Shown: positions 1 through 64,000 of the stretch, one piece after another
Layout: the number at the start of each line of letters is the position of its first letter
Position numbering within the stretch: position 1 is the stretch's first letter
Assembly: GCA_015277795.1 (NCBI GenBank)
Contig: CP063848.1
Location: 3,286,001-3,350,000, forward strand
Reading direction: 5' to 3'
DNA length: 64,000 nt
Origin: Massilia sp. UMI-21
Lineage (GTDB): Bacteria; Pseudomonadota; Gammaproteobacteria; Burkholderiales; Burkholderiaceae_D
The notes under the pieces: generated by a model
What the model was told of the DNA's origin: nothing
Database searches by the model: none
Seen by the model: only the letters and a program-made list of their open reading frames with translations
Position numbers and translations under genes: made by a program

Positions 1-3000
1 GAAGAAGCCGATCAGGCCTTCGGTCTGGCGCTCCGTGCGTCCGGCGATCGGCGAGCCGACCACGATGTCGTCCTGTGCGCTCCAGCGCGCCAGCAGCAGC
101 TGGAACGTCGCCAGCAGAACCATGAACGGCGTCGCGCCTTCGGCGCGCGCCAGTTGCCCGACTGCGCGGGACAGGTGAGACGGCAAGGACAGCGGCAGCC
201 AGCCGCCATCGTAGCTGGGCACGGCCGGACGTTCACGGTCGGCCGGCAAGGTCAACGCGGCCGGTGCGCCGGTGAGTTGCTTCTTCCAGTATGCCAGCTG
301 ACGCTCCAGCACCTCGCCTTGCAGCCACTCGCGCTGCCACAGCGCGTAGTCGGCATACTGGACCGGCAGCCCCGCCAGCGGCGACGAGCGGCCGCATACC
401 TGGGCTGTGTACAGAGTACCCAGTTCATCGAGCAGCACGCCCATCGACCAACCATCCGAAACGATGTGGTGCATGGTGACCACGAGCACGTGACGCTCCG
501 CGTTCAGCGCCAGCAGCGCGACGCGGAACAGCGGACCGCGCGACAGGTTGAACGGCCGCCACATTTCCTCGCGCAGGGCGAGCCGGACGGCATCCGCCTG
601 CTGCTGCGGCGGCACGCGCGTCAAGTCCTTGCGGACGAGCGCGAAACTGCCCGACGGCTCGATCACTTGCAGGCTCTTACCGCCCACCGTTTCGAAACGG
701 GTGCGCAGACTTTCGTGCCGGTTCACGAGCTCGGCGAGGCTGCGCTCGAGGGCCTCGAGGTCCGGGGTTCCTTCCAAATAATAGGCGGCAGGTACGTGGT
801 AAGCGGAGCTCAATTCCTCCATTTGCTCCAGGAACCACAGCCGTTCTTGCGCAAACGACGGCGCGGAACGATCGCCGCGTTCCTGCGCAAGCAGGGGCGG
901 CAGCACGAGTCCCTGCCCTTCCCGCCGTGCCTCTTCGATACGGCGCACCTGCGCTTCGACAGTCGGCGCCTCGAATACCCCACGTAGCGGGAGATCGACT
1001 GCGAACGCGTCCCGGATACGGGCGACGACCCGGGTTGCCATCAGCGAGTGTCCGCCCAGTTCGAAGAAGTTGTCCTGGATGCCGACCTGCTCGACACCGA
1101 GCACTTCGCTCCAGATCGCCGCCAGCGTCGTTTCCGCAGGCGTGCGCGGGGCGATGTAGGCGGCCCCGGACGCATGTCCGTCCGGCGCCGGCAGCGCCTT
1201 GCGGTCGACCTTGCCATTCGGTGTGAGCGGCATCGCGGCCAGGGCCACGAAGACCGCCGGCACCATGTATTCGGGCAGCCTGTCTTTCAGGTAGCTGCGC
1301 AGCTCGGCCATGCCAGTATCGGCCACCACGTAGGCCACCAGGCGCTTGCCCGTCGGGCCCTCGTCCACCATCACCAGGGCCTGACCGACCGCGGCATGCG
1401 CGCGCAGCGCCGCCTCGACCTCGCCCGGCTCGATACGGAAACCGCGGATCTTGACCTGGTGGTCGATCCGCCCCACGTACACGATCTCGCCCTGCGCCGT
1501 CCGGCGCACCAAGTCGCCGGTGCGGTACAGGCGCGCGCCTGGCGCGCCGAACGGATCGGCGACGAAACGCGCCGCGCTCATCCCGCCGCGCGCCAGGTAG
1601 CCGTGCGCCAGTCCGGCCCCGCCCAGGTACAGCTCGCCGACCACGCCCACCGGCACCGGCTGCATGTGCCCGTCCAGCACATGGCAGCTGCCGTTGGCCA
1701 GCGGACGCCCGATCGGCACCGTCGCGGCCTGTTCGGGAACCGCATCGACCGCATGCCAGCAGCTGAAGGTGGTGACCTCGGTCGGTCCGTACACGTGCAG
1801 CAGGCGCTGCGGGGCGCCGCCCTGCAGCACGGCGCGCACCATGCTTGGATCGACCGCCTCGCCGCCGAACAGCACGGCGCGCATGCCGGCGAAGGCATCC
1901 GGCGCCCCTTGCGCCACCAGGTTGAACAGCGCCGTCGTCACGAACGCGGTGTCGATGGCGCGTTCTTGCAGCGCCTGCGCGAACGCGGCCGGCGACAGCA
2001 CCGTGTCGCGCTCGATCACGACCGCCGTGCCGCCGTTGAGCAGCGGCCCCCACAGCTCGAAGCTGGTGGCGTCGAACGAGGGGCTGGCCAGGTGGGCGAC
2101 CCGGTCGCCAGGGCCGAAGCTCACGTAGTCGCAGCCGACCACCAGGCGCATCACGGCGCGCTGCGGCACCAGCGTGCCTTTCGGCGTGCCGGTCGAACCG
2201 GAGGTGTAGATGATGCAGGCCGGGGCGTCGCCGCCCAGCGCCGGCGCGTCGGCGGGAACGGCGTCCGGCACGGCGCCGGTATCGACCAGCGCCAGCCCGT
2301 CCAGCGCAGCCCCGCCCGGCGCGCCGACCATCATGCGCAGACCGGCGTCGGCGGCCATGAAGGCCAGGCGCTCGGCCGGGTAGTCCGGGTCGAGCGGCAG
2401 GTAGGCGCCGCCTGCGCGCACGATGCCCAGCATGCCGGCCACCATCGCGGCCGAGCGCTGGCCCGACAGGCCGACCGCTTCACCCGCGCGCAGGCCCTGC
2501 GCCTGCAGCGCCGCCGCGATCCGTCCGCTCCAGGCATCCAGCTCGCCGTAGGAATGGTCACGCCCGTCGTCGACCACCGCGACCGCCGCCGCATCGCGCG
2601 CCACCTGTTCGGCAAAGCGCGCGTACAGCCCCTGCTCCGCCGGGAACGGCGCGGCGCTGCGGTTCCATTCGACCAGCAGCCGTTCGCGCTCGTCCGCGTC
2701 CAGCATCGGCAGCGTGCCGATCGCCGCGTCGGGCTCGGCGACCACGGCCGCCACCAGGTTCCCGAAGTGGCGCGCCATCCGTTCGATCGTGGAACGGTCG
2801 AACAGGTCGGTCGCGTATTCGAAGAAGCCCTGCATCCCGTCCGGGGTTTCGACCATCTGCAGGAAGAGGTCGAACTTGGCGGTGGTGTTCTCGCCGTAGA
2901 CCGCCGTCAGCGCGATCGAGTCGAGATTCAGGAATTGCTCCGGCACGTTCTGCAAGGCGAACGTCACCTGGAACAGGGGATGGCGGCTCAGGTCGCGCAC

Positions 3001-6000
3001 CGGCTGCAGCTCCTGCACCAGCTTCTCGAACGGCAGGTCCTGGTGCGCATAGTTGGCCAAGGCCGTGCTTTTCACTTGCGCAAGAAGGTCGCGGAAACTG
3101 GCGTCGCCGTCGAGACGGCTGCGGTAGGCCAGCATATTGACGAAGAAACCGATCAGGCCTTCGGTCTGGCGCGCGCTGCGACCTGCAATCGGCGAACCCA
3201 CGACGATGTCGTCCTGTCCACTCCAGCGCGAGAGCAATAGCTGGAACGAGGCCATGAGCACCATGAACGGCGTGGCGCCGGCGTGGTGCGCGAGCCGGGT
3301 CACCGCGGCGCTGAGCGCGGGCGAAAGATCGATCGGCAGCCGACGGCCCGCATAGCTTTTCACCGAGGGGCGTGGACGGTCGGTCGGCAGCTCCAGCGCG
3401 GCGGGCGCACCACTCAGCTGCGACTTCCAGTACGACAGCTGGCGCCCCAGCGCTTCGCCATGCAGCCACTCGCGCTGCCACATGGCGTAATCGGCATACT
3501 GGACCGGCAGTTCCGGCAGCGGCGAGGGACGTCCGGTAACATTGGCGGCGTACAGCGCCTGCAGTTCACGCGTGAGGACCACGCGCAGCGACCAGCCATC
3601 GGAAATGATGTGGTGCAGGGTGATCAGGAGCAGGTTCGCGTCCTGCTCCAGGCGGAACAGCGTGGCTCGGAACAGCGGGCTGTGCCCGAGGTCGAATGGG
3701 CGCAGCATCTCCGACTGCGTCAGGCGTTCGAGCTCGGCGTCGCGTGCTTCGCCAGCCATGCCGGTCAGATCGATCGTGGTCAGTCGGAACGGCCGCGCCG
3801 GCTCCACCACCTGCCAGCCCTCCCCCTCCACCGACTCCACGCGCGTGCGCAAGGTCTCGTGGCGGCGGATCATCTCGGTGAAGCTGCGCTCGAGCGCATC
3901 GACTTCCAGTGCGCCAACCAGGCGGAAGGACAGCGATTCGTTATAGGTACCGCCGAGCTGCTCCAGCTGTTCCAGGAACCACAGGCGCTCCTGGGAGAAG
4001 GAAAGCGGCGCGCGATCGTCGCGCAATTGCGCTACCAGCGGCGTCACCACCAGACCCTGGCTTTCCTCGCGCAGGTCTTCGATGCGTTCCCCCAGCTGGG
4101 CCACTGTCGCCGCCTCGAACACGGTACGCAGGGGCAGCTCGACACCGAAGCTGTCGCGGATCCTCGCCACCACCCGCGCCGCCATCAGCGAGTGCCCGCC
4201 CAGCTCGAAGAAGTTGTCGTGGATGCCGATCTGCCCGACTTCCAGCACTTCGCTCCAGATCGCCGCCAGGGTCTCTTCCAGCGGTGTGCGCGGCGCCACG
4301 TGGGCGTCGCCGGCCGCCTGCGCCTGCGGCGCCGGCAGCGCCTTGCGGTCCACCTTGCCGTTCGGCGACAGCGGCAGCGCATCCAGCTGCACGAACACCG
4401 CCGGCACCATGTACTCCGGCAGGCTGCGCAGCAGGTGCGCGCGCAGTTCGCCGCCATCGACCGTGCCGACCACGTAGCCCGCCAGGCGCCTGCCCCCACC
4501 CGCCTCGTCCAGCGCCACCACCACCGCCTGCGCCACCGCGGGATGCGCGCGCAGCGCCGCCTCGATTTCGCCCAGCTCGATGCGGAAGCCACGGATCTTG
4601 ACCTGGTGGTCTTGCCGGCCCATGTATTCCAGCGTGCCGTCGGCGCGGTAGCGCGCCAGGTCGCCGGTGCGGTACAGGCGCGCCCCGGCCTCGCCGAAGG
4701 GGTCGGCCACGAAGCGCTCGGCCGTCAGGCCGCCGCGTCCCAAGCCACCACGTCCCAGGTAGCCGCGCGCCAGCCCGGCCCCGCCGACGTGCAGTTCGCC
4801 CACCACGCCCACCGGGGCCAGGTTCATCGCGCCGTCCAGCACATACGCCCGCACGTTCGCGATCGGCCGGCCGATCGGCGCCACGCCGCGCTCGTCGCCG
4901 CGCGCCAGGTACATGGTGGCGTCGGCCGCCACCTCGGTCGAGCCGTACAGGTTGACGAAGCGGCAACCCGGCAGCGCCTGCGCCAGCTGCGCCAGCACGT
5001 CCGCATTCAAGGCTTCGCCCGACAGCGTCCACTGGCGCAGTCCGGCCAGTTGGCGCGCCGCGTCCGGCGCCTCGGCCATCGCCTGCGCCAGCGACGGCAC
5101 CGTCACCAAACGCGTCACCCCGCTCGCGGCCAACAGCGCCGCCAGCGCCTGCGGGCTGCGCGCGGTCTCGTCGTCCGCCACCACCAGCGCCCGGCCCAAC
5201 AGCAGCGGGCCGAACAGCTCCTGCACCGCGTCGACGAAGCCGATCGAGGTCTTCTGGCAGAACACGTCGGCGGCATCGCTGCCGGCGATCGCCGCATCGG
5301 CCGCGATGCGGTTGACCATCCCCGCGTGCGGCGCCCCGACCGCCTTCGGCTTGCCGGTCGAGCCCGAGGTATAGATCACGTAGGCCAGGTTGTGCGCCGT
5401 GGCCGCGGCGGCCGGCGCCGTCTCCGGCCGGGCCGCGATCGCGTCCTGCTCGGCATCGACGCACAGCACCTGCCTGCCCTCCAGCGGCAGGCGCGCGGCC
5501 AGCGCCTGGCGGGTCAGCACCAGCGCCGCGCCTGAATCCTCGAGCATGTAGGCCAGGCGCTCGGCCGGGTAGCTCGGGTCCAGCGGCAGGTAGGCGCCGC
5601 CGGCCTTGAGCACGGCCAGCACCGCCACCGCCAGCTCGCGTGAGCGTTCCATGCCCACGCCGACCAGGCGTTCCGGGCCGATGCCCAGCGTCTGCAGGTG
5701 GTGCGCCAGCTGGTTGCTGCGGCGATCGAGTTCGGCGTAGCTCAGTTGGCCGGCCGCGTCGATCAGGGCCAAGGCCTCCGGCGTGCGCGCCGCCTGTTCG
5801 GCGAACAACGCGTGCAGGCAGCGCTCCTGCGGCCAGCCGGCCGCGGTGTCGTTCCATTCCACCAGCAGCTGCGTGCGCTCGGCCGCGGGCATCAGGGGAA
5901 TCTGGCCCAGCTTCTGCGTCCAGTCGTTTGCGAGCGTGTCCAGGAACGTGTTCACGCGTTCGGCCATGCGCTCGACAGAGGTAGGATCGAAATGCGGTGC

Positions 6001-7188
6001 GCCGCACACCAGGTCCAGCAGCACAGGTCCACCCTGCGTCCACTCGCGCACGTAGATCTGCAAGGCCGAACGCTGGTGCCGGTTCAGGAACAACTGGGTA
6101 TGCGCCGGTGCGGCGCCAAAACTCACGCCGTCGTGCGCCTGACGCATGTAGGAGAACGCGATTTCGAACACCTGGTCACGACCGGAGCGCGACAAGCCCA
6201 GTTGGCGGTTCAACGCCGTGATCGGCACCCGCCGGTGGCGGTACACCCGTCGGATTTCGCGCGAAATCGCACGCACTATGTCGTCGAACGAACGGTCAAC
6301 GCCGCCACTGATGCGCACAGGCAGGATATTCGTCAGCACGCCCACGGTGTCCAGCTCGGCGGCGGTGTCCCGGTTCAGCATGGGCACGCCCATGACCATG
6401 TCGTCCACACCCTGGAGCCGTGCAAAGAACACATACATTGCGGCCATCAGCGCCCAGGGTGCGCTGCCGCCGGCTGCCTTGCCTTGCCGCGCGAAGCGTT
6501 CGAATCGCTCGGCTGGAATCTCGATGTTCACGATGGTGGCCTCCGCGCCGCGGCCGATGCCGTCGCCGCCATGCAGGCGCGGGAAGGCCGCCGGCGGCAG
6601 GTCGGCCAGATGGCCGGACCAGAACGCGAGATCGCGTTCGCGCTCGGCGTCGTCGTAGGCAGGCTTGTTCTCGATGAACCCGAGGTAGCCCGGATAGTCA
6701 TTCCTCGGTGCTTTTCCGGCCTCCAGTGCGCTGTAGATTTCCGCCAGCCGCTTCAGCATTACGGAGACGCACCAGCCGTCGGCGATCAGGTGGTGAAACG
6801 CGAAATAGACGATGAGCTTGCCTGGAGTGCTTCTCGAACGCAGTACTGCAAACCGGTAGAGAAGCGCATCGACCATCTCGAACGGACGCTGGTAATCCGA
6901 CGCCATCCAGTCCTGCAAGGCCTCGTCGCTGTCGAAGCAGTGTGTCGCGATCGGTGCATTCACGCTCGACAACACCTCCTGGACCTGGCCACCTTCACGT
7001 TCGCGTACCATCGCGCGCAGCATGTCGGTCGCGGCGACCGTCATGTCGATCGCGCGCAGAAGGACGAGCTCATCGACCGCCCCCTCCACCTGATAGGCAG
7101 CGGCGAAATTATTGAGGGGACTGGCAGGAACGAGCGACTGCTCGACAAACAGTTCTGCCTGAACTTCAGAAAGTCTCGAGATGGCCAT
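1..7188 (-). CDS. Non-ribosomal peptide synthetase, partial (C-A-T-C-A-T-C...)
   Basis: A multi-module peptide synthetase that assembles a peptide on carrier domains. The frame is open from an ATG at 7188 (GGAG 6 nt upstream) to base 1, giving at least 2396 residues with no stop; the 3' end lies outside the window. I checked frame continuity at the start, at both adenylation cores, at each condensation domain and at the left edge. Domains by motif: C1 about 1-430 (HHxxxDG at 132-138), A1 about 430-940 (P-loop-like [10 protein letters not shown] at 606-615), T1 (phosphopantetheine Ser1000 in GGHSL), C2 (HHIISDG 1192-1198), A2 about 1500-1990 ([10 protein letters not shown] 1661-1670), T2 (Ser2048), C3 (HHIVSDG 2240-2246), truncated by the window. 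All three condensation motifs look active. No epimerase or thioesterase is visible. Hand alignment to PheA suggests an aliphatic residue for A2; A1 is uncertain. Product unknown. Confidence 0.95.
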
Positions 7189-9356
7189 GGGGTCTCCAAG
7201 CGGATCAATATGCGGCTGCGGTTTCGCGCGCCGAAATCACAATTCCAACGGACGCACGGCTGGCCCGCGACACGGCCCATGCGGATTGCATATGGCATGG
7301 AAGGACGTGACGCTACCTCGCGGCGCGAATCCAGGGGGCTAACGCTGATTCATCGTGCCGCTATACCGGCCGAGCCATGAATCAGTGTGGGATACAGTCA
7401 GTCAGGGAATACGAGAGTGACCGGATTTGAATGATCGGGCCGATCGGAAAAACCGACGCCGGGGGGAAGCGAGACCAGATGAGAGAAAGCCTTTAAATAC
7501 AGGCAAGCCACAAAGAGTCTGCAATAAGCGCTGCTGAGTAATTTCTTGCTTTGGCGCAAGAAAAACAAAGCCGCGAGAAGCGAGTGCAATCGACGATCCA
7601 ACAACGCTTTCAGTGCTCACACCAAACTGAATCATAAAGTCAACCATATCCCTGTCATTACTCTTATCGAATACCACGGAGAGGAAACTTGTTTCAGTCG
7701 CGACGCTTTGTTAGCGGCTTTGCGATGAATCAAATGTAGCACAGAAAATATCGGCAAAGTAATTTTATGAAATCAAAATATGTATGCCCACCGGCACCTG
7801 CTTGTACCACCCGCCAGGGCGGCCGGCGGCAGAAAACGCGATCGCGCAGCGGAGTCCACCATCCGGAAAAATGAAAATGCCTGTTACTCGCTTAGAACAT
7901 TTTTTAGAGAAATTCTTACGCTCATTTAGTAATGAGGAAAGTTTCTCTCCTTGGCTCGGCACCATCCCGCCCCTAGTGCTGCCGAGTGAAGCCGCCGAGC
8001 CGTTCAACTGGCGCGCAAACGCAGTCTGGCGCCGTCGCCGGTCATGCTGATCGCTTTTCACGCAATATGCATATTTAAAATTCCCGGCTTTTAGCAATAT
8101 CGCCTGTGGCAATAGCCGTTCTCTATTCCACTGGGCTCGAATTATTATGCAATCAGCGTAGGCCGTAATAAGTGCGGCAATATTCATGCACTATTCCGGT
8201 TGAATGAAAAAATCGCGTAAGGCTTAATGCAAGCTCCTGTCGATGTTCGAAAAATACAACACTCTGTGCAGATCTCCGCCCGCCCGAGTGCTCCAATCGC
8301 CCGGTCATATTCCAGGTAATCGACAAGACTTGAACGGGATTTTTTCAAACAGAACCGGATGCGATGTCCTCGGCGGGATTCGGCGGAATTCGGTGGGAGT
8401 CGGCGGCCCGACGCCCCGGCCGCGCGTACCGGAACACCGGCATGACGATCTCACCAGAAGCAAAATGTCGTACGCAGGACGCAGAAAGCACTACCCATCG
8501 TCGTCCCGCTTTACCGATAGCCATATGGCCGCCATCCTCGAGCAAGCCGAAGCCGGCACCCCGGCGGTGTCGCATTCACAGCCCTGGGCCAATCCCGCCG
8601 GCTTGCCGAGCATTCCGCGCTCCCTCGCGCACAAAGACGCGCCGCTGCTGTTTCACTTGCGCGCCGATCGACTGCATTGGGAATCGGGAGACGTCTACAA
8701 GCCCGCTTCCGCGCTGACAGCCAACGGCGAAGCCGCCGGAATCGGCGGGCATCACGCTGCTGATCTATCCCGCCAGGGCTACTCGGCGACCGATGACATC
8801 ACTGACGCCCACGCCGCCCCAAGCGTTTCGCTGTCGGACGACAGTGAAAAGCTCTAGCTGTCACGCCCGGGATCGCGCCTACGGGTGTCCGGAAACTGTA
8901 CGCTGAACAGCTGTACGGGCGATCTGAATACCCTACGCTGCGAGGCGATCACGCGCATGGGCCGAGAACGCCTTCCCGAGGCCGGCGACTACGAGCGACC
9001 GCACTACTCGACAGGATGACGCCCGCTTACGCCACCCAAGCTGCCGTGTATCGGAAGAACCCCTTATCCAAATCTTTGCCTGTATACCGGACACGGCACG
9101 CTCGGTTGGACCATGGGTTGCGCAAGCGCGGCGACAGGCCGACATCGTCGGCGGGGCCGTCCTGAAGTCATGTGCAGCAGCGTCGATGGCTGAGCAAGTA
9201 GCCGGCTTGGGCGCTGTGGCCGGGTGCTTCCTGGATGCCTGTTGATGGGTCGTTGTCCCGGCCGAAGTCCTTAGCGTCGAGATAGTGCGTCGCGCAGTAT
9301 TCCAACGTGGGTTAGTTACTTTTTTACGGAACAATCGGTGCATCGCTTTAGCGAAG
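7189..9356. other. 2.2-kb region without a convincing intact gene
   Basis: This stretch separates the synthetase start from the guaA terminator. It must hold the synthetase promoter, but I see no clear -35/-10 pair. Roughly 7400-8240 is distinctly AT-richer than its surroundings, and several short frames there (for example minus 7402-7677 from a GTG, and minus 7765-8187) show no family I recognise and no convincing ribosome binding site. 8243-8857 is open on the plus strand and contains a transposase scrap, listed separately. 8933-9343 is open on the minus strand but is biased in composition and unrecognised. It most resembles decayed accessory DNA at the edge of a biosynthetic cluster. Confidence 0.6.
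8501..8566 (+). pseudogene. IS3-family transposase OrfA N-terminal remnant
   Basis: About 22 codons read RFTDSHMAAILEQAEAGTPA, close to the conserved start of IS3-family OrfA proteins (consensus of the form K-S-R-F-T-D-x-Q-I-x-x-I-L-K-Q-A-E-A-G). The similarity stops abruptly on both sides: upstream residues do not give a normal short N-terminus, and the helix-turn-helix continuation (usually PELCREHGIS) is absent. It lies inside a 204-codon open frame (8243-8857) that is otherwise unrecognised. I take it as a truncated, non-functional fragment of an insertion sequence. Confidence 0.55.
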
Positions 9357-9396
9357 AAAAAAGCCGTTGAGCATTCAATCGAACGCTCAACGGCTT
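9357..9396 (-). terminator. Rho-independent terminator of guaBA
   Basis: On the minus strand a perfect 12-bp stem (AAGCCGTTGAGC pairing with GCTCAACGGCTT, 12-nt loop) is followed by a run of six T. It begins 40 nt past the guaA stop, as expected for the end of the guaB-guaA transcript. Confidence 0.85.
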
Positions 9397-9436
9397 GCCT
9401 GATTCTCTTAGAATTCAGCGGCTAGCTTTACGCTGC

Positions 9437-11047
9437 TCACTCCCACTCAATCGTCGCCGGCGGCTTCCCCGAAATGTCATACACCACGCGATTCAAGCCG
9501 CGCACCTCGTTGATGATCCGGTTCGACACCTTGCCCAGCAGCGCATGCGGCAGGTGCGCCCACTGCGCCGTCATGAAGTCCAGGGTCTGCACGGCGCGCA
9601 GCGCCACCACGTATTCGTAGGTGCGGCCGTCGCCCATCACGCCGACCGACTTCACCGGCAGGAACACGGCAAAGGCCTGGCTGGTCGCCTCGTACCAGTT
9701 CAGCGGCGCCTTGCCCGGGTCGATGCCTGCCACTGCAGGCAACTCGAACGGCGCGTTGCGCAGCTCCTCGATGAAGATCGCATCGGCTTCGCGCAGCAGG
9801 TCGGCGTATTCCTTCTTGACTTCGCCGAGGATGCGCACTCCCAGGCCCGGGCCCGGGAACGGGTGGCGGTAGACCATGTCGTGCGGCAGGCCCAGCGCGA
9901 CGCCGAGTTTGCGCACTTCGTCCTTGAACAGCTCGCGCAGCGGCTCCAGCAGTTTCAGGTTCAGGGTCTCCGGCAGCCCGCCCACGTTGTGGTGGCTCTT
10001 GATGGTCTGGCCTTTCTTACCTTTACCGGCCGACTCGATCACGTCCGGGTAGATGGTGCCCTGCGCCAGCCACTTGGCATTGCTCAGCTTGCCCGCCTCG
10101 ACCTGGAACACCTCGACGAACTCGCGGCCGATGATCTTGCGCTTCTGCTCGGGGTCGGTCACGCCGGCCAGGTGGCCCATGAACTGGTCTTCGGCGTCGA
10201 TGCGCAGCACTTTCACGCCGAGGTTTTTCGAGAACATGTCCATGACCATCTTGCCCTCGTCCTTGCGCAGCAGGCCGTGGTCGACGAACACGCAGGTGAG
10301 CTGGTCGCCGATGGCGCGGTGGATCAGGGCTGCGGCCACGCTCGAATCGACGCCGCCGGACAGGCCCAGGATCACCTCGTCGCTGCCGACCTGGTCGCGG
10401 ATCTTCTGCACGGCTTCGCCGATGTAGTCGGGCATGTTCCAGTCCGACTTGCAGCCGCAGATCTCGTGCACGAAGCGGCCGATGATGGCTTCGCCCTGGG
10501 TGGTGTGGGTGACTTCCGGATGGAACTGCAGCGCGTAGAAGCGGCGCTCCTCGTCGGCCATGGCGGCGATCGGGCAGCTGTCGGTGGAGCCCATCAGCTT
10601 GAAGCCGTCCGGCATCTCCAGCACCTTGTCGCCGTGGCTCATCCAGACGCGCAGCATGCCGTGGCCTTCATCGGTCACGAAATCGTTGATGCCGTTCAGC
10701 AGCGCGGTATGGCCGCGTGCGCGCACTTCGGCGTAGCCGAACTCGCGCAGCTTGCCGTTCTCGACCCTGCCGCCGAGCTGGGCGGCCATGGTCTGCATGC
10801 CGTAGCAGATGCCCAGCACCGGCACGCCGGCCTCGAACACGGCCTGCGGGGCGCGCGGCGAGTCGCCCTCCAGGGTGGAATTGTGGCTGCCCGACAGGAT
10901 GATGCCGCTGGCGCCGTAGTTGCGCACGAACTCGTCGCTGACGTCATACGGGAAGACTTCGGAAAACACGCCCGCATCGCGCACGCGGCGCGCGATCAGC
11001 TGGGTAACCTGGGAACCGAAATCGAGGATGAGGATTTTCGAATGCAT
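9437..11047 (-). CDS. guaA: GMP synthase (glutamine-hydrolysing)
   Basis: Converts XMP, ATP and glutamine to GMP in purine synthesis; cytosolic. The 536-residue product matches the usual length (about 525-540). An N-terminal class I glutamine amidotransferase domain carries the nucleophile Cys81 in GICYGMQ. The ATP pyrophosphatase domain has the P-loop GLSGGVDSS, and the C-terminal dimerisation domain ends in TIEWE. The frame stays open to an earlier ATG at 11086, but the family starts at [13 protein letters not shown] (11047), so that start is used. It lies 76 nt downstream of guaB, in the same direction and probably the same operon. Confidence 0.97.
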
Positions 11048-11123
11048 GTGGATAGGCAACGATAGAAGATGAATCGGGTGATGCAAAAACGCGGCCGATG
11101 GGGGCCGCGTTTCATTGGATGTC

Positions 11124-12593
<1,470 letters not shown>

Positions 12594-12733
12594 CTATAGG
12601 CGCAAAAGTGAATTATACAGAATGTAGCCAGGACTGTCGCAGCCCTGCCCAAAATTCGGCCTTTTGCGAGAGGCGGGATTGACAGCGCCAGCGAAGCATG
12701 GCGAAATCCGCTTGTTACCCAAGGAAAACTTTT

Positions 12734-13231
12734 ATGCTGCGCTCATCCCTTCCCTTGCGCCTGATCGCCGTTTGCACCCTGGTACTGAGCAGCGGTCTGG
12801 CCCATGCCCAATACGCGTGGATCGGCGAGAACGGCGTGCGCCAGTTCTCGGACCGCCCTCCTCCGCCGGACACGCCGCCGCACAAGATCCTCAAGGCGCC
12901 CGGTCGCAGCCTGCCCGCACTTGCGCCCCGCAGCGCGCCGGATGCCGACGCCCCTGCGGCAAAGCCGGCCCCGACACTGGCCCAGCGCGAGGCCGATTAC
13001 CGCAAGCGCCTGCTGCAGCGCGAGGAACAGGACAAGAAGGAAGCCGCCGAAGCGCAGCGCCGGCGCGCGCAGGCCGAGCATTGCCAGGCCGCGCGCGACG
13101 TGCGGGCCCAGGTGGCATCGGGGGCGCGCATCGCGCGCTTCGACGCCAGCGGCGAACGCAGCTTCGTCAGCGACGAGGAGCGCGCGGCGCAGCTGGCCCG
13201 GGCCGACCGGATCCTGGCCGAGTGCCGCTGA
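12734..13231 (+). CDS. DUF4124 domain secreted protein
   Basis: A 165-residue exported protein of unknown function. The N-terminus MLRSSLPLRL followed by a hydrophobic core and AHAQ looks like a Sec signal peptide cut after about residue 22. Next comes the DUF4124 signature (Y-A-W-I-G-E-N-G-V-R-Q-F-S-D-R-P-P), seen in many beta-proteobacterial periplasmic proteins. The rest is charged, Ala/Arg/Glu-rich and probably helical. Start chosen at 12734 because AAGGAAAA lies just upstream; an earlier in-frame ATG at 12698 would bury the signal peptide. No function can be assigned. Confidence 0.8.
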   Translation: MLRSSLPLRLIAVCTLVLSSGLAHAQYAWIGENGVRQFSDRPPPPDTPPHKILKAPGRSLPALAPRSAPDADAPAAKPAPTLAQREADYRKRLLQREEQDKKEAAEAQRRRAQAEHCQAARDVRAQVASGARIARFDASGERSFVSDEERAAQLARADRILAECR

Positions 13232-13249
13232 CCGCGAACCAGGCAGGGG

Positions 13250-14455
13250 TCAGGGCCGCAGCCTGATCACCTGCGCGCTGCCGCCCTGCTTCGTGACCGG
13301 CGCGGTAGTCTGCGCGCACACCACCCGGTTGCGGCCTTCGGCCTTGGCCTGGTACAAGGCCGCGTCCGCTCGCCGCATCAGGCCCGCGATATCTTCTCCG
13401 CGCTCCAGCATCGCCAGGCCGATGCTGACGGTATAGGCGACGCCGGCGTCGTCCGGCCTGCGCGCAGCCGAGCGGTCGAGCGCGGCGCGCAGCCGTTCCG
13501 CGACCGCCTCGGCCGTCTGGTAGTTCGCATCCGGCAGCAGCACGCCGAACTCTTCGCCGCCGAGGCGGGCGCAATAGTCGATCTTCCGGATCACGTCCTG
13601 GGTCCGTCGCACCAGGTCGCGCAGGACCTCGTCGCCGACGCCGTGGCCGTAGGTATCGTTGATGCGCTTGAAGTGGTCGGCATCGAGCAGCAGCAGGCCC
13701 AGGCCGCTGCCGTGTCGCCTGGCCCGCGCCAGCTCGCGCTCGGCGATGTCGAAAAAGGCCCGCCGCGAGGGCGCGCCGGTGAGGTGGTCGTGCTCGGCGG
13801 CATACGCGGTCTCGGACAGGATGCGCGCATTCGCCAGCATCACCGCACCCAGGCTCAGCGCCGGCAGGGCCAGCGTGCCGATCGCGAAGAACACCAGGTT
13901 GGCGGTGTCGGGCGCCAGCAGCGCCACCGGGTCGTAGGCGTCGAACGCATAGAAGCCGCCGCGCACCAGATGCGCGAGCCCCAGCAGGAGCGCGGCGGTG
14001 CGGGTAAAGGCGCTGGGGTAGCGCAGGCGCCCGTCGGCGACGCCGGGCAGGCTGGCGCGGATGGCGAAGCAGATGGCCGCATGGTAGGCCGACATCGCCA
14101 CCACGCGCAGGGGCAGCGAGTCGTGCACGCGGTGGAACCACACGACGCCGCAGAAAGCGGCAAGACTGCCGGCCGCCAGCAGGCGCCAGGGCACCGGCCG
14201 GCCGCAGTAGCGCCGGAAGCCCGCATACATCAGGCTGATGGTCATCAGGAACAAGCCATTGGCGACTTCGATGCTGAGCAGCTCGGGCGCCGCGCCGCGC
14301 GCCGCGAACATCAGCAGCGCGATCACCGCCAGGCCATTTGCCTGCCGCCATTCGGTCAGGCCCGCCACCTTGCTGCCGGCGAGCGACGACAGGACCAGCA
14401 ACATGACCACCGACAATGCAGTGGTAACCAACAACAAACTCACGGTAATCAGCAT
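13250..14455 (-). CDS. Membrane diguanylate cyclase (GGDEF)
   Basis: Makes cyclic di-GMP from two GTP. The 401-residue product has an N-terminal half of about six hydrophobic helices (1-220), probably a membrane sensor, followed by a GGDEF domain. The active-site motif is GGEEF (299-303) within RLGGEEFGVLLP, and a product-inhibition I-site RxxD (RKID) sits five residues before it, so the enzyme should be active and feedback-inhibited. The first ATG (14455) is used; a TTG lies five codons upstream. It is one of three c-di-GMP genes in the window. Confidence 0.92.
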   Translation of the reverse strand: MLITVSLLLVTTALSVVMLLVLSSLAGSKVAGLTEWRQANGLAVIALLMFAARGAAPELLSIEVANGLFLMTISLMYAGFRRYCGRPVPWRLLAAGSLAAFCGVVWFHRVHDSLPLRVVAMSAYHAAICFAIRASLPGVADGRLRYPSAFTRTAALLLGLAHLVRGGFYAFDAYDPVALLAPDTANLVFFAIGTLALPALSLGAVMLANARILSETAYAAEHDHLTGAPSRRAFFDIAERELARARRHGSGLGLLLLDADHFKRINDTYGHGVGDEVLRDLVRRTQDVIRKIDYCARLGGEEFGVLLPDANYQTAEAVAERLRAALDRSAARRPDDAGVAYTVSIGLAMLERGEDIAGLMRRADAALYQAKAEGRNRVVCAQTTAPVTKQGGSAQVIRLRP

Positions 14456-14647
14456 GGGGCAGGCAGCCAACGAAGATGAAAGCCTCGCGCCGGGCCGAAG
14501 CGCCCTGCGCGATCGGCCTCCCAGGCAGCATCCATTCGCTTACCGGCTCGGAGGTAGCCGCCATGATACCCTGAAGCGCACTGGAATATTTGCCTGGTTG
14601 GAATTTTACAACTAAGCAATTCGTCAATACTGCCCAGCCTGCAAGAC

Positions 14648-14962
14648 TCAGGCGGCCGCTGCGCCGCCGTCCCTCCTGGCCGCGCGCCGGCGGCGCGAGT
14701 CTTTCGGATCGGCCACCAGCGGCCGGTAGATCTCGATCCGGTCGTGTCCGCGCAGTACCGTGTCGAGCGTCTTCTTCCGGGCGTAGATGCCCACCGGCTG
14801 GGTGCTCAGGTTAATCTCCGGACAGGCCTCGAGCACGCCGCTCATTTCGATGGCCGCCCCGATTGTCGTGCCAGGCGCTACCATGAAGGAGCGCAGGAAT
14901 TCCTGGTTTGCGCTGGCGTAGCACACCGCAACCTGCAAGCGGCCGTCCGCTGCCTCAGCCAT
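14648..14962 (-). CDS. RnfH family protein (UPF0125, RatB-like)
   Basis: A 104-residue ubiquitin-fold protein of the RnfH/RatB family, function poorly known. Visible hallmarks are the N-terminal strand VAVCYASANQEF, the central ACPEINL and the C-terminal R-I-E-I-Y-R-P-L-x-x-D-P-K. The C-terminus continues into an Arg/Ala-rich tail. The ATG at 14962 overlaps the end of ratA by 8 nt (ATGGCTGA), which fixes the start and implies translational coupling. The ratA-rnfH pair next to a divergent smpB is the same arrangement as in enterobacteria. Confidence 0.9.
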   Translation of the reverse strand: MAEAADGRLQVAVCYASANQEFLRSFMVAPGTTIGAAIEMSGVLEACPEINLSTQPVGIYARKKTLDTVLRGHDRIEIYRPLVADPKDSRRRRAARRDGGAAAA

Positions 14963-15386
14963 AGATCGCCTCGGCACGCTTGCTGAAGGAATCGACCATG
15001 GTGTTGGCGATCATGCCGAACACCGGGCCGATGATCTGTTCCAGGATAATGCTCGAGAACTCGTAATGCAGCTCGAAATCGATCTTGCAGGCGTCGGCGC
15101 GCAGGGGCTTGAAATTCCAGGTCCCTTCCAGCACCTTGAATGGGCCGTCGACCAGGTGCATCTTCATCTGGGTAGGGCGATTGTTATGGTTCGAGGTGGT
15201 AAAGCTTTGCTTCACGCCATGGAAGTTGATCTGCAAACTGGCGACCAATGTGTCTTCGGACCGCTCGATCACCTTGACCCCGCCGCACCAGGGCAGGAAT
15301 TTTGGATAATCCTCGACCTTGGCGACGAGGTCGAACATCTGCTCGGTGCTGTAGCCGAGAAAAACTGATTTGTGCACTACTGCCAT
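14955..15386 (-). CDS. ratA: RatA-family START/COQ10-like protein
   Basis: 143 residues of the polyketide-cyclase/START superfamily (Coq10 and RatA family). The opening M-A-V-V-H-K-S-V-F-L-G-Y-S and the motif VEDYPKFLPWC are typical. Described roles are binding a polyprenyl quinone for respiration (Coq10) or, for E. coli RatA, interfering with 70S ribosome assembly; the sequence does not distinguish these. It is divergent from smpB (116-bp gap at 15387-15502) and overlaps rnfH downstream. Confidence 0.92.
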   Translation of the reverse strand: MAVVHKSVFLGYSTEQMFDLVAKVEDYPKFLPWCGGVKVIERSEDTLVASLQINFHGVKQSFTTSNHNNRPTQMKMHLVDGPFKVLEGTWNFKPLRADACKIDFELHYEFSSIILEQIIGPVFGMIANTMVDSFSKRAEAIYG

Positions 15387-15502
15387 TGGTCAACCGTTTG
15401 TTATGATGTTGGACGAGTTGCATTTTGCGCCACGCGAGTTCGATGAATTTCGCCGTGGCGCCACAGCAGTAGTTTAACCGACACGCGGATTTTCGCTATC
15501 TC

Positions 15503-15952
15503 ATGAGTATTGTTGACAATAAAAAAGCTTTCTTCGACTACTTCATCGAGGACCGGTACGAGGCCGGCCTCGTGCTCGAAGGGTGGGAAGTCAAGGCCAT
15601 CCGCGAAGGCAAGGTACAGATCAAGGAAGCGTACGTGGTCGTGCGCAACGGCGAGCTGTTCCTGTTCGGCGCCCACATCAGCGCGCTGGTCACGGCATCC
15701 GCCTTCAGCCACCCCGAAGCGCTGCGCACCCGCAAGCTGCTGCTGCACCGCGCCGAACTGGACAAGCTGGTCGGCAAGGTCGAGCGATCAGGCTATACGC
15801 TGGTGCCGCTCAACCTGCACTTCAAGGGCGGCCGTGTGAAGTGCGAGATCGGCCTGGCCAAGGGCAAGAAGCAGCACGACAAGCGCGCCACCGAGAAAGA
15901 CCGCGACGCCAAGCGCGAAGTCGCTGCGGCGATGAAAACGCACCGCCGCTGA
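15503..15952 (+). CDS. smpB: SsrA-binding protein SmpB
   Basis: Binds tmRNA and delivers it to stalled ribosomes for trans-translation. 149 residues, the expected size. The N-terminal oligonucleotide-binding barrel includes [26 protein letters not shown]. The basic C-terminal tail ([19 protein letters not shown]) is the part that becomes helical in the ribosomal A site. It is divergent from ratA. The tmRNA gene itself is not in this window. Confidence 0.98.
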
Positions 15953-15986
15953 TCCGGGCGGCCGCGCCGCCCTTCCCCTGCCCTGC

Positions 15987-17168
15987 TCAGGCGGCCGGCG
16001 CGGCGAAGCGCCGGCTCAGGCGCCACATCAGGAAGCTCAGCAGGCAGCCGACCGCGGTGCCGCAGGCCAGTTTCAGGGCGCTGCCGAACAGCAAGGGCGC
16101 CACCAGGCCCGACACCAGCGCGAACGACATCATCTGGATGAAGCCGACCATCGAGGCCGCCAGCCCGCGGTTGCGCGGGAACAGGCGCATGGCCGACAGC
16201 TGGATGCCCGGCATGGCGACCGCCAGGCCGAAGGTGAACACGGCCAGGGGCAGCACCGCCCATGGCACGCTGGCCGGGAACAGTGCGTTGTAGCCGACGT
16301 TCAGGACCGATGCCAGCGCCATCACCGCGTAGCCGATCCACAGCAGGCGCCCCGGTGGCGCCTTGGCCGCGCGCTTGCCGCCCCAGGCCGAGCCGATCAC
16401 CATGCCGCCGATCAGCGGGATGAACATCCAGCCGAAGGCGGTTTCCGGCAGGCCCAGGATCTCCATCACGAAGTTGGCGGCCGAGCCGATGTACAGCGAC
16501 AGGCCACCGAACACCAGGCCGAGCGCCAGCGCCAGCATCACGAACTGCGGATTGCGCAGCACCATCAGATAGTTGCCGGCGATCGTTCCCGGATGGAAGA
16601 CCTGGCGCTTGTCTCGCGGCAGGCTTTCCGGCAGCAGGCGCGTCACCAGCACGATCATGGTCGCGCCGAACACGGCCAGGAACAGGAAGGTGGAGCGCCA
16701 GCCGAAGGTGACGTGCAGCCAGCCGCCCAGCACCGGCGCGATCGCCGGCGCCAGCCCGAACACCATCATGATGTGCGACATCATCTTCTGCGCCTGGGCG
16801 CCCTCGAAGCGGTCCTGCACGATGGCCTGGCCGACCACCGAGCCGGCGCCGGCCGCCAGGCCCTGCAGCGCGCGGAAGAACAGCAGCCAGCCGAAGCTCG
16901 GGGCGCAGGCGGCGCCGATCGAGGCCAGCGTATACAGCGACAGCGCCCCCAGGATCACCGGCCGCCGGCCGAACGAGTCCGACAGCGTCCCGTAGAACAG
17001 CATCATGGACGCAAAGGTGAACAGGAATACGCTCAGGGTCTGCTGCACCGCCACCGGCCCGACCCGGAACTCGGCGCCGATCGCCGGCATCGAGGGCAGA
17101 TAGGTGTCGATCGCGAGGGCCCCGATCATGCCGAGGCAGGCGAGGATGGTGGTAAGGAGTCGTTGCAT
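15987..17168 (-). CDS. Bcr/CflA-type MFS drug-resistance transporter
   Basis: A 393-residue inner-membrane proton-coupled exporter of the DHA1 group. About 12 hydrophobic helices can be counted. The MFS motif A is visible as G-T-L-S-D-S-F-G-R-R-P between helices 2 and 3, and the opening I-D-T-Y-L-P-S-M-P-A-I is characteristic of the Bcr/CflA subfamily. Start at 17168 (MQRLLTTILA) gives the usual N-terminus; an upstream in-frame ATG at 17243 adds 25 atypical residues. Substrate cannot be inferred. Confidence 0.9.
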   Translation of the reverse strand: MQRLLTTILACLGMIGALAIDTYLPSMPAIGAEFRVGPVAVQQTLSVFLFTFASMMLFYGTLSDSFGRRPVILGALSLYTLASIGAACAPSFGWLLFFRALQGLAAGAGSVVGQAIVQDRFEGAQAQKMMSHIMMVFGLAPAIAPVLGGWLHVTFGWRSTFLFLAVFGATMIVLVTRLLPESLPRDKRQVFHPGTIAGNYLMVLRNPQFVMLALALGLVFGGLSLYIGSAANFVMEILGLPETAFGWMFIPLIGGMVIGSAWGGKRAAKAPPGRLLWIGYAVMALASVLNVGYNALFPASVPWAVLPLAVFTFGLAVAMPGIQLSAMRLFPRNRGLAASMVGFIQMMSFALVSGLVAPLLFGSALKLACGTAVGCLLSFLMWRLSRRFAAPAA

Positions 17169-17290
17169 GGCAGTGCCTTGGAGTGGAAACCGGCACTGCG
17201 ACAGGCGCGCGTCCGGAGGGGACGCGATTGTACTGGATTTCAATAAAACAAATCTGCCACCCCTTCAAAAGCGGGATGGCAGTGCATTCT

Positions 17291-17956
17291 TCAGCGCAGC
17301 GACATCCCGAAACGCTCGGTGCGCGGCATCCAGTTGCCCTGGTAGTCGGCCGAGACCAGGATGCGCTCGGCGCGCCCGATCAGCAGGTGGCGCGGCACGA
17401 AACCGATGTAGCGCGAATCGGCGCTGTTGTCCCGGTTGTCGCCCAACATCAGGTAGGCGTCCCGCGGCACCACGACCGGCCCGAAATCGCGCGCCACCAG
17501 CCGCTGCGGCAGCACCTGGATACGATGGCGGCGGCCGTCGACGACTTCCAGCATGCGCAGCGCATCCATGCCGCCCTGCGCGGTGGATTCGCGCACCAGC
17601 TCCTCCACCGAATACTGCGACTCGACGCCATTGATCACCAGGCGCTCGTTGCGCATCTCGACGCGGTCACCCGGCAGCGCCAGCACGCGCTTGATCAGGC
17701 GCGTGCCGTCAAGCGGCGAGGCGAAGGTGACGACGTCGCCGCGCCGTGGTTCGCCGGTGCGCGCGAGCACGACATCGGTGAGCGGGAGCTTGAGGTTGTA
17801 GGCCAGCCGGTTGACGAACACCACGTCGCCCTCGAGCAGGTTGGGCCGCATCGAAGCGGACGGGATCGGGTTCCAGTCGGCCACCGCGGTGCGGAACACA
17901 CCGAACAGCAGCATGAACATCAGGAACCCCTTGTTGGCACGCACGAAGGCTTTCAT
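17291..17956 (-). CDS. Signal peptidase I (S26 family, single-TM form)
   Basis: Cleaves signal peptides of exported proteins at the outer face of the inner membrane. At 221 residues it is shorter than E. coli LepB (324) and has one N-terminal membrane helix (about 10-27). The catalytic dyad is visible: Ser35 in IPSASMRP and Lys89 in RLIKRVLALPGD. The later LMLGDNRDNSADSR box is also intact. Start at 17956 is supported by GAGGAGA upstream; the open frame continues to 18019 with a Ser-rich stretch. The short form and isolated position suggest a paralogue of the main LepB. Confidence 0.92.
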   Translation of the reverse strand: MKAFVRANKGFLMFMLLFGVFRTAVADWNPIPSASMRPNLLEGDVVFVNRLAYNLKLPLTDVVLARTGEPRRGDVVTFASPLDGTRLIKRVLALPGDRVEMRNERLVINGVESQYSVEELVRESTAQGGMDALRMLEVVDGRRHRIQVLPQRLVARDFGPVVVPRDAYLMLGDNRDNSADSRYIGFVPRHLLIGRAERILVSADYQGNWMPRTERFGMSLR

Positions 17957-18051
17957 CGAGCTTCTCTCCTCTGTTGACGACGACGATGAGAAGCTTATAC
18001 GCGGCCAGGCTTTAAGCATGCTTAAAAGCCAAGCGCGGCGCCCGGTGGGCG

Positions 18052-18234
18052 CTAGCGGCGCGTGCGCGGGCGCCGCAGCGCATGGCAGGCGCCCACCGCA
18101 ACCGGGACGCCGAGCGTCACCGCCGAGACCAGGTCCCAGGCGCCGTCGCCCAGCAGGGCCGCCACCAGGCCGACCGCCGTGAGCACCGCCAGCAGAATCG
18201 GCATGGCCCAGATTTGGGTGCGGGTGCGGATCAT
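18052..18234 (-). CDS. Small two-helix membrane protein
   Basis: 60 residues with two hydrophobic stretches (about 9-29 and 33-50) and an Arg-rich C-terminus, so probably an inner-membrane protein. The ATG overlaps the TGA of the PepSY gene upstream (ATGA), which supports it as a real, translationally coupled gene of the same iron-regulated transcript. No family recognised; a subunit or accessory of the PepSY protein is a guess from position only. Confidence 0.6.
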   Translation of the reverse strand: MIRTRTQIWAMPILLAVLTAVGLVAALLGDGAWDLVSAVTLGVPVAVGACHALRRPRTRR

Positions 18235-19406
18235 GGCGTCTCGGTCGAGCGGGCCAGCGCCGGGCGGTCCCGGACCGCGGCCGGGGCGTCCTTGGCGGTG
18301 CCGACCTTGCGGCTGCGCTTGAGCCACAGATACAGCCCGCTGCCCAGGATCAGGATGGTGCCGATGTCGAGCAGCGCCCACAGCAGCTTCATGGGCTGGC
18401 CGCCGTAGTCGCCGAAATGCAGCGGCTGCGACAGCAGCAGCGCCTTGAGGTACCAGGGCAGCGCGCGGCGGTCGGTGATCTCGCCGGTGGCGGCGTCGAC
18501 CAGCACCGGCTTGTACAGGCGCGCACTGAAGGCTTCGCTGCCGCGCATGAAGATTCCGTAGTGATGCGGGCTGGCGAAGGGCGTGCCGGGGAAGGCCACG
18601 AAGGCTACCTGCATGCCCGGCTCGGCACGTTCGGCGCGCAGGATAGCGTCGTGGATCGAGGCCAGCCGTTCTACCCTCGGCTGCCCTTCATAAGGCTCGA
18701 GCATCGCGGCGACCTCGGTGTTCTGCCACAGCTTCAGCAGCAGGTCGGCCCAGGTGTTGACCATGCCGGTGGCGCCCACCACGAACACCCAGACCAGGGT
18801 GACGATGCCGAGCAGGTTGTGCAGGTCCAGCCATTGGATGACCCGGCTGCGCTCGCGCCGCACCTCGCCGAAGTCGAGCTTGCGCATGAAGGGGGCGTAC
18901 AGCACCGCGCCGCTGACCACGGCCACGATCAGGAGCAGGCCCATCAAGCCCAAAAACAGCTTGCCGTAGATGCCCGCGAACAGGTCGACGTGCAGGCTGA
19001 ACATGGTGGACATGAAGGCGCCGCCCTCGAAGGCCGGCTCGGTGATCACTTTCGTGGTGCGCGCGTCGACCGCGATCGGCTTGTAGTGTTCGTCGGTCGG
19101 GTGGTCGCCCAGGGTGACGTTCCAGATCGCCGGTTCGTCGATTTCCTGCGACATGTACATCGCAATCTTGTTCGGGTAGAGCTCCCTGGCCGAGGCCAGC
19201 ACCGCGTCGATGTTCCCGCGCGGGGCATCCTGTGGCCACGCCGCCGGCAAGGCTGGCGCCTCGACGTCGGTGCCGAGCAGGTGGCCGATCTCGTGGTGAT
19301 AGATCAGCGGCAGGCCGGTGAGGCACAGCAGCAGCATGAAGACGGTGCAGACCAGGCTGCTCCACTTGTGGATCCAGCTCCAGCGGCGCAGGGAGATAGG
19401 TGACAT
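18231..19406 (-). CDS. PepSY-associated TM protein (PiuB-type)
   Basis: 391-residue inner-membrane protein of the PepSY_TM family, often found beside siderophore receptors and in some cases shown to be a ferric-siderophore reductase. It opens with W-S-W-I-H-K-W and a first helix containing L-L-C-L-T-G-L-P-L-I-Y-H-H-E-I-G. Further hydrophobic helices lie near 145-165, 190-215 and 340-365, with periplasmic PepSY segments between. Start at 19406; an earlier in-frame start adds 15 untypical residues. It diverges from the TonB receptor across two Fur-box-like sites, so iron control is likely. Confidence 0.9.
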   Translation of the reverse strand: MSPISLRRWSWIHKWSSLVCTVFMLLLCLTGLPLIYHHEIGHLLGTDVEAPALPAAWPQDAPRGNIDAVLASARELYPNKIAMYMSQEIDEPAIWNVTLGDHPTDEHYKPIAVDARTTKVITEPAFEGGAFMSTMFSLHVDLFAGIYGKLFLGLMGLLLIVAVVSGAVLYAPFMRKLDFGEVRRERSRVIQWLDLHNLLGIVTLVWVFVVGATGMVNTWADLLLKLWQNTEVAAMLEPYEGQPRVERLASIHDAILRAERAEPGMQVAFVAFPGTPFASPHHYGIFMRGSEAFSARLYKPVLVDAATGEITDRRALPWYLKALLLSQPLHFGDYGGQPMKLLWALLDIGTILILGSGLYLWLKRSRKVGTAKDAPAAVRDRPALARSTETP

Positions 19407-19433
19407 GGGGCGTGGGAAATGTAAACTTCCGCA

Positions 19434-19452
19434 AATAATAATCGTTCTCATT
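19434..19452. promoter_or_regulatory. Fur box (PepSY side)
   Basis: AATAATAATCGTTCTCATT matches the 19-bp Fur consensus (GATAATGATAATCATTATC) at most positions. It lies 28 bp upstream of the PepSY start in the divergent gap and probably represses that gene when iron is sufficient. Confidence 0.75.
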
Positions 19453-19477
19453 TACAGAAGCAAGCCGGAGCGGCTAG

Positions 19478-19496
19478 AATAACAATCATTCTCATT
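19478..19496. promoter_or_regulatory. Fur box (receptor side)
   Basis: AATAACAATCATTCTCATT is the second Fur-like site, 20 bp before the receptor ATG. It shares the ATC-TTCTCATT right half with the first site. Two sites in a 110-bp divergent promoter point to coordinated iron repression of receptor and PepSY gene. Confidence 0.8.
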
Positions 19497-19516
19497 AAGA
19501 AAAACGAGTTCGCCTC

Positions 19517-21673
19517 ATGAAACTGCTCCGCCTTTCCCCGATCGCCCTTGCCGCCGCCGTGTTTGCCGCCCAGGCCCAGGACACTGCCACCGAGCCGGTC
19601 GCCACCGTCGTCGTCAGCGCGTCGGCCGACGCATCGAGCCAGGGCCTGCCGGCCGCCTACGCCGGCGGCCAGGTCGCGCGCGGCGGCCGCCTCGGCCTGC
19701 TGGGCAACGTGGACATCATGGACACGCCCTTCAACAGCATGAACTACACGCAGGCGCTGATCCAGGACCAGCAGGCGCGCAGCGTGGCCGACGTGGTGCA
19801 GAACGACCCCTCGGTGCGCGTGGCGCGCGGCTTCGGCAACTACCAGGAGCTGTACGTGATCCGCGGCTTCGCCCTGAACTCCGACGACCTGGCCTACAAC
19901 GGCCTGTACGGCATGCTGCCGCGCCAGTACGTGGCCGCGGAACTGCTGGAACGGGTGGAAGTGCTGCGCGGCGCGAACAGCTTCGTGAACGGCGCGGCGC
20001 CGGGCGGCGGCGCCATCGGCGGCGCCATCAACCTGTTGCCCAAGCGGGCGCCGAATGCGCCGCTGACCCAGCTGACCGTGGGCGCCGAATCGGGCGGCCA
20101 GGGCTATGTGGCGCTGGACGCCGCGCGCCGCTTCGGCGAAGGCGAGCGCCTGGGCCTGCGCGTGAACGCGGTGCGCCGCGACGGCGATACCGCGGTGGAC
20201 CGCGAAGGCCGCGAACTGAGCCTGTATTCGGTGGGCCTCGACTACCGCGGCCGCGGCTACCGCCTGTCGGCCGACGTCGGCCACCAGGATCACCAGCTCA
20301 CCGGTGCGCGTCCCAGCGTGACCGTGGCGGCCGGGGTGCCGATCGTCGCCGCCCCCGACAGCGACAGCAACTACGCCCAGCCCTGGACCTTCTCGGGCGA
20401 GCGCGACACCTTCGGCACCCTCCGCGCGGAAGTCGACCTGCCGGGCGGCGCCACCGCCTGGGCGGCCCTGGGCCTGCGCTCCAGCGTGGAATCGAACATC
20501 CTGTCGTCGGCGACCGTCATCGACGCCAACGGCGACACCAGCATGAGCCGCTTCGACAACGTGCGCGAAGACAAGGTGCGCACCGGCGAAGTCGGCGTAC
20601 GCGGCGAACTGCGCACCGGCGCCGTGACCCACAAGCTGAGCGCGAGCGCATCCGGCTTCCATTCCGAGTCGAAGAACGCCTACGCCATGAGCGACTTCGC
20701 CGGTTTCGCCTCGAACATCTACACGCCGCGCGACGTGGCCGCGCCCTCGAACGCCTTCTTCACCGGCGGCCGCCTGGACAAGCCGCTGCTGACCCACAAG
20801 GCGATCCTGTCGAGCGTGGCGCTGGCAGATACCCTGGGCTTCATGGACGATCGCCTCCTGGTGACCGTGGGCGCGCGCCACCAGAAGATCAAGGATGCCG
20901 GCTACGACTACAACAGCGGCGCATCCAGCGCGCGCTACGAAGAAAGCGAACTCACGCCGGTGGCGGGCGTCGTCTACAAGCCCGCCAAAGGGGTATCGGT
21001 CTACGCCAACTACAGCGAAGCGCTGCAGCAAGGCCCGGTGGCCTTCGGCACCGACATCGTCAACCAGGGCGAGGTGTTCGCCCCCTACGTCTCGCGCCAG
21101 AAGGAAGTCGGCGTCAAGGTCGACAGCGGCAAGCTGGGCATGACGGCAGCCTTCTTCACCACCGCGCAGCCGAGCGCCTACGTGGCGGAGCGCCGCTTCG
21201 GCCTGTTCGGCGAACAGCGCAACCGCGGCCTGGAGCTGAGCGTATTCGGCATGCCCACGCGCGGCCTGCGCCTGCTGGGCGGCCTGACGGTGCTGGAAGC
21301 CGAGCAGCGCCGCACTGCCGACGGCGTCAACGACGGCAAGGACGCGATCGGCGTGCCGGGCACCCAGCTGAACATCGGCGCCGAGTGGGAGGTGCCGGGC
21401 GTGCAAGGCCTGTCGCTCAATGCCAGGGCCCTGCATACCTCCTCGCAGTTCGCGGACGCGGCCAATTTCCAGAAGCTGCCGTCCTGGTCACGCCTGGACA
21501 TCGGCGCCAACTACCTCACCCGCTTCATGGACCGCAACCTGACGCTGCGCGCGCGCATCGACAACCTGGCGGACAAGGACTACTGGGCGTCGAGCGGCGG
21601 CTATCCGGGCTTCGGCTACCTGGTGCAGGGTGCGCCGCGCACGCTGGCGGTGTCGGCGACGGTCGACTTCTGA
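19517..21673 (+). CDS. TonB-dependent siderophore receptor
   Basis: 718-residue outer-membrane receptor. An N-terminal signal peptide (MKLLRLSPIALAAAVFAAQAQ) is followed by a TonB-box-like VATVVVSAS, a plug domain about 50-180 (ALIQDQQARSVADVVQNDPS, then YVIRGF, typical of ferrisiderophore receptors), and a 22-strand barrel ending in a terminal Phe (VSATVDF). Two Fur boxes precede it and a PepSY reductase candidate is divergent, so ferric-siderophore uptake is the likely role. The ligand is unknown. Whether it takes up a product of the synthetase at the left edge cannot be told; about 12 kb of unrelated genes lie between. Confidence 0.93.
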   Translation: MKLLRLSPIALAAAVFAAQAQDTATEPVATVVVSASADASSQGLPAAYAGGQVARGGRLGLLGNVDIMDTPFNSMNYTQALIQDQQARSVADVVQNDPSVRVARGFGNYQELYVIRGFALNSDDLAYNGLYGMLPRQYVAAELLERVEVLRGANSFVNGAAPGGGAIGGAINLLPKRAPNAPLTQLTVGAESGGQGYVALDAARRFGEGERLGLRVNAVRRDGDTAVDREGRELSLYSVGLDYRGRGYRLSADVGHQDHQLTGARPSVTVAAGVPIVAAPDSDSNYAQPWTFSGERDTFGTLRAEVDLPGGATAWAALGLRSSVESNILSSATVIDANGDTSMSRFDNVREDKVRTGEVGVRGELRTGAVTHKLSASASGFHSESKNAYAMSDFAGFASNIYTPRDVAAPSNAFFTGGRLDKPLLTHKAILSSVALADTLGFMDDRLLVTVGARHQKIKDAGYDYNSGASSARYEESELTPVAGVVYKPAKGVSVYANYSEALQQGPVAFGTDIVNQGEVFAPYVSRQKEVGVKVDSGKLGMTAAFFTTAQPSAYVAERRFGLFGEQRNRGLELSVFGMPTRGLRLLGGLTVLEAEQRRTADGVNDGKDAIGVPGTQLNIGAEWEVPGVQGLSLNARALHTSSQFADAANFQKLPSWSRLDIGANYLTRFMDRNLTLRARIDNLADKDYWASSGGYPGFGYLVQGAPRTLAVSATVDF

Positions 21674-21688
21674 TGCGGGCCGCGGCCG

Positions 21689-22513
21689 CTATTGCGGCGG
21701 CCGCAGGTCCTGCTTGACGGCCGCCAGCGCCATCTTCTCCACCAGGCCCGGCGCGACCAGCTTCAGGAAGCGCCCGAACTTGCCCTTGGCCGTCATCACC
21801 ACCTCGCGCCGGCGCGCGTCCATGCCTTCGATGATGAGGCGCGCGCACTCCTCCACGCGCATCGCGCCTTCTTCCTTCAGCGCGCTCGCGCCCATCTCTT
21901 CGCCGTGGGCGTTGAAGCCGCGGTAGCGGATCCGGGTGGCCACCACGCCCGGATAGGCGGTGGTGACGCTGACGCCGTAAGCCTTCATTTCGGCGCGCAG
22001 CGCTTCGAAAAAGCCGGTCATCGCGAACTTGGTGGCGCTGTAGGCGGTGCGTCCCGGCACGCCCACCAGCCCCGCCAGCGAAGACACCGCGACGATCTTC
22101 CCCTGCGATGCCTTCAGCGCCGGCAGCGCCGCCTGGGTGCACCAGAGCGCGCCCCACAGGTTCACCCGCATCAGTTCCTCGTACCAGGACAGGTCTTCGA
22201 CCTCCTCGAACAGCGCATGCGCCGAGCGGCCGGCGTTGTTGACCAGCACGTCGATGCGGCCGAAGTGTTCCACCGCGCTGACCACCAGCCGGCGGCACTG
22301 GATCTGGATGCCGACGTCGGTCGGCACCACCAGCGTCCGGGCCCCGAGCGCCGCGCATTCGCCGGCCACCGCCTCCAGTTGGGCGGCGTTGCGCGCCGCC
22401 AGCACCAGGGCGATCCCTTCACCATGCGCAGCGCCCTCCTTCGCCGCCAGCTGGCGCGCGATCTCGGCGCCGATGCCGTCGGATGCCCCGGTGATGAGCA
22501 CCACGCGGGTCAT
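21689..22513 (-). CDS. Short-chain dehydrogenase/reductase (SDR)
   Basis: 274-residue NAD(P)-dependent oxidoreductase. The cofactor-binding motif is ITGASDGIG (TGxxxGIG) at the N-terminus; NNAG and the catalytic S-(x)12-YSATK follow. Between the first helix and second strand there is a short insertion (KEGAAHGEG). The ATG overlaps the stop of the SPFH gene (ATGA), so the two are probably cotranslated. Its C-terminus overlaps nothing and ends 16 bp from the convergent receptor gene. Substrate unknown. Confidence 0.9.
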   Translation of the reverse strand: MTRVVLITGASDGIGAEIARQLAAKEGAAHGEGIALVLAARNAAQLEAVAGECAALGARTLVVPTDVGIQIQCRRLVVSAVEHFGRIDVLVNNAGRSAHALFEEVEDLSWYEELMRVNLWGALWCTQAALPALKASQGKIVAVSSLAGLVGVPGRTAYSATKFAMTGFFEALRAEMKAYGVSVTTAYPGVVATRIRYRGFNAHGEEMGASALKEEGAMRVEECARLIIEGMDARRREVVMTAKGKFGRFLKLVAPGLVEKMALAAVKQDLRPPQ

Positions 22514-23445
22514 CGAACGATGTCCGGCTGTTGCGACTTCACCACCTGCAGCGCGCTGGCGACCAGGCTGCTCATGTCGCCCATGTTGGCCGGCACGATC
22601 AGCGAGTTGTTGGTCTTGGCCAGCTTGCCGAAGGCGTCGACGTAGTGCTCGGCCACGCGCAGGTTGACCGCATCCATGCCGCCCGGCTCGCGGATCGCCG
22701 CGCCCACCTGGCGCAGCGCGGCGGCGCTGGCGTCGGCCAGCGCGACGATGGCGCTGGCCTCGCCCTGGGCGCGGTTGATGGCCGCCTGGCGCTCGCCTTC
22801 CGAGCGGGCGATCGCCGCTTCGCGCTCGCCGCTGGCGATGTTGATCTGCTCCTGGCGCCGCCCTTCGGAGGCCGCGATCAAGGCCCGCTTTTCGCGCTCG
22901 GCGGTGATCTGGCGCTGCATCGCATGCAGGATCTCGGCCGGCGGGGTCAGGTCCTTGATCTCGTAGCGCAGCACCTTCACGCCCCAGTTGGCGGCCGACT
23001 CGTCGATCGCGTTGACGATGGTGGTGTTGATGTGGTCGCGTTCCTCGAAGGTTTTATCCAGCTCCATCTTGCCGATCACCGAGCGCAAGGTGGTCTGGGC
23101 CAACTGGGTGATCGCCTGGATGTAGTTCGACGAGCCGTAGGACGCGCGCATGGCGTCGGTCACCTGGAAGTACAGGATCCCGTCCACCTGCAGCTGGGTG
23201 TTGTCGCGCGTGATGCAGACCTGGGGCGGCACGTCGAGCGGGATCTCCTTGAGGCTGTGCTTGTAGGCGATGCGGTCGATGAAGGGCACCACGATGTTCA
23301 GGCCGGGCGCCAGCACCGCATGGAACTTGCCGAGGCGTTCGACCACCACCGCGTGCTGCTGCGGCACCACGTTGATGGTCTTGAAGATGAATACCAGCGC
23401 GATGATGAAGATGACGAGCGCGACCGTGCCGAACGAGAATTCCAT
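22510..23445 (-). CDS. SPFH/Band-7 membrane protein (QmcA-like)
   Basis: 311-residue stomatin/prohibitin-family protein that oligomerises on the membrane. One N-terminal hydrophobic anchor (about 5-25) is followed by the band-7 core (NVVPQQHAVVVERLGKFH, then PGLNIVVPFIDRI) and a long Ala/Glu/Arg-rich helical region (about 170-260). Start at 23445 is preferred because AGAAGGG sits 6 nt upstream of it; the ATG two codons earlier is too close. It follows the NfeD gene by 40 nt, a conserved pairing in bacteria. Confidence 0.92.
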   Translation of the reverse strand: MEFSFGTVALVIFIIALVFIFKTINVVPQQHAVVVERLGKFHAVLAPGLNIVVPFIDRIAYKHSLKEIPLDVPPQVCITRDNTQLQVDGILYFQVTDAMRASYGSSNYIQAITQLAQTTLRSVIGKMELDKTFEERDHINTTIVNAIDESAANWGVKVLRYEIKDLTPPAEILHAMQRQITAEREKRALIAASEGRRQEQINIASGEREAAIARSEGERQAAINRAQGEASAIVALADASAAALRQVGAAIREPGGMDAVNLRVAEHYVDAFGKLAKTNNSLIVPANMGDMSSLVASALQVVKSQQPDIVR

Positions 23446-23485
23446 GAGCATCCCTTCTAGATATATAGGCATTTATTAGTTGAAC

Positions 23486-23917
23486 TTATGAATGGTGGGC
23501 ATTGGCGACAATGAGCCGGCTGCCGAGGACTTCGACGATGCGGTAATCGCCGGCGTCGGCCTGCGCACCCGGGCCGAGTTCGACGTCCCACAGGGCGCCG
23601 CGGTACATCACGCGGGCGCGGCCGTCCTGCCAGGCCGGCACCGCGACGCGCTGGCCGATGTCGAGGTTGACGTTGCGGTCGCGCGCGGCGTTGTTCTTGG
23701 CCGGCTTGCCGAAGCGGCTGCGGTGCAGGACGGCGGTGGCGGCCAGGCCGACCGCGGCGGCGGCCAGGACCTGCAGCGGCCAGCTCGCGCCGGCCCAGGC
23801 TGCCAGGGCGCCGGCGCCGAGGCCGATCGCGATCATCAACAGGTAAAAGGTGCCGCTGAACAGCTCGGCGATCACCAGGACGCCGGCAACGACCAGCCAG
23901 ATCATCCAGTGGGTCAT
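23486..23917 (-). CDS. NfeD-family membrane protein
   Basis: 143 residues: two to three membrane helices in the first 65 residues, then a C-terminal OB-fold (NVNLDIGQRVAVPAW...ALWDVEL) typical of NfeD1b proteins. NfeD proteins are thought to be partners of SPFH proteins in membrane microdomains, which fits the SPFH gene directly downstream. It is first in the NfeD-SPFH-SDR operon. Confidence 0.9.
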   Translation of the reverse strand: MTHWMIWLVVAGVLVIAELFSGTFYLLMIAIGLGAGALAAWAGASWPLQVLAAAAVGLAATAVLHRSRFGKPAKNNAARDRNVNLDIGQRVAVPAWQDGRARVMYRGALWDVELGPGAQADAGDYRIVEVLGSRLIVANAHHS

Positions 23918-23947
23918 GATTGTGTCTCCTTCTCGTTTTAGGAAAGT

Positions 23948-23984
23948 AAAAAACCCCCGCGGCCTGCAACAGGCGGCGAGGGTT
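23948..23984 (-). terminator. Rho-independent terminator downstream of ppsA
   Basis: On the minus strand a GC-rich stem of about 13-15 bp with small bulges (AACCCTCGC...GCCTG pairing with CAGGC...GCGGGGGTT) is followed by a run of six T. It lies about 220 nt after the ppsA stop and just before the NfeD gene, separating the two transcripts. No gene was seen in the 290-bp gap at 23918-24207. Confidence 0.7.
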
Positions 23985-24207
23985 CAACGATGTCGATGCG
24001 CTTGCTTATTGTGTGCTTTCTGGCAAAGAGTGTTCGATGTCAGTGTAGCAGGTCTATCCGGCAGTGGAAGGCCCCGGTTTGATGTTTATCGCAGGCGCAT
24101 AATCTTACTGTTGAGGTAAATCACGATCTGCTCGAACGCGCGGCCGGGCAAGCCGGCCACCCTGCGCGAGGCGGCCGCCGACCGGGCCGCGCGTCCATGC
24201 AAATGTC

Positions 24208-26667
24208 TTACTTCGCGGCCAGCTTCTGCCAGGTCTCGATCACCGAATCCGGGTTCAGCGACATCGACTCGATGCCCTGCTCCACCAGCCACTCGGCGAA
24301 GTCCGGGTGGTCCGACGGCCCCTGGCCGCAGATGCCGATGTACTTGCCTTTCGCGCGGCAGGCCTTGATCGCCAGCGACAGCATGGCCTTGACAGCCGGG
24401 TCGCGCTCGTCGAAGTCCTTGGCCAGCAGCTCCATGCCGGAGTCGCGGTCCAGGCCCAGGGTGAGCTGGGTCAGGTCGTTCGAGCCGATCGAGAAGCCGT
24501 CGAAGTACTCCAGGAACTGCTCGGCCAGGATGGCGTTGGACGGCACTTCGCACATCATGATGACGCGCAGGCCGCCTTCACCTCCACCTTCGCCGCGCTT
24601 CAGACCGTACTGGCCCAGCAGCTCGATGACCTTCTCGGCCTGGCCCAGGGTGCGCACGAACGGGATCATCAGCTCGACGTTGGTCAGGCCCATGTCTTCG
24701 CGCACGCGCTTCATGGCCATGCATTCCATCTCGAAGGCTTCGGCGAAGTCCTCGGCCAGGTAGCGCGCGGCGCCGCGGAAGCCCAGCATCGGGTTCTCTT
24801 CGTCGGGTTCGTAGCGCGAACCGCCGATCAGCTTCTTGTACTCGTTCGACTTGAAGTCGGACAGGCGCACGATCACCGGCTTGGGCCAGAAGGCCGCGGC
24901 GATGGTGGCCACGCCCTCGGCCAGCTTGTCGACGTAGAAGGCGCGCGGCGAGGCATGGCCGCGTGCCACCGACTCGACCGCCTTCTTGAGGTCGTTGTCG
25001 ATGTTCGGGTACTCGAGGATGGCCTTCGGGTGCACGCCGATGTTGTTGTTGATGATGAACTCGAGGCGCGCCAGGCCCACGCCGCCGTTCGGCACCGACT
25101 GGAAGTCGAAGGCCAGCTGCGGGTTGCCGACGTTGAGCATGATCTTGGTCGGGATCGGCGGCAGCTCGCCGCGCGAGACTTCGGTGATCTCGGTTTCCAG
25201 CAGGCCGTCGTAGATCTTGCCTTCGTCGCCTTCGGCGCACGAGACGGTGACGAAGGTGCCGTCCTTGAGCGCATCGGTGGCGTCGCCGCAGCCCACGACC
25301 GCCGGCACGCCCAGTTCACGCGCGATGATCGCCGCGTGGCAGGTACGGCCGCCGCGGTTGGTGACGATCGCCGAGGCGCGCTTCATCACCGGCTCCCAGT
25401 TCGGATCGGTCATGTCGGCCACCAGCACGTCGCCCGGCTGCACCCGCTCCATCTCGGACGGATCGGTGATCACCCGCACCGGACCGGCGCCGATCTTCTG
25501 GCCGATCGCGCGACCGGCCGTGAGCACGGTGCCCGAGCCCTTCAGGCTGAAGCGCTGCTGCGAGTCGGTGGCCTTCTGCTGCGACTTCACCGTTTCCGGG
25601 CGCGCCTGCAGGATGTACAGTTTGCCGTCGCGGCCGTCCTTGCCCCACTCGATGTCCATCGGACGGCCGTAGTGATTCTCGATGATGACAGCATACTTGG
25701 CCAGTTCGACCACTTCGGCATCGGTGAGCGAATAGCGGTTGCGCATCTCGATCGGCACGTCGACGGTGCGCACCGAGCGGCCGGCCTTGGCTTCGCTGGT
25801 GAACTCCATCTTGATCAGCTTGGAGCCGATGTTGCGGCGGATGACCGGCAGCTTGCCCTGGGCCAGCATCGGCTTGTGCACGTAGAACTCGTCCGGGTTG
25901 ACGGCGCCCTGCACCACGGTCTCGCCCAGGCCGTAGCTCGAGGTGACGAAGACCACGTCCTTGAAGCCCGATTCGGTGTCGATGGTGAACATCACGCCGG
26001 CGGCGCCGGTATCCGAACGCACCATGCGCTGCACGCCGGCCGACAGGGCCACCTCGGCGTGGGTGAAACCCTTGTGGACACGGTAGGAGATCGCGCGGTC
26101 GTTGTAGAGCGAGGCGAACACGTGCTTCATGGCTTCGAGCACGTTGTCGATGCCGACCACGTTCAGGAAGGTCTCCTGCTGGCCGGCAAACGACGCGTCC
26201 GGCAGGTCTTCGGCGGTGGCCGAGGAGCGCACCGCGAAGGACATCTCGGTCTCGGAGTCGGCCACCAGCCGCTCGTAGTAGTCGCGGATCTCCTGTTCCA
26301 GGCGCGGCTGGAACGGGGTGTCGACGATCCATTGGCGGATCTCGGCGCCGGCCGCGGCCAGCGCGCGCACGTCGTCGATGTCCAGGCCTTCGAGGCGAGT
26401 GGCGATGCGCTGGGCCAGCGACGCGCCCCCATCGACGCTGTGCTCGAGGAAATCGCGGAAGGCATCGGCCGTGGTGGCGAAGCCGCCCGGCACGCGCACG
26501 CCGGCGCTGGCCAGCTGCGAGATCATCTCGCCCAGCGAGGCGTTCTTGCCGCCGACCGACTCGACGTCGGTCATGCGCAGGTTGTCGAACGCGGCGACGT
26601 AGGTGCGCGATGCGGCGCGTGCGTCTTGATCAGGCTCCTTCAATGCTGCTGCAGACAGGTTAGACAT
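24208..26667 (-). CDS. ppsA: Phosphoenolpyruvate synthase
   Basis: Makes PEP from pyruvate and ATP for gluconeogenesis. 819 residues (E. coli 792), slightly longer at the N-terminus. Domain order is an ATP-grasp N-terminal domain ([12 protein letters not shown] near residue 40), a mobile phosphohistidine domain with [13 protein letters not shown] (His444), and a C-terminal PEP/pyruvate TIM barrel ending in [17 protein letters not shown]. It diverges from ppsR, encoding its regulatory kinase/phosphorylase, across a 182-bp gap (26668-26849). Confidence 0.98.
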
Positions 26668-26849
26668 GGTAAAACACCCTTACTTGATGATAGAAACCTT
26701 GTGGCTGCTTGTCCAATGCGCTGGGCGACGGGGTATTCTTGTTATTCTGGCCGTCGTGCAGCACAATGCAGACCCGTTGCCGAGCATTTTAACCCGTGAC
26801 CGCCGCACCATGCTGCAAGTTTGGCAGCAAGACTTAGCATTTCGACACC

Positions 26850-27698
26850 ATGACCGTAGAAACCACTGTTCCGTCCCCTCCTACTTCGCGTACCGTTTTC
26901 TTCGTTTCCGACGGTACCGGCATCACGGCAGAGACCTTCGGTCATGCGGTGCTGAGCCAGTTCGAAATGCGCTTTCGCCAGATCCGCCTGCCCTTCATCG
27001 ACTCGCTCGAAAAGGCGCACGACGCGGCGCGCCGCATCAACGACAGCTTCGCGCGCGACGGCCAGCGTCCGATCGTGTTCTCGACCCTGGTCACGCACGA
27101 CCTGTCGAGCGTGATCCGGGCCGCCAAGGGCATGCACATGGACCTGTTCCAGACCTTCGTCTCGCCGCTCGAGCAGGAACTGGGCGTGAAGTCGACCCAC
27201 ACCATCGGGCGCATCCACAACGCCGTGGACACCGAGGAATACAAGAACCGGATCGAAGCGATCAACTTTTCGCTCGCGCACGACGACGGCCAGTCGCACA
27301 AGAACCTGGCCGAGGCCGACGTGATCCTGGTGGGCGTGTCGCGTTCCGGCAAGACCCCGACCAGCCTGTACCTGGCGATGCAGTACGGGCTGAAGGCCGC
27401 CAACTACCCCCTGATTCCCGACGACTTCGAGCGCGGCAGGCTGCCCTCCTCGCTGCCGCCGTTCAAGTCCAAGCTGTTCGGGCTGACGATCACGCCGGAG
27501 CGCCTGTCGCAGATCCGGAACGAACGCCGCGCCGGCAGCAAGTACGCCGCGCTCGAGAACTGCCGCTACGAGGTCAACGAAGCCGAGGCGATGATGCGCC
27601 GCGAAGGGATCCGCTGGCTGTCCTCGACCACCAAGTCGATCGAGGAGATCGCCACCACCATCCTGCAAGAGATCAAGCCGGACAGGCGGGAATATTGA
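26850..27698 (+). CDS. ppsR: PEP synthase regulatory protein (bifunctional kinase/pyrophosphorylase)
   Basis: 282 residues of the DUF299/PPPK family. It inactivates PpsA by ADP-dependent phosphorylation of a Thr near its catalytic His and reactivates it by phosphorolysis. The opening [16 protein letters not shown] and the P-loop [15 protein letters not shown] are diagnostic. Its position divergent from ppsA supports the assignment. Confidence 0.97.
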
Positions 27699-27800
27699 AT
27701 CGTCGTGCCGAACCGGCGTCGTGGTTTGTCAACAAAACGCCTGCTACGGCCTTCGATTTGTAACATCTTGATGTTTCCCTGTGGATACACCTGTAGAATA

Positions 27801-27825
27801 TCCTCAAATTACTTAGTTTTGAGGA
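27801..27825 (+). promoter_or_regulatory. Inverted repeat overlapping the H-NOX ribosome binding site
   Basis: TCCTCAAA and TTTGAGGA form a perfect 8-bp stem with a 9-nt loop. The right arm contains the Shine-Dalgarno GAGGA, 4 nt before the ATG at 27830. In RNA the stem would bury the ribosome binding site; in DNA it could be an operator. Confidence 0.5.
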
Positions 27826-27829
27826 TGGC

Positions 27830-28369
27830 ATGAAGGGTATTGTCTTCAATTTGATGGAAGAGGCGGTCAGCGCGGAGTTCGGCGAGGAAACATGGGACCG
27901 CCTGCTCGACGAAGCCGGCCTGGATGGCGCCTACACCTCCCTCGGCAGCTACGACGATGCCGAAGTGGTGCGCCTGGTCGAGGTGGCGTCGCGCATCCTG
28001 GGGATTGCGCCCCAGGATGTGCTGCGCTGGTTCGGGCAGCGCGCCATGCCCCTGCTGGTGGCGCGCTACCCGCAGTTCTTCGCCCCCCATGCCTCGACGC
28101 GCGCTTTCCTGCTCACCTTGAACAGCCTGATCCACCCCGAAGTGCGCAAGCTGTACCCGGGCGCGACGCCGCCCGTGTTCGATTTCGATACCAGCGACAG
28201 CGACACCCTGGTCATCGGCTACAACTCGGCGCGCCGCCTGTGCGCCCTGGCGGAAGGCTTCATGCAGGGCGCGGCCGCGCATTACGGGCAGGCCGCCCGG
28301 CTGACCCAGCCCAGGTGCATGCACGACGGCGCCGACAAGTGCGTCTTCCACGTCCAGTTCACGGCGTGA
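27830..28369 (+). CDS. H-NOX haem-binding gas sensor
   Basis: 179-residue haem NO/O2-binding protein. The proximal haem ligand His falls at residue 102 (SLIHPEVRKLYPG) and the porphyrin-binding YxSxR motif at Tyr131, Ser133, Arg135, exactly the canonical positions. Residue 140 is Leu, where O2-binding homologues have a distal Tyr, so NO selectivity is predicted. It stands alone without a fused output domain. The downstream GAF-GGDEF-EAL gene begins with GTG overlapping its stop (GTGA), so the pair likely forms a haem-to-c-di-GMP signalling unit, as known in other proteobacteria. Confidence 0.93.
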   Translation: MKGIVFNLMEEAVSAEFGEETWDRLLDEAGLDGAYTSLGSYDDAEVVRLVEVASRILGIAPQDVLRWFGQRAMPLLVARYPQFFAPHASTRAFLLTLNSLIHPEVRKLYPGATPPVFDFDTSDSDTLVIGYNSARRLCALAEGFMQGAAAHYGQAARLTQPRCMHDGADKCVFHVQFTA

Positions 28370-30375
28370 TCCCGGCCCCCGCAGCCCCGTCCGACGGCGC
28401 CGAGATAGCCCGCCTGCGGCGGCGCCTGGAGCGCGAGACAGCCGCCCGGCGCGCGGCCGAGGCCATCGCCGAGCAGGGCCTGCGCGACCTGTTCCAGCGC
28501 CAGCAGGAAATCGTCCTGCTGGAGCGGATCGCCGCGGCCGCCAACGAAGCCGCCGGCGTCGAGGACGCGTTTCGCCATGCGCTCGAGGCGGTGTGCCGCT
28601 ACACCGGCTGGCCTCTCGGTCACCTGCTGATGGCGCCCGAGCACGGCGCCGGCCGGCTCGACTCGACCACCATCTGGCATGACGACAGCGGCGGCGCCTT
28701 CGACGGCCTGCGCACGCTGACCGAGGACATGGACTTCTCCGCCGGCATCGGCCTGCCGGGCCGGGTCGTGGGCACCGGCAGGCCGGCCTGGGCCAACGTC
28801 GACGCCCCCGATGCGGCATGCTTTCCGCGCATGCCGATGCTGGTCCGGCTCGGCCTGTCCTCGCTGTTCGCCTTCCCGGTCATGATCGGGAGCGATGTCG
28901 TCGCCGTGGTCGAGTTCTTCAGCCGCGAACTGCAGACGCCGGACGAATCGATGCTGCGCCTGATGGCGCAGGTCGGGACCCAGCTGGGGCGTGTGATCGA
29001 GCGTCGCCGCGCCCAGGAGCGGCTGGTCCACGACGCCCTGCACGATCCGCTGACCGAACTCGGCAACCGCAAGCTGTTTCTCGACCGGCTCGGACACTTC
29101 CTGCTGCGCTCGCAGCGCCATCCCGGTTTCCAGTTCGCGGTCCTGTTCGTGGACCTGGACCGGTTCAAGGCGATCAACGACGGCCTGGGCCACCATGCGG
29201 GCGACCAGGTCATCGTCGCCACCGCGCGCCGCCTGACCGAATGCCTGCGCCAGACCGACCTGGTAACGCGCGACAGCGCCGCCGCGGGCGAATGCGGCGC
29301 CGTGGTCTCGCGCCTCGGTGGCGACGAGTTCACCATCCTGCTCGACTGGGTACAGGACGCCACCACGCCGGTGCGCGTGGCGGAGCGCCTGCTGAAGGCC
29401 CTCGCCATGCCGCTCTCGATCGGCCAGCAGCAGGTGTACGTCACGGCAAGCATCGGCATCGCCATGAGTTCGAGCGGCTACCAGGACGTGCAGGTCATGC
29501 TGCGCGATGCCGACATCGCGATGTACCACGCCAAGCAGAACGGACGCGCGCGCTGGGTGATGTTCGACCAGTCGATGCAGGAAGGAGCGCTGCGCCGCCT
29601 CACGCTGGAGGCGGAACTGCGCCTGGCGCTCCCCGGCCGCCAGCTGTTCCTGCAATACCAGCCGATCGTATCGCCGCGGGATGGACTGATCCACGGCTTC
29701 GAGGCGCTACTGCGCTGGCGCCATCCGGTGCTGGGCATGATCTCGCCGATGGAGTTCGTTCCGGTGGCCGAGGAAATCGGCCTGATCGGCGATATCGGTG
29801 GCTGGGTGTTGCGCGAAGCCTGCGCCCAACTGCGGGCCTGGCGATGCGCCAGCGCCGCGCCCCTGAGCATGAGCGTGAACCTCTCCGCGGTCCAGCTGGG
29901 CGACGACGGCCTGGTCGACCTGGTCACGGAGGTCTTGCGCGAGAGCGGCATCCCCGGCGCCAGCCTGAAGCTGGAACTGACGGAAAGCGCCGTGATGGCC
30001 GATCCGGAGCGCGCGCTCGCGATCTTCCGGCAGCTCAAGGCGCTCGGCGTGCGTCTCAGCCTGGACGACTTCGGGACCGGCTATTCGTCGCTCAGCCACC
30101 TGCGCCGCCTGCCGATCGACACCCTCAAGATCGACCGCTCCTTCGTCAGCGCGATGGACCTGCACGGCGACAAGCGCCAGATTGCCGAAGTGGTCATCAT
30201 GCTGGCGCGCGCGCTGGGCCTGGACGTGGTCGCCGAGGGCGTCGAGACCGTGGCCGAACTCGATCTGCTGCGCGCGATGGGCAGCGATTTCGTGCAAGGC
30301 TATTACTACTACCGTCCGCTCGACCCGGAAGCCGCCAGCGCCAGCCTGGCCGCGCAAGGGCGCCTGCGCGCCTGA
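28366..30375 (+). CDS. GAF-GGDEF-EAL c-di-GMP protein, H-NOX partner
   Basis: 669 residues. A short helical lead (about 14-45) precedes a GAF domain (about 50-215), a GGDEF domain with intact GGDEF at 318-322, and an EAL domain with EALLRW at 446-451. The EAL domain keeps its metal and catalytic signatures (SVNLSAVQL, ELTESAV, LDDFGTGYSSL, LKIDRSFV, VVAEGVET, FVQGYYY). Both activities may be present. Between RQTD (I-site position) and GGDEF there is an insert of about 14 residues. GTG start at 28366 is inferred from the GTGA overlap with the H-NOX stop; the frame also continues upstream inside that gene. Likely output of the H-NOX sensor. Confidence 0.92.
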   Translation: MIPAPAAPSDGAEIARLRRRLERETAARRAAEAIAEQGLRDLFQRQQEIVLLERIAAAANEAAGVEDAFRHALEAVCRYTGWPLGHLLMAPEHGAGRLDSTTIWHDDSGGAFDGLRTLTEDMDFSAGIGLPGRVVGTGRPAWANVDAPDAACFPRMPMLVRLGLSSLFAFPVMIGSDVVAVVEFFSRELQTPDESMLRLMAQVGTQLGRVIERRRAQERLVHDALHDPLTELGNRKLFLDRLGHFLLRSQRHPGFQFAVLFVDLDRFKAINDGLGHHAGDQVIVATARRLTECLRQTDLVTRDSAAAGECGAVVSRLGGDEFTILLDWVQDATTPVRVAERLLKALAMPLSIGQQQVYVTASIGIAMSSSGYQDVQVMLRDADIAMYHAKQNGRARWVMFDQSMQEGALRRLTLEAELRLALPGRQLFLQYQPIVSPRDGLIHGFEALLRWRHPVLGMISPMEFVPVAEEIGLIGDIGGWVLREACAQLRAWRCASAAPLSMSVNLSAVQLGDDGLVDLVTEVLRESGIPGASLKLELTESAVMADPERALAIFRQLKALGVRLSLDDFGTGYSSLSHLRRLPIDTLKIDRSFVSAMDLHGDKRQIAEVVIMLARALGLDVVAEGVETVAELDLLRAMGSDFVQGYYYYRPLDPEAASASLAAQGRLRA

Positions 30376-30396
30376 GCGCTGGCGGCCGGCGCCCGC

Positions 30397-31593
30397 TCAG
30401 AAGAAGTGGCGCCAGTCTTCCAGCCAGCCCGGGAAGGCGGCCGCTTCCATCGGGTTGGCGATGTGGTAGCCCTGGGCGTAAGTGCAGCCGAGGTTCTGCA
30501 AGAAGTCCCAGTCCTGGCGGGTCTCGACGCCGACCGCGACCGACATGCGGTCGAGGCTGTGCGCCAGGCCGAGGCAGGAACGCAGCACCGTGCCCAGCGG
30601 GCGGCGCCTGGAGGCGCCGTCCACGAAACTGCGGTCGATCTTCAGTTCGCTGAACGGGATCCGGGCCAGCAGCTGCAGGTTGGAGCGGCCGGTGCCGTAG
30701 TCGTCGATCGCCAGCCCGAACCCCATCATGCGCAGGCGCACCAGGCGCTCGATGAATTCGGGGTCGGTATTGAGCACCGAGGATTCCGGCATCTCGAAGG
30801 TGAGGTATTCCGGCAGGATGCGGTGGCGGCCGATGCAGGCGGTGATCTGGCGCACGAACGCGGCATTGGCCAGCGTCTCGGGCGCGAGGTTGATCGAGAT
30901 CGGCACCGGAATGCCCTGGTCCTGGAACCAGCGGCAACGCTCGGCCGACATTTCGATCATGCTCCAGTCGAGGAAATCGACCCGGTTGTTCTGCTCCAGC
31001 GCATCGATGAAGGCGCCCGGCCCCAGCACGCCGTGCTCGGGATGGCGCCAGCGCGCAAAGGCCTCCAGCCCTTTCACCTGGCCGGTCGCCAGTTCGATCT
31101 TGGGCTGGAAGAAGGGCTCGAACTGGCGCTTCTGCAGGCCGTTGCCGATTTCCTGGAAGCTGAAGCGCGGACCGGTCGGGCGCTCGGCCTGCGGCGCGAG
31201 CGGCGTGTAGTTCTCGAGCAGCGGCTTGAGCCTGGCGGCCGTGACCGGCTTGCCGGTGGTGCCCAGCAGGTCGACCCCGTAGGCCTGCGCCAGGGTCTCG
31301 ACCGCGAACAGCAGGTCGGCCGACTGGGCGCCGGTAACCACCAGGCGCACCCCCACCTCCAGGCTGCCCAGCTTGCGCAGCAGTTCCAGGCCGTCCATTC
31401 CCGGCAGCGCCAGGTCGACGATCGCGACGTCCACCCGGGGCGCGAAGCCGGCCTCCAGGCGCTGCAGCGCCAGGTGCCCGTCCGGAACGTCGGTGACGCG
31501 GCTGACGCCCAATTGGCCGAGCAGCTCGACCAGCGACCTGCGCTGGGCGGCGTCGGCTTCCGCCACCAGGAAATGCAAATGCGCGATGTCCAT
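30397..31593 (-). CDS. REC-EAL protein, EAL domain probably inactive
   Basis: 398 residues. The N-terminal receiver keeps phospho-acceptor Asp60 (IVDLALPGMDG) and the conserved Lys (TTGKPVTAA). The C-terminal EAL domain is altered: EAL reads EAF (GLEAFARW), and the AEGVE box reads AVGVE, losing the Glu used as catalytic base. The Asp pair (IDDYGTG), LKIDRSFV and QGY remain. It therefore probably binds c-di-GMP or acts as a phosphorylation-controlled effector rather than hydrolysing. Start at 31593 (GGAGTAGGG before ATG); an upstream TTG is possible. It converges on the GAF-GGDEF-EAL gene with a 21-bp gap. Confidence 0.88.
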   Translation of the reverse strand: MDIAHLHFLVAEADAAQRRSLVELLGQLGVSRVTDVPDGHLALQRLEAGFAPRVDVAIVDLALPGMDGLELLRKLGSLEVGVRLVVTGAQSADLLFAVETLAQAYGVDLLGTTGKPVTAARLKPLLENYTPLAPQAERPTGPRFSFQEIGNGLQKRQFEPFFQPKIELATGQVKGLEAFARWRHPEHGVLGPGAFIDALEQNNRVDFLDWSMIEMSAERCRWFQDQGIPVPISINLAPETLANAAFVRQITACIGRHRILPEYLTFEMPESSVLNTDPEFIERLVRLRMMGFGLAIDDYGTGRSNLQLLARIPFSELKIDRSFVDGASRRRPLGTVLRSCLGLAHSLDRMSVAVGVETRQDWDFLQNLGCTYAQGYHIANPMEAAAFPGWLEDWRHFF

Positions 31594-31656
31594 CCCTACT
31601 CCATTTTTGCTTCTCAACAAACTCGCGCCAGATTAACCTGAAGGCCCGGCCCGCGT

Positions 31657-32442
31657 CTATGCCTGGCTTTGCCGCAACTGCTCGAAAAAACACACCGCGG
31701 CGCAGGCCGCCACGTTCAGCGACTCCACCTTGCCGGCGTGCGGGACGGCGACCCGGTGCGTGGCCAGCGTCAGCAGCTCGCTGGAGACGCCCTGCCCCTC
31801 ATGGCCCAGCACCCAGGCGACCGGGCGCCGCAGGTCGAGCGCGTACAGCCGCTCGGCCGCATAGCCGCTGGTGGCCAGCACCGGCACCTGCGCCGCGCGC
31901 ACCAGCGGGGCAAGTTCGATGTTCTCGAAGATGTCGAGCACGAAGTGGGCGCCCATGGCGGCGCGCAGCACCTTGGGCGACCAGCAGAACGCGGTGCCGG
32001 GGCTGCAATAGACCTGTTTGATGCCGCTGGCCGCGGCGCTGCGCAGGATCGAGCCGACGTTGCCCGGATCCTGCACCCCGTCCAGCAGCACGCTCGATTC
32101 GACCAGCCCCGGCGCCCGCGACGGCGCCGGCGAGGCGACCACGAACACGATGTGCACGCCGTGCTCGACCTGGCTGATGGCGCCGAACAGCGCGTCCGGC
32201 AGCGCGGTCACGGGCGCATCCAGGCCTTCGCACCGCCCCACGATGGCGGCCACTTCCGGGTTGTCCAGCGCACCCTCGGACACCACGCAGTGCGCGGGCG
32301 CGCCGCGCAGGTCGAGCCAGCTCTGGCACAGGTGGACGCCGTCCAGCAGGCTGCGCCCGGCCTTGCGGCGCGCCTGCGAGCTGGTGGCAAGGCCCTTGAG
32401 CTCCTTGTAGAACGGGTTGTCGCGCGAAGAGATGTGTTTCAC
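31657..32442 (-). CDS. SpoU/TrmH-family RNA 2'-O-methyltransferase
   Basis: 261-residue SPOUT methyltransferase acting on rRNA or tRNA. The N-terminal substrate-binding region (M-K-H-I-S-S-R-D-N-P-F-Y-K-E-L) precedes the trefoil-knot domain with DGVQDPGNVGSILRSA, WVLGHEGQGVS and VPHAGKVESLNVAACAA (motifs 1-3). The target is not clear; RlmB- and TsnR-like proteins share this layout. It is last in the lpx-rnhB run, 10 nt after rnhB. Confidence 0.93.
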   Translation of the reverse strand: MKHISSRDNPFYKELKGLATSSQARRKAGRSLLDGVHLCQSWLDLRGAPAHCVVSEGALDNPEVAAIVGRCEGLDAPVTALPDALFGAISQVEHGVHIVFVVASPAPSRAPGLVESSVLLDGVQDPGNVGSILRSAAASGIKQVYCSPGTAFCWSPKVLRAAMGAHFVLDIFENIELAPLVRAAQVPVLATSGYAAERLYALDLRRPVAWVLGHEGQGVSSELLTLATHRVAVPHAGKVESLNVAACAAVCFFEQLRQSQA

Positions 32443-32452
32443 GATCCCGGCC

Positions 32453-33097
32453 TCATGCTGCGAACAGGTCGGGCTGCAACAGCTCGCGCACCGGCCCGAA
32501 CGAGCGGCGGTGTACCGGCGAGGGACCGTGCAGGCGCAGGCGCTCCAGGTGCAGCGCGGTCGAGTAGCCCTTGTGCTGGTCGAAGCAGTACTGCGGGAAC
32601 TGGGCGTGCAGCCGCACCAGCGCGGCGTCGCGCGCGGTCTTGGCCAGGATCGAGGCGGCCGAGATGGCGTGCACCTTGTCGTCGCCTTCGACCACGGCGT
32701 GCGCCTTGATCTCCATCGGCGGGCAGCGGTTGCCGTCGATCAGGGCGATGGTCGGGATCGTCGACAGCGCCTCCACCGCGCGGCGCATCGCCAGCATGGT
32801 CGCGTGCAGGATGTTCAGGGTGTCGATCTCTTCGCACGAGCACTCGGCGACCGCCCAGGCCAGCGCGTGCTCCCTGATCAAGGGCGCCAGCTCGTCGCGG
32901 CGCGCCTCGGTCAGCTTCTTGGAATCGCGCAGGCCCTCGATCGGCTTGCGCGGGTCGAGGATCACGGCGGCGGCAAACACCGGGCCCGCCAGCGGGCCGC
33001 GGCCGGCTTCGTCGACGCCGCACACGATGTCGGCGTCGGTGAACGGCCGCAGCCGGGGCGGCAGGCCGGGATAGAAATTGACCTTTTTTCTGCTCAT
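32453..33097 (-). CDS. rnhB: Ribonuclease HII
   Basis: Removes RNA from RNA-DNA hybrids and single ribonucleotides from DNA. 214 residues. The motif [16 protein letters not shown] carries the first acidic pair (Asp, Glu), and LIDGNR and later acidic residues complete the metal site. The ATG overlaps the lpxB stop by 4 nt (ATGA). Downstream neighbour is the SpoU-type methyltransferase. Confidence 0.97.
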
Positions 33098-34269
33098 TTT
33101 TTACGTCCAATCACGCGCAGCACGGCGTCCGCGCTGGCTTGCGCACTGTTGCGCAGGAGGCCATGATGCATGTCCAGGAAGCGGCGCGCCAGGGCCTCGT
33201 TCCCGGCCGGGTCGTCCAGCTGGCGCTGCACGGCCTCGGCCAGCACCGCAGGCGTGGCCGCATGCTGAAGATACTCCGGAACCACGAATTCGCGCGCCAG
33301 GATGTTCGGCAGCCCGATCCAGGGCAGGTAGCCCATGTGCCGCATGATCTCCCACGAGGCACGCATGACCTTGTAGGCGATCACCATCGGCTTCTTGAAC
33401 AGCGCCACTTCCAGCGTCGCCGTGCCCGAGGCCACCAGCACCGCGTCGGCCGCGGCGATCGCCGCGTGCGACTGACCGTCGATCAGGCGCACCGGCACCT
33501 CGCCCAGGCCGGCTTTGTTCACGATCTCGGTGTAATAGGCGCGCTGGCGCTCGCCCGCCATCGGCGCGATGAACACCAGCTTCGGATCGCGCCGGGCCAG
33601 CAGAGCGGCGGCCCCCACGAAGGGCTCGACCAGGTACTTCAGTTCGCCCATGCGGCTGCCCGGCATGATCGTCACCACCCGCGCATCGGGCGCGATGCCC
33701 AGCGCCGCCCGGCTTGCCGCCACGTCCGGCGCCAGCGGGATCATCTCGGCCAGCGGATGCCCGATATAGGTCACCGGCACCCCGGCCGCGCGGTAGATCG
33801 CTTCCTCGAACGGAAAGATCACCAGCATGTGCGACACGGCGCGCTTGATCTTCTTGATGCGCCCGCCCCGCCAGGCCCAGATCTGCGGGCTGACGAAGTG
33901 CACCGTCGGGATGCCGCCGGCACGCAGCTGCTCTTCCAGCCCGAGGTTGAAGCCCGGGTAGTCGGCGCCGATGAAGGCGGCCGGGGGATGGAGCAGCAGG
34001 CGCTCGCGCAGGCGGTTCTGGATGCCCTTGATCTCGCGGTAGCGCGGAATGATCTCGAACAGGCCGCGCACGGTGAGCGTCTCGATCGGAACGTCCGACA
34101 CCAGGCCCTGCTCGATCATGCGTGGGCCGCCGATGCCATGGAAGCGGACGTTCGGCAACTGCGGGTGCAGGCCGGCCATCAGGCGGGCCGCGAGCATGTC
34201 GCCGGACACCTCGCCGGCGACCATCGCCAGCGACACCTCCGGCAACGCGAATTCAGCGGACGATGCCAC
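33094..34269 (-). CDS. lpxB: Lipid-A-disaccharide synthase
   Basis: Joins UDP-2,3-diacyl-GlcN and lipid X to make the lipid A disaccharide at the inner membrane. 391 residues, GT19 family. Visible: [40 protein letters not shown], and VASGTATLE near the C-terminal UDP site. The GTG start at 34269 overlaps lpxA by 17 nt; ATG 15 codons later is possible but would lose part of the first strand. Confidence 0.97.
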
Positions 34270-35041
34270 GCGTGGCCGTGTCGAGGAATGCGCGCAGCGC
34301 GCCGATGTCCGCCGCGGCGGCAGGATGTTGCGCCTCCTGTTCCAGCAGCGCGGCCTTGGCTTCTTCGAGCGTCAGGCCGGAGCGGTACAGCAGCTTGTAG
34401 GCGGCGCGGATGCCGTCGATCTGCTCGCGCGAGAAGCCGCGGCGCTTCAGGCCTTCGATGTTGATGCCGCGCTGGCCGGCCGGGTTGCCCGAAACCAGCA
34501 CGAACGGCGGCACGTCCTGGGTCAGGCTGGTGTACATGCCGACGAAGGCATGGGCGCCGATCTTGCAGAACTGGTGCACGCCGGCATAGCCGGACAGGAT
34601 GGCATGGTCGCCCACGTGCACGTGGCCGGCCAGCTGCGCATTGTTCGAGAAGATCGTGTGGCTGCCGACCTGGCAGTCGTGCGCCAGGTGGACGTAGGCC
34701 GAGATCCAGTTGTCGTCGCCCAGGCGGGTGACGCCCTCGTCCTGGGCGGTGCCCAGGTTCATGGTGACGAATTCGCGGATGGTGTTGCCGTCGCCGATCT
34801 CGAGACGGGTCGGCTCGCCCTTCCACTTCTTGTCCTGGGGCGCGGCGCCGATCGAGCAGAACTGGAAGAAGCGGTTGTCCTTGCCGACCGTGGTGTGGCC
34901 CTCGATGACCACGTGCGGGCCCACGGTCGTGCCGGCGCCGATGCGCACGTCGGGACCGATGATCGAATACGGGCCGACCTCGACCGAGCTGTCCAGCTCC
35001 GCCCTGGGGTCGACGATCGCGCTCGGGTGAATTTTGCTCAT
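34253..35041 (-). CDS. lpxA: UDP-N-acetylglucosamine acyltransferase
   Basis: First step of lipid A synthesis. 262 residues beginning [16 protein letters not shown], followed by the left-handed beta-helix hexapeptide repeats (for example [13 protein letters not shown]) and a C-terminal helical region. The catalytic His sits in the family motif AHDCQVGSH. Trimeric and cytosolic. Follows fabZ by 12 nt. Confidence 0.98.
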
Positions 35042-35053
35042 ACCTTGCTCTTC

Positions 35054-35548
35054 TTACTGTCCCGCAGGCGTCGCGGCCGCGTCGTTGGCGCGGATCGTGC
35101 ACATCAGTTCGCCCTCGACCGCGACCTTGCCGTCGACGCTGGCCACGGCCTTGTACTTCCAGATGCCGCGCGAGACGCGCAGGATCTCGACGTCCATCTT
35201 GAGCTGGTCGCCCGGCTCGACCGGGCGCTTGAAGCGCGCGTTGTCGATGCCGACGAAGTACACCACCGAATTCTCGTCCGGCTTGACGTTCATGGTCATG
35301 AACGACAGGATCGCGGCGGTCTGCGCCATCGCTTCGATCATCAGCACGCCCGGCATCACCGGCTTGTGCGGGAAGTGGCCGTTGAAGAATTCCTCGTTGA
35401 CGGTGACGTTCTTGATGGCGGTGATGCGCTTGCCCAGTTCGACGTCGAGCACGCGGTCGACCAGCAGCAGCGGATAGCGGTGCGGCAGGTATTCCTTGAT
35501 CGCGTTGATGTCGAGCGTCTTGGCGGTGTTGTGAACTTCAGTGGTCAT
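35054..35548 (-). CDS. fabZ: 3-hydroxyacyl-ACP dehydratase
   Basis: Dehydrates 3-hydroxyacyl-ACP in fatty acid synthesis and competes with LpxA for hydroxyacyl-ACP. 164 residues, hot-dog fold. The signature [15 protein letters not shown] carries the catalytic His, and [21 protein letters not shown] the catalytic Glu region. Its start overlaps the lpxD stop by 11 nt, and lpxA follows by 12 nt, the standard lpxD-fabZ-lpxA order. Confidence 0.98.
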
Positions 35549-36596
35549 TTTTTTGTTCTGTCAGTGTTTTGATTGTTTTTTCGAGCGTACGGATCTTCGC
35601 GCGCATCGAGGCCAGGTTGCGCACGATGGCGGCGCTGCGTTCCCACTCGGCGTTCTTGGCCAGCGGGTAGAAGCCGGTGTACTGCCCCGGTTCGAGCACC
35701 GAGCGCGACACCATGCTGCCCGACGAGATATGGACATTGTCGCCGATTTCCAGGTGGCCCAGCACCATGGCGGCGCCGCCGAAGGTGCAATGCTTGCCGA
35801 TCTTCGCGCTGCCGGCCACGCCGACGCAGCCGGCCATGGCGGTGTGCGCGCCGATATGGCAGTTGTGGCCGATCTGGATCTGGTTGTCGAGCTTGACGCC
35901 GTCCTCGATCACGGTGTCGGCCAGCGCGCCGCGGTCGATCGTGGTGTTGGCGCCGATGTCGACGTCGTCGCCGATCACCACGGCCCCGGTCTGCGGAATC
36001 TTGATGTACTTGCCGCCTTCGACCGCGAAACCGAAGCCGTCGCCGCCGATCACGGCGCCCGACTGGATCACGCCGCGCGCGCCGATCGCGCAGCGGGCGT
36101 GGAAGCTCACGTTCGCGAACAGGTGGGTAGCTGCGCCGATGCGGGCGTCGCGGCCGATGAAGCAGCCGGCGTCGATCACGGCGTGGGCGCCGATCACTGC
36201 GCCCGCTTCCACGATCGCGCGCGGACCGATGTGCGCGCTCGGGTCGACGATCGCCTCGGACGAGACCACCGCGCTCGGATCGATGCCCGGCGCCGGCGCG
36301 ATCTCGCTGAGCGAGACGAAGTACTGCGCCGCGCGGGCGAAGTAGGCGTAGGGATTGGTGGTGAGGATGCGCGCGCCTTCATAGGTGGCGCTGACGGTCG
36401 GGTCGTCCAGCGGCGACAGGATCAGCGCCGCGGCCTGGCTTTGCGCCGCCAGGGCGCGCAGCTTGCTGTTGCTGAGGAAGCTGATGTGCGTGGGGCCCGC
36501 GTTGTCGAGCGGCGCGATGGCCGAGACGGTGGTGTCCGGGTCGCCGACGAGCTGTCCGCCGAAGCGCTCGACCAGGTCTTGAAGTCGAATGCCCAT
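35538..36596 (-). CDS. lpxD: UDP-3-O-acyl-glucosamine N-acyltransferase
   Basis: Third step of lipid A synthesis. 352 residues: an N-terminal uridine-binding domain (about 1-100), then a left-handed beta-helix of hexapeptide repeats ([24 protein letters not shown]), with the catalytic His in [10 protein letters not shown], then a C-terminal helix ([10 protein letters not shown]). ATG at 36596 chosen; a TTG 8 codons upstream is also in frame and no strong ribosome site discriminates between them. Confidence 0.95.
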
Positions 36597-36702
36597 GTTG
36601 GGGTGTCGGGTGTCAGTCAAAATGTGCTGCGTTCAAAGTTTTACGAATGAGCTGCTGCCAATGCGGCGATGCAAGCAAGCCTGGCCTGGTGCCGGCCCGG
36701 CC

Positions 36703-37242
36703 TTACTTGTCGAGCAACCTGAGGATTTTATCGGTGATGTCGATGCGCGGGCTCGACCAGGCAGCTTCGGCCAGCACGGCGTCCAGCTTTTCCTGCTCGG
36801 CGACCTGCTCGATGATCTTGTAGGCACGGGTGGCGATGGCGGCGCGTTCTTCGTTCTTGCGCTGCATGAGGTCTTCCTGGAACTCGCGCTGCATGCGCTG
36901 CACGTCTTTTTCCATGTTCAGCAGCTCGCGCGCGCGCCGGGTGCGCTCGACGTCGTTCAGGCCGGCCGCTTCGTTGTCGAACTTCTCCGACATCTGCTTG
37001 AGCCTGGTGACGGTTTCCTCGACGACCTTCTGGCGCTTCGAGAATTCGGACTGGATCCGGGCGTCGGCGGTCTTGGCCATCTTCGATTCGGTCATCAGGC
37101 GCTCGGTGGCGACGAAACCGATTCGGCCCGAGCCCATCTGGCTCTGGGCATGAACCTGGGCCAGCGGCGCCAGGCACAGCGCAGCCAGCAGCAGGGTCCG
37201 TGGCAAGGCCCGGGGCAAGGAGGCTATCAGCGTTTTCAACAT
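36703..37242 (-). CDS. skp: OmpH/Skp-family periplasmic chaperone
   Basis: 179 residues. Signal peptide about 1-32 (ending QVHAQS), then a beta strand (RIGFVATERL) and long charged helices (about 60-150) forming the tentacles that hold unfolded outer-membrane proteins; a trimer in homologues. It lies between bamA and lpxD as usual. 49 nt follow the bamA stop. Confidence 0.94.
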   Translation of the reverse strand: MLKTLIASLPRALPRTLLLAALCLAPLAQVHAQSQMGSGRIGFVATERLMTESKMAKTADARIQSEFSKRQKVVEETVTRLKQMSEKFDNEAAGLNDVERTRRARELLNMEKDVQRMQREFQEDLMQRKNEERAAIATRAYKIIEQVAEQEKLDAVLAEAAWSSPRIDITDKILRLLDK

Positions 37243-37291
37243 CTCTCTCCGTAAATCGAGGGGCCGCCGGCGGCGGCGCCGTTCCGGACGG

Positions 37292-39628
37292 TCAGAAGCC
37301 GGTACCCATCTGGAACTGGAAACGTTCCAGCCTGTCGCCCGGCAAGGCGTTCAAAGGCTTAGCATAACTCAACTTGAGCGGACCCACCGGGGAAATCCAC
37401 GACAGGCCGATACCGGCCGAGTAGCGCATGCGGTCGAGGCGGATCTTCTCGTTCTCCTGGTAGACCTGGCCGCCGTCGACGAAGGTGAACCAGCGCAGGC
37501 TGCGATCGGTGCCGCTGCCCGGGAACGGGAACTGCAGTTCCGCGTTGGCGATGATGCGCTTGGAGCCGCCCACCGCATCGTAGTAGTTCGGATCGACCAC
37601 GCCCAGCGACGAGCTTTCGTAGCCGCGCACCGAACCGATGCCGCCGGCGTAGAAGTTCTTGAAGACCGGGTAGTTGCTGCTGCCGATGCCCTTGCCGTAG
37701 TCGAGCTCGCCGCGCAGCGCCAGCGTCATCCAGCGCGTCAGCGGGCGCCACCACTGGTGTTCGTACACCACGCGGTAGTACTTCGAATCGCCCAGCGCGT
37801 CGATCTCGAGGTTGGCGCGCTGGTAGCGGCCGCGGGTCGGCGTCACCGCGCTGTCGCGGGTGTCGCGGCCCCAGGCGGCGGTCAGCGGAATCGCATTGGT
37901 CTCGGCCTTGCCGATCCCGTTCGACGGGCCGCCGTTGTTCGCCACGAAGGTCTTGTACAACTGCGGCGAGGTGACGTCGGTCTCGATCTGGGTGCGTTCC
38001 AGGCCGGCGCCGAAGAACACGGTGTCGGATTCGGAGAACGGCACGCCGAAGGTCATGGTGCCGCCGGTCTGGCGCACCGTGTACAGGCCGAGGTTGACCG
38101 CCGGCGGGCGCATGGTGCGCAGGTAGAGCTGGAACGAGCGCGAGATGCCGTCGTCGGTAAAGTACGGATTGGTCTGCGAGAACGCGATCGTGCGGTTGTA
38201 CTTGCTGGTGTTCAGCTCGAGGGCGACGGTGTTGCCGCTGCCGGCGAAGTTGGCCTGCGAGATCGACGCGGTGAAGGTGAACTTCTCGGACTGCGAGAAG
38301 GCGCCGCCGATCATGAAGTTACCGGTCGGCTTTTCTTCGACCACCATGTTGACGTCCACCTGGTCGGTCGTGCCGGGCGACTCCGGGGTCTCGATCTTGA
38401 CGTCCTTGAAGTAGCCGAGGCGGTCGACGCGGTCGCGCGAGAGCTTGACGCGGTTGGCGTCGTACCACGAGCTTTCGAACTGGCGGAACTCGCGGCGGAT
38501 CACTTCGTCGCGGGTCACGGTATTGCCCGAGATGTTCATGTGGCGCACGTAGGCGCGCTTGCCCGGATCGATGAAGAAGGTGAAGGCGGCTTCGCGCTTC
38601 TCGCGGTTGATCTCCGGATTGGCCGTGACGTTGGCGAAGGCGTAGCCGAAGGTGCCGAGGCGGTCGGCGATCAGCTTGTTGGTGAGCTCCTGCAGCTCGC
38701 CCGAATAGGTCTTGCCCGGCTTGAGCAGGATCAGCGAGCGCAGTTCTTCGTCGCGGCCGAACATCTCGCCTTCCAGCTTCACGCTCGAGACGGTGTACTG
38801 CTCGCCTTCGGTGATGTTGATGGTCAGGTAGATGTCGCGCTTGTCCGGCGTGATCGAGACCTGGGTCGATTCGACGTTGGCTTCGAGGTAGCCGTTGTTC
38901 AGGTACAGCGACTTGATCGCTTCCAGGTCGCCGGTGAGCTTCTGCTTGGAGTACTGGTCGGCCTTGGAGTACCAGGTGAACCAGCCCGACTTCGACAGCT
39001 GCAGGACTTCGCGCAGCTGCTTGTCGCTGAAGGCCTTGTTGCCGACGAAGGAGATCTGGCGGATCTTGGCGATATCGCCTTCGTCGACGTTGAACATGAC
39101 CGTCACGCGGTTGCGCTCGATCGGGGTGACGGTGGTGGTGATCTTCACGCCATACAGGCCGTGCGACAGGTACTGGCGCTTGAGCTCCTGCTCGGCGCGG
39201 TCCACGGCCGCCTTGTCGAAGATCTTGGTCTCGCCGACGCCGATTTCGCGCAGCGCCTTGACCAGCATGTCTTTTTCGAATTCCTTGGTGCCGGTGAAAT
39301 CGACCGAGGAAATCGCCGGGCGCTCCTCGACCAGCACCACCAGCACGCCGTTTTCCTCTTCCAGGCGGATGTCCTTGAAGAAGCCGGTGGCGAACAGCGC
39401 CTTGATGGCGGTGGTGGCCTTGGCGTCGTCGAAGGTCTCGCCCACACGCACCGGGAGGTAGCTGAACACGGTGCCCGCTTCCGTACGCTGGATGCCTTCG
39501 ACCCGGATGTCCTTGACCACGAACGGGTTGGCGGCGATGGCATTGCTGGCGCAGAGCGCCAGCACGGCTGCGCCAATCATGCTGCGACGGATGAACGGCA
39601 GGGCAAAACGATCAGGTTGTGAATTCAT
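37292..39628 (-). CDS. bamA: Outer membrane protein assembly factor BamA
   Basis: Central component of the machine that inserts beta-barrel proteins in the outer membrane. 778 residues: signal peptide ending SNAIAA (about 1-32), five POTRA repeats (about 33-430, the first starting NPFVVKDIRVEG), then the 16-strand barrel with the lid-lock motif region VRGYESSSLG, ending in F-Q-M-G-T-G-F with terminal Phe. Start at 39628; the frame remains open to 39721 without family support. rseP lies 96 nt upstream. Confidence 0.98.
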   Translation of the reverse strand: MNSQPDRFALPFIRRSMIGAAVLALCASNAIAANPFVVKDIRVEGIQRTEAGTVFSYLPVRVGETFDDAKATTAIKALFATGFFKDIRLEEENGVLVVLVEERPAISSVDFTGTKEFEKDMLVKALREIGVGETKIFDKAAVDRAEQELKRQYLSHGLYGVKITTTVTPIERNRVTVMFNVDEGDIAKIRQISFVGNKAFSDKQLREVLQLSKSGWFTWYSKADQYSKQKLTGDLEAIKSLYLNNGYLEANVESTQVSITPDKRDIYLTINITEGEQYTVSSVKLEGEMFGRDEELRSLILLKPGKTYSGELQELTNKLIADRLGTFGYAFANVTANPEINREKREAAFTFFIDPGKRAYVRHMNISGNTVTRDEVIRREFRQFESSWYDANRVKLSRDRVDRLGYFKDVKIETPESPGTTDQVDVNMVVEEKPTGNFMIGGAFSQSEKFTFTASISQANFAGSGNTVALELNTSKYNRTIAFSQTNPYFTDDGISRSFQLYLRTMRPPAVNLGLYTVRQTGGTMTFGVPFSESDTVFFGAGLERTQIETDVTSPQLYKTFVANNGGPSNGIGKAETNAIPLTAAWGRDTRDSAVTPTRGRYQRANLEIDALGDSKYYRVVYEHQWWRPLTRWMTLALRGELDYGKGIGSSNYPVFKNFYAGGIGSVRGYESSSLGVVDPNYYDAVGGSKRIIANAELQFPFPGSGTDRSLRWFTFVDGGQVYQENEKIRLDRMRYSAGIGLSWISPVGPLKLSYAKPLNALPGDRLERFQFQMGTGF

Positions 39629-39724
39629 TGGCTGGATTTCTGGGTCTGTCATTGAACAACATACATATTCTGAGCACCTAGCGCCCATTCCTTTGCCGGT
39701 GCGCGGCCCGCTGTGTGGCAACCG

Positions 39725-41065
39725 CTATAGCAACCGCACCAGGTCATTGAAGACGGCGAGCGCCATCAGCATGAACAGCAGGCCGACCCCGAAGCGTTGC
39801 GCAAGCTCTCCAACGCGTGCAGGCAGGGGGCGCCCGGTCAAAACTTCCAGCGAATAATACAGTAAATGCCCACCATCCAGAACCGGAATTGGTAACAAAT
39901 TCATTACGCCTAAGCTAATACTAATAAATGCAATGAACTGCAGATAAGTGGCCAGGCCGATGCGCGCGGTCTGTCCGGCATAGTCGGCAATCGTGATCGG
40001 ACCGGTCACGTTCTTCCACGACGCTTCTCCCGTGAACATCTTGCCGATCATCTTGAGCGTCATGGTGCTGGTTTCCCAGGTGCGTTCCGCGCCCCTGGCC
40101 AGCGCATCGATCGGGCCGGAACGCACGGTGATCATCTCGACCGGTTGCGACAGCAGCACCCTGGCGACGCCGCGGCCGCTGGCGGGATCCTGGTCCGGCG
40201 TGACCGCGAGCGGCAGCACGCGCCCGGCGCGCTCGACCTCGAGCCGCACCGTGCGCCCGCTGGCGGCGCGCATGATCTCGGTGAAGGCCATGCCATCCTC
40301 GACCGGGTTGCCGTCCGCGCGCAGGATCAGGTCGCCCGGCCGCAGGCCGCCGCGCTCCCCTGCCCCGCCCGGCAGCACCTTCTCGATCCGGGCGCGGGCG
40401 CGCCACAGGTCCAGCCCGAGGCCACCGGTGACGTCGCCTTCGACATCGAGTTGCGCGATGGCCTGCGCCGGAATGCTCGCCTCGTAGCTGCCGCCACCCT
40501 GGGCGCGCAGCCGCAGCCGCGCTTCGCTCTTGTCGACGGTGGCATGCACGATCTGCCAGCGCAGTTCGGACCAGGACTGGACCGGGTTGCCGTTGACCGC
40601 CACCACGGTATCGCCGCCGCGCACCCCTGCCAGCTGCGCCGCAGAACCCTGCGGCACCGCGCGCAGCCGCGCCGACGGCTCCTCGACGCCATGCATGAAC
40701 AGCGCGGCCATCAGGCCGATGGCGACCAGGAAGTTGGCGATCGGGCCGGCCGCCACGATGGCGATCCGGCGCCACACGTTCTGGCGCGTGAATTCGCGAT
40801 GAAACTCGGACTCGTCCTTGGGTGCGGTTTCCGGGTCGCGGCTGTCCAGCATCTTGACGTAGCCGCCCAGCGGCAAGGCCGACACCGCCCATTCGGTCTG
40901 GTCCGGGCCGAAGCGGCGCGACCACACCACGCGCCCCATGCCGACCGAGAAGCGCAGCACCTTCACGCCGCACAGGCGCGCCACCAGGTAGTGGCCGAGC
41001 TCGTGCAGGACGATCAGCGGTCCGAGGGCCAGCGCGAAGGCCAGCACGGTGTAGATCAGGCTCAT
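39725..41065 (-). CDS. rseP: RIP metalloprotease RseP
   Basis: Site-2 intramembrane protease that cleaves anti-sigma factors such as RseA. 446 residues. The zinc motif HExxH appears as LHELGHYLVARL near residue 22, and the second motif as VLDGGHLLYY near 390. Two PDZ domains lie between (around 115-210 and 210-295), and about four membrane helices are seen. The gene is 1 nt from dxr. Confidence 0.96.
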   Translation of the reverse strand: MSLIYTVLAFALALGPLIVLHELGHYLVARLCGVKVLRFSVGMGRVVWSRRFGPDQTEWAVSALPLGGYVKMLDSRDPETAPKDESEFHREFTRQNVWRRIAIVAAGPIANFLVAIGLMAALFMHGVEEPSARLRAVPQGSAAQLAGVRGGDTVVAVNGNPVQSWSELRWQIVHATVDKSEARLRLRAQGGGSYEASIPAQAIAQLDVEGDVTGGLGLDLWRARARIEKVLPGGAGERGGLRPGDLILRADGNPVEDGMAFTEIMRAASGRTVRLEVERAGRVLPLAVTPDQDPASGRGVARVLLSQPVEMITVRSGPIDALARGAERTWETSTMTLKMIGKMFTGEASWKNVTGPITIADYAGQTARIGLATYLQFIAFISISLGVMNLLPIPVLDGGHLLYYSLEVLTGRPLPARVGELAQRFGVGLLFMLMALAVFNDLVRLL

Positions 41066-41066
41066 G

Positions 41067-42242
41067 TCAGCCCCGCAGGCGCGCGATCAGGGCGAGCGCC
41101 GCCGCGCGTGCGCGCGCGTCCTGCGCCATGACCTCGTCGATCGAGGTCGCCGGGCCGTGCGGCACGGCGTCCATGACCTGGGCGATGACGCGATCGATGT
41201 CGCGAAAGCCGATCTCGCAATCGAGGAAGGACTGCACCGCCACCTCGTTGGCGGCATTGAGCAGGGCCGGCGCGGTGCCGCCCGCGCGCAGCGCGTCGAA
41301 GGCGAGCTTCAGGCAGGGGAAACGCGCGAAGTCCGGCTTGTAGAACTGCAGCGCGGCCATGTCGGTCAGGTCGAGCTGGGGCACGCCCGAGGCGATCCGC
41401 TCCGGGTACGCGAGCGCATGCGCGATCGGGGTGCGCATGTCGGGGTTGCCCAACTGGGCCAGCACCGAGCCGTCGGCGTACGATACCATCGAATGGATCA
41501 CGCTCTGCGGATGGATCACCACCTCGATCAGGCTTGCTTCGGCGCCAAACAGCCAGTGCGCCTCGATCACTTCCAGGCCCTTGTTCATCATGGTGGCCGA
41601 GTCGACCGAGATCTTGCGGCCCATGACCCAGTTCGGGTGCTTGCAGGCTTCCAGCGGGGTCACGTCGCCGAGGGTCTCGACGGCGCGATTCAGGAATGGG
41701 CCGCCGGATGCGGTCAGGAGGATCCTGGCCACGCCGGCCGCGCCCGGGTCGCGCGCGTAGCCACCCGGGAGCGACTGGAAGATCGCATTGTGTTCGCTGT
41801 CGATCGGCAGCAGCGTCGCGCGGTGCTCGCGCACCGCGTCCATGAACAGCTGGCCGGACATGACCAGCGCCTCCTTGTTGGCCAGCAGGACCTTCTTGCC
41901 GGCGCGCGCCGCGGCCAGCGCCGGGGCCAGGCCGGCCGCGCCGACGATGGCGGCCATCACGGTGTCGACCTCAGGACCGGAGGCGATCTCGCACAGGGCC
42001 TGCTCGCCATGGTCGACCTGGATGTCCAGGCCCGCCAGGAGCCCGGCCAGGCGCGCGGCGGCCTCGGGAGTGCCGACCACCGCGCGCGCCGGCTTGAAGC
42101 GGCGGCAGGCGTCGGCCAGCTCCTCGACGCGGCCGTGCGCGCTCAGGGCGTGGACACGGTAGCGCTCCGGATGGCGGGCGAGTACGTCAAGGGTCGAGGC
42201 GCCGATCGAGCCGGTGGCGCCCAGGATGGTAATGCGCTGCAT
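41067..42242 (-). CDS. dxr: 1-deoxy-D-xylulose 5-phosphate reductoisomerase
   Basis: Second step of the MEP isoprenoid pathway, supplying undecaprenyl phosphate precursors used with UppS. 391 residues. NADPH-binding [18 protein letters not shown] at the N-terminus, [11 protein letters not shown], then the metal site region [11 protein letters not shown], and TASGGPF. Between cdsA and rseP as is usual in beta-proteobacteria. Confidence 0.98.
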
Positions 42243-42264
42243 TGTGTGTTTCCTTTGCTAGCCT

Positions 42265-43095
42265 TCAGAGCCAGGCGCCGATCAGGGCTGCCAGTGGCAG
42301 GACCGGGACGAGTGCGTCCACGCGGTCCAGCACCCCACCGTGGCCAGGCAGCAAGTTGCTGCTGTCCTTCATGCCGGCGCGGCGCTTGAGCTGGGATTCG
42401 AACAGGTCGCCGACCACGCTGGCCGCGACGATGAGGATGAGCACCGCGTACAGTACCGCCCAGCCGAGGCTGGCCTGCACGCGCGCGGCGAAGGTGCCCG
42501 CCATGGCGTCGCCACCGAACACGATGGAGAGCGTGGCCAGCACCAGCACGGCGATGCCGCCGCCGATCGCGCCTTCCCAGGACTTGCCGGGCGAGATCGA
42601 GGGCGCCAGCTTGCGCTTGCCGAAAGCCTTGCCCGAGAAATAGGCGAAGATGTCGGCGGCCCAGACGATGGCCATCACCGACAGCAGGTACAGCGGAGAC
42701 AGGCGGTACATCTCGACGATGGCCGCGAAACAGCCGACCACGGCGATGGCGTAGACCAGGCTCAGGAAGGTGTTGGCGCTGCTGTTCAGCGGCGGCAGGC
42801 CGAGCTTGAGCGAGGGCGCGAAGCGCAGCGCCCACACCAGCACGCTGATGGCGAACCAGAACACCGGATTCGGGCTCGGCGAAACGAAGAAGGCGTACAC
42901 GAAGGCCGCGGTCCAGAAGGCCGCGATCAGCGGCGCCCGGGCGGTTCCCGGGTTGAACAGGCGGAAGCACTCCCAGATCGCCGCCCCGAAGAAAGCGGAG
43001 GCGACCACCGCGAACGCCGTGTAGTTGTTGAAGTACAGGACCGGCAGCAGGACTGCCAGCAGCACGAGCGCGGTAAGGATCCGGGTTTTCAGCAT
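42265..43095 (-). CDS. cdsA: Phosphatidate cytidylyltransferase
   Basis: Makes CDP-diacylglycerol for phospholipid synthesis at the inner membrane. 276 residues with about eight hydrophobic helices. The family signature appears at the C-terminus as VVGDLFESQLKRRAGMKDSS and G-H-G-G-V-L-D-R-V-D. 44 nt after uppS. Confidence 0.96.
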   Translation of the reverse strand: MLKTRILTALVLLAVLLPVLYFNNYTAFAVVASAFFGAAIWECFRLFNPGTARAPLIAAFWTAAFVYAFFVSPSPNPVFWFAISVLVWALRFAPSLKLGLPPLNSSANTFLSLVYAIAVVGCFAAIVEMYRLSPLYLLSVMAIVWAADIFAYFSGKAFGKRKLAPSISPGKSWEGAIGGGIAVLVLATLSIVFGGDAMAGTFAARVQASLGWAVLYAVLILIVAASVVGDLFESQLKRRAGMKDSSNLLPGHGGVLDRVDALVPVLPLAALIGAWL

Positions 43096-43139
43096 TGATC
43101 TATCTCAGGGTCTTGTGGCGACGTCTTCTGCTACGTTGA

Positions 43140-43904
43140 TCAGGCCTTGGACGATGTGTCCGGCTTCTTGGCGACCTGGTCGCCGGTCTGGCCGAAGCGG
43201 CGCTCGCGCTGCTGGAAGGAAGCGATTGCCTCGTCCAGCGACGCCTTCGAGAAATCGGGCCAGAAGGTCTTGGTGAAGTACAGCTCGGAGTATGCCAGCT
43301 GCCACAACAGGAAGTTCGAAATGCGCTCTTCGCCGCCGGTACGGATGAACAGGTCGGGCTCGGGCGCGTAGGCCATGGCCAGGTGCGGCGCCAGCATCTC
43401 TTCGGTGTAGTCGACGACGCCCGGGTTGGCCGCCACCATCTTGCTGGTGGCCTGCATGATGTCCCAGCGGCCGCCATAGTTGGCGCAGACGCTGACCGTC
43501 AGGCGGCTGTTGTTGGCGGTGCGGCGCTCGGCCGCCGTGATCATGTCCTGCAGCTTGGCATCGAAGCGGCTCAGGTCGCCCACGACTTTCAGGCGGATGT
43601 TATTGGCATGCATTTTCGCCACTTCGCGCTCGAGCGCGGTGACGAACAGGCGCATCAGCAGCGAGACTTCCTCGGCCGGACGACGCCAGTTTTCGGACGA
43701 AAAGGCGAACAGCGTCAGGTATTCGACGCCGCGCAGGGCGCAGGCCTCGACGACGCCGCGCACCGCCTCGACGCCCTTGACGTGGCCGGCCACGCGCGGC
43801 AGAAGGCGCTTAGTGGCCCAGCGGCCATTGCCATCCATAATGATGGCGATGTGGCGCGGCACGGCAAGCGCTTCGGGAATGGCAGTGGTCGAACTTTTGA
43901 ACAT
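43140..43904 (-). CDS. uppS: Undecaprenyl diphosphate synthase
   Basis: Builds the C55 lipid carrier for peptidoglycan and O-antigen. 254 residues of the cis-prenyltransferase family: [13 protein letters not shown] with catalytic Asp, then [13 protein letters not shown], and [20 protein letters not shown] at the C-terminal third. Start at 43904 ([13 protein letters not shown]); upstream in-frame sequence to 44039 is not family-like. 158 nt separate it from frr. Confidence 0.97.
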
Positions 43905-44062
43905 CTTGGTTTCCAGCAGGGCCACTGCCGCATCGTCATGCCGATACGCCAACAGCCGGTCTTGAAGGGAGTCGGACCGGCCGCGGCTTGGCAAGCCGGG
44001 ACCGGTCCGCCTGGGCGCGGGCTCCACAGCCCGCAGCACCAGCCTTGGAGCGCTATGCGCGC

Positions 44063-44623
44063 TTACACGGTCATGATGTCTTTTTCTTTCTCGACCAGCA
44101 GCTTGTCGATCTCGGCAACGAACTTGTCGGTCAGCTTCTGGATCTCGTCGCTGGAACGGCGCTCGTCGTCTTCCGAGGCGGTCTTGTCCTTGACCATCTT
44201 TTTCACCGCTTCGTTGGCGTCGCGACGGATGTTACGCACGGCAATCTTGGCGTCTTCACCTTCCGACTTGGTCAGCTTGACCATTTCCTTGCGGCGCTCT
44301 TCGGTCAGCGCCGGGGTCGGCACGCGGATGGTGTCGCCCTGCGAGGACGGGTTCAGGCCCAGGTCGGAGTCGCGGATCGCCTTTTCGATGGTGCCCGCCA
44401 TTTTCTTCTCGAACGGCGCCACGCCGATGGTGCGCGCGTCGATCAGGGTCAGGTTGGCCACCTGCGACAGCGGGACCGGCGAACCGTAGTATTCGACCAT
44501 CACGGAATCGAGGATGCCGGCGTGGGCGCGGCCGGTACGGACCTTGGCCAGGTTGGCCCGCAGGGTCTCGATCGACTTGGTCATGCGATCCTGGGCGTTC
44601 TTCTTGACGTCAGCTAGGGACAT
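44063..44623 (-). CDS. frr: Ribosome recycling factor
   Basis: With EF-G splits post-termination ribosomes. 186 residues, the normal size; helical coiled-coil domain plus a small beta domain. Family stretches include [19 protein letters not shown] and [11 protein letters not shown]. Part of the pyrH-frr pair. Confidence 0.98.
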
Positions 44624-44654
44624 GCTGCACTCCTATTCTTGTAGATGTTGATGC

Positions 44655-44677
44655 GAGATTCCCGATACGGGAATCTC
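44655..44677. repeat. Perfect inverted repeat between frr and pyrH
   Basis: GAGATTCCCG and CGGGAATCTC form a 10-bp stem with a 3-nt loop in the 72-bp pyrH-frr gap. No T-run follows on the minus strand, so it is not a standard terminator; it may tune or stabilise the transcript. Confidence 0.6.
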
Positions 44678-44695
44678 GGGATTCCTAAACGAGAT

Positions 44696-45412
44696 TCAAA
44701 CGTGTACCAGTGTACCTTCGTCTTCGCCCATGATCACGGCTTTCATGGCGCCGGGCTTGACGATGGAGAAGACCTTGATCGGCAGCTTCTGGTCACGGCA
44801 CAGTGCGAACGCGGTAGCGTCCATCACTTGCAGGTTCTTGGCGATCGCCTCGTCGAAGGTGATCGAATTGTAGCGGGTGGCGTGCGGGTCCTTCTTCGGA
44901 TCGGCGGTGTACACGCCGTCGACCTTGGTGGCCTTCAGGACGATCTCGGCCGAGATCTCGGCGCCGCGCAGCGCGGCGGCGGTGTCGGTGGTGAAGAAAG
45001 GATTGCCGGTACCGGCGGCGAACACCACGACCTTGCCCTCTTCCAGGTACTGCAGGGCCTTCGGGCGCACGTAAGGCTCGACCACCTGCTCGATGCTGAT
45101 GGCCGACATCACGCGCGCGGTGATGCCCACGTGGCGCATCGAATCGGCCAGTGCCAGGGCGTTCATGACGGTGGCGAGCATGCCCATGTAGTCCGCGGTG
45201 GCGCGGTCCATGCCCTGGGCGCCAGGGGCCACGCCGCGGAAGATGTTGCCGCCGCCGATCACGACCGCCACCTGCACCCCCAGCTTGGCCACTTCCGCCA
45301 CGTCGGCGACCATGCGGTCGATGGTGGCGCGATTGATGCCGAACTGGTCGTCACCCATCAGCGCTTCGCCAGACAGTTTGAGGAGGACTCGTTGGTAGGC
45401 TGGTTTTGTCAT
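44696..45412 (-). CDS. pyrH: UMP kinase
   Basis: Phosphorylates UMP to UDP; hexameric bacterial amino-acid-kinase-fold enzyme. 238 residues. [11 protein letters not shown] opens the fold, then [10 protein letters not shown], and [18 protein letters not shown]. It follows tsf after a 142-bp gap that contains a terminator. Confidence 0.98.
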
Positions 45413-45524
45413 GATGAAGCGGCTCCTAAGTTGTGTTTCGAATTCGGGTCCGACCGCGCAATTGTCGCGATCTCATCTGCAACGACAGATGGCGGGTGGC
45501 GCGGCGCGCGCGGCACCACCCTGC

Positions 45525-45545
45525 AAAAACGGGCCTTACGGCCCG
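45525..45545 (-). terminator. Terminator after tsf
   Basis: On the minus strand CGGGCC-GTAA-GGCCCG is followed by five T. It begins 10 nt past the tsf stop and should end or attenuate the rpsB-tsf transcript before pyrH. Confidence 0.75.
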
Positions 45546-45554
45546 CTTTGTCGA

Positions 45555-46460
45555 TTACTGCTTGTTGGCAGCCATCTGGGCTGCGACTTCTGCTGCGAAG
45601 TCGTCCACCTTCTTCTCGATGCCTTCGCCGACGACGTACATCGTGAATGCCTTCACGCTGGCGTTCGAGGCCTTCAGCATCTGCTCGATCGACTGCTTGT
45701 CGTTCTTCACGAATGCCTGGTTCAGCAGCGAGACTTCCTTCAGGTACTTCTGCACCGAGCCGTCGATACGCTTGGCGACGATGTCGGCCGACTGCGGCTG
45801 CTTGCCTTCGGCGACGGCCTTGTCGGCGTCTTCCTGGGCTTTCAGCTGGGCAACCGAACGCTCTTTTTCGATCAGTTCAGCAGGCACTTGCTCTGCCGAC
45901 AGCGAGACCGGCTTCATTGCAGCGATGTGCATGGCCACGTCCTTGCCGACTTGCTCGTCGCCTTCGAACTCGACCATCACGCCGATGCGGGCACCGTGCA
46001 GGTAGGAAGCCAGCTTGGCGGTGGTTTCGAAGCGCTGGAAGCGGCGCACGGTCATATTCTCGCCGATTTTGCCGATCAGTGCCGTACGCACGTCGTCGAA
46101 GGTCTTGCCTTCGTGCGACAGTGCGGCCAGGGCGGCGACGTCGGCCGGGTTCTGCTCGGCGACCAGCTTGGCTGCCAGGTTGGCCATGGCCAGGAAGTCG
46201 TCGTTCTTGGCGACGAAGTCGGTTTCGCTGTTGATTTCCACCAGCGCGCCGATGTTGCCGGAGATGTAAGCGGCGACCACGCCTTCGGCGGTGATGCGCG
46301 ATGCGGCCTTCGATGCCTTGCCGCCCAGCTTGACGCGCAGGATCTCTTCGGCACGACCCATGTCGCCTTCGGCTTCGGTCAGTGCTTTCTTGCATTCCAT
46401 CATCGGCGCGTCGGTCTTCGCGCGCAGTTCACCCACCATCGCTGCGGTAATTGCTGCCAT
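45555..46460 (-). CDS. tsf: Elongation factor Ts
   Basis: Nucleotide exchange factor for EF-Tu. 301 residues, a little longer than E. coli (283). N-terminal UBA-like domain with [16 protein letters not shown], then the core with [12 protein letters not shown]. Usual second gene of rpsB-tsf. Confidence 0.98.
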
Positions 46461-46492
46461 GTCGTTTCTCCTAAATGTTTGATCCAGAGAGC

Positions 46493-46514
46493 GCCCTGTC
46501 GCCAGGGACAGGGC
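46493..46514. repeat. Hairpin upstream of tsf
   Basis: GCCCTGTC and GACAGGGC form a perfect 8-bp stem with a 6-nt loop, 33 nt before the tsf start. No T-run follows on the minus strand. Possibly an mRNA-stability or attenuation element in the rpsB-tsf gap. Confidence 0.5.
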
Positions 46515-46543
46515 ACGATATCTTCTTGCTAAATCTTGTGCTT

Positions 46544-46575
46544 AAAAAAAGGGGGGCTCGTGGTACGGCGCCCCC
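46544..46575 (-). terminator. Terminator/attenuator between rpsB and tsf
   Basis: On the minus strand GGGGGC and GCCCCC form a stem with a 12-nt loop, followed by C and seven T. It lies about 36 nt after the rpsB stop. A partial terminator here would lower tsf relative to rpsB expression. Confidence 0.75.
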
Positions 46576-46610
46576 TCTTCTATTCGGGCAGGCTGGCGCC
46601 TGCCGCGAAA

Positions 46611-47360
46611 TTATGCCTGCTCGGAGACTTCGACGAAGTCGTCGCCGCCGGCCTTGACCATCTCGACCACTTCGTTGGTGGCGTTGGCGCGGCCTTCCAG
46701 GATCGCATCGGCGACGCCGCGTGCGTACAGGGTGATCGCCTTCGACGAGTCGTCGTTACCCGGGATCACGTGGGTGACGCCTTCCGGCGAGTGGTTGGTA
46801 TCGACCACGCCGATGACCGGGATGCCCAGCTTGCCGGCTTCGGTGATGGCGCCCTTGTGGTAGCCGACGTCGACGACGAAGATCGCGTCAGGCACGCCGC
46901 CCAGCTCCTTGATGCCGCCGATCGACTTCTGCAGCTTTTCCATTTCGCGCGAGAACATCAGCGCTTCTTTCTTCGACAGCTTCTCGACCGAACCGTCTTC
47001 CACTTGCGCTTCCATGTCCTTCAGGCGCTTGATCGAGGTCTTGATGGTCTTGAAGTTGGTCAGCATGCCGCCCAGCCAGCGCTGGTCGACGTAAGGCACG
47101 CCTGCGCGCTGCGCTTCGGCGGCGATGATGTCGCGCGCCTGGCGCTTGGTGCCGACCATCAGGATGGTGCCGCGGTTGGCCGAGATCTGCTTGATGGTCT
47201 TCATCGCATCCTGGTACATCGCCATGGTCTTTTCCAGGTTGATGATGTGGATCTTGTTGCGATGACCGAAGATGAACGGCGCCATTTTCGGGTTCCAGAA
47301 ACGGGTCTGGTGGCCAAAGTGGATACCGGCTTCCAGCATTTCACGCATAGTAACGGACAT
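46611..47360 (-). CDS. rpsB: 30S ribosomal protein S2
   Basis: 249 residues. Starts [22 protein letters not shown], the family N-terminus, with GGAGAATT ahead of the ATG at 47360; an earlier in-frame ATG (47420) is not supported. Conserved [20 protein letters not shown] and the helical hairpin (R-L-K-D-M-E-A) are present. The 331-bp divergent gap to map (47361-47691) holds the promoters for both genes; I see no gene in it and its right half is AT-poor with no clear -35/-10. Confidence 0.98.
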
Positions 47361-47691
47361 GTAATTCTCCAGGGTTGGGTCTTGAACGTAGCCAGTCACC
47401 TCCCAGTTACCTGTAGGCACCCTTGTAAGGCCACGTTCGCGATTTCATTAAAAGATGATTTTTACAACATTGCTCGATGCGAATACGAGCAACCCGAGAT
47501 TCTAGCGGGATTTGGCTTTGTTTTCAAGGGCTGCACAGGCTTGGCGTTGGATTCGCGCTCCGCTCGCGGACCGGATGATCCGGGCGCCACCTATCGCCGC
47601 GTGGGCGGAAGCACCCGCCCACCCTACGAAAACCCTTATAATGTCGCAATATCGCCCGCCACGCGGGCCAACTCATTCGCAGGATAAGAAC

Positions 47692-48528
47692 ATGACTTCC
47701 ACCCCCAAGACCCTTGAAGAAATCGAAGGCATGCGCGTCGCCTGCCGGCTCGGTTCGGAAGTGCTCGACTACATCACGCCCTTCGTCAAGCCAGGCGTCA
47801 CCACCGGCGAGCTCGACCGGCTGGCCAAGGACTACATGATCAATGTGCAGGGCACGGTGCCGGCAACGCTGAACTACGCGCCGCCGGGCTACCCGCCCTT
47901 CCCCGGCTCGATCTGCGCCTCGGTCAACGACGTGATCTGCCACGGGATCCCGGGCGATCGCGTGCTCAAGAGCGGCGACGCGCTGAACATCGACATCACC
48001 CCGATCACCAAGGAAGGCTTCCACGGCGACAACAGCCGCATGTTCCTGGTCGGCGAGCCCTCGATCCTGGCGCGCCGCCTGTCCGAGGTCACGTTTGAAT
48101 GCATGTGGCTGGGCATCGCCAAGGTCAAGCCGGGCAACCGCCTGGGCGATATCGGCCATGCGATCCAGCAGCACGCCGAGAAGCACGGCTACAGCGTGGT
48201 GCGCGAGTTCTGCGGCCACGGCGTGGGGCGCGTGTTCCACGAAGAGCCGCAGGTGCTGCACTACGGTCGCCCGGGTACCGGCGAAGAGCTCAAGCCCGGC
48301 ATGATCTTCACCATCGAGCCGATGATCAACGCCGGCCGCCGCGACATCCGCGAGATGCCGGACGGCTGGACCATCAAGACCAAGGACCGCAGCCTGTCGG
48401 CGCAGTGGGAGCACACCGTGCTGGTCACCGAGACCGGCGTCGAAGTGCTGACCATGTCGGCCGGCAGCCCGCCGCCGCCGGCCATCGTGCTGCCCCTGCT
48501 GGACCAGGGCGCGGCCGTTCCGGCCTGA
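47692..48528 (+). CDS. map: Type I methionine aminopeptidase
   Basis: Removes the initiator methionine. 278 residues, pita-bread fold. Metal ligands appear as DALNIDITPI (two Asp), GHGVGRVFHEEP (His, Glu) and IFTIEPMI (Glu), with a C-terminal W-E-H-T-V-L-V-T. ATG at 47692 has AGGATAAG before it. It diverges from rpsB. Slightly longer at the C-terminus (Pro/Ala-rich tail) than E. coli (264). Confidence 0.97.
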   Translation: MTSTPKTLEEIEGMRVACRLGSEVLDYITPFVKPGVTTGELDRLAKDYMINVQGTVPATLNYAPPGYPPFPGSICASVNDVICHGIPGDRVLKSGDALNIDITPITKEGFHGDNSRMFLVGEPSILARRLSEVTFECMWLGIAKVKPGNRLGDIGHAIQQHAEKHGYSVVREFCGHGVGRVFHEEPQVLHYGRPGTGEELKPGMIFTIEPMINAGRRDIREMPDGWTIKTKDRSLSAQWEHTVLVTETGVEVLTMSAGSPPPPAIVLPLLDQGAAVPA

Positions 48529-48551
48529 GCGGCCAGCGGCAGGACGGCGCC

Positions 48552-51146
48552 ATGGGCCAGCCCGCACTCCTCGACAGCGCGCGCGACGAACTGCGCCAGC
48601 GCCTCAAGGCGCGGCTGAAGGCCGAGCGCCAGGCCCTGATCGACGCCTTCGACGCGGACGGCAAGCCCGAAAAGCTGCTGCGCGGCCTGCGCACCTGCGT
48701 CGACGGCATCCTGGGCGAGGCCTGGGACGCGGCCGGCCTGCCCGCCCATACCGCGCTGGTGGGCGTCGGCGGCTACGGCCGCGGCGAACTGTTCCCCTAC
48801 TCCGACGTCGACCTGCTGGTCCTGCTCGGCCAGCCGGCCGATGCCCTCACCCAGGCCAAGCTGGAGGGGCTGGTGCAGCTGTTCTGGGACCTGGGCCTGG
48901 AGATCGGCCACAGCATCCGCACCGTCGACGAGTGCCTGCTGGAGTCGAAAGCCGACATCACCGTCCAGACCAGCCTGCTCGAAGCGCGGCTGGTCACGGG
49001 CGACCAGCAGCTCTTCGACGAGTTGCGCCGGCGCTATCGCGAGGCCCTCGATCCGCAGGCCTTCTTCCAGGCCAAGACCGCCGAGATGCGCGTGCGCCAC
49101 GCCAAGTACGAATACACGGCCTTCGCGCTCGAACCCAATGTCAAGGAAAGCCCGGGCGCGCTGCGCGACCTGCAGGTGATCATGTGGGTGGCCAAGGCGG
49201 CCGGCCTGGCCGAATCCTGGAGCCAGCTGGCGCGCGCCAAGCTGATCACGCGCGCCGAGGCGCGCCAGCTCATGGAAAAGGAATACGCCTTCAAGGACAT
49301 CCGCGTGCGCCTGCACCTGCAGACGAAGCGCCGCGAAGACCGGCTGGTGTTCGACGTCCAGACCCCGATCGCCCGGACCTTCGGCCTGGAGAACGCCAAG
49401 GGCCGCCGCGCCAGCGAACTCCTGATGCAGCGCTACTACTGGGCGGCCAAGGTGGTCACCCAGATGAACACCATCATGCTGCAGAACATCGAGGCCCAGC
49501 TGTTCCCGCGGCGCGCCACGCCGGTGCCGATCGGCGGCGACTTCGGCCGCCATTTCAACGAAGTGGGCGGCTTCATCGACATCGCGGCGAACGATACCTT
49601 CGAGCGTTTCCCGTCCACGGTGCTGGCGATCTTCGTGGCCATGACCGAGCGCCCCGACATCAAGGGCATGACCGCGCGCACCATGCGCGCCCTGTGGCAC
49701 GCGCGCAATCTCATCGACGACGCCTTCCGCGCCGACCCGGCCAACAAGGCGCTGTTCCTGCGCGTCCTGAAAGCGCCGGTCGGCCTGCTGCACGCGCTGC
49801 GCCGCATGAACGACATGGGCGTGCTGGGCCGCTACCTGCCGGCCTTCCGCAACATCACCGGCCAGATGCAGCATGACCTGTTCCACGTCTACACGGTGGA
49901 CCAGCACATCATGATGGTGGTGCGCAACCTGCGCCGCTTCACGATGCCGGAGCACGCCCACGAATACCCGTTCTGCAGCCAGCTGATCGCCGACTTCCAC
50001 GACCGCTGGCTGCTGTACGTGGCCGCCCTGTTCCACGACATCGCCAAGGGCCGCGGCGGCGACCATTCCGTACTCGGCATGCAGGATGCGGCCGATTTTT
50101 GCCGCAGCCATGGCCTGCGCGACGAAGACACCGAGCTGGTGGTGTTCCTGGTCCAGCAGCATCTGACCATGTCGACGGTGGCCCAGAAGCAGGACCTGTC
50201 CGACCCGGACGTGATCGCGCATTTCGCCGCGCTGGTCAAGGACGAGCGCCACCTGACCGCGCTCTACCTGCTGACCGTGGCCGACATCCGCGGCACCAGC
50301 CCGAAGGTGTGGAATGCCTGGAAGGCCAAACTGCTGGAAGACCTGTACCGGGTGACCCTGCGCGTGCTGGGCGGCGAGCCGCACAGCGCCGACCGCGAAC
50401 TGCGCGCGCGCCAGAAGGAAGCCCTGGCCACGCTGCGCCTGTACGGCCTGTCGGCCACCGCCCACGAGGCGCTGTGGCAGCAGCTCGACGTCGCGTACTT
50501 CCTGCGCCATGACGCCTCCGACATCGCCTGGCAGACCCGCGCCCTGCACGACAAGGTGAACAGCGACAAGCCGGTGGTCAAGGCGCGCCTGGCGCCGATC
50601 GGCGAAGGCCTGCAGGTGGCGGTCTACGTGAAGGACCAGCCGGACCTGTTCGCACGCATCTGCGGCTACTTCGAACGCAAGAATTTCAGCATCCTGGACG
50701 CCAAGATCCACACCACGCGCCACGGCTACGCGCTCGACTCCTTCCTCGCCACCGAAGAGAATTTCGTCGGCAGCTACCGCGACATCATCAACCTGATCGA
50801 GCACGAGCTGTGCCGCCTGCTGGCCTCGCCCGAGCCCCTGCCGGCGCCGACCCGCGGGCGCCTGTCGCGCCTGTCGCGCACCTTCCCGGTCAAGCCCACC
50901 GTGGATTTGCGTCCGGACGAGCGCGGCCAGTTCCACGTGCTGTCGGTGGCCGCCAACGACCGTCCAGGCCTGCTGTACGCGATCGCCAACGTGCTGACCC
51001 GCTACCGCATCAACCTGCACACCGCCAAGATCATGACCCTGGGCGAGCGCGTCGAGGACGTATTCCTGATCGATGGCCCGGCCCTGAACAATCCGCGCAC
51101 CCAGGTGCAGCTCGAGACCGAGCTGCTGGATGCGCTCAAGATCTGA
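48552..51146 (+). CDS. glnD: Bifunctional uridylyltransferase/uridylyl-removing enzyme GlnD
   Basis: Senses glutamine and modifies PII proteins, the top of the nitrogen-control cascade. 864 residues: nucleotidyltransferase domain with GGYGRGELFPYSDVDLLVLL (about 73-92), a PII-uridylyl linker domain, an HD phosphohydrolase domain (LFHDIAKGRGGDHS, about 493), and two C-terminal ACT domains (about 685 and 795) for glutamine binding. Start at 48552, 23 nt after map; the frame is open far upstream inside map, which is a shadow. Confidence 0.97.
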   Translation: MGQPALLDSARDELRQRLKARLKAERQALIDAFDADGKPEKLLRGLRTCVDGILGEAWDAAGLPAHTALVGVGGYGRGELFPYSDVDLLVLLGQPADALTQAKLEGLVQLFWDLGLEIGHSIRTVDECLLESKADITVQTSLLEARLVTGDQQLFDELRRRYREALDPQAFFQAKTAEMRVRHAKYEYTAFALEPNVKESPGALRDLQVIMWVAKAAGLAESWSQLARAKLITRAEARQLMEKEYAFKDIRVRLHLQTKRREDRLVFDVQTPIARTFGLENAKGRRASELLMQRYYWAAKVVTQMNTIMLQNIEAQLFPRRATPVPIGGDFGRHFNEVGGFIDIAANDTFERFPSTVLAIFVAMTERPDIKGMTARTMRALWHARNLIDDAFRADPANKALFLRVLKAPVGLLHALRRMNDMGVLGRYLPAFRNITGQMQHDLFHVYTVDQHIMMVVRNLRRFTMPEHAHEYPFCSQLIADFHDRWLLYVAALFHDIAKGRGGDHSVLGMQDAADFCRSHGLRDEDTELVVFLVQQHLTMSTVAQKQDLSDPDVIAHFAALVKDERHLTALYLLTVADIRGTSPKVWNAWKAKLLEDLYRVTLRVLGGEPHSADRELRARQKEALATLRLYGLSATAHEALWQQLDVAYFLRHDASDIAWQTRALHDKVNSDKPVVKARLAPIGEGLQVAVYVKDQPDLFARICGYFERKNFSILDAKIHTTRHGYALDSFLATEENFVGSYRDIINLIEHELCRLLASPEPLPAPTRGRLSRLSRTFPVKPTVDLRPDERGQFHVLSVAANDRPGLLYAIANVLTRYRINLHTAKIMTLGERVEDVFLIDGPALNNPRTQVQLETELLDALKI

Positions 51147-51179
51147 TCCACAAGACTTAACCTTTTACCCTGTTTCCCG

Positions 51180-51926
51180 ATGACCGAACCTGTCCGCCTC
51201 TCCAAACGTATGTCCGAACTCGGCCTGTCCTCGCGCCGCGAAGCCGATGACTGGATCGCCAAGGGCTGGGTGCGGGTGGACGGCAAGGTGGTCTCGGAGC
51301 TGGGCAGCAAGGTGCTGCCGCACCAGCGCATCACCGTCGAGCGCCAGGCCGCGGCCGAGCAGTCCAAGCGCGTCACGGTCCTGATCAACAAGCCGGTCGG
51401 CTACGTCAGCGGCCAGGCCGAGGACGGCTACAAGCCGGCCGTCACCCTGGTCAAGCCGGAAAACCGCTGGCCGGACGACCCTTCGCCCGAGCAGTTCCAC
51501 CCGACCCAGCTGCGCAGCCTGGTGCCGGCCGGGCGCCTTGACATCGACTCGGTGGGCCTGCTGGTGCTGACCCAGGACGGCCGCATCGCCAAGCAGCTGA
51601 TCGGCGAGAACACGGCGATCGAGAAGGAATACCTGGTGCGGGTGCAGTACAGCAAGCCGGGCACCCTGCCGGACAGCGAGCTGAAAAAGCTCAACCACGG
51701 CCTGTGGATGGACGGCAAACCCTTGCTGCCGGCCAAGGTGCGCTGGCAGAACGAGGACCAGCTCAGCTTCACCCTGAAGGAAGGCCGCAAGCGCCAGATC
51801 CGCCGCATGTGCGACATGGTGGGCCTGAAGGTGATCGGCCTGAAGCGCGTACGCATCGGCCGGGTGAAACTGGGCGACCTGCCGCCGGGGCAGTGGCGTT
51901 ACCTGCGGCCGGACGAGCAGTTCTAA
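51180..51926 (+). CDS. rRNA pseudouridine synthase (RsuA/RluF type)
   Basis: 248 residues. An N-terminal S4 RNA-binding domain ([18 protein letters not shown]) is followed by the RsuA-family catalytic domain, with catalytic Asp in [17 protein letters not shown] and the C-terminal [11 protein letters not shown]. It most resembles RluF (23S rRNA), but RsuA/RluB/RluE are alternatives. It is the last gene before the AT-rich island. Confidence 0.93.
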
Positions 51927-51990
51927 CTGGATCGAATATTCTTGCAAGACGTTTAAAGCATCACCCTTCATTGCACGTCAATCAATTAAT

Positions 51991-53088
51991 ATGAAAAATA
52001 ATTCCTCCAATAATATTGATCAATGGATAAGTGATTTAAAATCCCAGATTGACGGACTGTGGACATTATTATCCCAAAATACTCCAAAAAATATCCAAGG
52101 CAGGCTTCGTAGCGTCGAACATTATTTAGAAATTGTACAGACCGAACATAGCAAACCCGATACAATAGAATCAGATTTACTTCGCCACATACTTACGGTA
52201 ATTGATCGGGCTCATAAACTGTATGAACTAGCCCAACTTACATCGAATAACACTCAGATACAAGTAGCAACTCAAGACCTATACGAAGTCGCGAACGACA
52301 TCACGGAGTGGCTAGATACTAGCAGACCAAAAAATAACGAACCCGTACTCAGCACAATTTCCACGGAAACGCAAAAATTGTCCGCTGGCCTCGACATAAT
52401 GCGCAGTCAGTTTCTGGGAATTCAGAAGGATGCAAACAAGACGCGCCAACTGGTCGAAGAGACAAAGCGACAGGCAAGTGAGACAAGCGCATTGATATCC
52501 TCGTATGAGGATCAGTTAAACGCCTCATTAACTGAAGCATCGCAATCCACTCGACAAATCGTTGAAGAGTTGCTTGAAAAACAAAAAGATGTCGACAATC
52601 TTGTTGGATTGGTCAGCGGCAAAGCAATTGCAGGAAGCTACTCTAAATCAGCAGAACAAGAACGAACAATGGCTAATAGCATGCGGAATGCATCAGTTGG
52701 GCTTATGCTGCTAATCGTCGGTATTATCGCCTATTCGCTTTTTGAAATGGCAAAACCAGATTTCAAATGGCAAACCTCCATACTTCGATTTTTCTTTTCG
52801 CTGGCGCTTTCTGTCCCCGCAGCGTACTTGGCACGCGAGTCAGCGAAACATCGCGAACAGCACTATTCACATTTGAGAATCTCACTAGATCTGCAAGCGA
52901 TTACGCCTTATTTGGCCTCACTACCACCAGATGAGCAAAATAAACTAAAGATCGACGTTGCAAACAAGATATTCGGTGCCGCCCACGTAAACTCGCAAAC
53001 GACGGATTCTTATCCCCTAAACCTCAATGAACTAGTCTTAGCCTTAATCTCAAAGTTACCCTCGACAAAACCAGAGGCTCAGAAATAG
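51991..53088 (+). CDS. Coiled-coil protein with two TM helices, candidate RT partner
   Basis: 365 residues, no family recognised. The N-terminal 115 residues are helical and polar; 120-210 looks like a long coiled coil (many E/K/Q/S heptads, T-E-T-Q-K-L...V-E-E-T-K-R-Q). Two membrane segments follow (about 234-253, ASVGLMLLIVGIIAYSLFEM, and about 262-280), then a C-terminal cytosolic-looking domain (LDLQAITPYLASLPPDEQNKL). The low GC and AT-rich codon use contrast sharply with the neighbours. It converges on the reverse transcriptase with a 1-nt gap. The ATG at 51991 has no obvious Shine-Dalgarno. A membrane-acting toxin or sensor of the RT system is an inference from layout. Confidence 0.75.
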   Translation: MKNNSSNNIDQWISDLKSQIDGLWTLLSQNTPKNIQGRLRSVEHYLEIVQTEHSKPDTIESDLLRHILTVIDRAHKLYELAQLTSNNTQIQVATQDLYEVANDITEWLDTSRPKNNEPVLSTISTETQKLSAGLDIMRSQFLGIQKDANKTRQLVEETKRQASETSALISSYEDQLNASLTEASQSTRQIVEELLEKQKDVDNLVGLVSGKAIAGSYSKSAEQERTMANSMRNASVGLMLLIVGIIAYSLFEMAKPDFKWQTSILRFFFSLALSVPAAYLARESAKHREQHYSHLRISLDLQAITPYLASLPPDEQNKLKIDVANKIFGAAHVNSQTTDSYPLNLNELVLALISKLPSTKPEAQK

Positions 53089-53089
53089 T

Positions 53090-54034
53090 TTACTTATCGC
53101 TAGAATTCATGAGCGCCTCGACTGCACTCGCTCCAAATTTACCTTCTAATTTTGCGAAATAATCTGTGTCAATAACTCTAGCGTGATTGAGGTATCCGAC
53201 TAACGTTCTTTCATTCTTCTTGGCATCGGCACCTAAGATATCGATCAGTTTTAGCTGATTGCTCCAGTAGAAATAAAGAAGTGACTCGATTTTATTTTTC
53301 AAATCACGCCCCAAAGTCACTCGACCATTTGGAAGAATTTGGAGACCTAGTAAAGCTATGCGGCACCCTCGGTGCATCAGTTTGATTTTATCCGCATTAA
53401 TTGTGAAACGTCCCGCGTACAAATCATTCAAGAAGCCGAAAACAATGCTGGGCATAGCCACCACTTCCTCTTTTACATCACCCGATATAACAATATCATC
53501 GCTATATCGCGTATAAACGAGCTGGCGAGCCGAGCAATAGTCCTGCAAGATATTGTCAAAATCAATCAAGCACGCATTACTCAAAGGCGGGGAAGTTGCA
53601 AACCCCGGCGGCAGATAGCCATTCACAGTCACCAACTCAGCAACATTCGTCAAATACAGGTCTAAGTCGGAGATTTCATCAATAGCGCTATTTCTTATAC
53701 AAGCCGCAACAAGATCCCTATCAACCGATGGAAAGAAATTTAGTAGATCTATTTTAATTATGTTCTTCTTTTCCGCATGCGGCCGCACTGCATCAAGCAC
53801 GCTATAGCCTTTACGGTATGAAAATACTACCCCTTCATTGACATGCAACTTCTCAATTATAGTGGACAGTAAAAATAGGTGATAAGCCCGAAGCACGCTA
53901 GTAGCCTCAATAACTTCGCGACCTCTTCCAACATGCTTGATTGAATTCTGAAGGGTATTACACCTCAAGAACTGCTGAAAACTATGTGACCCGCGGAATT
54001 TATTATCAAACAAGCTTTCGAGCGAGTGTGCCAT
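53090..54034 (-). CDS. Retron-type reverse transcriptase
   Basis: 314 residues of the bacterial reverse transcriptase family. RT motifs in order: GRGREVIEA (30s-40s), FSYRKGYSVLDAV (71-83), KIDLLNFFPSVD with catalytic Asp96, LPPGFATSPPLSNACLIDFD (141-160), TRYSDDIVIS with catalytic Asp179-Asp180 (YSDD, a YxDD variant), FTINADKIKLM (210-220), then ALLGLQILPNGRVT where retrons usually have a VTG box. No other domain is fused. Size and motif layout fit retron RTs, but the lost VTG leaves the subclass open. Start ATG at 54034 has no clear ribosome site. Upstream is a highly structured non-coding stretch with a good promoter. AT-rich, unlike flanking genes. Confidence 0.9.
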   Translation of the reverse strand: MAHSLESLFDNKFRGSHSFQQFLRCNTLQNSIKHVGRGREVIEATSVLRAYHLFLLSTIIEKLHVNEGVVFSYRKGYSVLDAVRPHAEKKNIIKIDLLNFFPSVDRDLVAACIRNSAIDEISDLDLYLTNVAELVTVNGYLPPGFATSPPLSNACLIDFDNILQDYCSARQLVYTRYSDDIVISGDVKEEVVAMPSIVFGFLNDLYAGRFTINADKIKLMHRGCRIALLGLQILPNGRVTLGRDLKNKIESLLYFYWSNQLKLIDILGADAKKNERTLVGYLNHARVIDTDYFAKLEGKFGASAVEALMNSSDK

Positions 54035-54067
54035 ACCGAAAAGACAAAAGTTAGAGACAAACTAAGG

Positions 54068-54251
54068 AATTAGCGTAGCCAAGACTGCGTCAGCGCAGTC
54101 CAAAACTGTCTAAACACGGAGGAACAGTGAAGGGAAAACAATTACAAATCGCGCACCCTCACCTGAGGATGCGCGATCGCAACTTAACGAAACGCCGTAG
54201 AGGTCAGCTATTTGACTGGAGCTGCTCCTAGTCGCTGACATAGCGCTAATT
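54068..54251 (-). ncRNA. Candidate retron-like structured RNA upstream of the RT
   Basis: Between the RT start and the DUF488 gene, read on the minus strand: an 8-bp repeat AATTAGCG (54244-54251) that pairs with CGCTAATT (54068-54075), enclosing three hairpins. H1 54203-54239 is a nested stem (GTCAGC/GCTGAC, GACT/AGTC, GGAG/CTCC). H2 54148-54177 is about 13-14 bp (ATCGCGCA/TGCGCGAT plus inner pairs) with a tiny loop. H3 54083-54100 is GACTGCG/CGCAGTC with a 4-nt loop. The outer repeat and a TTAGC at its inner edge resemble retron a1/a2 and the branching region. The predicted -10 overlaps the outer 5' repeat, so exact transcript ends are uncertain. Confidence 0.6.
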
Positions 54252-54275
54252 TATCATAAACGGATGAGTTGTCAA
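54248..54275 (-). promoter_or_regulatory. Promoter for the structured RNA/RT
   Basis: On the minus strand TTGACA (54270-54275), a 16-nt spacer and TAAATT (54248-54253) preceded by TGA, an extended -10. This is the best sigma-70 promoter seen in the window and points toward the hairpin region and the RT. Expected start near 54241. Confidence 0.7.
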
Positions 54276-54475
54276 GGGGAGCGCCATAAAAGCGATCGTG
54301 AGAAGTTAAACATTTGCACGCAGTAATTCACAGTTTTCTGCTGAAAATCGGTCGGCATTTCGTTTCGCGCCATAGCGACGGATTTCGTTAGGCTTGCCGC
54401 GTGACCCAAGCTGGCGACACAGCCGACCGCCTGGGGGCGAAAATGGCGCTCCCGCCTCCCGGAGCCACAACGAGC

Positions 54476-55018
54476 ATGGAACCGGTCTACACCATCGGCC
54501 ACTCGAACCGGCCGATCGAAGAATTCCTGGCATTGCTGCGCGAGCACGGCATCGAACGCGTGCTCGACATCCGCACGGTCGCCAAGTCGCGCCACAACCC
54601 GCAGTTCGGGCAGGACCAGCTGCCCGGCTCGCTCGCCGGTGCCGGCATCGGCTACGAGTACATCCGCGAACTGGGCGGCCTGCGTAAGGCGCGCAACTAT
54701 CCGCCCAACAGCGCCCCGAACGGCGCCTGGCGCAACGCCTCGTTCCGCGGCTATGCCGACCATATGCAGAGCAGCGAATTCAACGAGCAGATCGACCTGC
54801 TGGTGCGCCTGGCGGGCAGCGTGCGCTTCGCCCTGATGTGCGCTGAAGCGGTGCCCTGGCGCTGCCACCGTTCGCTGGTGGCCGATGCGCTGGCGGTACG
54901 CGGGGTGCCGGTCGAGCACATCATAAACCGGGGCAAGACCAGGCCGCATACGCTCACGCCGTTTGCCCGGGTCGACGGCACCCAGATCCTCTATCCGCCG
55001 GAATCGGCGTCGGCCTGA
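54476..55018 (+). CDS. DUF488 family protein
   Basis: 180 residues. The opening VYTIGHSNRPIEEFLALL, followed by VLDIRTVAKSRHNPQF, the ELGG box and a C-terminal CAEAVPWRCHRSLVADAL, define DUF488, a family of unknown biochemical function (a Cys-containing pocket and R-C-H-R-S motif are conserved). ATG at 54476 gives the family N-terminus; an in-frame ATG at 54443 (after GGGGCG) is possible. GC-rich again, so the island ends before it. Confidence 0.9.
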   Translation: MEPVYTIGHSNRPIEEFLALLREHGIERVLDIRTVAKSRHNPQFGQDQLPGSLAGAGIGYEYIRELGGLRKARNYPPNSAPNGAWRNASFRGYADHMQSSEFNEQIDLLVRLAGSVRFALMCAEAVPWRCHRSLVADALAVRGVPVEHIINRGKTRPHTLTPFARVDGTQILYPPESASA

Positions 55019-55141
55019 TCAGCCATTGCCCGCGATACCGAAACACGCATCGCGTTGCCAGAAAATTTCATCAGTGACTTCCAGCGTATGTACCTATGCT
55101 GGCCGGGCAGTATCCAATAACACGATACCGGAGACGACACG

Positions 55142-56527
55142 ATGAACAAACTGCTGGCACTTTGCTGCCTGGCGCTGGGGCTTGCCTCCAGCCTTGGCCC
55201 TGTTCCTGACGCTCGCGCCATCGAACTGGCGGGCCTGAAGAACGCGCACGACCCGGGCACCATCACGAAAGACGGCGACACCTACTTCAACTTCACGACC
55301 GGGACCGGGATCTGGTATTCCACCTCGAAGGACCTGCTCACCTGGACCGGCGGGCCGGCCCCGGTGTTCAGCACCTACCCTGCCTGGATCAAGAACAAGA
55401 TCCCGAACTTCGCCGGCGCGTTCTGGGCGCCGGACGTGATCCAGATGAACGGGCAATACTACCTGTACTACTCGGTGTCGAGCTTCGGCACCTCGTCCTC
55501 GGCCATCGGCGTGGCGCGTTCGCCCTCGCTGAAGAACCCGGCCTGGACCGACCTCGGCATCGTGGTCGAATCATTCGGCGGCGCCGGCGAAATCAATGCG
55601 ATCGACCCGGCGCTGTTTCGCGACCATGACGGCAAGGTGTACATGTCCTGGGGTTCGTTCTTCGGCGGGATCGGCCTGGCCGAGATCAACCAGTCCAGCG
55701 GCAAGCTGGCGAGCAGCGTGAGCACGATTCTCGGCGGCGGCCACCGCGACATCGAGGCGCCCTACATCACCCGCAACGGCAACGACTACTACCTGTTCGT
55801 CAACCGCGGCAGCTGCTGCAAGGGCAGCGACAGCACGTACTATGTGGAAGTACAGCGGGCCACGAATATCCGCGGCCCCTATTCCGGCACCCGCACCGTG
55901 CTGCCGGTCAGCGACGGCAAGTACCGCGGCCCGGGCCATATCGGCCTACTCAAGCAGGACGGCTGCCATTTCGTCTCGACCCACTACTACGACCTGCAGG
56001 ACAATGGCAACGCCAAGCTCGACATCCTGCGCATGAGCTACAGCGGCGGCTGGCCGGTCCTGACGCGCAATTTCACCAACTTCGCCGGCTGCGGCGGCAT
56101 CAGCGACGGCGTCTACAGCTTGCGCGCGCGCCACAGCGGCAAGGCGCTGACGGTGGCGAATGCGTCCACGGCGGACGGCGCCCTGGTCCAGCAATTCACT
56201 GATACCAACGCCCGCCACCAGCAGTGGCATGTGATCGGCCAGGGCGACGGCTACTACAGCATCATCAACGCCCACAGCCTGCGCAGCCTGGACAACTATG
56301 GCAACTCGACCAGCGCGGGCACGGATATCGCGCAGTGGGGCTACTGGGCGGGCGGCGGCCAGCGCTGGCGCTTCGCCAGCCCGGCTGCCGGCTATGTCAC
56401 GGTGGCGAACCAGCTGAGCGGCATGGTGCTGGACGTGAACGCCCGCAGCACGGCCGACGGCGCCCAGGTGATCCAGTGGCCCGCGAGCGGCGCCGCCAAC
56501 CAGCAGTGGTCGCTGATCCGCAGGTAG
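55142..56527 (+). CDS. Secreted GH43 arabinanase-like glycosidase with RICIN domain
   Basis: 461 residues. A signal peptide (about 1-26, ending DARA) precedes a five-bladed GH43 catalytic domain (about 28-320) with the three acidic residues Asp37 (AHDPGT), Asp155 (NAIDPALF) and Glu205 (RDIEAPYI). A C-terminal beta-trefoil RICIN/CBM13 lectin domain (about 325-460, with repeated Q-x-W: HQQWHV, GQRWRF, NQQWSL) follows. Closest in feel to arabinan endo-1,5-alpha-L-arabinanases; arabinofuranosidase or other GH43 activity is possible. Probably degrades plant polysaccharide outside the cell. Confidence 0.9.
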   Translation: MNKLLALCCLALGLASSLGPVPDARAIELAGLKNAHDPGTITKDGDTYFNFTTGTGIWYSTSKDLLTWTGGPAPVFSTYPAWIKNKIPNFAGAFWAPDVIQMNGQYYLYYSVSSFGTSSSAIGVARSPSLKNPAWTDLGIVVESFGGAGEINAIDPALFRDHDGKVYMSWGSFFGGIGLAEINQSSGKLASSVSTILGGGHRDIEAPYITRNGNDYYLFVNRGSCCKGSDSTYYVEVQRATNIRGPYSGTRTVLPVSDGKYRGPGHIGLLKQDGCHFVSTHYYDLQDNGNAKLDILRMSYSGGWPVLTRNFTNFAGCGGISDGVYSLRARHSGKALTVANASTADGALVQQFTDTNARHQQWHVIGQGDGYYSIINAHSLRSLDNYGNSTSAGTDIAQWGYWAGGGQRWRFASPAAGYVTVANQLSGMVLDVNARSTADGAQVIQWPASGAANQQWSLIRR

Positions 56528-56678
56528 GCCGAGGGGCCTGGAACGCCTGACAAAACCTCATACTTGCTGTGAGAGCAGCAAGTTCGTACACTGAACGATT
56601 CAGACCGTCCGCTTTCGGCGCCAAAAGCGGTCGTTCTCGTGTGCCTCGTACACCAAATTCAGCTCATCATCAACGACT

Positions 56679-56963
56679 ATGGACCGAAGATTTGACAAAG
56701 GCGACTTGCTGGGAAAGCTGAAAATAATGAGTCAGCCCAAAGCACACGGGCTCACCCAGGAGGCGTTAGACCAGACGCTTATCGACTTCTGTGCTGGGTG
56801 CCCGGACCCGGTTCGCGCTCGCTGGCTCGTTGTGGAATGTCTGGAGCCTATGTCAGACGAGGAACTCGTTGACCGGGCTCTGAACACCCCGTTACGACCA
56901 ATCTCAGATGTACCAATGTCCGTAGTCCCCGCCAATCATCCTGTGCGTGTTTCGGCTAGTTGA
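56679..56963 (+). CDS. Small hypothetical protein
   Basis: 94 residues, soluble, acidic in the middle (DFCAGCPDPVRARWLVVECLEPMSDEELVDRAL), ending just before the left inverted repeat of the IS1182 element (15 bp away). The composition looks coding and helical, but no family is recognised and no clear Shine-Dalgarno precedes the ATG. Confidence 0.5.
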   Translation: MDRRFDKGDLLGKLKIMSQPKAHGLTQEALDQTLIDFCAGCPDPVRARWLVVECLEPMSDEELVDRALNTPLRPISDVPMSVVPANHPVRVSAS

Positions 56964-57121
56964 CCGTCCGCCCTGGGTCCAGCCTGTGTAAAAACGCAGG
57001 ACCGTGTACACGAACCCGGCTGGGTTAACGTTGAGGGAGTATCTCATCACCGGGGTGCCAAATGAAGCGCTTTATCGAAGGCGAAGACCGTGGGCAAGGC
57101 ACGCTACTGCCAGAGCACCTG

Positions 57122-57126
57122 GATGA
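57122..57126. repeat. IS21 target-site duplication, left copy
   Basis: GATGA, matched by the right copy at 59161-59165. Removing IS21 and one copy restores the reading frame of the IS1182 transposase (L-D-D-Y-V-T). Confidence 0.92.
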
Positions 57127-57213
57127 TGTCAACGGCGATTGAAAACTGATACAGATTTCGTCGTGCCAGCGATTTAAAACTGATACACCGCCGTTGCCGA
57201 ACACCGTCCGCGT

Positions 57214-59054
<1,841 letters not shown>

Positions 59055-59160
59055 GTACACCTCTTTGGGTTTCAAGGCCGCTCCGCAAAGCGGCCATCTT
59101 CTCAAAATGGTGTATCAGTTTTCAATCGCTGCCTGTATCAGTTTACAACCGCTGCTGACA

Positions 59161-59165
59161 GATGA
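59161..59165. repeat. IS21 target-site duplication, right copy
   Basis: GATGA directly after the right IS21 end; see the left copy at 57122-57126. Confidence 0.92.
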
Positions 59166-60922
59166 CTACGTCACCGAAAACAACCCGGTTCGGGTGGTCG
59201 ACGTATTCGTCGATGAGCTTGACCTGGCCAGTCTGGGTTTTGCGCGGGTGATACCTGCAAAGACTGGCAGGCCAGCGTACCACCCGGCTGTACTACTCAA
59301 GCTCTACATCTACGGCTACCTGAACCGCATCCAGTCGAGCCGCAGGCTCGAGCGCGAAGCGCAGCGCAACGTCGAGCTGATGTGGCTGACCAGGCGCCTG
59401 ACCCCGGACTTCAAGACGATAGCGAACTTCCGCAAGGACAACGGCAAAGCCATTCGTAATGTCTGCAGGCAGTTCGTCGTCTTGTGCCAGCAGCTGGATC
59501 TGTTCTCGGATGCAGTGGTGGCGATCGACGGCAGCAAGTTCAAGGCCGTCAACAGCAGCGCCCGCAACTTCACTGACGCCAAGCTCAAGCGCAGGATGAC
59601 GGAGATCGAAGCGAACATCAGCCGCTACCTGACAGAACTCGACACGGCAGACCGGCAGGAGCTGGCTACTGCACAAGCGAAAAGCGTTCGCCTGAACGAC
59701 AAGATCGCAGCGTTGAAATCACAAATGGCTACGCTCAAGGAAATCGAAGCGAAGCTGGAAAAGACTGGAGAAACGCAGATCTCGCTCACCGATCCGGATT
59801 CTCGCTCGATGATGACGCGCGGCTCAGGCATCGTTGGCTATAACGTGCAAACAGCGGTCGATGCCAAACACCATTTGATCGTCGAGCACGAGGTCACTAA
59901 CAATGGCAGCGACCGCGATCAATTGTCTGGCATGGCCAAGAAGGCCCGCGCAGCGATCGGTACGGCGACATTGACAGCGATTGCCGACCGAGGCTACTTC
60001 AAGGGCGAGGAAATCCTGGCCTGTCATGAGGCGGGCATACGTGCTTTGGTGCCAACTACGAAGACTTCTGGGGCCAAGGCCGATGGCCGGTTCGACAAGG
60101 CCGACTTCATTTACGATCCCGAAAAGAACGAGTACCGCTGCCCGGCTGGCGAAGCCTTGATATGGCGATTTTCCAGCGTCGAAAAAGGCATGACGAATCA
60201 CCGCTACTGGAGCTCGAACTGCAAGGGCTGCCCGCTCAAGGACAAGTGCACGCCGAGCACTCAGCGGCGCGTGACGCGCTGGGAACATCAGGATGTGCTC
60301 GACGACATGCAGGCACGTCTTGAACAGACGCCCGACGCCATGCGCATCCGGCGTTCAACCGTCGAGCATCCCTATGCCACGATCAAGGCATGGATGGGAT
60401 CCACACACTTTCTAACGAAAGGCCTGGAACGTGTGAAGATCGAAATGAGCTTGCATGTGCTGGCTTACAACTTTAGTCGTTTGCTCGCGCTGCTTGGCAT
60501 GCAGGGAATGCTGGCGGCGATTAGGGCGTATGCCCGTTTTCTGCCGCCAATCGGGCTGTTTGGAGCGTTCTTGCTGCTGGTCTTGCCGAGGACTGGAAAA
60601 CGGGGCGGCCAAGGCTATGGCGCTTCTATAAGCTTTTGGATAGGCCGTGAGCCGTACTATTCGGCTTACGGATCCAGTTAATGAGTTTTTACACAGGCTG
60701 GGCCAGGAGCAAACCTTATGAGTTCTAAAGAGGGATCGTGATGCGAGCATTCCGGAAATTCGAGATATCTGTCCTCGCTGTGAACAGGGCCCTATTGTTC
60801 ACGTCATGTTGCGAGCTACAAGGGTGGACTGTCCCAGTCCGGTAGACATCCATCAGGCCTTCCTTTCGCCTGGCTGCTCGCTCATCTGTTGACGGTCTAT
60901 CCAGTGGTCTTGCCAGGCGTTC

Positions 60923-61663
60923 CTAGCCGCCCCGGCGGTCGGCCAGGAACTGCTGCGCGCGCGGGTGCTGCGGACGGGTGAAGAAGTCCTCGGGGCTGGC
61001 GCGCTCCAGAATGCGGCCTTCGCTCATGAACAGGATCCGGTCCGCGACCTCGCGCGCGAAACCCATCTCGTGGGTCACGCAGACCATGGTCATGCCCTGC
61101 CCCGCCAGCGAGCGCATCACGCCCAGCACCTCGCCCACCATTTCCGGGTCGAGGGCGCTGGTGGGTTCGTCGAACAGCATCACGGGCGGACGCATCGCCA
61201 GGCTGCGGGCGATCGCCACGCGTTGCTGCTGGCCGCCCGAGAGCGCGTTGGGGTAGGCATCGCGCTTGTGCGCCAGGCCCACCTGCTCGAGCAATTCCAT
61301 GGCGTAGGCGCGCGCTTCCGGCTCGCTGGCGCGCTTCAGGTTGACCGGGGCCAGCGTGCAGTTCTCCAGCACCGTCAGGTGCGGGAACAGGTTGAAGTGC
61401 TGGAACACGAAACCGATGCCGGCGCGCAGGGCGTTCACGTCCACGCCCTTGGCATGGATGTCGCGGCCATCGATCTCGATGCGGCCTCCGTCGATTTCCT
61501 CGAGCCGGTTGAGGGTGCGGATCAGGGTCGACTTGCCGGAACCGGAGGGGCCGCACACGACCACCACCTCGTTCTGCTTCACCTCTTCGCTGACATCCAC
61601 GAGGGCGTGGTATCTGGTCGGCCCTTGGCCGTACCACTTGTTGACTTGATCGAGAACGATCAT
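60923..61663 (-). CDS. Polar amino-acid ABC transporter, ATPase
   Basis: 246-residue ATP-binding subunit (GltL/GlnQ class). Walker [10 protein letters not shown], signature [16 protein letters not shown], Walker [15 protein letters not shown] and the switch His in [10 protein letters not shown]. It is last of a four-gene set in the order binding protein, permease, permease, ATPase. The 221-bp gap to the IS1182 end (60702-60922) holds no gene I can see. Confidence 0.96.
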
Positions 61664-61678
61664 CGATTGTGCTTCCTT

Positions 61679-62383
61679 TTACGATGCCTGGACGACGCGG
61701 CGCTGCAGCCGGCGCTCGAACAGGAAGGCCAGGCGCGACAGGCCAAAACAGAGAACAAAATAGCTCAGCGCCAGGATCAGGTAGACCTCGACCGCCTGGG
61801 TGAACACCAGGGTATTGATCTGGGTCGCGATGAAGGACACTTCCGACAGGCCGATGATGTAGCCGAGCGAGGTTGCCTTGATGGTCGAGACCAACTGGCT
61901 GACGATCGAGGGCAGCCCATTGCGCAAGGTCTGCGGCAGCACCACCAGGCGCAGCGCCTGCGGGTAGGACAGGCCGAGCGCGCGGGCGCTCTCGAGCTGC
62001 CCTTTCGGCAGCGCGCGCATGCCGGCGGCCACGATCTCGGCCAGGTAGATGCCGTCGAACAGCACCAGCACCATCAGCATGGTGGTGGCCTGGCCCGTCT
62101 TGACGCCGGTGACGGCCGGCAGGAAAAAATAGACCCAGAACACCACCAGCAGCAGCGGCACCGCGCGCACCAGCTGCACCAGGCTTGCCACCGGCCAGCG
62201 CAGCGCGCGCCGGCTGCTCACGCGCGCCACCCCCAGCAGCAGGCCGAGCGGCATGGCCAGCAACAGGGCGCCGCCGGACAGCAGCACGGTCAGCGCCAGG
62301 CCGCCCAGCGGGCCGTCGGGATACTGGCCGACCAGGAAGTACAGCCAGTAGGTGTCGATGAGCGCAAGGATGGAATTCAGCAT
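61679..62383 (-). CDS. Polar amino-acid ABC transporter, permease (GltK-like)
   Basis: 234-residue inner-membrane permease of the His/Glu/Gln/Arg/opine family. About five hydrophobic helices. The cytoplasmic EAA loop appears as ESARALGLSYPQALRLVVLPQ, which docks to the ATPase. It follows the other permease by 16 nt and precedes the ATPase by 15 nt. Confidence 0.94.
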   Translation of the reverse strand: MLNSILALIDTYWLYFLVGQYPDGPLGGLALTVLLSGGALLLAMPLGLLLGVARVSSRRALRWPVASLVQLVRAVPLLLVVFWVYFFLPAVTGVKTGQATTMLMVLVLFDGIYLAEIVAAGMRALPKGQLESARALGLSYPQALRLVVLPQTLRNGLPSIVSQLVSTIKATSLGYIIGLSEVSFIATQINTLVFTQAVEVYLILALSYFVLCFGLSRLAFLFERRLQRRVVQAS

Positions 62384-62399
62384 GGTAATGGAGCGATCC

Positions 62400-63095
62400 T
62401 CAGGCCGGCCGGACCGGGTAGCGCCGCTGGAACAGCCAGGCGGCGAAGGAGATCAGGAGCGACACCGTCAGGTAGGCCAGCGTTGCGAAAGTAAACGCTT
62501 CGACGCTGCGAAAGCTGCTGGTCTCCACCCGCGCGGCCTGGTACATCAGTTCGGCGGCGCCGATGACGGTGGCCACGCTGCTGTCCTTCCACAGGTTGAC
62601 GGTCTGCGACAGCAGCGGCGGAATCGATGCGCGCAAGGCCTGCGGCAGCAGCACCAAACGCAGGCTGGCGACGCGGCCCAGGCCGAGCGAACGCGCGGCC
62701 TCGAGCTGGCTGCCCGGCACGGCGCGGATGCCGCTGCGGATGTCCTCGGCCATGTGCACGCCGCTGTACAGCGCCAGCGCGATCACGGCGCAGACGGCTT
62801 CCGGGTTGTGTGCGTACAGCAATTCTCGCGCCCCCTCGGGCAGCAATTCGGGGAAGGCGAAGTACCAGAACAGCAGGTGCACCAGCAGCGGCACGTTGCG
62901 GATGCCCTCGACAATCGAGGCGCCCAGCGCGCGCAGGGGCGCCGGGCCGAAGCTGCGCATGACGGCCAGCAGCGCGCCGAACGGCAGGGCGAAGACGAAA
63001 CTCGCGGCTGTCAGCTGCAGCGACAGGATGAGTCCCTGCACCAGCCAGTCATGGTACTGGCCGGATTGCAGGATGGATAAATCGAAAGACGGCAA
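62400..63095 (-). CDS. Polar amino-acid ABC transporter, permease (GltJ-like)
   Basis: 231-residue permease paired with the downstream one. EAA loop EAARSLGLGRVASLRLVLLPQ is visible, with about five hydrophobic helices and a family motif EGIRNVPLLVHLLFWYF near residue 62. 19 nt after the binding-protein gene. Confidence 0.94.
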   Translation of the reverse strand: MPSFDLSILQSGQYHDWLVQGLILSLQLTAASFVFALPFGALLAVMRSFGPAPLRALGASIVEGIRNVPLLVHLLFWYFAFPELLPEGARELLYAHNPEAVCAVIALALYSGVHMAEDIRSGIRAVPGSQLEAARSLGLGRVASLRLVLLPQALRASIPPLLSQTVNLWKDSSVATVIGAAELMYQAARVETSSFRSVEAFTFATLAYLTVSLLISFAAWLFQRRYPVRPA

Positions 63096-63114
63096 GGTAA
63101 AGACCCGGTGCGAC

Positions 63115-63945
63115 TCAGATCTTGTCGGTGCTGATCTTGAAGCTGCGCTTGGCGATATTGGCGCGGGTGCCCGGGCCGTACCACTTGTTGAACAGCTTCT
63201 CGGCTTCGCCGCTGGCTTCCAGGGCGCGCAGGGTCTCGTCGACCACGGCCTTCAGGTTCTTCTCGCCCTTGCGCAGGCCGAGCGCGATCGACTCGATGCC
63301 GATGCTGGTCGGCAGGATGGTAAAGCCCTTGGCGGCCGGGCCCAGCTTGCCATAGTCGGCCAACAGCGAGGATTCGTCGTTGACGTAGGCGACGCCCTTG
63401 CCCTGGCGCAGGGCCTGGAAGGCTTGCTGGGTGTTCTCGAAGGTCACCACCTCGGCGCTGGGTACGGCCTTGCGGATGTTGGATTCCTGGGTGCCGCCGC
63501 GCACAGTGACCACCTTCTTGCCCGCCAACTGGGGCAGCGCGCTCACGCCGCTTCCGGCGCGCACCATGACCTTCGAGCCGGTGACGAAGTGGGTCAGCGC
63601 GAAGTCCACCTGCGATTCGCGTTCCTTGTTGTGGGTCAGCGTGGCGGCCAGCACGTCGACGTGGCCCTGCTGCAGCGCGGGGATGCGGCTCGACACCGAC
63701 ATCTGCCTGAACCTGGGGGTGACGCCGATCTTCTTTGCGACCGCGGTGGCGATGTCGATCTCGTAGCCGATCAGCTGGCGGTTCTTCGGGTCGATGAAGC
63801 TGTTCGGCTCGTCGGTGCCCAGCACGCCGAACACCATCTCGCCCTTCTTGCGGATGTCGGCCAGCTGGTCGGCATGCGCGGCGCCGGCGGCGAGGTTGGC
63901 GCTCAGGGCGAGCGTCGCGATGAGGATGTGACGGCGGGTGAACAT
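63115..63945 (-). CDS. Polar amino-acid ABC transporter, periplasmic binding protein
   Basis: 276 residues. A signal peptide (about 1-25, MFTRRHILIATLALSANLAA...AHA) is followed by the family 3 solute-binding fold (DIRKKGEMVFGVLGTDEPN, then GYEIDIATAVAKKIGV and ESQVDFALTHFVTG). Gene order matches gltIJKL, so glutamate/aspartate is the likely substrate, but related transporters take other polar amino acids. Its promoter lies right of 63945, partly outside the window. Confidence 0.93.
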   Translation of the reverse strand: MFTRRHILIATLALSANLAAGAAHADQLADIRKKGEMVFGVLGTDEPNSFIDPKNRQLIGYEIDIATAVAKKIGVTPRFRQMSVSSRIPALQQGHVDVLAATLTHNKERESQVDFALTHFVTGSKVMVRAGSGVSALPQLAGKKVVTVRGGTQESNIRKAVPSAEVVTFENTQQAFQALRQGKGVAYVNDESSLLADYGKLGPAAKGFTILPTSIGIESIALGLRKGEKNLKAVVDETLRALEASGEAEKLFNKWYGPGTRANIAKRSFKISTDKI

Positions 63946-64000
63946 GTTCTTCTCCAGACTGCTAAAAATTTGATCACGCCAGTATAGGGCATGATCTTCC

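What the first reader, a model, noticed from the sequence alone, without database searches (positions are those of the whole stretch)
51991..54275. AT-rich island with a retron-type RT, a structured RNA and a convergent coiled-coil membrane protein
A 314-aa reverse transcriptase (catalytic Asp96, Asp179, Asp180) stands alone apart from a hairpin-rich non-coding stretch directly upstream and a 365-aa two-TM coiled-coil protein that converges on it with a 1-nt gap. The whole unit is AT-rich between two GC-rich housekeeping-type genes, so it is probably acquired. Known retrons pair an RT and an msr-msd RNA with an effector in the same direction; here the only partner candidate faces the other way, the VTG box of the RT reads LLG, and the partner fits no family I know. 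This may be an undescribed retron-like defence system. Function is inference; RT and hairpins are seen in the sequence.
Basis: partly seen in the sequence, partly recalled or inferred. Interest (0 to 1): 0.92.

Follow-up and report, generated by a model that had tools for sequence, protein, structure and literature searches.

The report
Retron with a swapped membrane effector
A bacterial defence element that normally pairs a DNA-making enzyme and its RNA with a DNA-cutting protein here appears to have exchanged that protein for an uncharacterised membrane protein, giving what looks like an undescribed variety of a known kind of bacterial immune system.

Summary
Window 51991-54275 is an AT-rich island (GC about 0.43, flank genes 0.67) with a 314-aa reverse transcriptase (RT), a structured RNA upstream of it, and a tail-to-tail 365-aa membrane protein (TM). 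RT and RNA are not a new class: the RT matches PADLOC RT_I-B over its full length (1.5e-94), and a covariance model built from 32 related retron loci without the window finds the RNA (82 bits, E 6e-20). Close RT relatives carry an ATPase-Toprim (OLD-type, I-B1) effector directly downstream: 50 of 80 genomic and 18 of 23 viral loci, the rest being distant RTs or cut off; none of the 103 has the TM gene. The window's genome lacks that effector. These RTs and the window's share one 15-row clade (bootstrap 100) without ATPase-Toprim rows, though nine rows have unknown partners; the TM proteins also share one clade. Best reading: a type I-B1 retron lineage whose nuclease effector was replaced by a two-TM coiled-coil protein. 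Function is untested; the neighbour could be independent.

The parts
51991..53088 (+). 365-aa coiled-coil membrane protein (TM), proposed effector: helical N-terminal part, long helix, two TM helices, conserved segment after TM2
   Evidence: ORF; homologues (alignments); hydropathy; AlphaFold2 model pLDDT 79.7, pTM 0.36; no known family
52690..52749 (+). predicted TM helix 1 (residues 234-253)
   Evidence: Kyte-Doolittle 2.15
52771..52833 (+). predicted TM helix 2 (residues 261-281)
   Evidence: Kyte-Doolittle 1.56
52816..52977 (+). most conserved segment of the TM family, end of TM2 and after it (residues 276-329)
   Evidence: of residues 276-284 all but 280 are invariant in the 32 aligned sequences, 280 nearly so;
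53090..54034 (-). 314-aa retron reverse transcriptase, type I-B1 lineage
   Evidence: PADLOC RT_I-B PDLC02937 1.5e-94 over residues 3-313; ML trees
54133..54248 (-). retron non-coding RNA (msr-msd region); transcript start estimated near 54242
   Evidence: covariance model R1, built without the window: 82.1 bits, E 6.2e-20; only hit in the genome (where 150 of 197 first-look candidates were scored)
54248..54275 (-). sigma-70-like promoter of the RNA (TTGACA, 16 nt, TAAATT)
   Evidence: consensus scan, 10 of 12 (7 sites in the region against a mean of 4.6 in shuffles, so weak alone); the same -35 and -10 positions are conserved before the RNA in 47 relatives
51927..54400 (.). AT-rich island between a pseudouridine synthase-like gene and a DUF488-like gene (family names recalled); ends approximate
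   Evidence: composition; no blastn similarity to this stretch in the loci of 19 relatives fetched at the left flank gene (about 1.5 kb of flank each)

Best explanation
[quoted passage not shown] Proposed working: the RT copies part of the upstream RNA into msDNA; the RT-msDNA complex keeps the membrane protein inactive, probably through its cytoplasmic helical part; a phage product that disturbs the msDNA complex frees it; the membrane protein then oligomerises through its long helix and breaches the inner membrane, ending infection by abortive killing. Shown here: RT family, RNA homology, absence of the usual effector, and (by contig inference) pairing of this RT clade with this clade of TM proteins. 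Inferred: msDNA production, inhibition, trigger, membrane killing, defence.
For: RT_I-B match over the full length. RNA found by a model that excluded it, E 6e-20; 14 of the model's 20 pairs show double changes that keep the pair. Among RT relatives read as DNA, all 50 genomic loci with an RT profile score of 200 or more (49 loci L009-L057 and L061) and 18 of 19 such viral loci (L091 ends at the RT) have the ATPase-Toprim gene downstream (its profile was built from seven of these proteins). The window lacks it, and so does the rest of its genome (best 27.5 bits; three real members 592-624 bits). Five TM/RT pairs share contig length and at least one source tag; within the two clades 5 matches are seen against a mean of 0.019 over 2000 length shifts, never more than 1 (clades chosen after the trees). 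These five RTs and the window's lie in one 15-row clade (bootstrap 100, SH-aLRT 99) without ATPase-Toprim rows, nested among RTs that have it. The partner TM proteins lie in one 20-row clade apart from the 15 TM proteins taken from loci without RT (SH-aLRT 95); P0123/P0124 and P0006/P0014 are sisters in the two trees. TM, RT and RNA share the low GC.
Against: No second RT+TM locus was obtained as DNA: the five pairs rest on equal contig lengths, so distance and orientation there are unknown. 9 of the 15 RT rows and 13 of the 20 TM rows of the two clades have no known partner, and P0015 was counted as linked only because it is nearly identical to P0014. The two trees do not agree everywhere: RT P0207 falls with the window's group, its contig partner P0009 in the other half of the TM clade. 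The TM family also lives without any RT nearby (0 of 39 other TM loci), so it can act alone or with other partners. Convergent order means no shared operon. In Retron-Sda1 the new neighbours defended without RT or ncRNA (PMC12548924, section 10). No significant PDB fold match for the TM protein, and the packing of the model is unsure (pTM 0.36). Classical a1/a2 ends of the RNA were not established.
Confidence: 0.68

Rival explanations
1. The TM gene is an independent accessory (defence or phage-exclusion) gene that sits beside a retron that has lost its own effector; the two do not work together.
For: TM relatives occur in prophages and elsewhere without RT. Convergent orientation. Retron-Sda1: neighbour genes defend without RT or ncRNA (PMC12548924, section 10). 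RT and TM trees agree only in part.
Against: Five further RT/TM contig pairs, all inside one RT clade and one TM clade; a chance neighbour would not be expected in both. RT reading frame, catalytic residues and RNA are intact.
Confidence: 0.21
2. An ordinary I-B1 retron whose ATPase-Toprim effector was lost by deletion or recombination in this lineage only; the TM gene is part of other acquired DNA.
For: The TM gene ends where the effector would start in relatives.
Against: No effector match at the locus or, above the level of ordinary ATPases, in the genome; the window RT groups with TM-linked RTs, not with effector-linked ones.
Confidence: 0.06
3. RT and RNA serve something other than defence (domesticated RT), with the TM protein as a structural or signalling partner.
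For: Nothing measured here shows defence.
Against: Sister lineages carry ATPase-Toprim effectors, and a review places I-B1 retrons with OLD effectors among anti-phage systems (PMC10568477, passages).
Confidence: 0.05

Closest known systems
Type I-B1 retron (RT + ncRNA + downstream ATPase-Toprim, OLD-class effector)
   Same: RT family (PDLC02937), Leu-Gly box, homologous ncRNA with the same stems and promoter placement, ncRNA upstream of the RT on the same strand
   Different: ATPase-Toprim effector absent; a two-TM coiled-coil protein lies tail-to-tail after the RT instead
Retron-Eco6 (Ec48), two-TM accessory protein
   Different: The RT here is best matched by RT_I-B, and the TM protein matches no PADLOC model beyond coiled-coil level; the Ec48 effector itself was not compared by sequence
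Retron-Eco8 (type I-B2, OLD effector)
   Same: Type I-B in the broad sense; its msDNA is thought to sense phage SSB (PMC12904381, passages), a possible model for the trigger
   Different: RT only distantly related (44 bits); OLD effector, placed upstream in I-B2 (PMC10568477, passages)
Retron-Sda1 (type III-A1 ncRNA with HipA/DUF3037 in place of the usual effector)
   Same: Precedent for effector replacement in a retron lineage (PMC12548924, section 10)
   Different: Other type, other genes; and there the new genes defended without the RT
phrog_29215 (phage proteins of unknown function)
   Same: Shares residues 148-332 of the TM protein, including both TM helices (5.8e-9)
   Different: Longer profile (473 positions); no RT link known from these calls

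Membership tests
Retron (general) | RT of the retron clade with intact catalytic Asp residues | tested here: met
   RT_I-B 1.5e-94; D96, D179, D180 invariant in 38 aligned sequences; retron RTs lead the PDB hits
Retron (general) | msr-msd ncRNA next to the RT | tested here: met
   Covariance model built without the window, E 6.2e-20. The model hits 56 of 61 RT loci (24 of the 29 not used to build it) and 0 of 7 control loci; two of the five misses (L061, L106) hold almost no DNA upstream of the RT
Retron (general) | a1/a2 complementary ends of the ncRNA | tested here: inconclusive
   Window has an 8-bp AATTAGCG/CGCTAATT match (6 of 100 shuffles as good); only 2 of 47 relatives do at 5 or fewer of 100 shuffles, and the promoter placement leaves few bases before the first stem
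Retron (general) | branched msDNA made in the cell | not testable with these tools
   needs an experiment
Type I-B1 retron | RT in the I-B1 lineage | tested here: met
   Nested among effector-linked I-B1 RTs
Type I-B1 retron | ATPase-Toprim effector directly downstream | tested here: not met
   The neighbour is the TM gene; best genome-wide match 27.5 bits against 592-624 bits for three members
Ec48-type (two-TM) retron | RT of that type | tested here: inconclusive
   Best PADLOC RT model is RT_I-B, 314.8 bits, next RT_II-A, 164.8; the model that stands for Ec48 was not identified among the 25 shown of 67
Ec48-type (two-TM) retron | effector homologous to the Ec48 two-TM protein | tested here: inconclusive
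   No PADLOC model matches the TM protein beyond coiled-coil level; direct comparison with the Ec48 protein not made
Group II intron RT | match to the group II maturase family | tested here: not met
   35.5 bits against a cut-off of 300

The most novel reading that the evidence does not exclude
A distinct retron subtype: the sensing half (RT and ncRNA) of type I-B1 retrons has been kept while the DNA-cutting effector was exchanged for a membrane-acting coiled-coil protein from a family also used as prophage cargo, so that one retron sensor now drives a different killing mechanism.
Probability: 0.58. Interest if true: 0.75.

Novelty: new variant of a known kind. Interest (0 to 1): 0.62.

Why it matters
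If true, it shows that a retron sensor (RT plus msDNA) can be coupled to a mechanistically different weapon, membrane breach instead of DNA cleavage. Because relatives with the OLD-type effector exist, the trigger and the effector interface could be told apart by comparing the two, which makes the open question of how retron complexes hold and release their effectors directly testable. It would also suggest a role in phage conflict for an uncharacterised two-TM coiled-coil family that is found as prophage cargo.

Tried and rejected
Group II intron origin of the RT: rejected by profile scores. The RNA as an Rfam family: no relevant hit (one chance microRNA match, E 0.52). LLG as a novelty: rejected, family-wide. 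Fold search for the TM protein: nothing at E <= 0.001 in PDB; in BFVD one unnamed protein at 2.6e-5 with TM-scores near 0.3; profile search of PDB sequences gave coiled-coil proteins (best 2.7e-5), taken as composition. a1/a2 ends: inconclusive. Search for a second RT+TM locus as DNA: viral contigs with RT and TM alignments, genome contigs with the RT alignment (80 of 177 relatives kept), and whole genomes with the TM alignment: order 6 of 399, family 3 of 294, class 1 of 369, phylum 2 of 398, the own genome counted each time; among the loci fetched none besides the window's has both (whole-genome loci reach only about 1.5 kb beyond the match). The contig-length match P0074/P0126 (1786 bases) was dropped as too short to hold both genes. 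Before the careful tree 11 of the 95 rows were removed as long, redundant or unevenly composed (the list in the script has 12 names, one of which was not in the set); the quick tree with all 95 rows gives the same 15-row clade. Flank repeats of the island: no pair that looks like a target-site duplication. Papers: searches listed no paper on a type I-B retron with a membrane effector or on an inverted I-B ncRNA; the classification paper of Mestre et al. 2020 is not held, so this is only as good as those searches.

Full report
What is there. The window lies in a single-contig genome of 5.30 Mb. Between a pseudouridine synthase-like gene (51180-51926, +) and a DUF488-like gene (ORF 54401-55018, +; family names recalled), a stretch of about 2.4 kb has GC 0.43-0.47 against 0.67 in the two genes. 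It holds the 365-aa TM gene (51991-53088, +), the 314-aa RT gene (53090-54034, -) one base further, and a non-coding stretch upstream of the RT. The left flank gene was found in 36 of 41 genomes, own included; the loci of 19 relatives were fetched, with about 1.5 kb on each side, and none shows blastn similarity to the island. Where both flanks were found, other DNA lies between them: L180 (786 bases), L181 (454), L182 (342, with much of the right gene missing) and L184 (about 1.1 kb). The island is therefore most likely a gain in this lineage. No target-site-like repeats were found.

The RT. It matches PADLOC RT_I-B (PDLC02937) at 314.8 bits over residues 3-313; the next model, RT_II-A, has 164.8 bits. 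NCBIfam gives the retron St85 RT model below its cut-off (169 of 235 bits) and group II intron maturase at 35.5 of 300 bits. Retron RTs lead its PDB matches. The catalytic Asp residues are invariant in 38 aligned sequences (window plus 37 relatives), and so is the Leu-Gly of the 'VTG' box, so LLG is a trait of this family.

The usual partner. A scan of one genome per species found 177 RT relatives and kept 80; a viral scan found 23, some of them the same sequence as a genomic locus. With profiles for RT, TM and the ATPase-Toprim protein (the last built from seven downstream proteins of these loci), 50 of 80 genomic loci and 18 of 23 viral loci have the ATPase-Toprim gene downstream of the RT, usually from a 3-base overlap to a gap of 8 bases. 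These are all 50 genomic loci with an RT score of 200 or more, and 18 of 19 such viral loci; the nineteenth, L091, ends at the RT. The other 30 genomic and 4 viral loci are more distant RTs (scores up to 188). None of the 103 has a TM gene in the DNA held, nor has any of the 12 loci of a further viral scan. Three of the downstream proteins were scanned and match ATPase-Toprim_I-B at 592-624 bits. In the nomenclature quoted by a review, OLD downstream of the RT is type I-B1 (PMC10568477, passages). In the window's own genome the best match to this effector family is 27.5 bits, and the same search also rings in all 14 control genomes, so it is at the level of ordinary ATPases.

The RNA. Upstream regions of I-B1 RTs share a conserved RNA. 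From 32 loci, without the window, an alignment and consensus structure were made: 20 pairs, 14 with at least one double change that keeps the pair. The covariance model hits the window once, at 54248-54133 (-), 82.1 bits, E 6.2e-20, and nowhere else in the genome (150 of 197 first-look candidates scored). Over 69 sources it hits the window, 56 of 61 RT+effector loci and 0 of 7 controls (two other RTs, five TM loci without RT); 32 of the 61 built the model, so 24 of the 29 others are hit; of the five misses L061 and L106 hold almost no upstream DNA. Before the RNA, positions near -42 to -40 (TTG) and -19 to -14 (TANANT) are conserved in 47 relatives, and the window has TTGACA-16-TAAATT there, so the RNA probably starts close to its first stem. 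Classical a1/a2 ends were not established: 2 of 47 relatives have a match that 5 or fewer of 100 shuffles equal, the window's is equalled by 6.

The TM protein. No family in Pfam or NCBIfam reaches its cut-off, and PADLOC gives at most 16.4 bits, typical of coiled coils; a phage family of unknown function matches at 5.8e-9. 239 homologues were found, the best 120 listed. AlphaFold2 gives a helical N-terminal part (residues 5-111), one long helix 120-253 ending in TM1, a second helix 260-310 starting with TM2, and a poorly predicted C-terminus (pLDDT 79.7, pTM 0.36). Foldseek finds no PDB match at E <= 0.001. The best conserved segment starts in TM2 and follows it. Relatives sit as extra genes in Mu-like prophages (type recalled from the neighbouring proteins) and in other places; in 39 TM loci other than the window's, some of them overlapping each other and some with only 1.5 kb of flank, no RT relative was found.

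Do RT and TM belong together? The protein searches print the longest contig of each cluster. Comparing the 119 listed TM clusters (of 239 found, own excluded) with 153 RT clusters (all 80 and the 120 listed of 274, merged, own and one without a length excluded), six pairs share an exact length: 3655, 3373, 3458, 21152, 40442 and 1786. The last is too short for both genes and was dropped. With lengths above 2100, the five matches stand against a mean of 0.72 in 400 shifted controls (maximum 4), so over all clusters the test alone is modest; for the top 17 TM clusters it is 5 against 0.145 (maximum 2). For the 19 TM and 14 RT clusters of the two clades, chosen after seeing the trees, it is 5 against 0.019 (never more than 1 in 2000 shifts). 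In each pair the two proteins also share a source tag. In the ML tree of 84 RTs, the five RTs and the window lie in one clade of 15 rows (bootstrap 100, SH-aLRT 99) that holds no effector-linked RT and is nested among RTs that have the ATPase-Toprim gene (same clade in the 95-row quick tree). In a quick tree of 60 TM proteins, the window's, the five linked ones and P0015 (nearly identical to P0014, its own contig not matched) lie in one clade of 20 rows (SH-aLRT 95), apart from the 15 TM proteins from loci without RT. The branching agrees in part: P0123/P0124 and P0006/P0014 are sisters, and P0196/P0016 lie apart from them in both; but RT P0207 falls with the window's group while its partner P0009 lies in the other half of the TM clade. 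9 of 15 RT rows and 13 of 20 TM rows have no known partner, and the linked rows are not one side of a branch within either clade.

Reading. The simplest account is an exchange of effector in this RT clade: the sensor half of a type I-B1 retron was kept, the OLD-type nuclease was lost, and a TM protein was gained. Effector replacement in retrons has a published precedent, Retron-Sda1 (PMC12548924, section 10), which is also a warning: there the new neighbours defended without RT and ncRNA. Two-TM retron accessory proteins are known from Retron-Eco6/Ec48 (PMC8989520, passages; PMC12904381, passages), so a membrane-acting retron is not new as a principle; this protein family on this RT/ncRNA background is, as far as the searches named under Tried and rejected show. 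The trigger is unknown; Eco8 msDNA is thought to sense phage SSB (PMC12904381, passages), which is a lead for the wider I-B group, not evidence here.

Verdict. Real, coherent, and a new variant of a known kind. The weakest link is that the pairing outside the window rests on contig lengths, not on DNA that I could read; the function is inference throughout.

Noticed in passing
L013, L014, L015, L016, L021, L022, L027, L033, L034, L053, L092 (upstream of the RT): In one clade of type I-B1 RTs (11 of its 11 rows, bootstrap 100) the ncRNA lies on the strand opposite to the RT, i.e. divergently placed; the other 45 relatives hit and the window have it on the RT strand. The paper search made for this listed no description.
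   Followed up: partly
L118, L120, L122, L126, L127 (IMG/VR contigs; downstream side also L124, L125): Members of the two-TM coiled-coil family sit as an extra gene at one position of Mu-like prophages (gene roles recalled), several followed by a second small membrane protein: looks like a cargo slot.
   Followed up: no
own genome C1:962962-964867 (L200:4963-6868, -): A second, ordinary-looking retron: RT_II-A (2e-112) overlapping an NDT_II-A effector gene (9.9e-71).
   Followed up: yes
own genome, RVT_1 matches: Of 16 RVT_1 matches 14 are not the two retron RTs; 11 of these 14 lie in 474-aa frames with equal or nearly equal scores, probably group II intron copies (place, score and frame length seen only).
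   Followed up: no
window 57214-59105 (-): Two ORFs that look like an IS21-type unit (ATPase and integrase-like; names recalled) about 3 kb from the island.
   Followed up: no
L131:522-2631 (-): A two-TM family member is followed 10 bases later on the same strand by a 311-aa uncharacterised protein, a possible other partner for this family.
   Followed up: no
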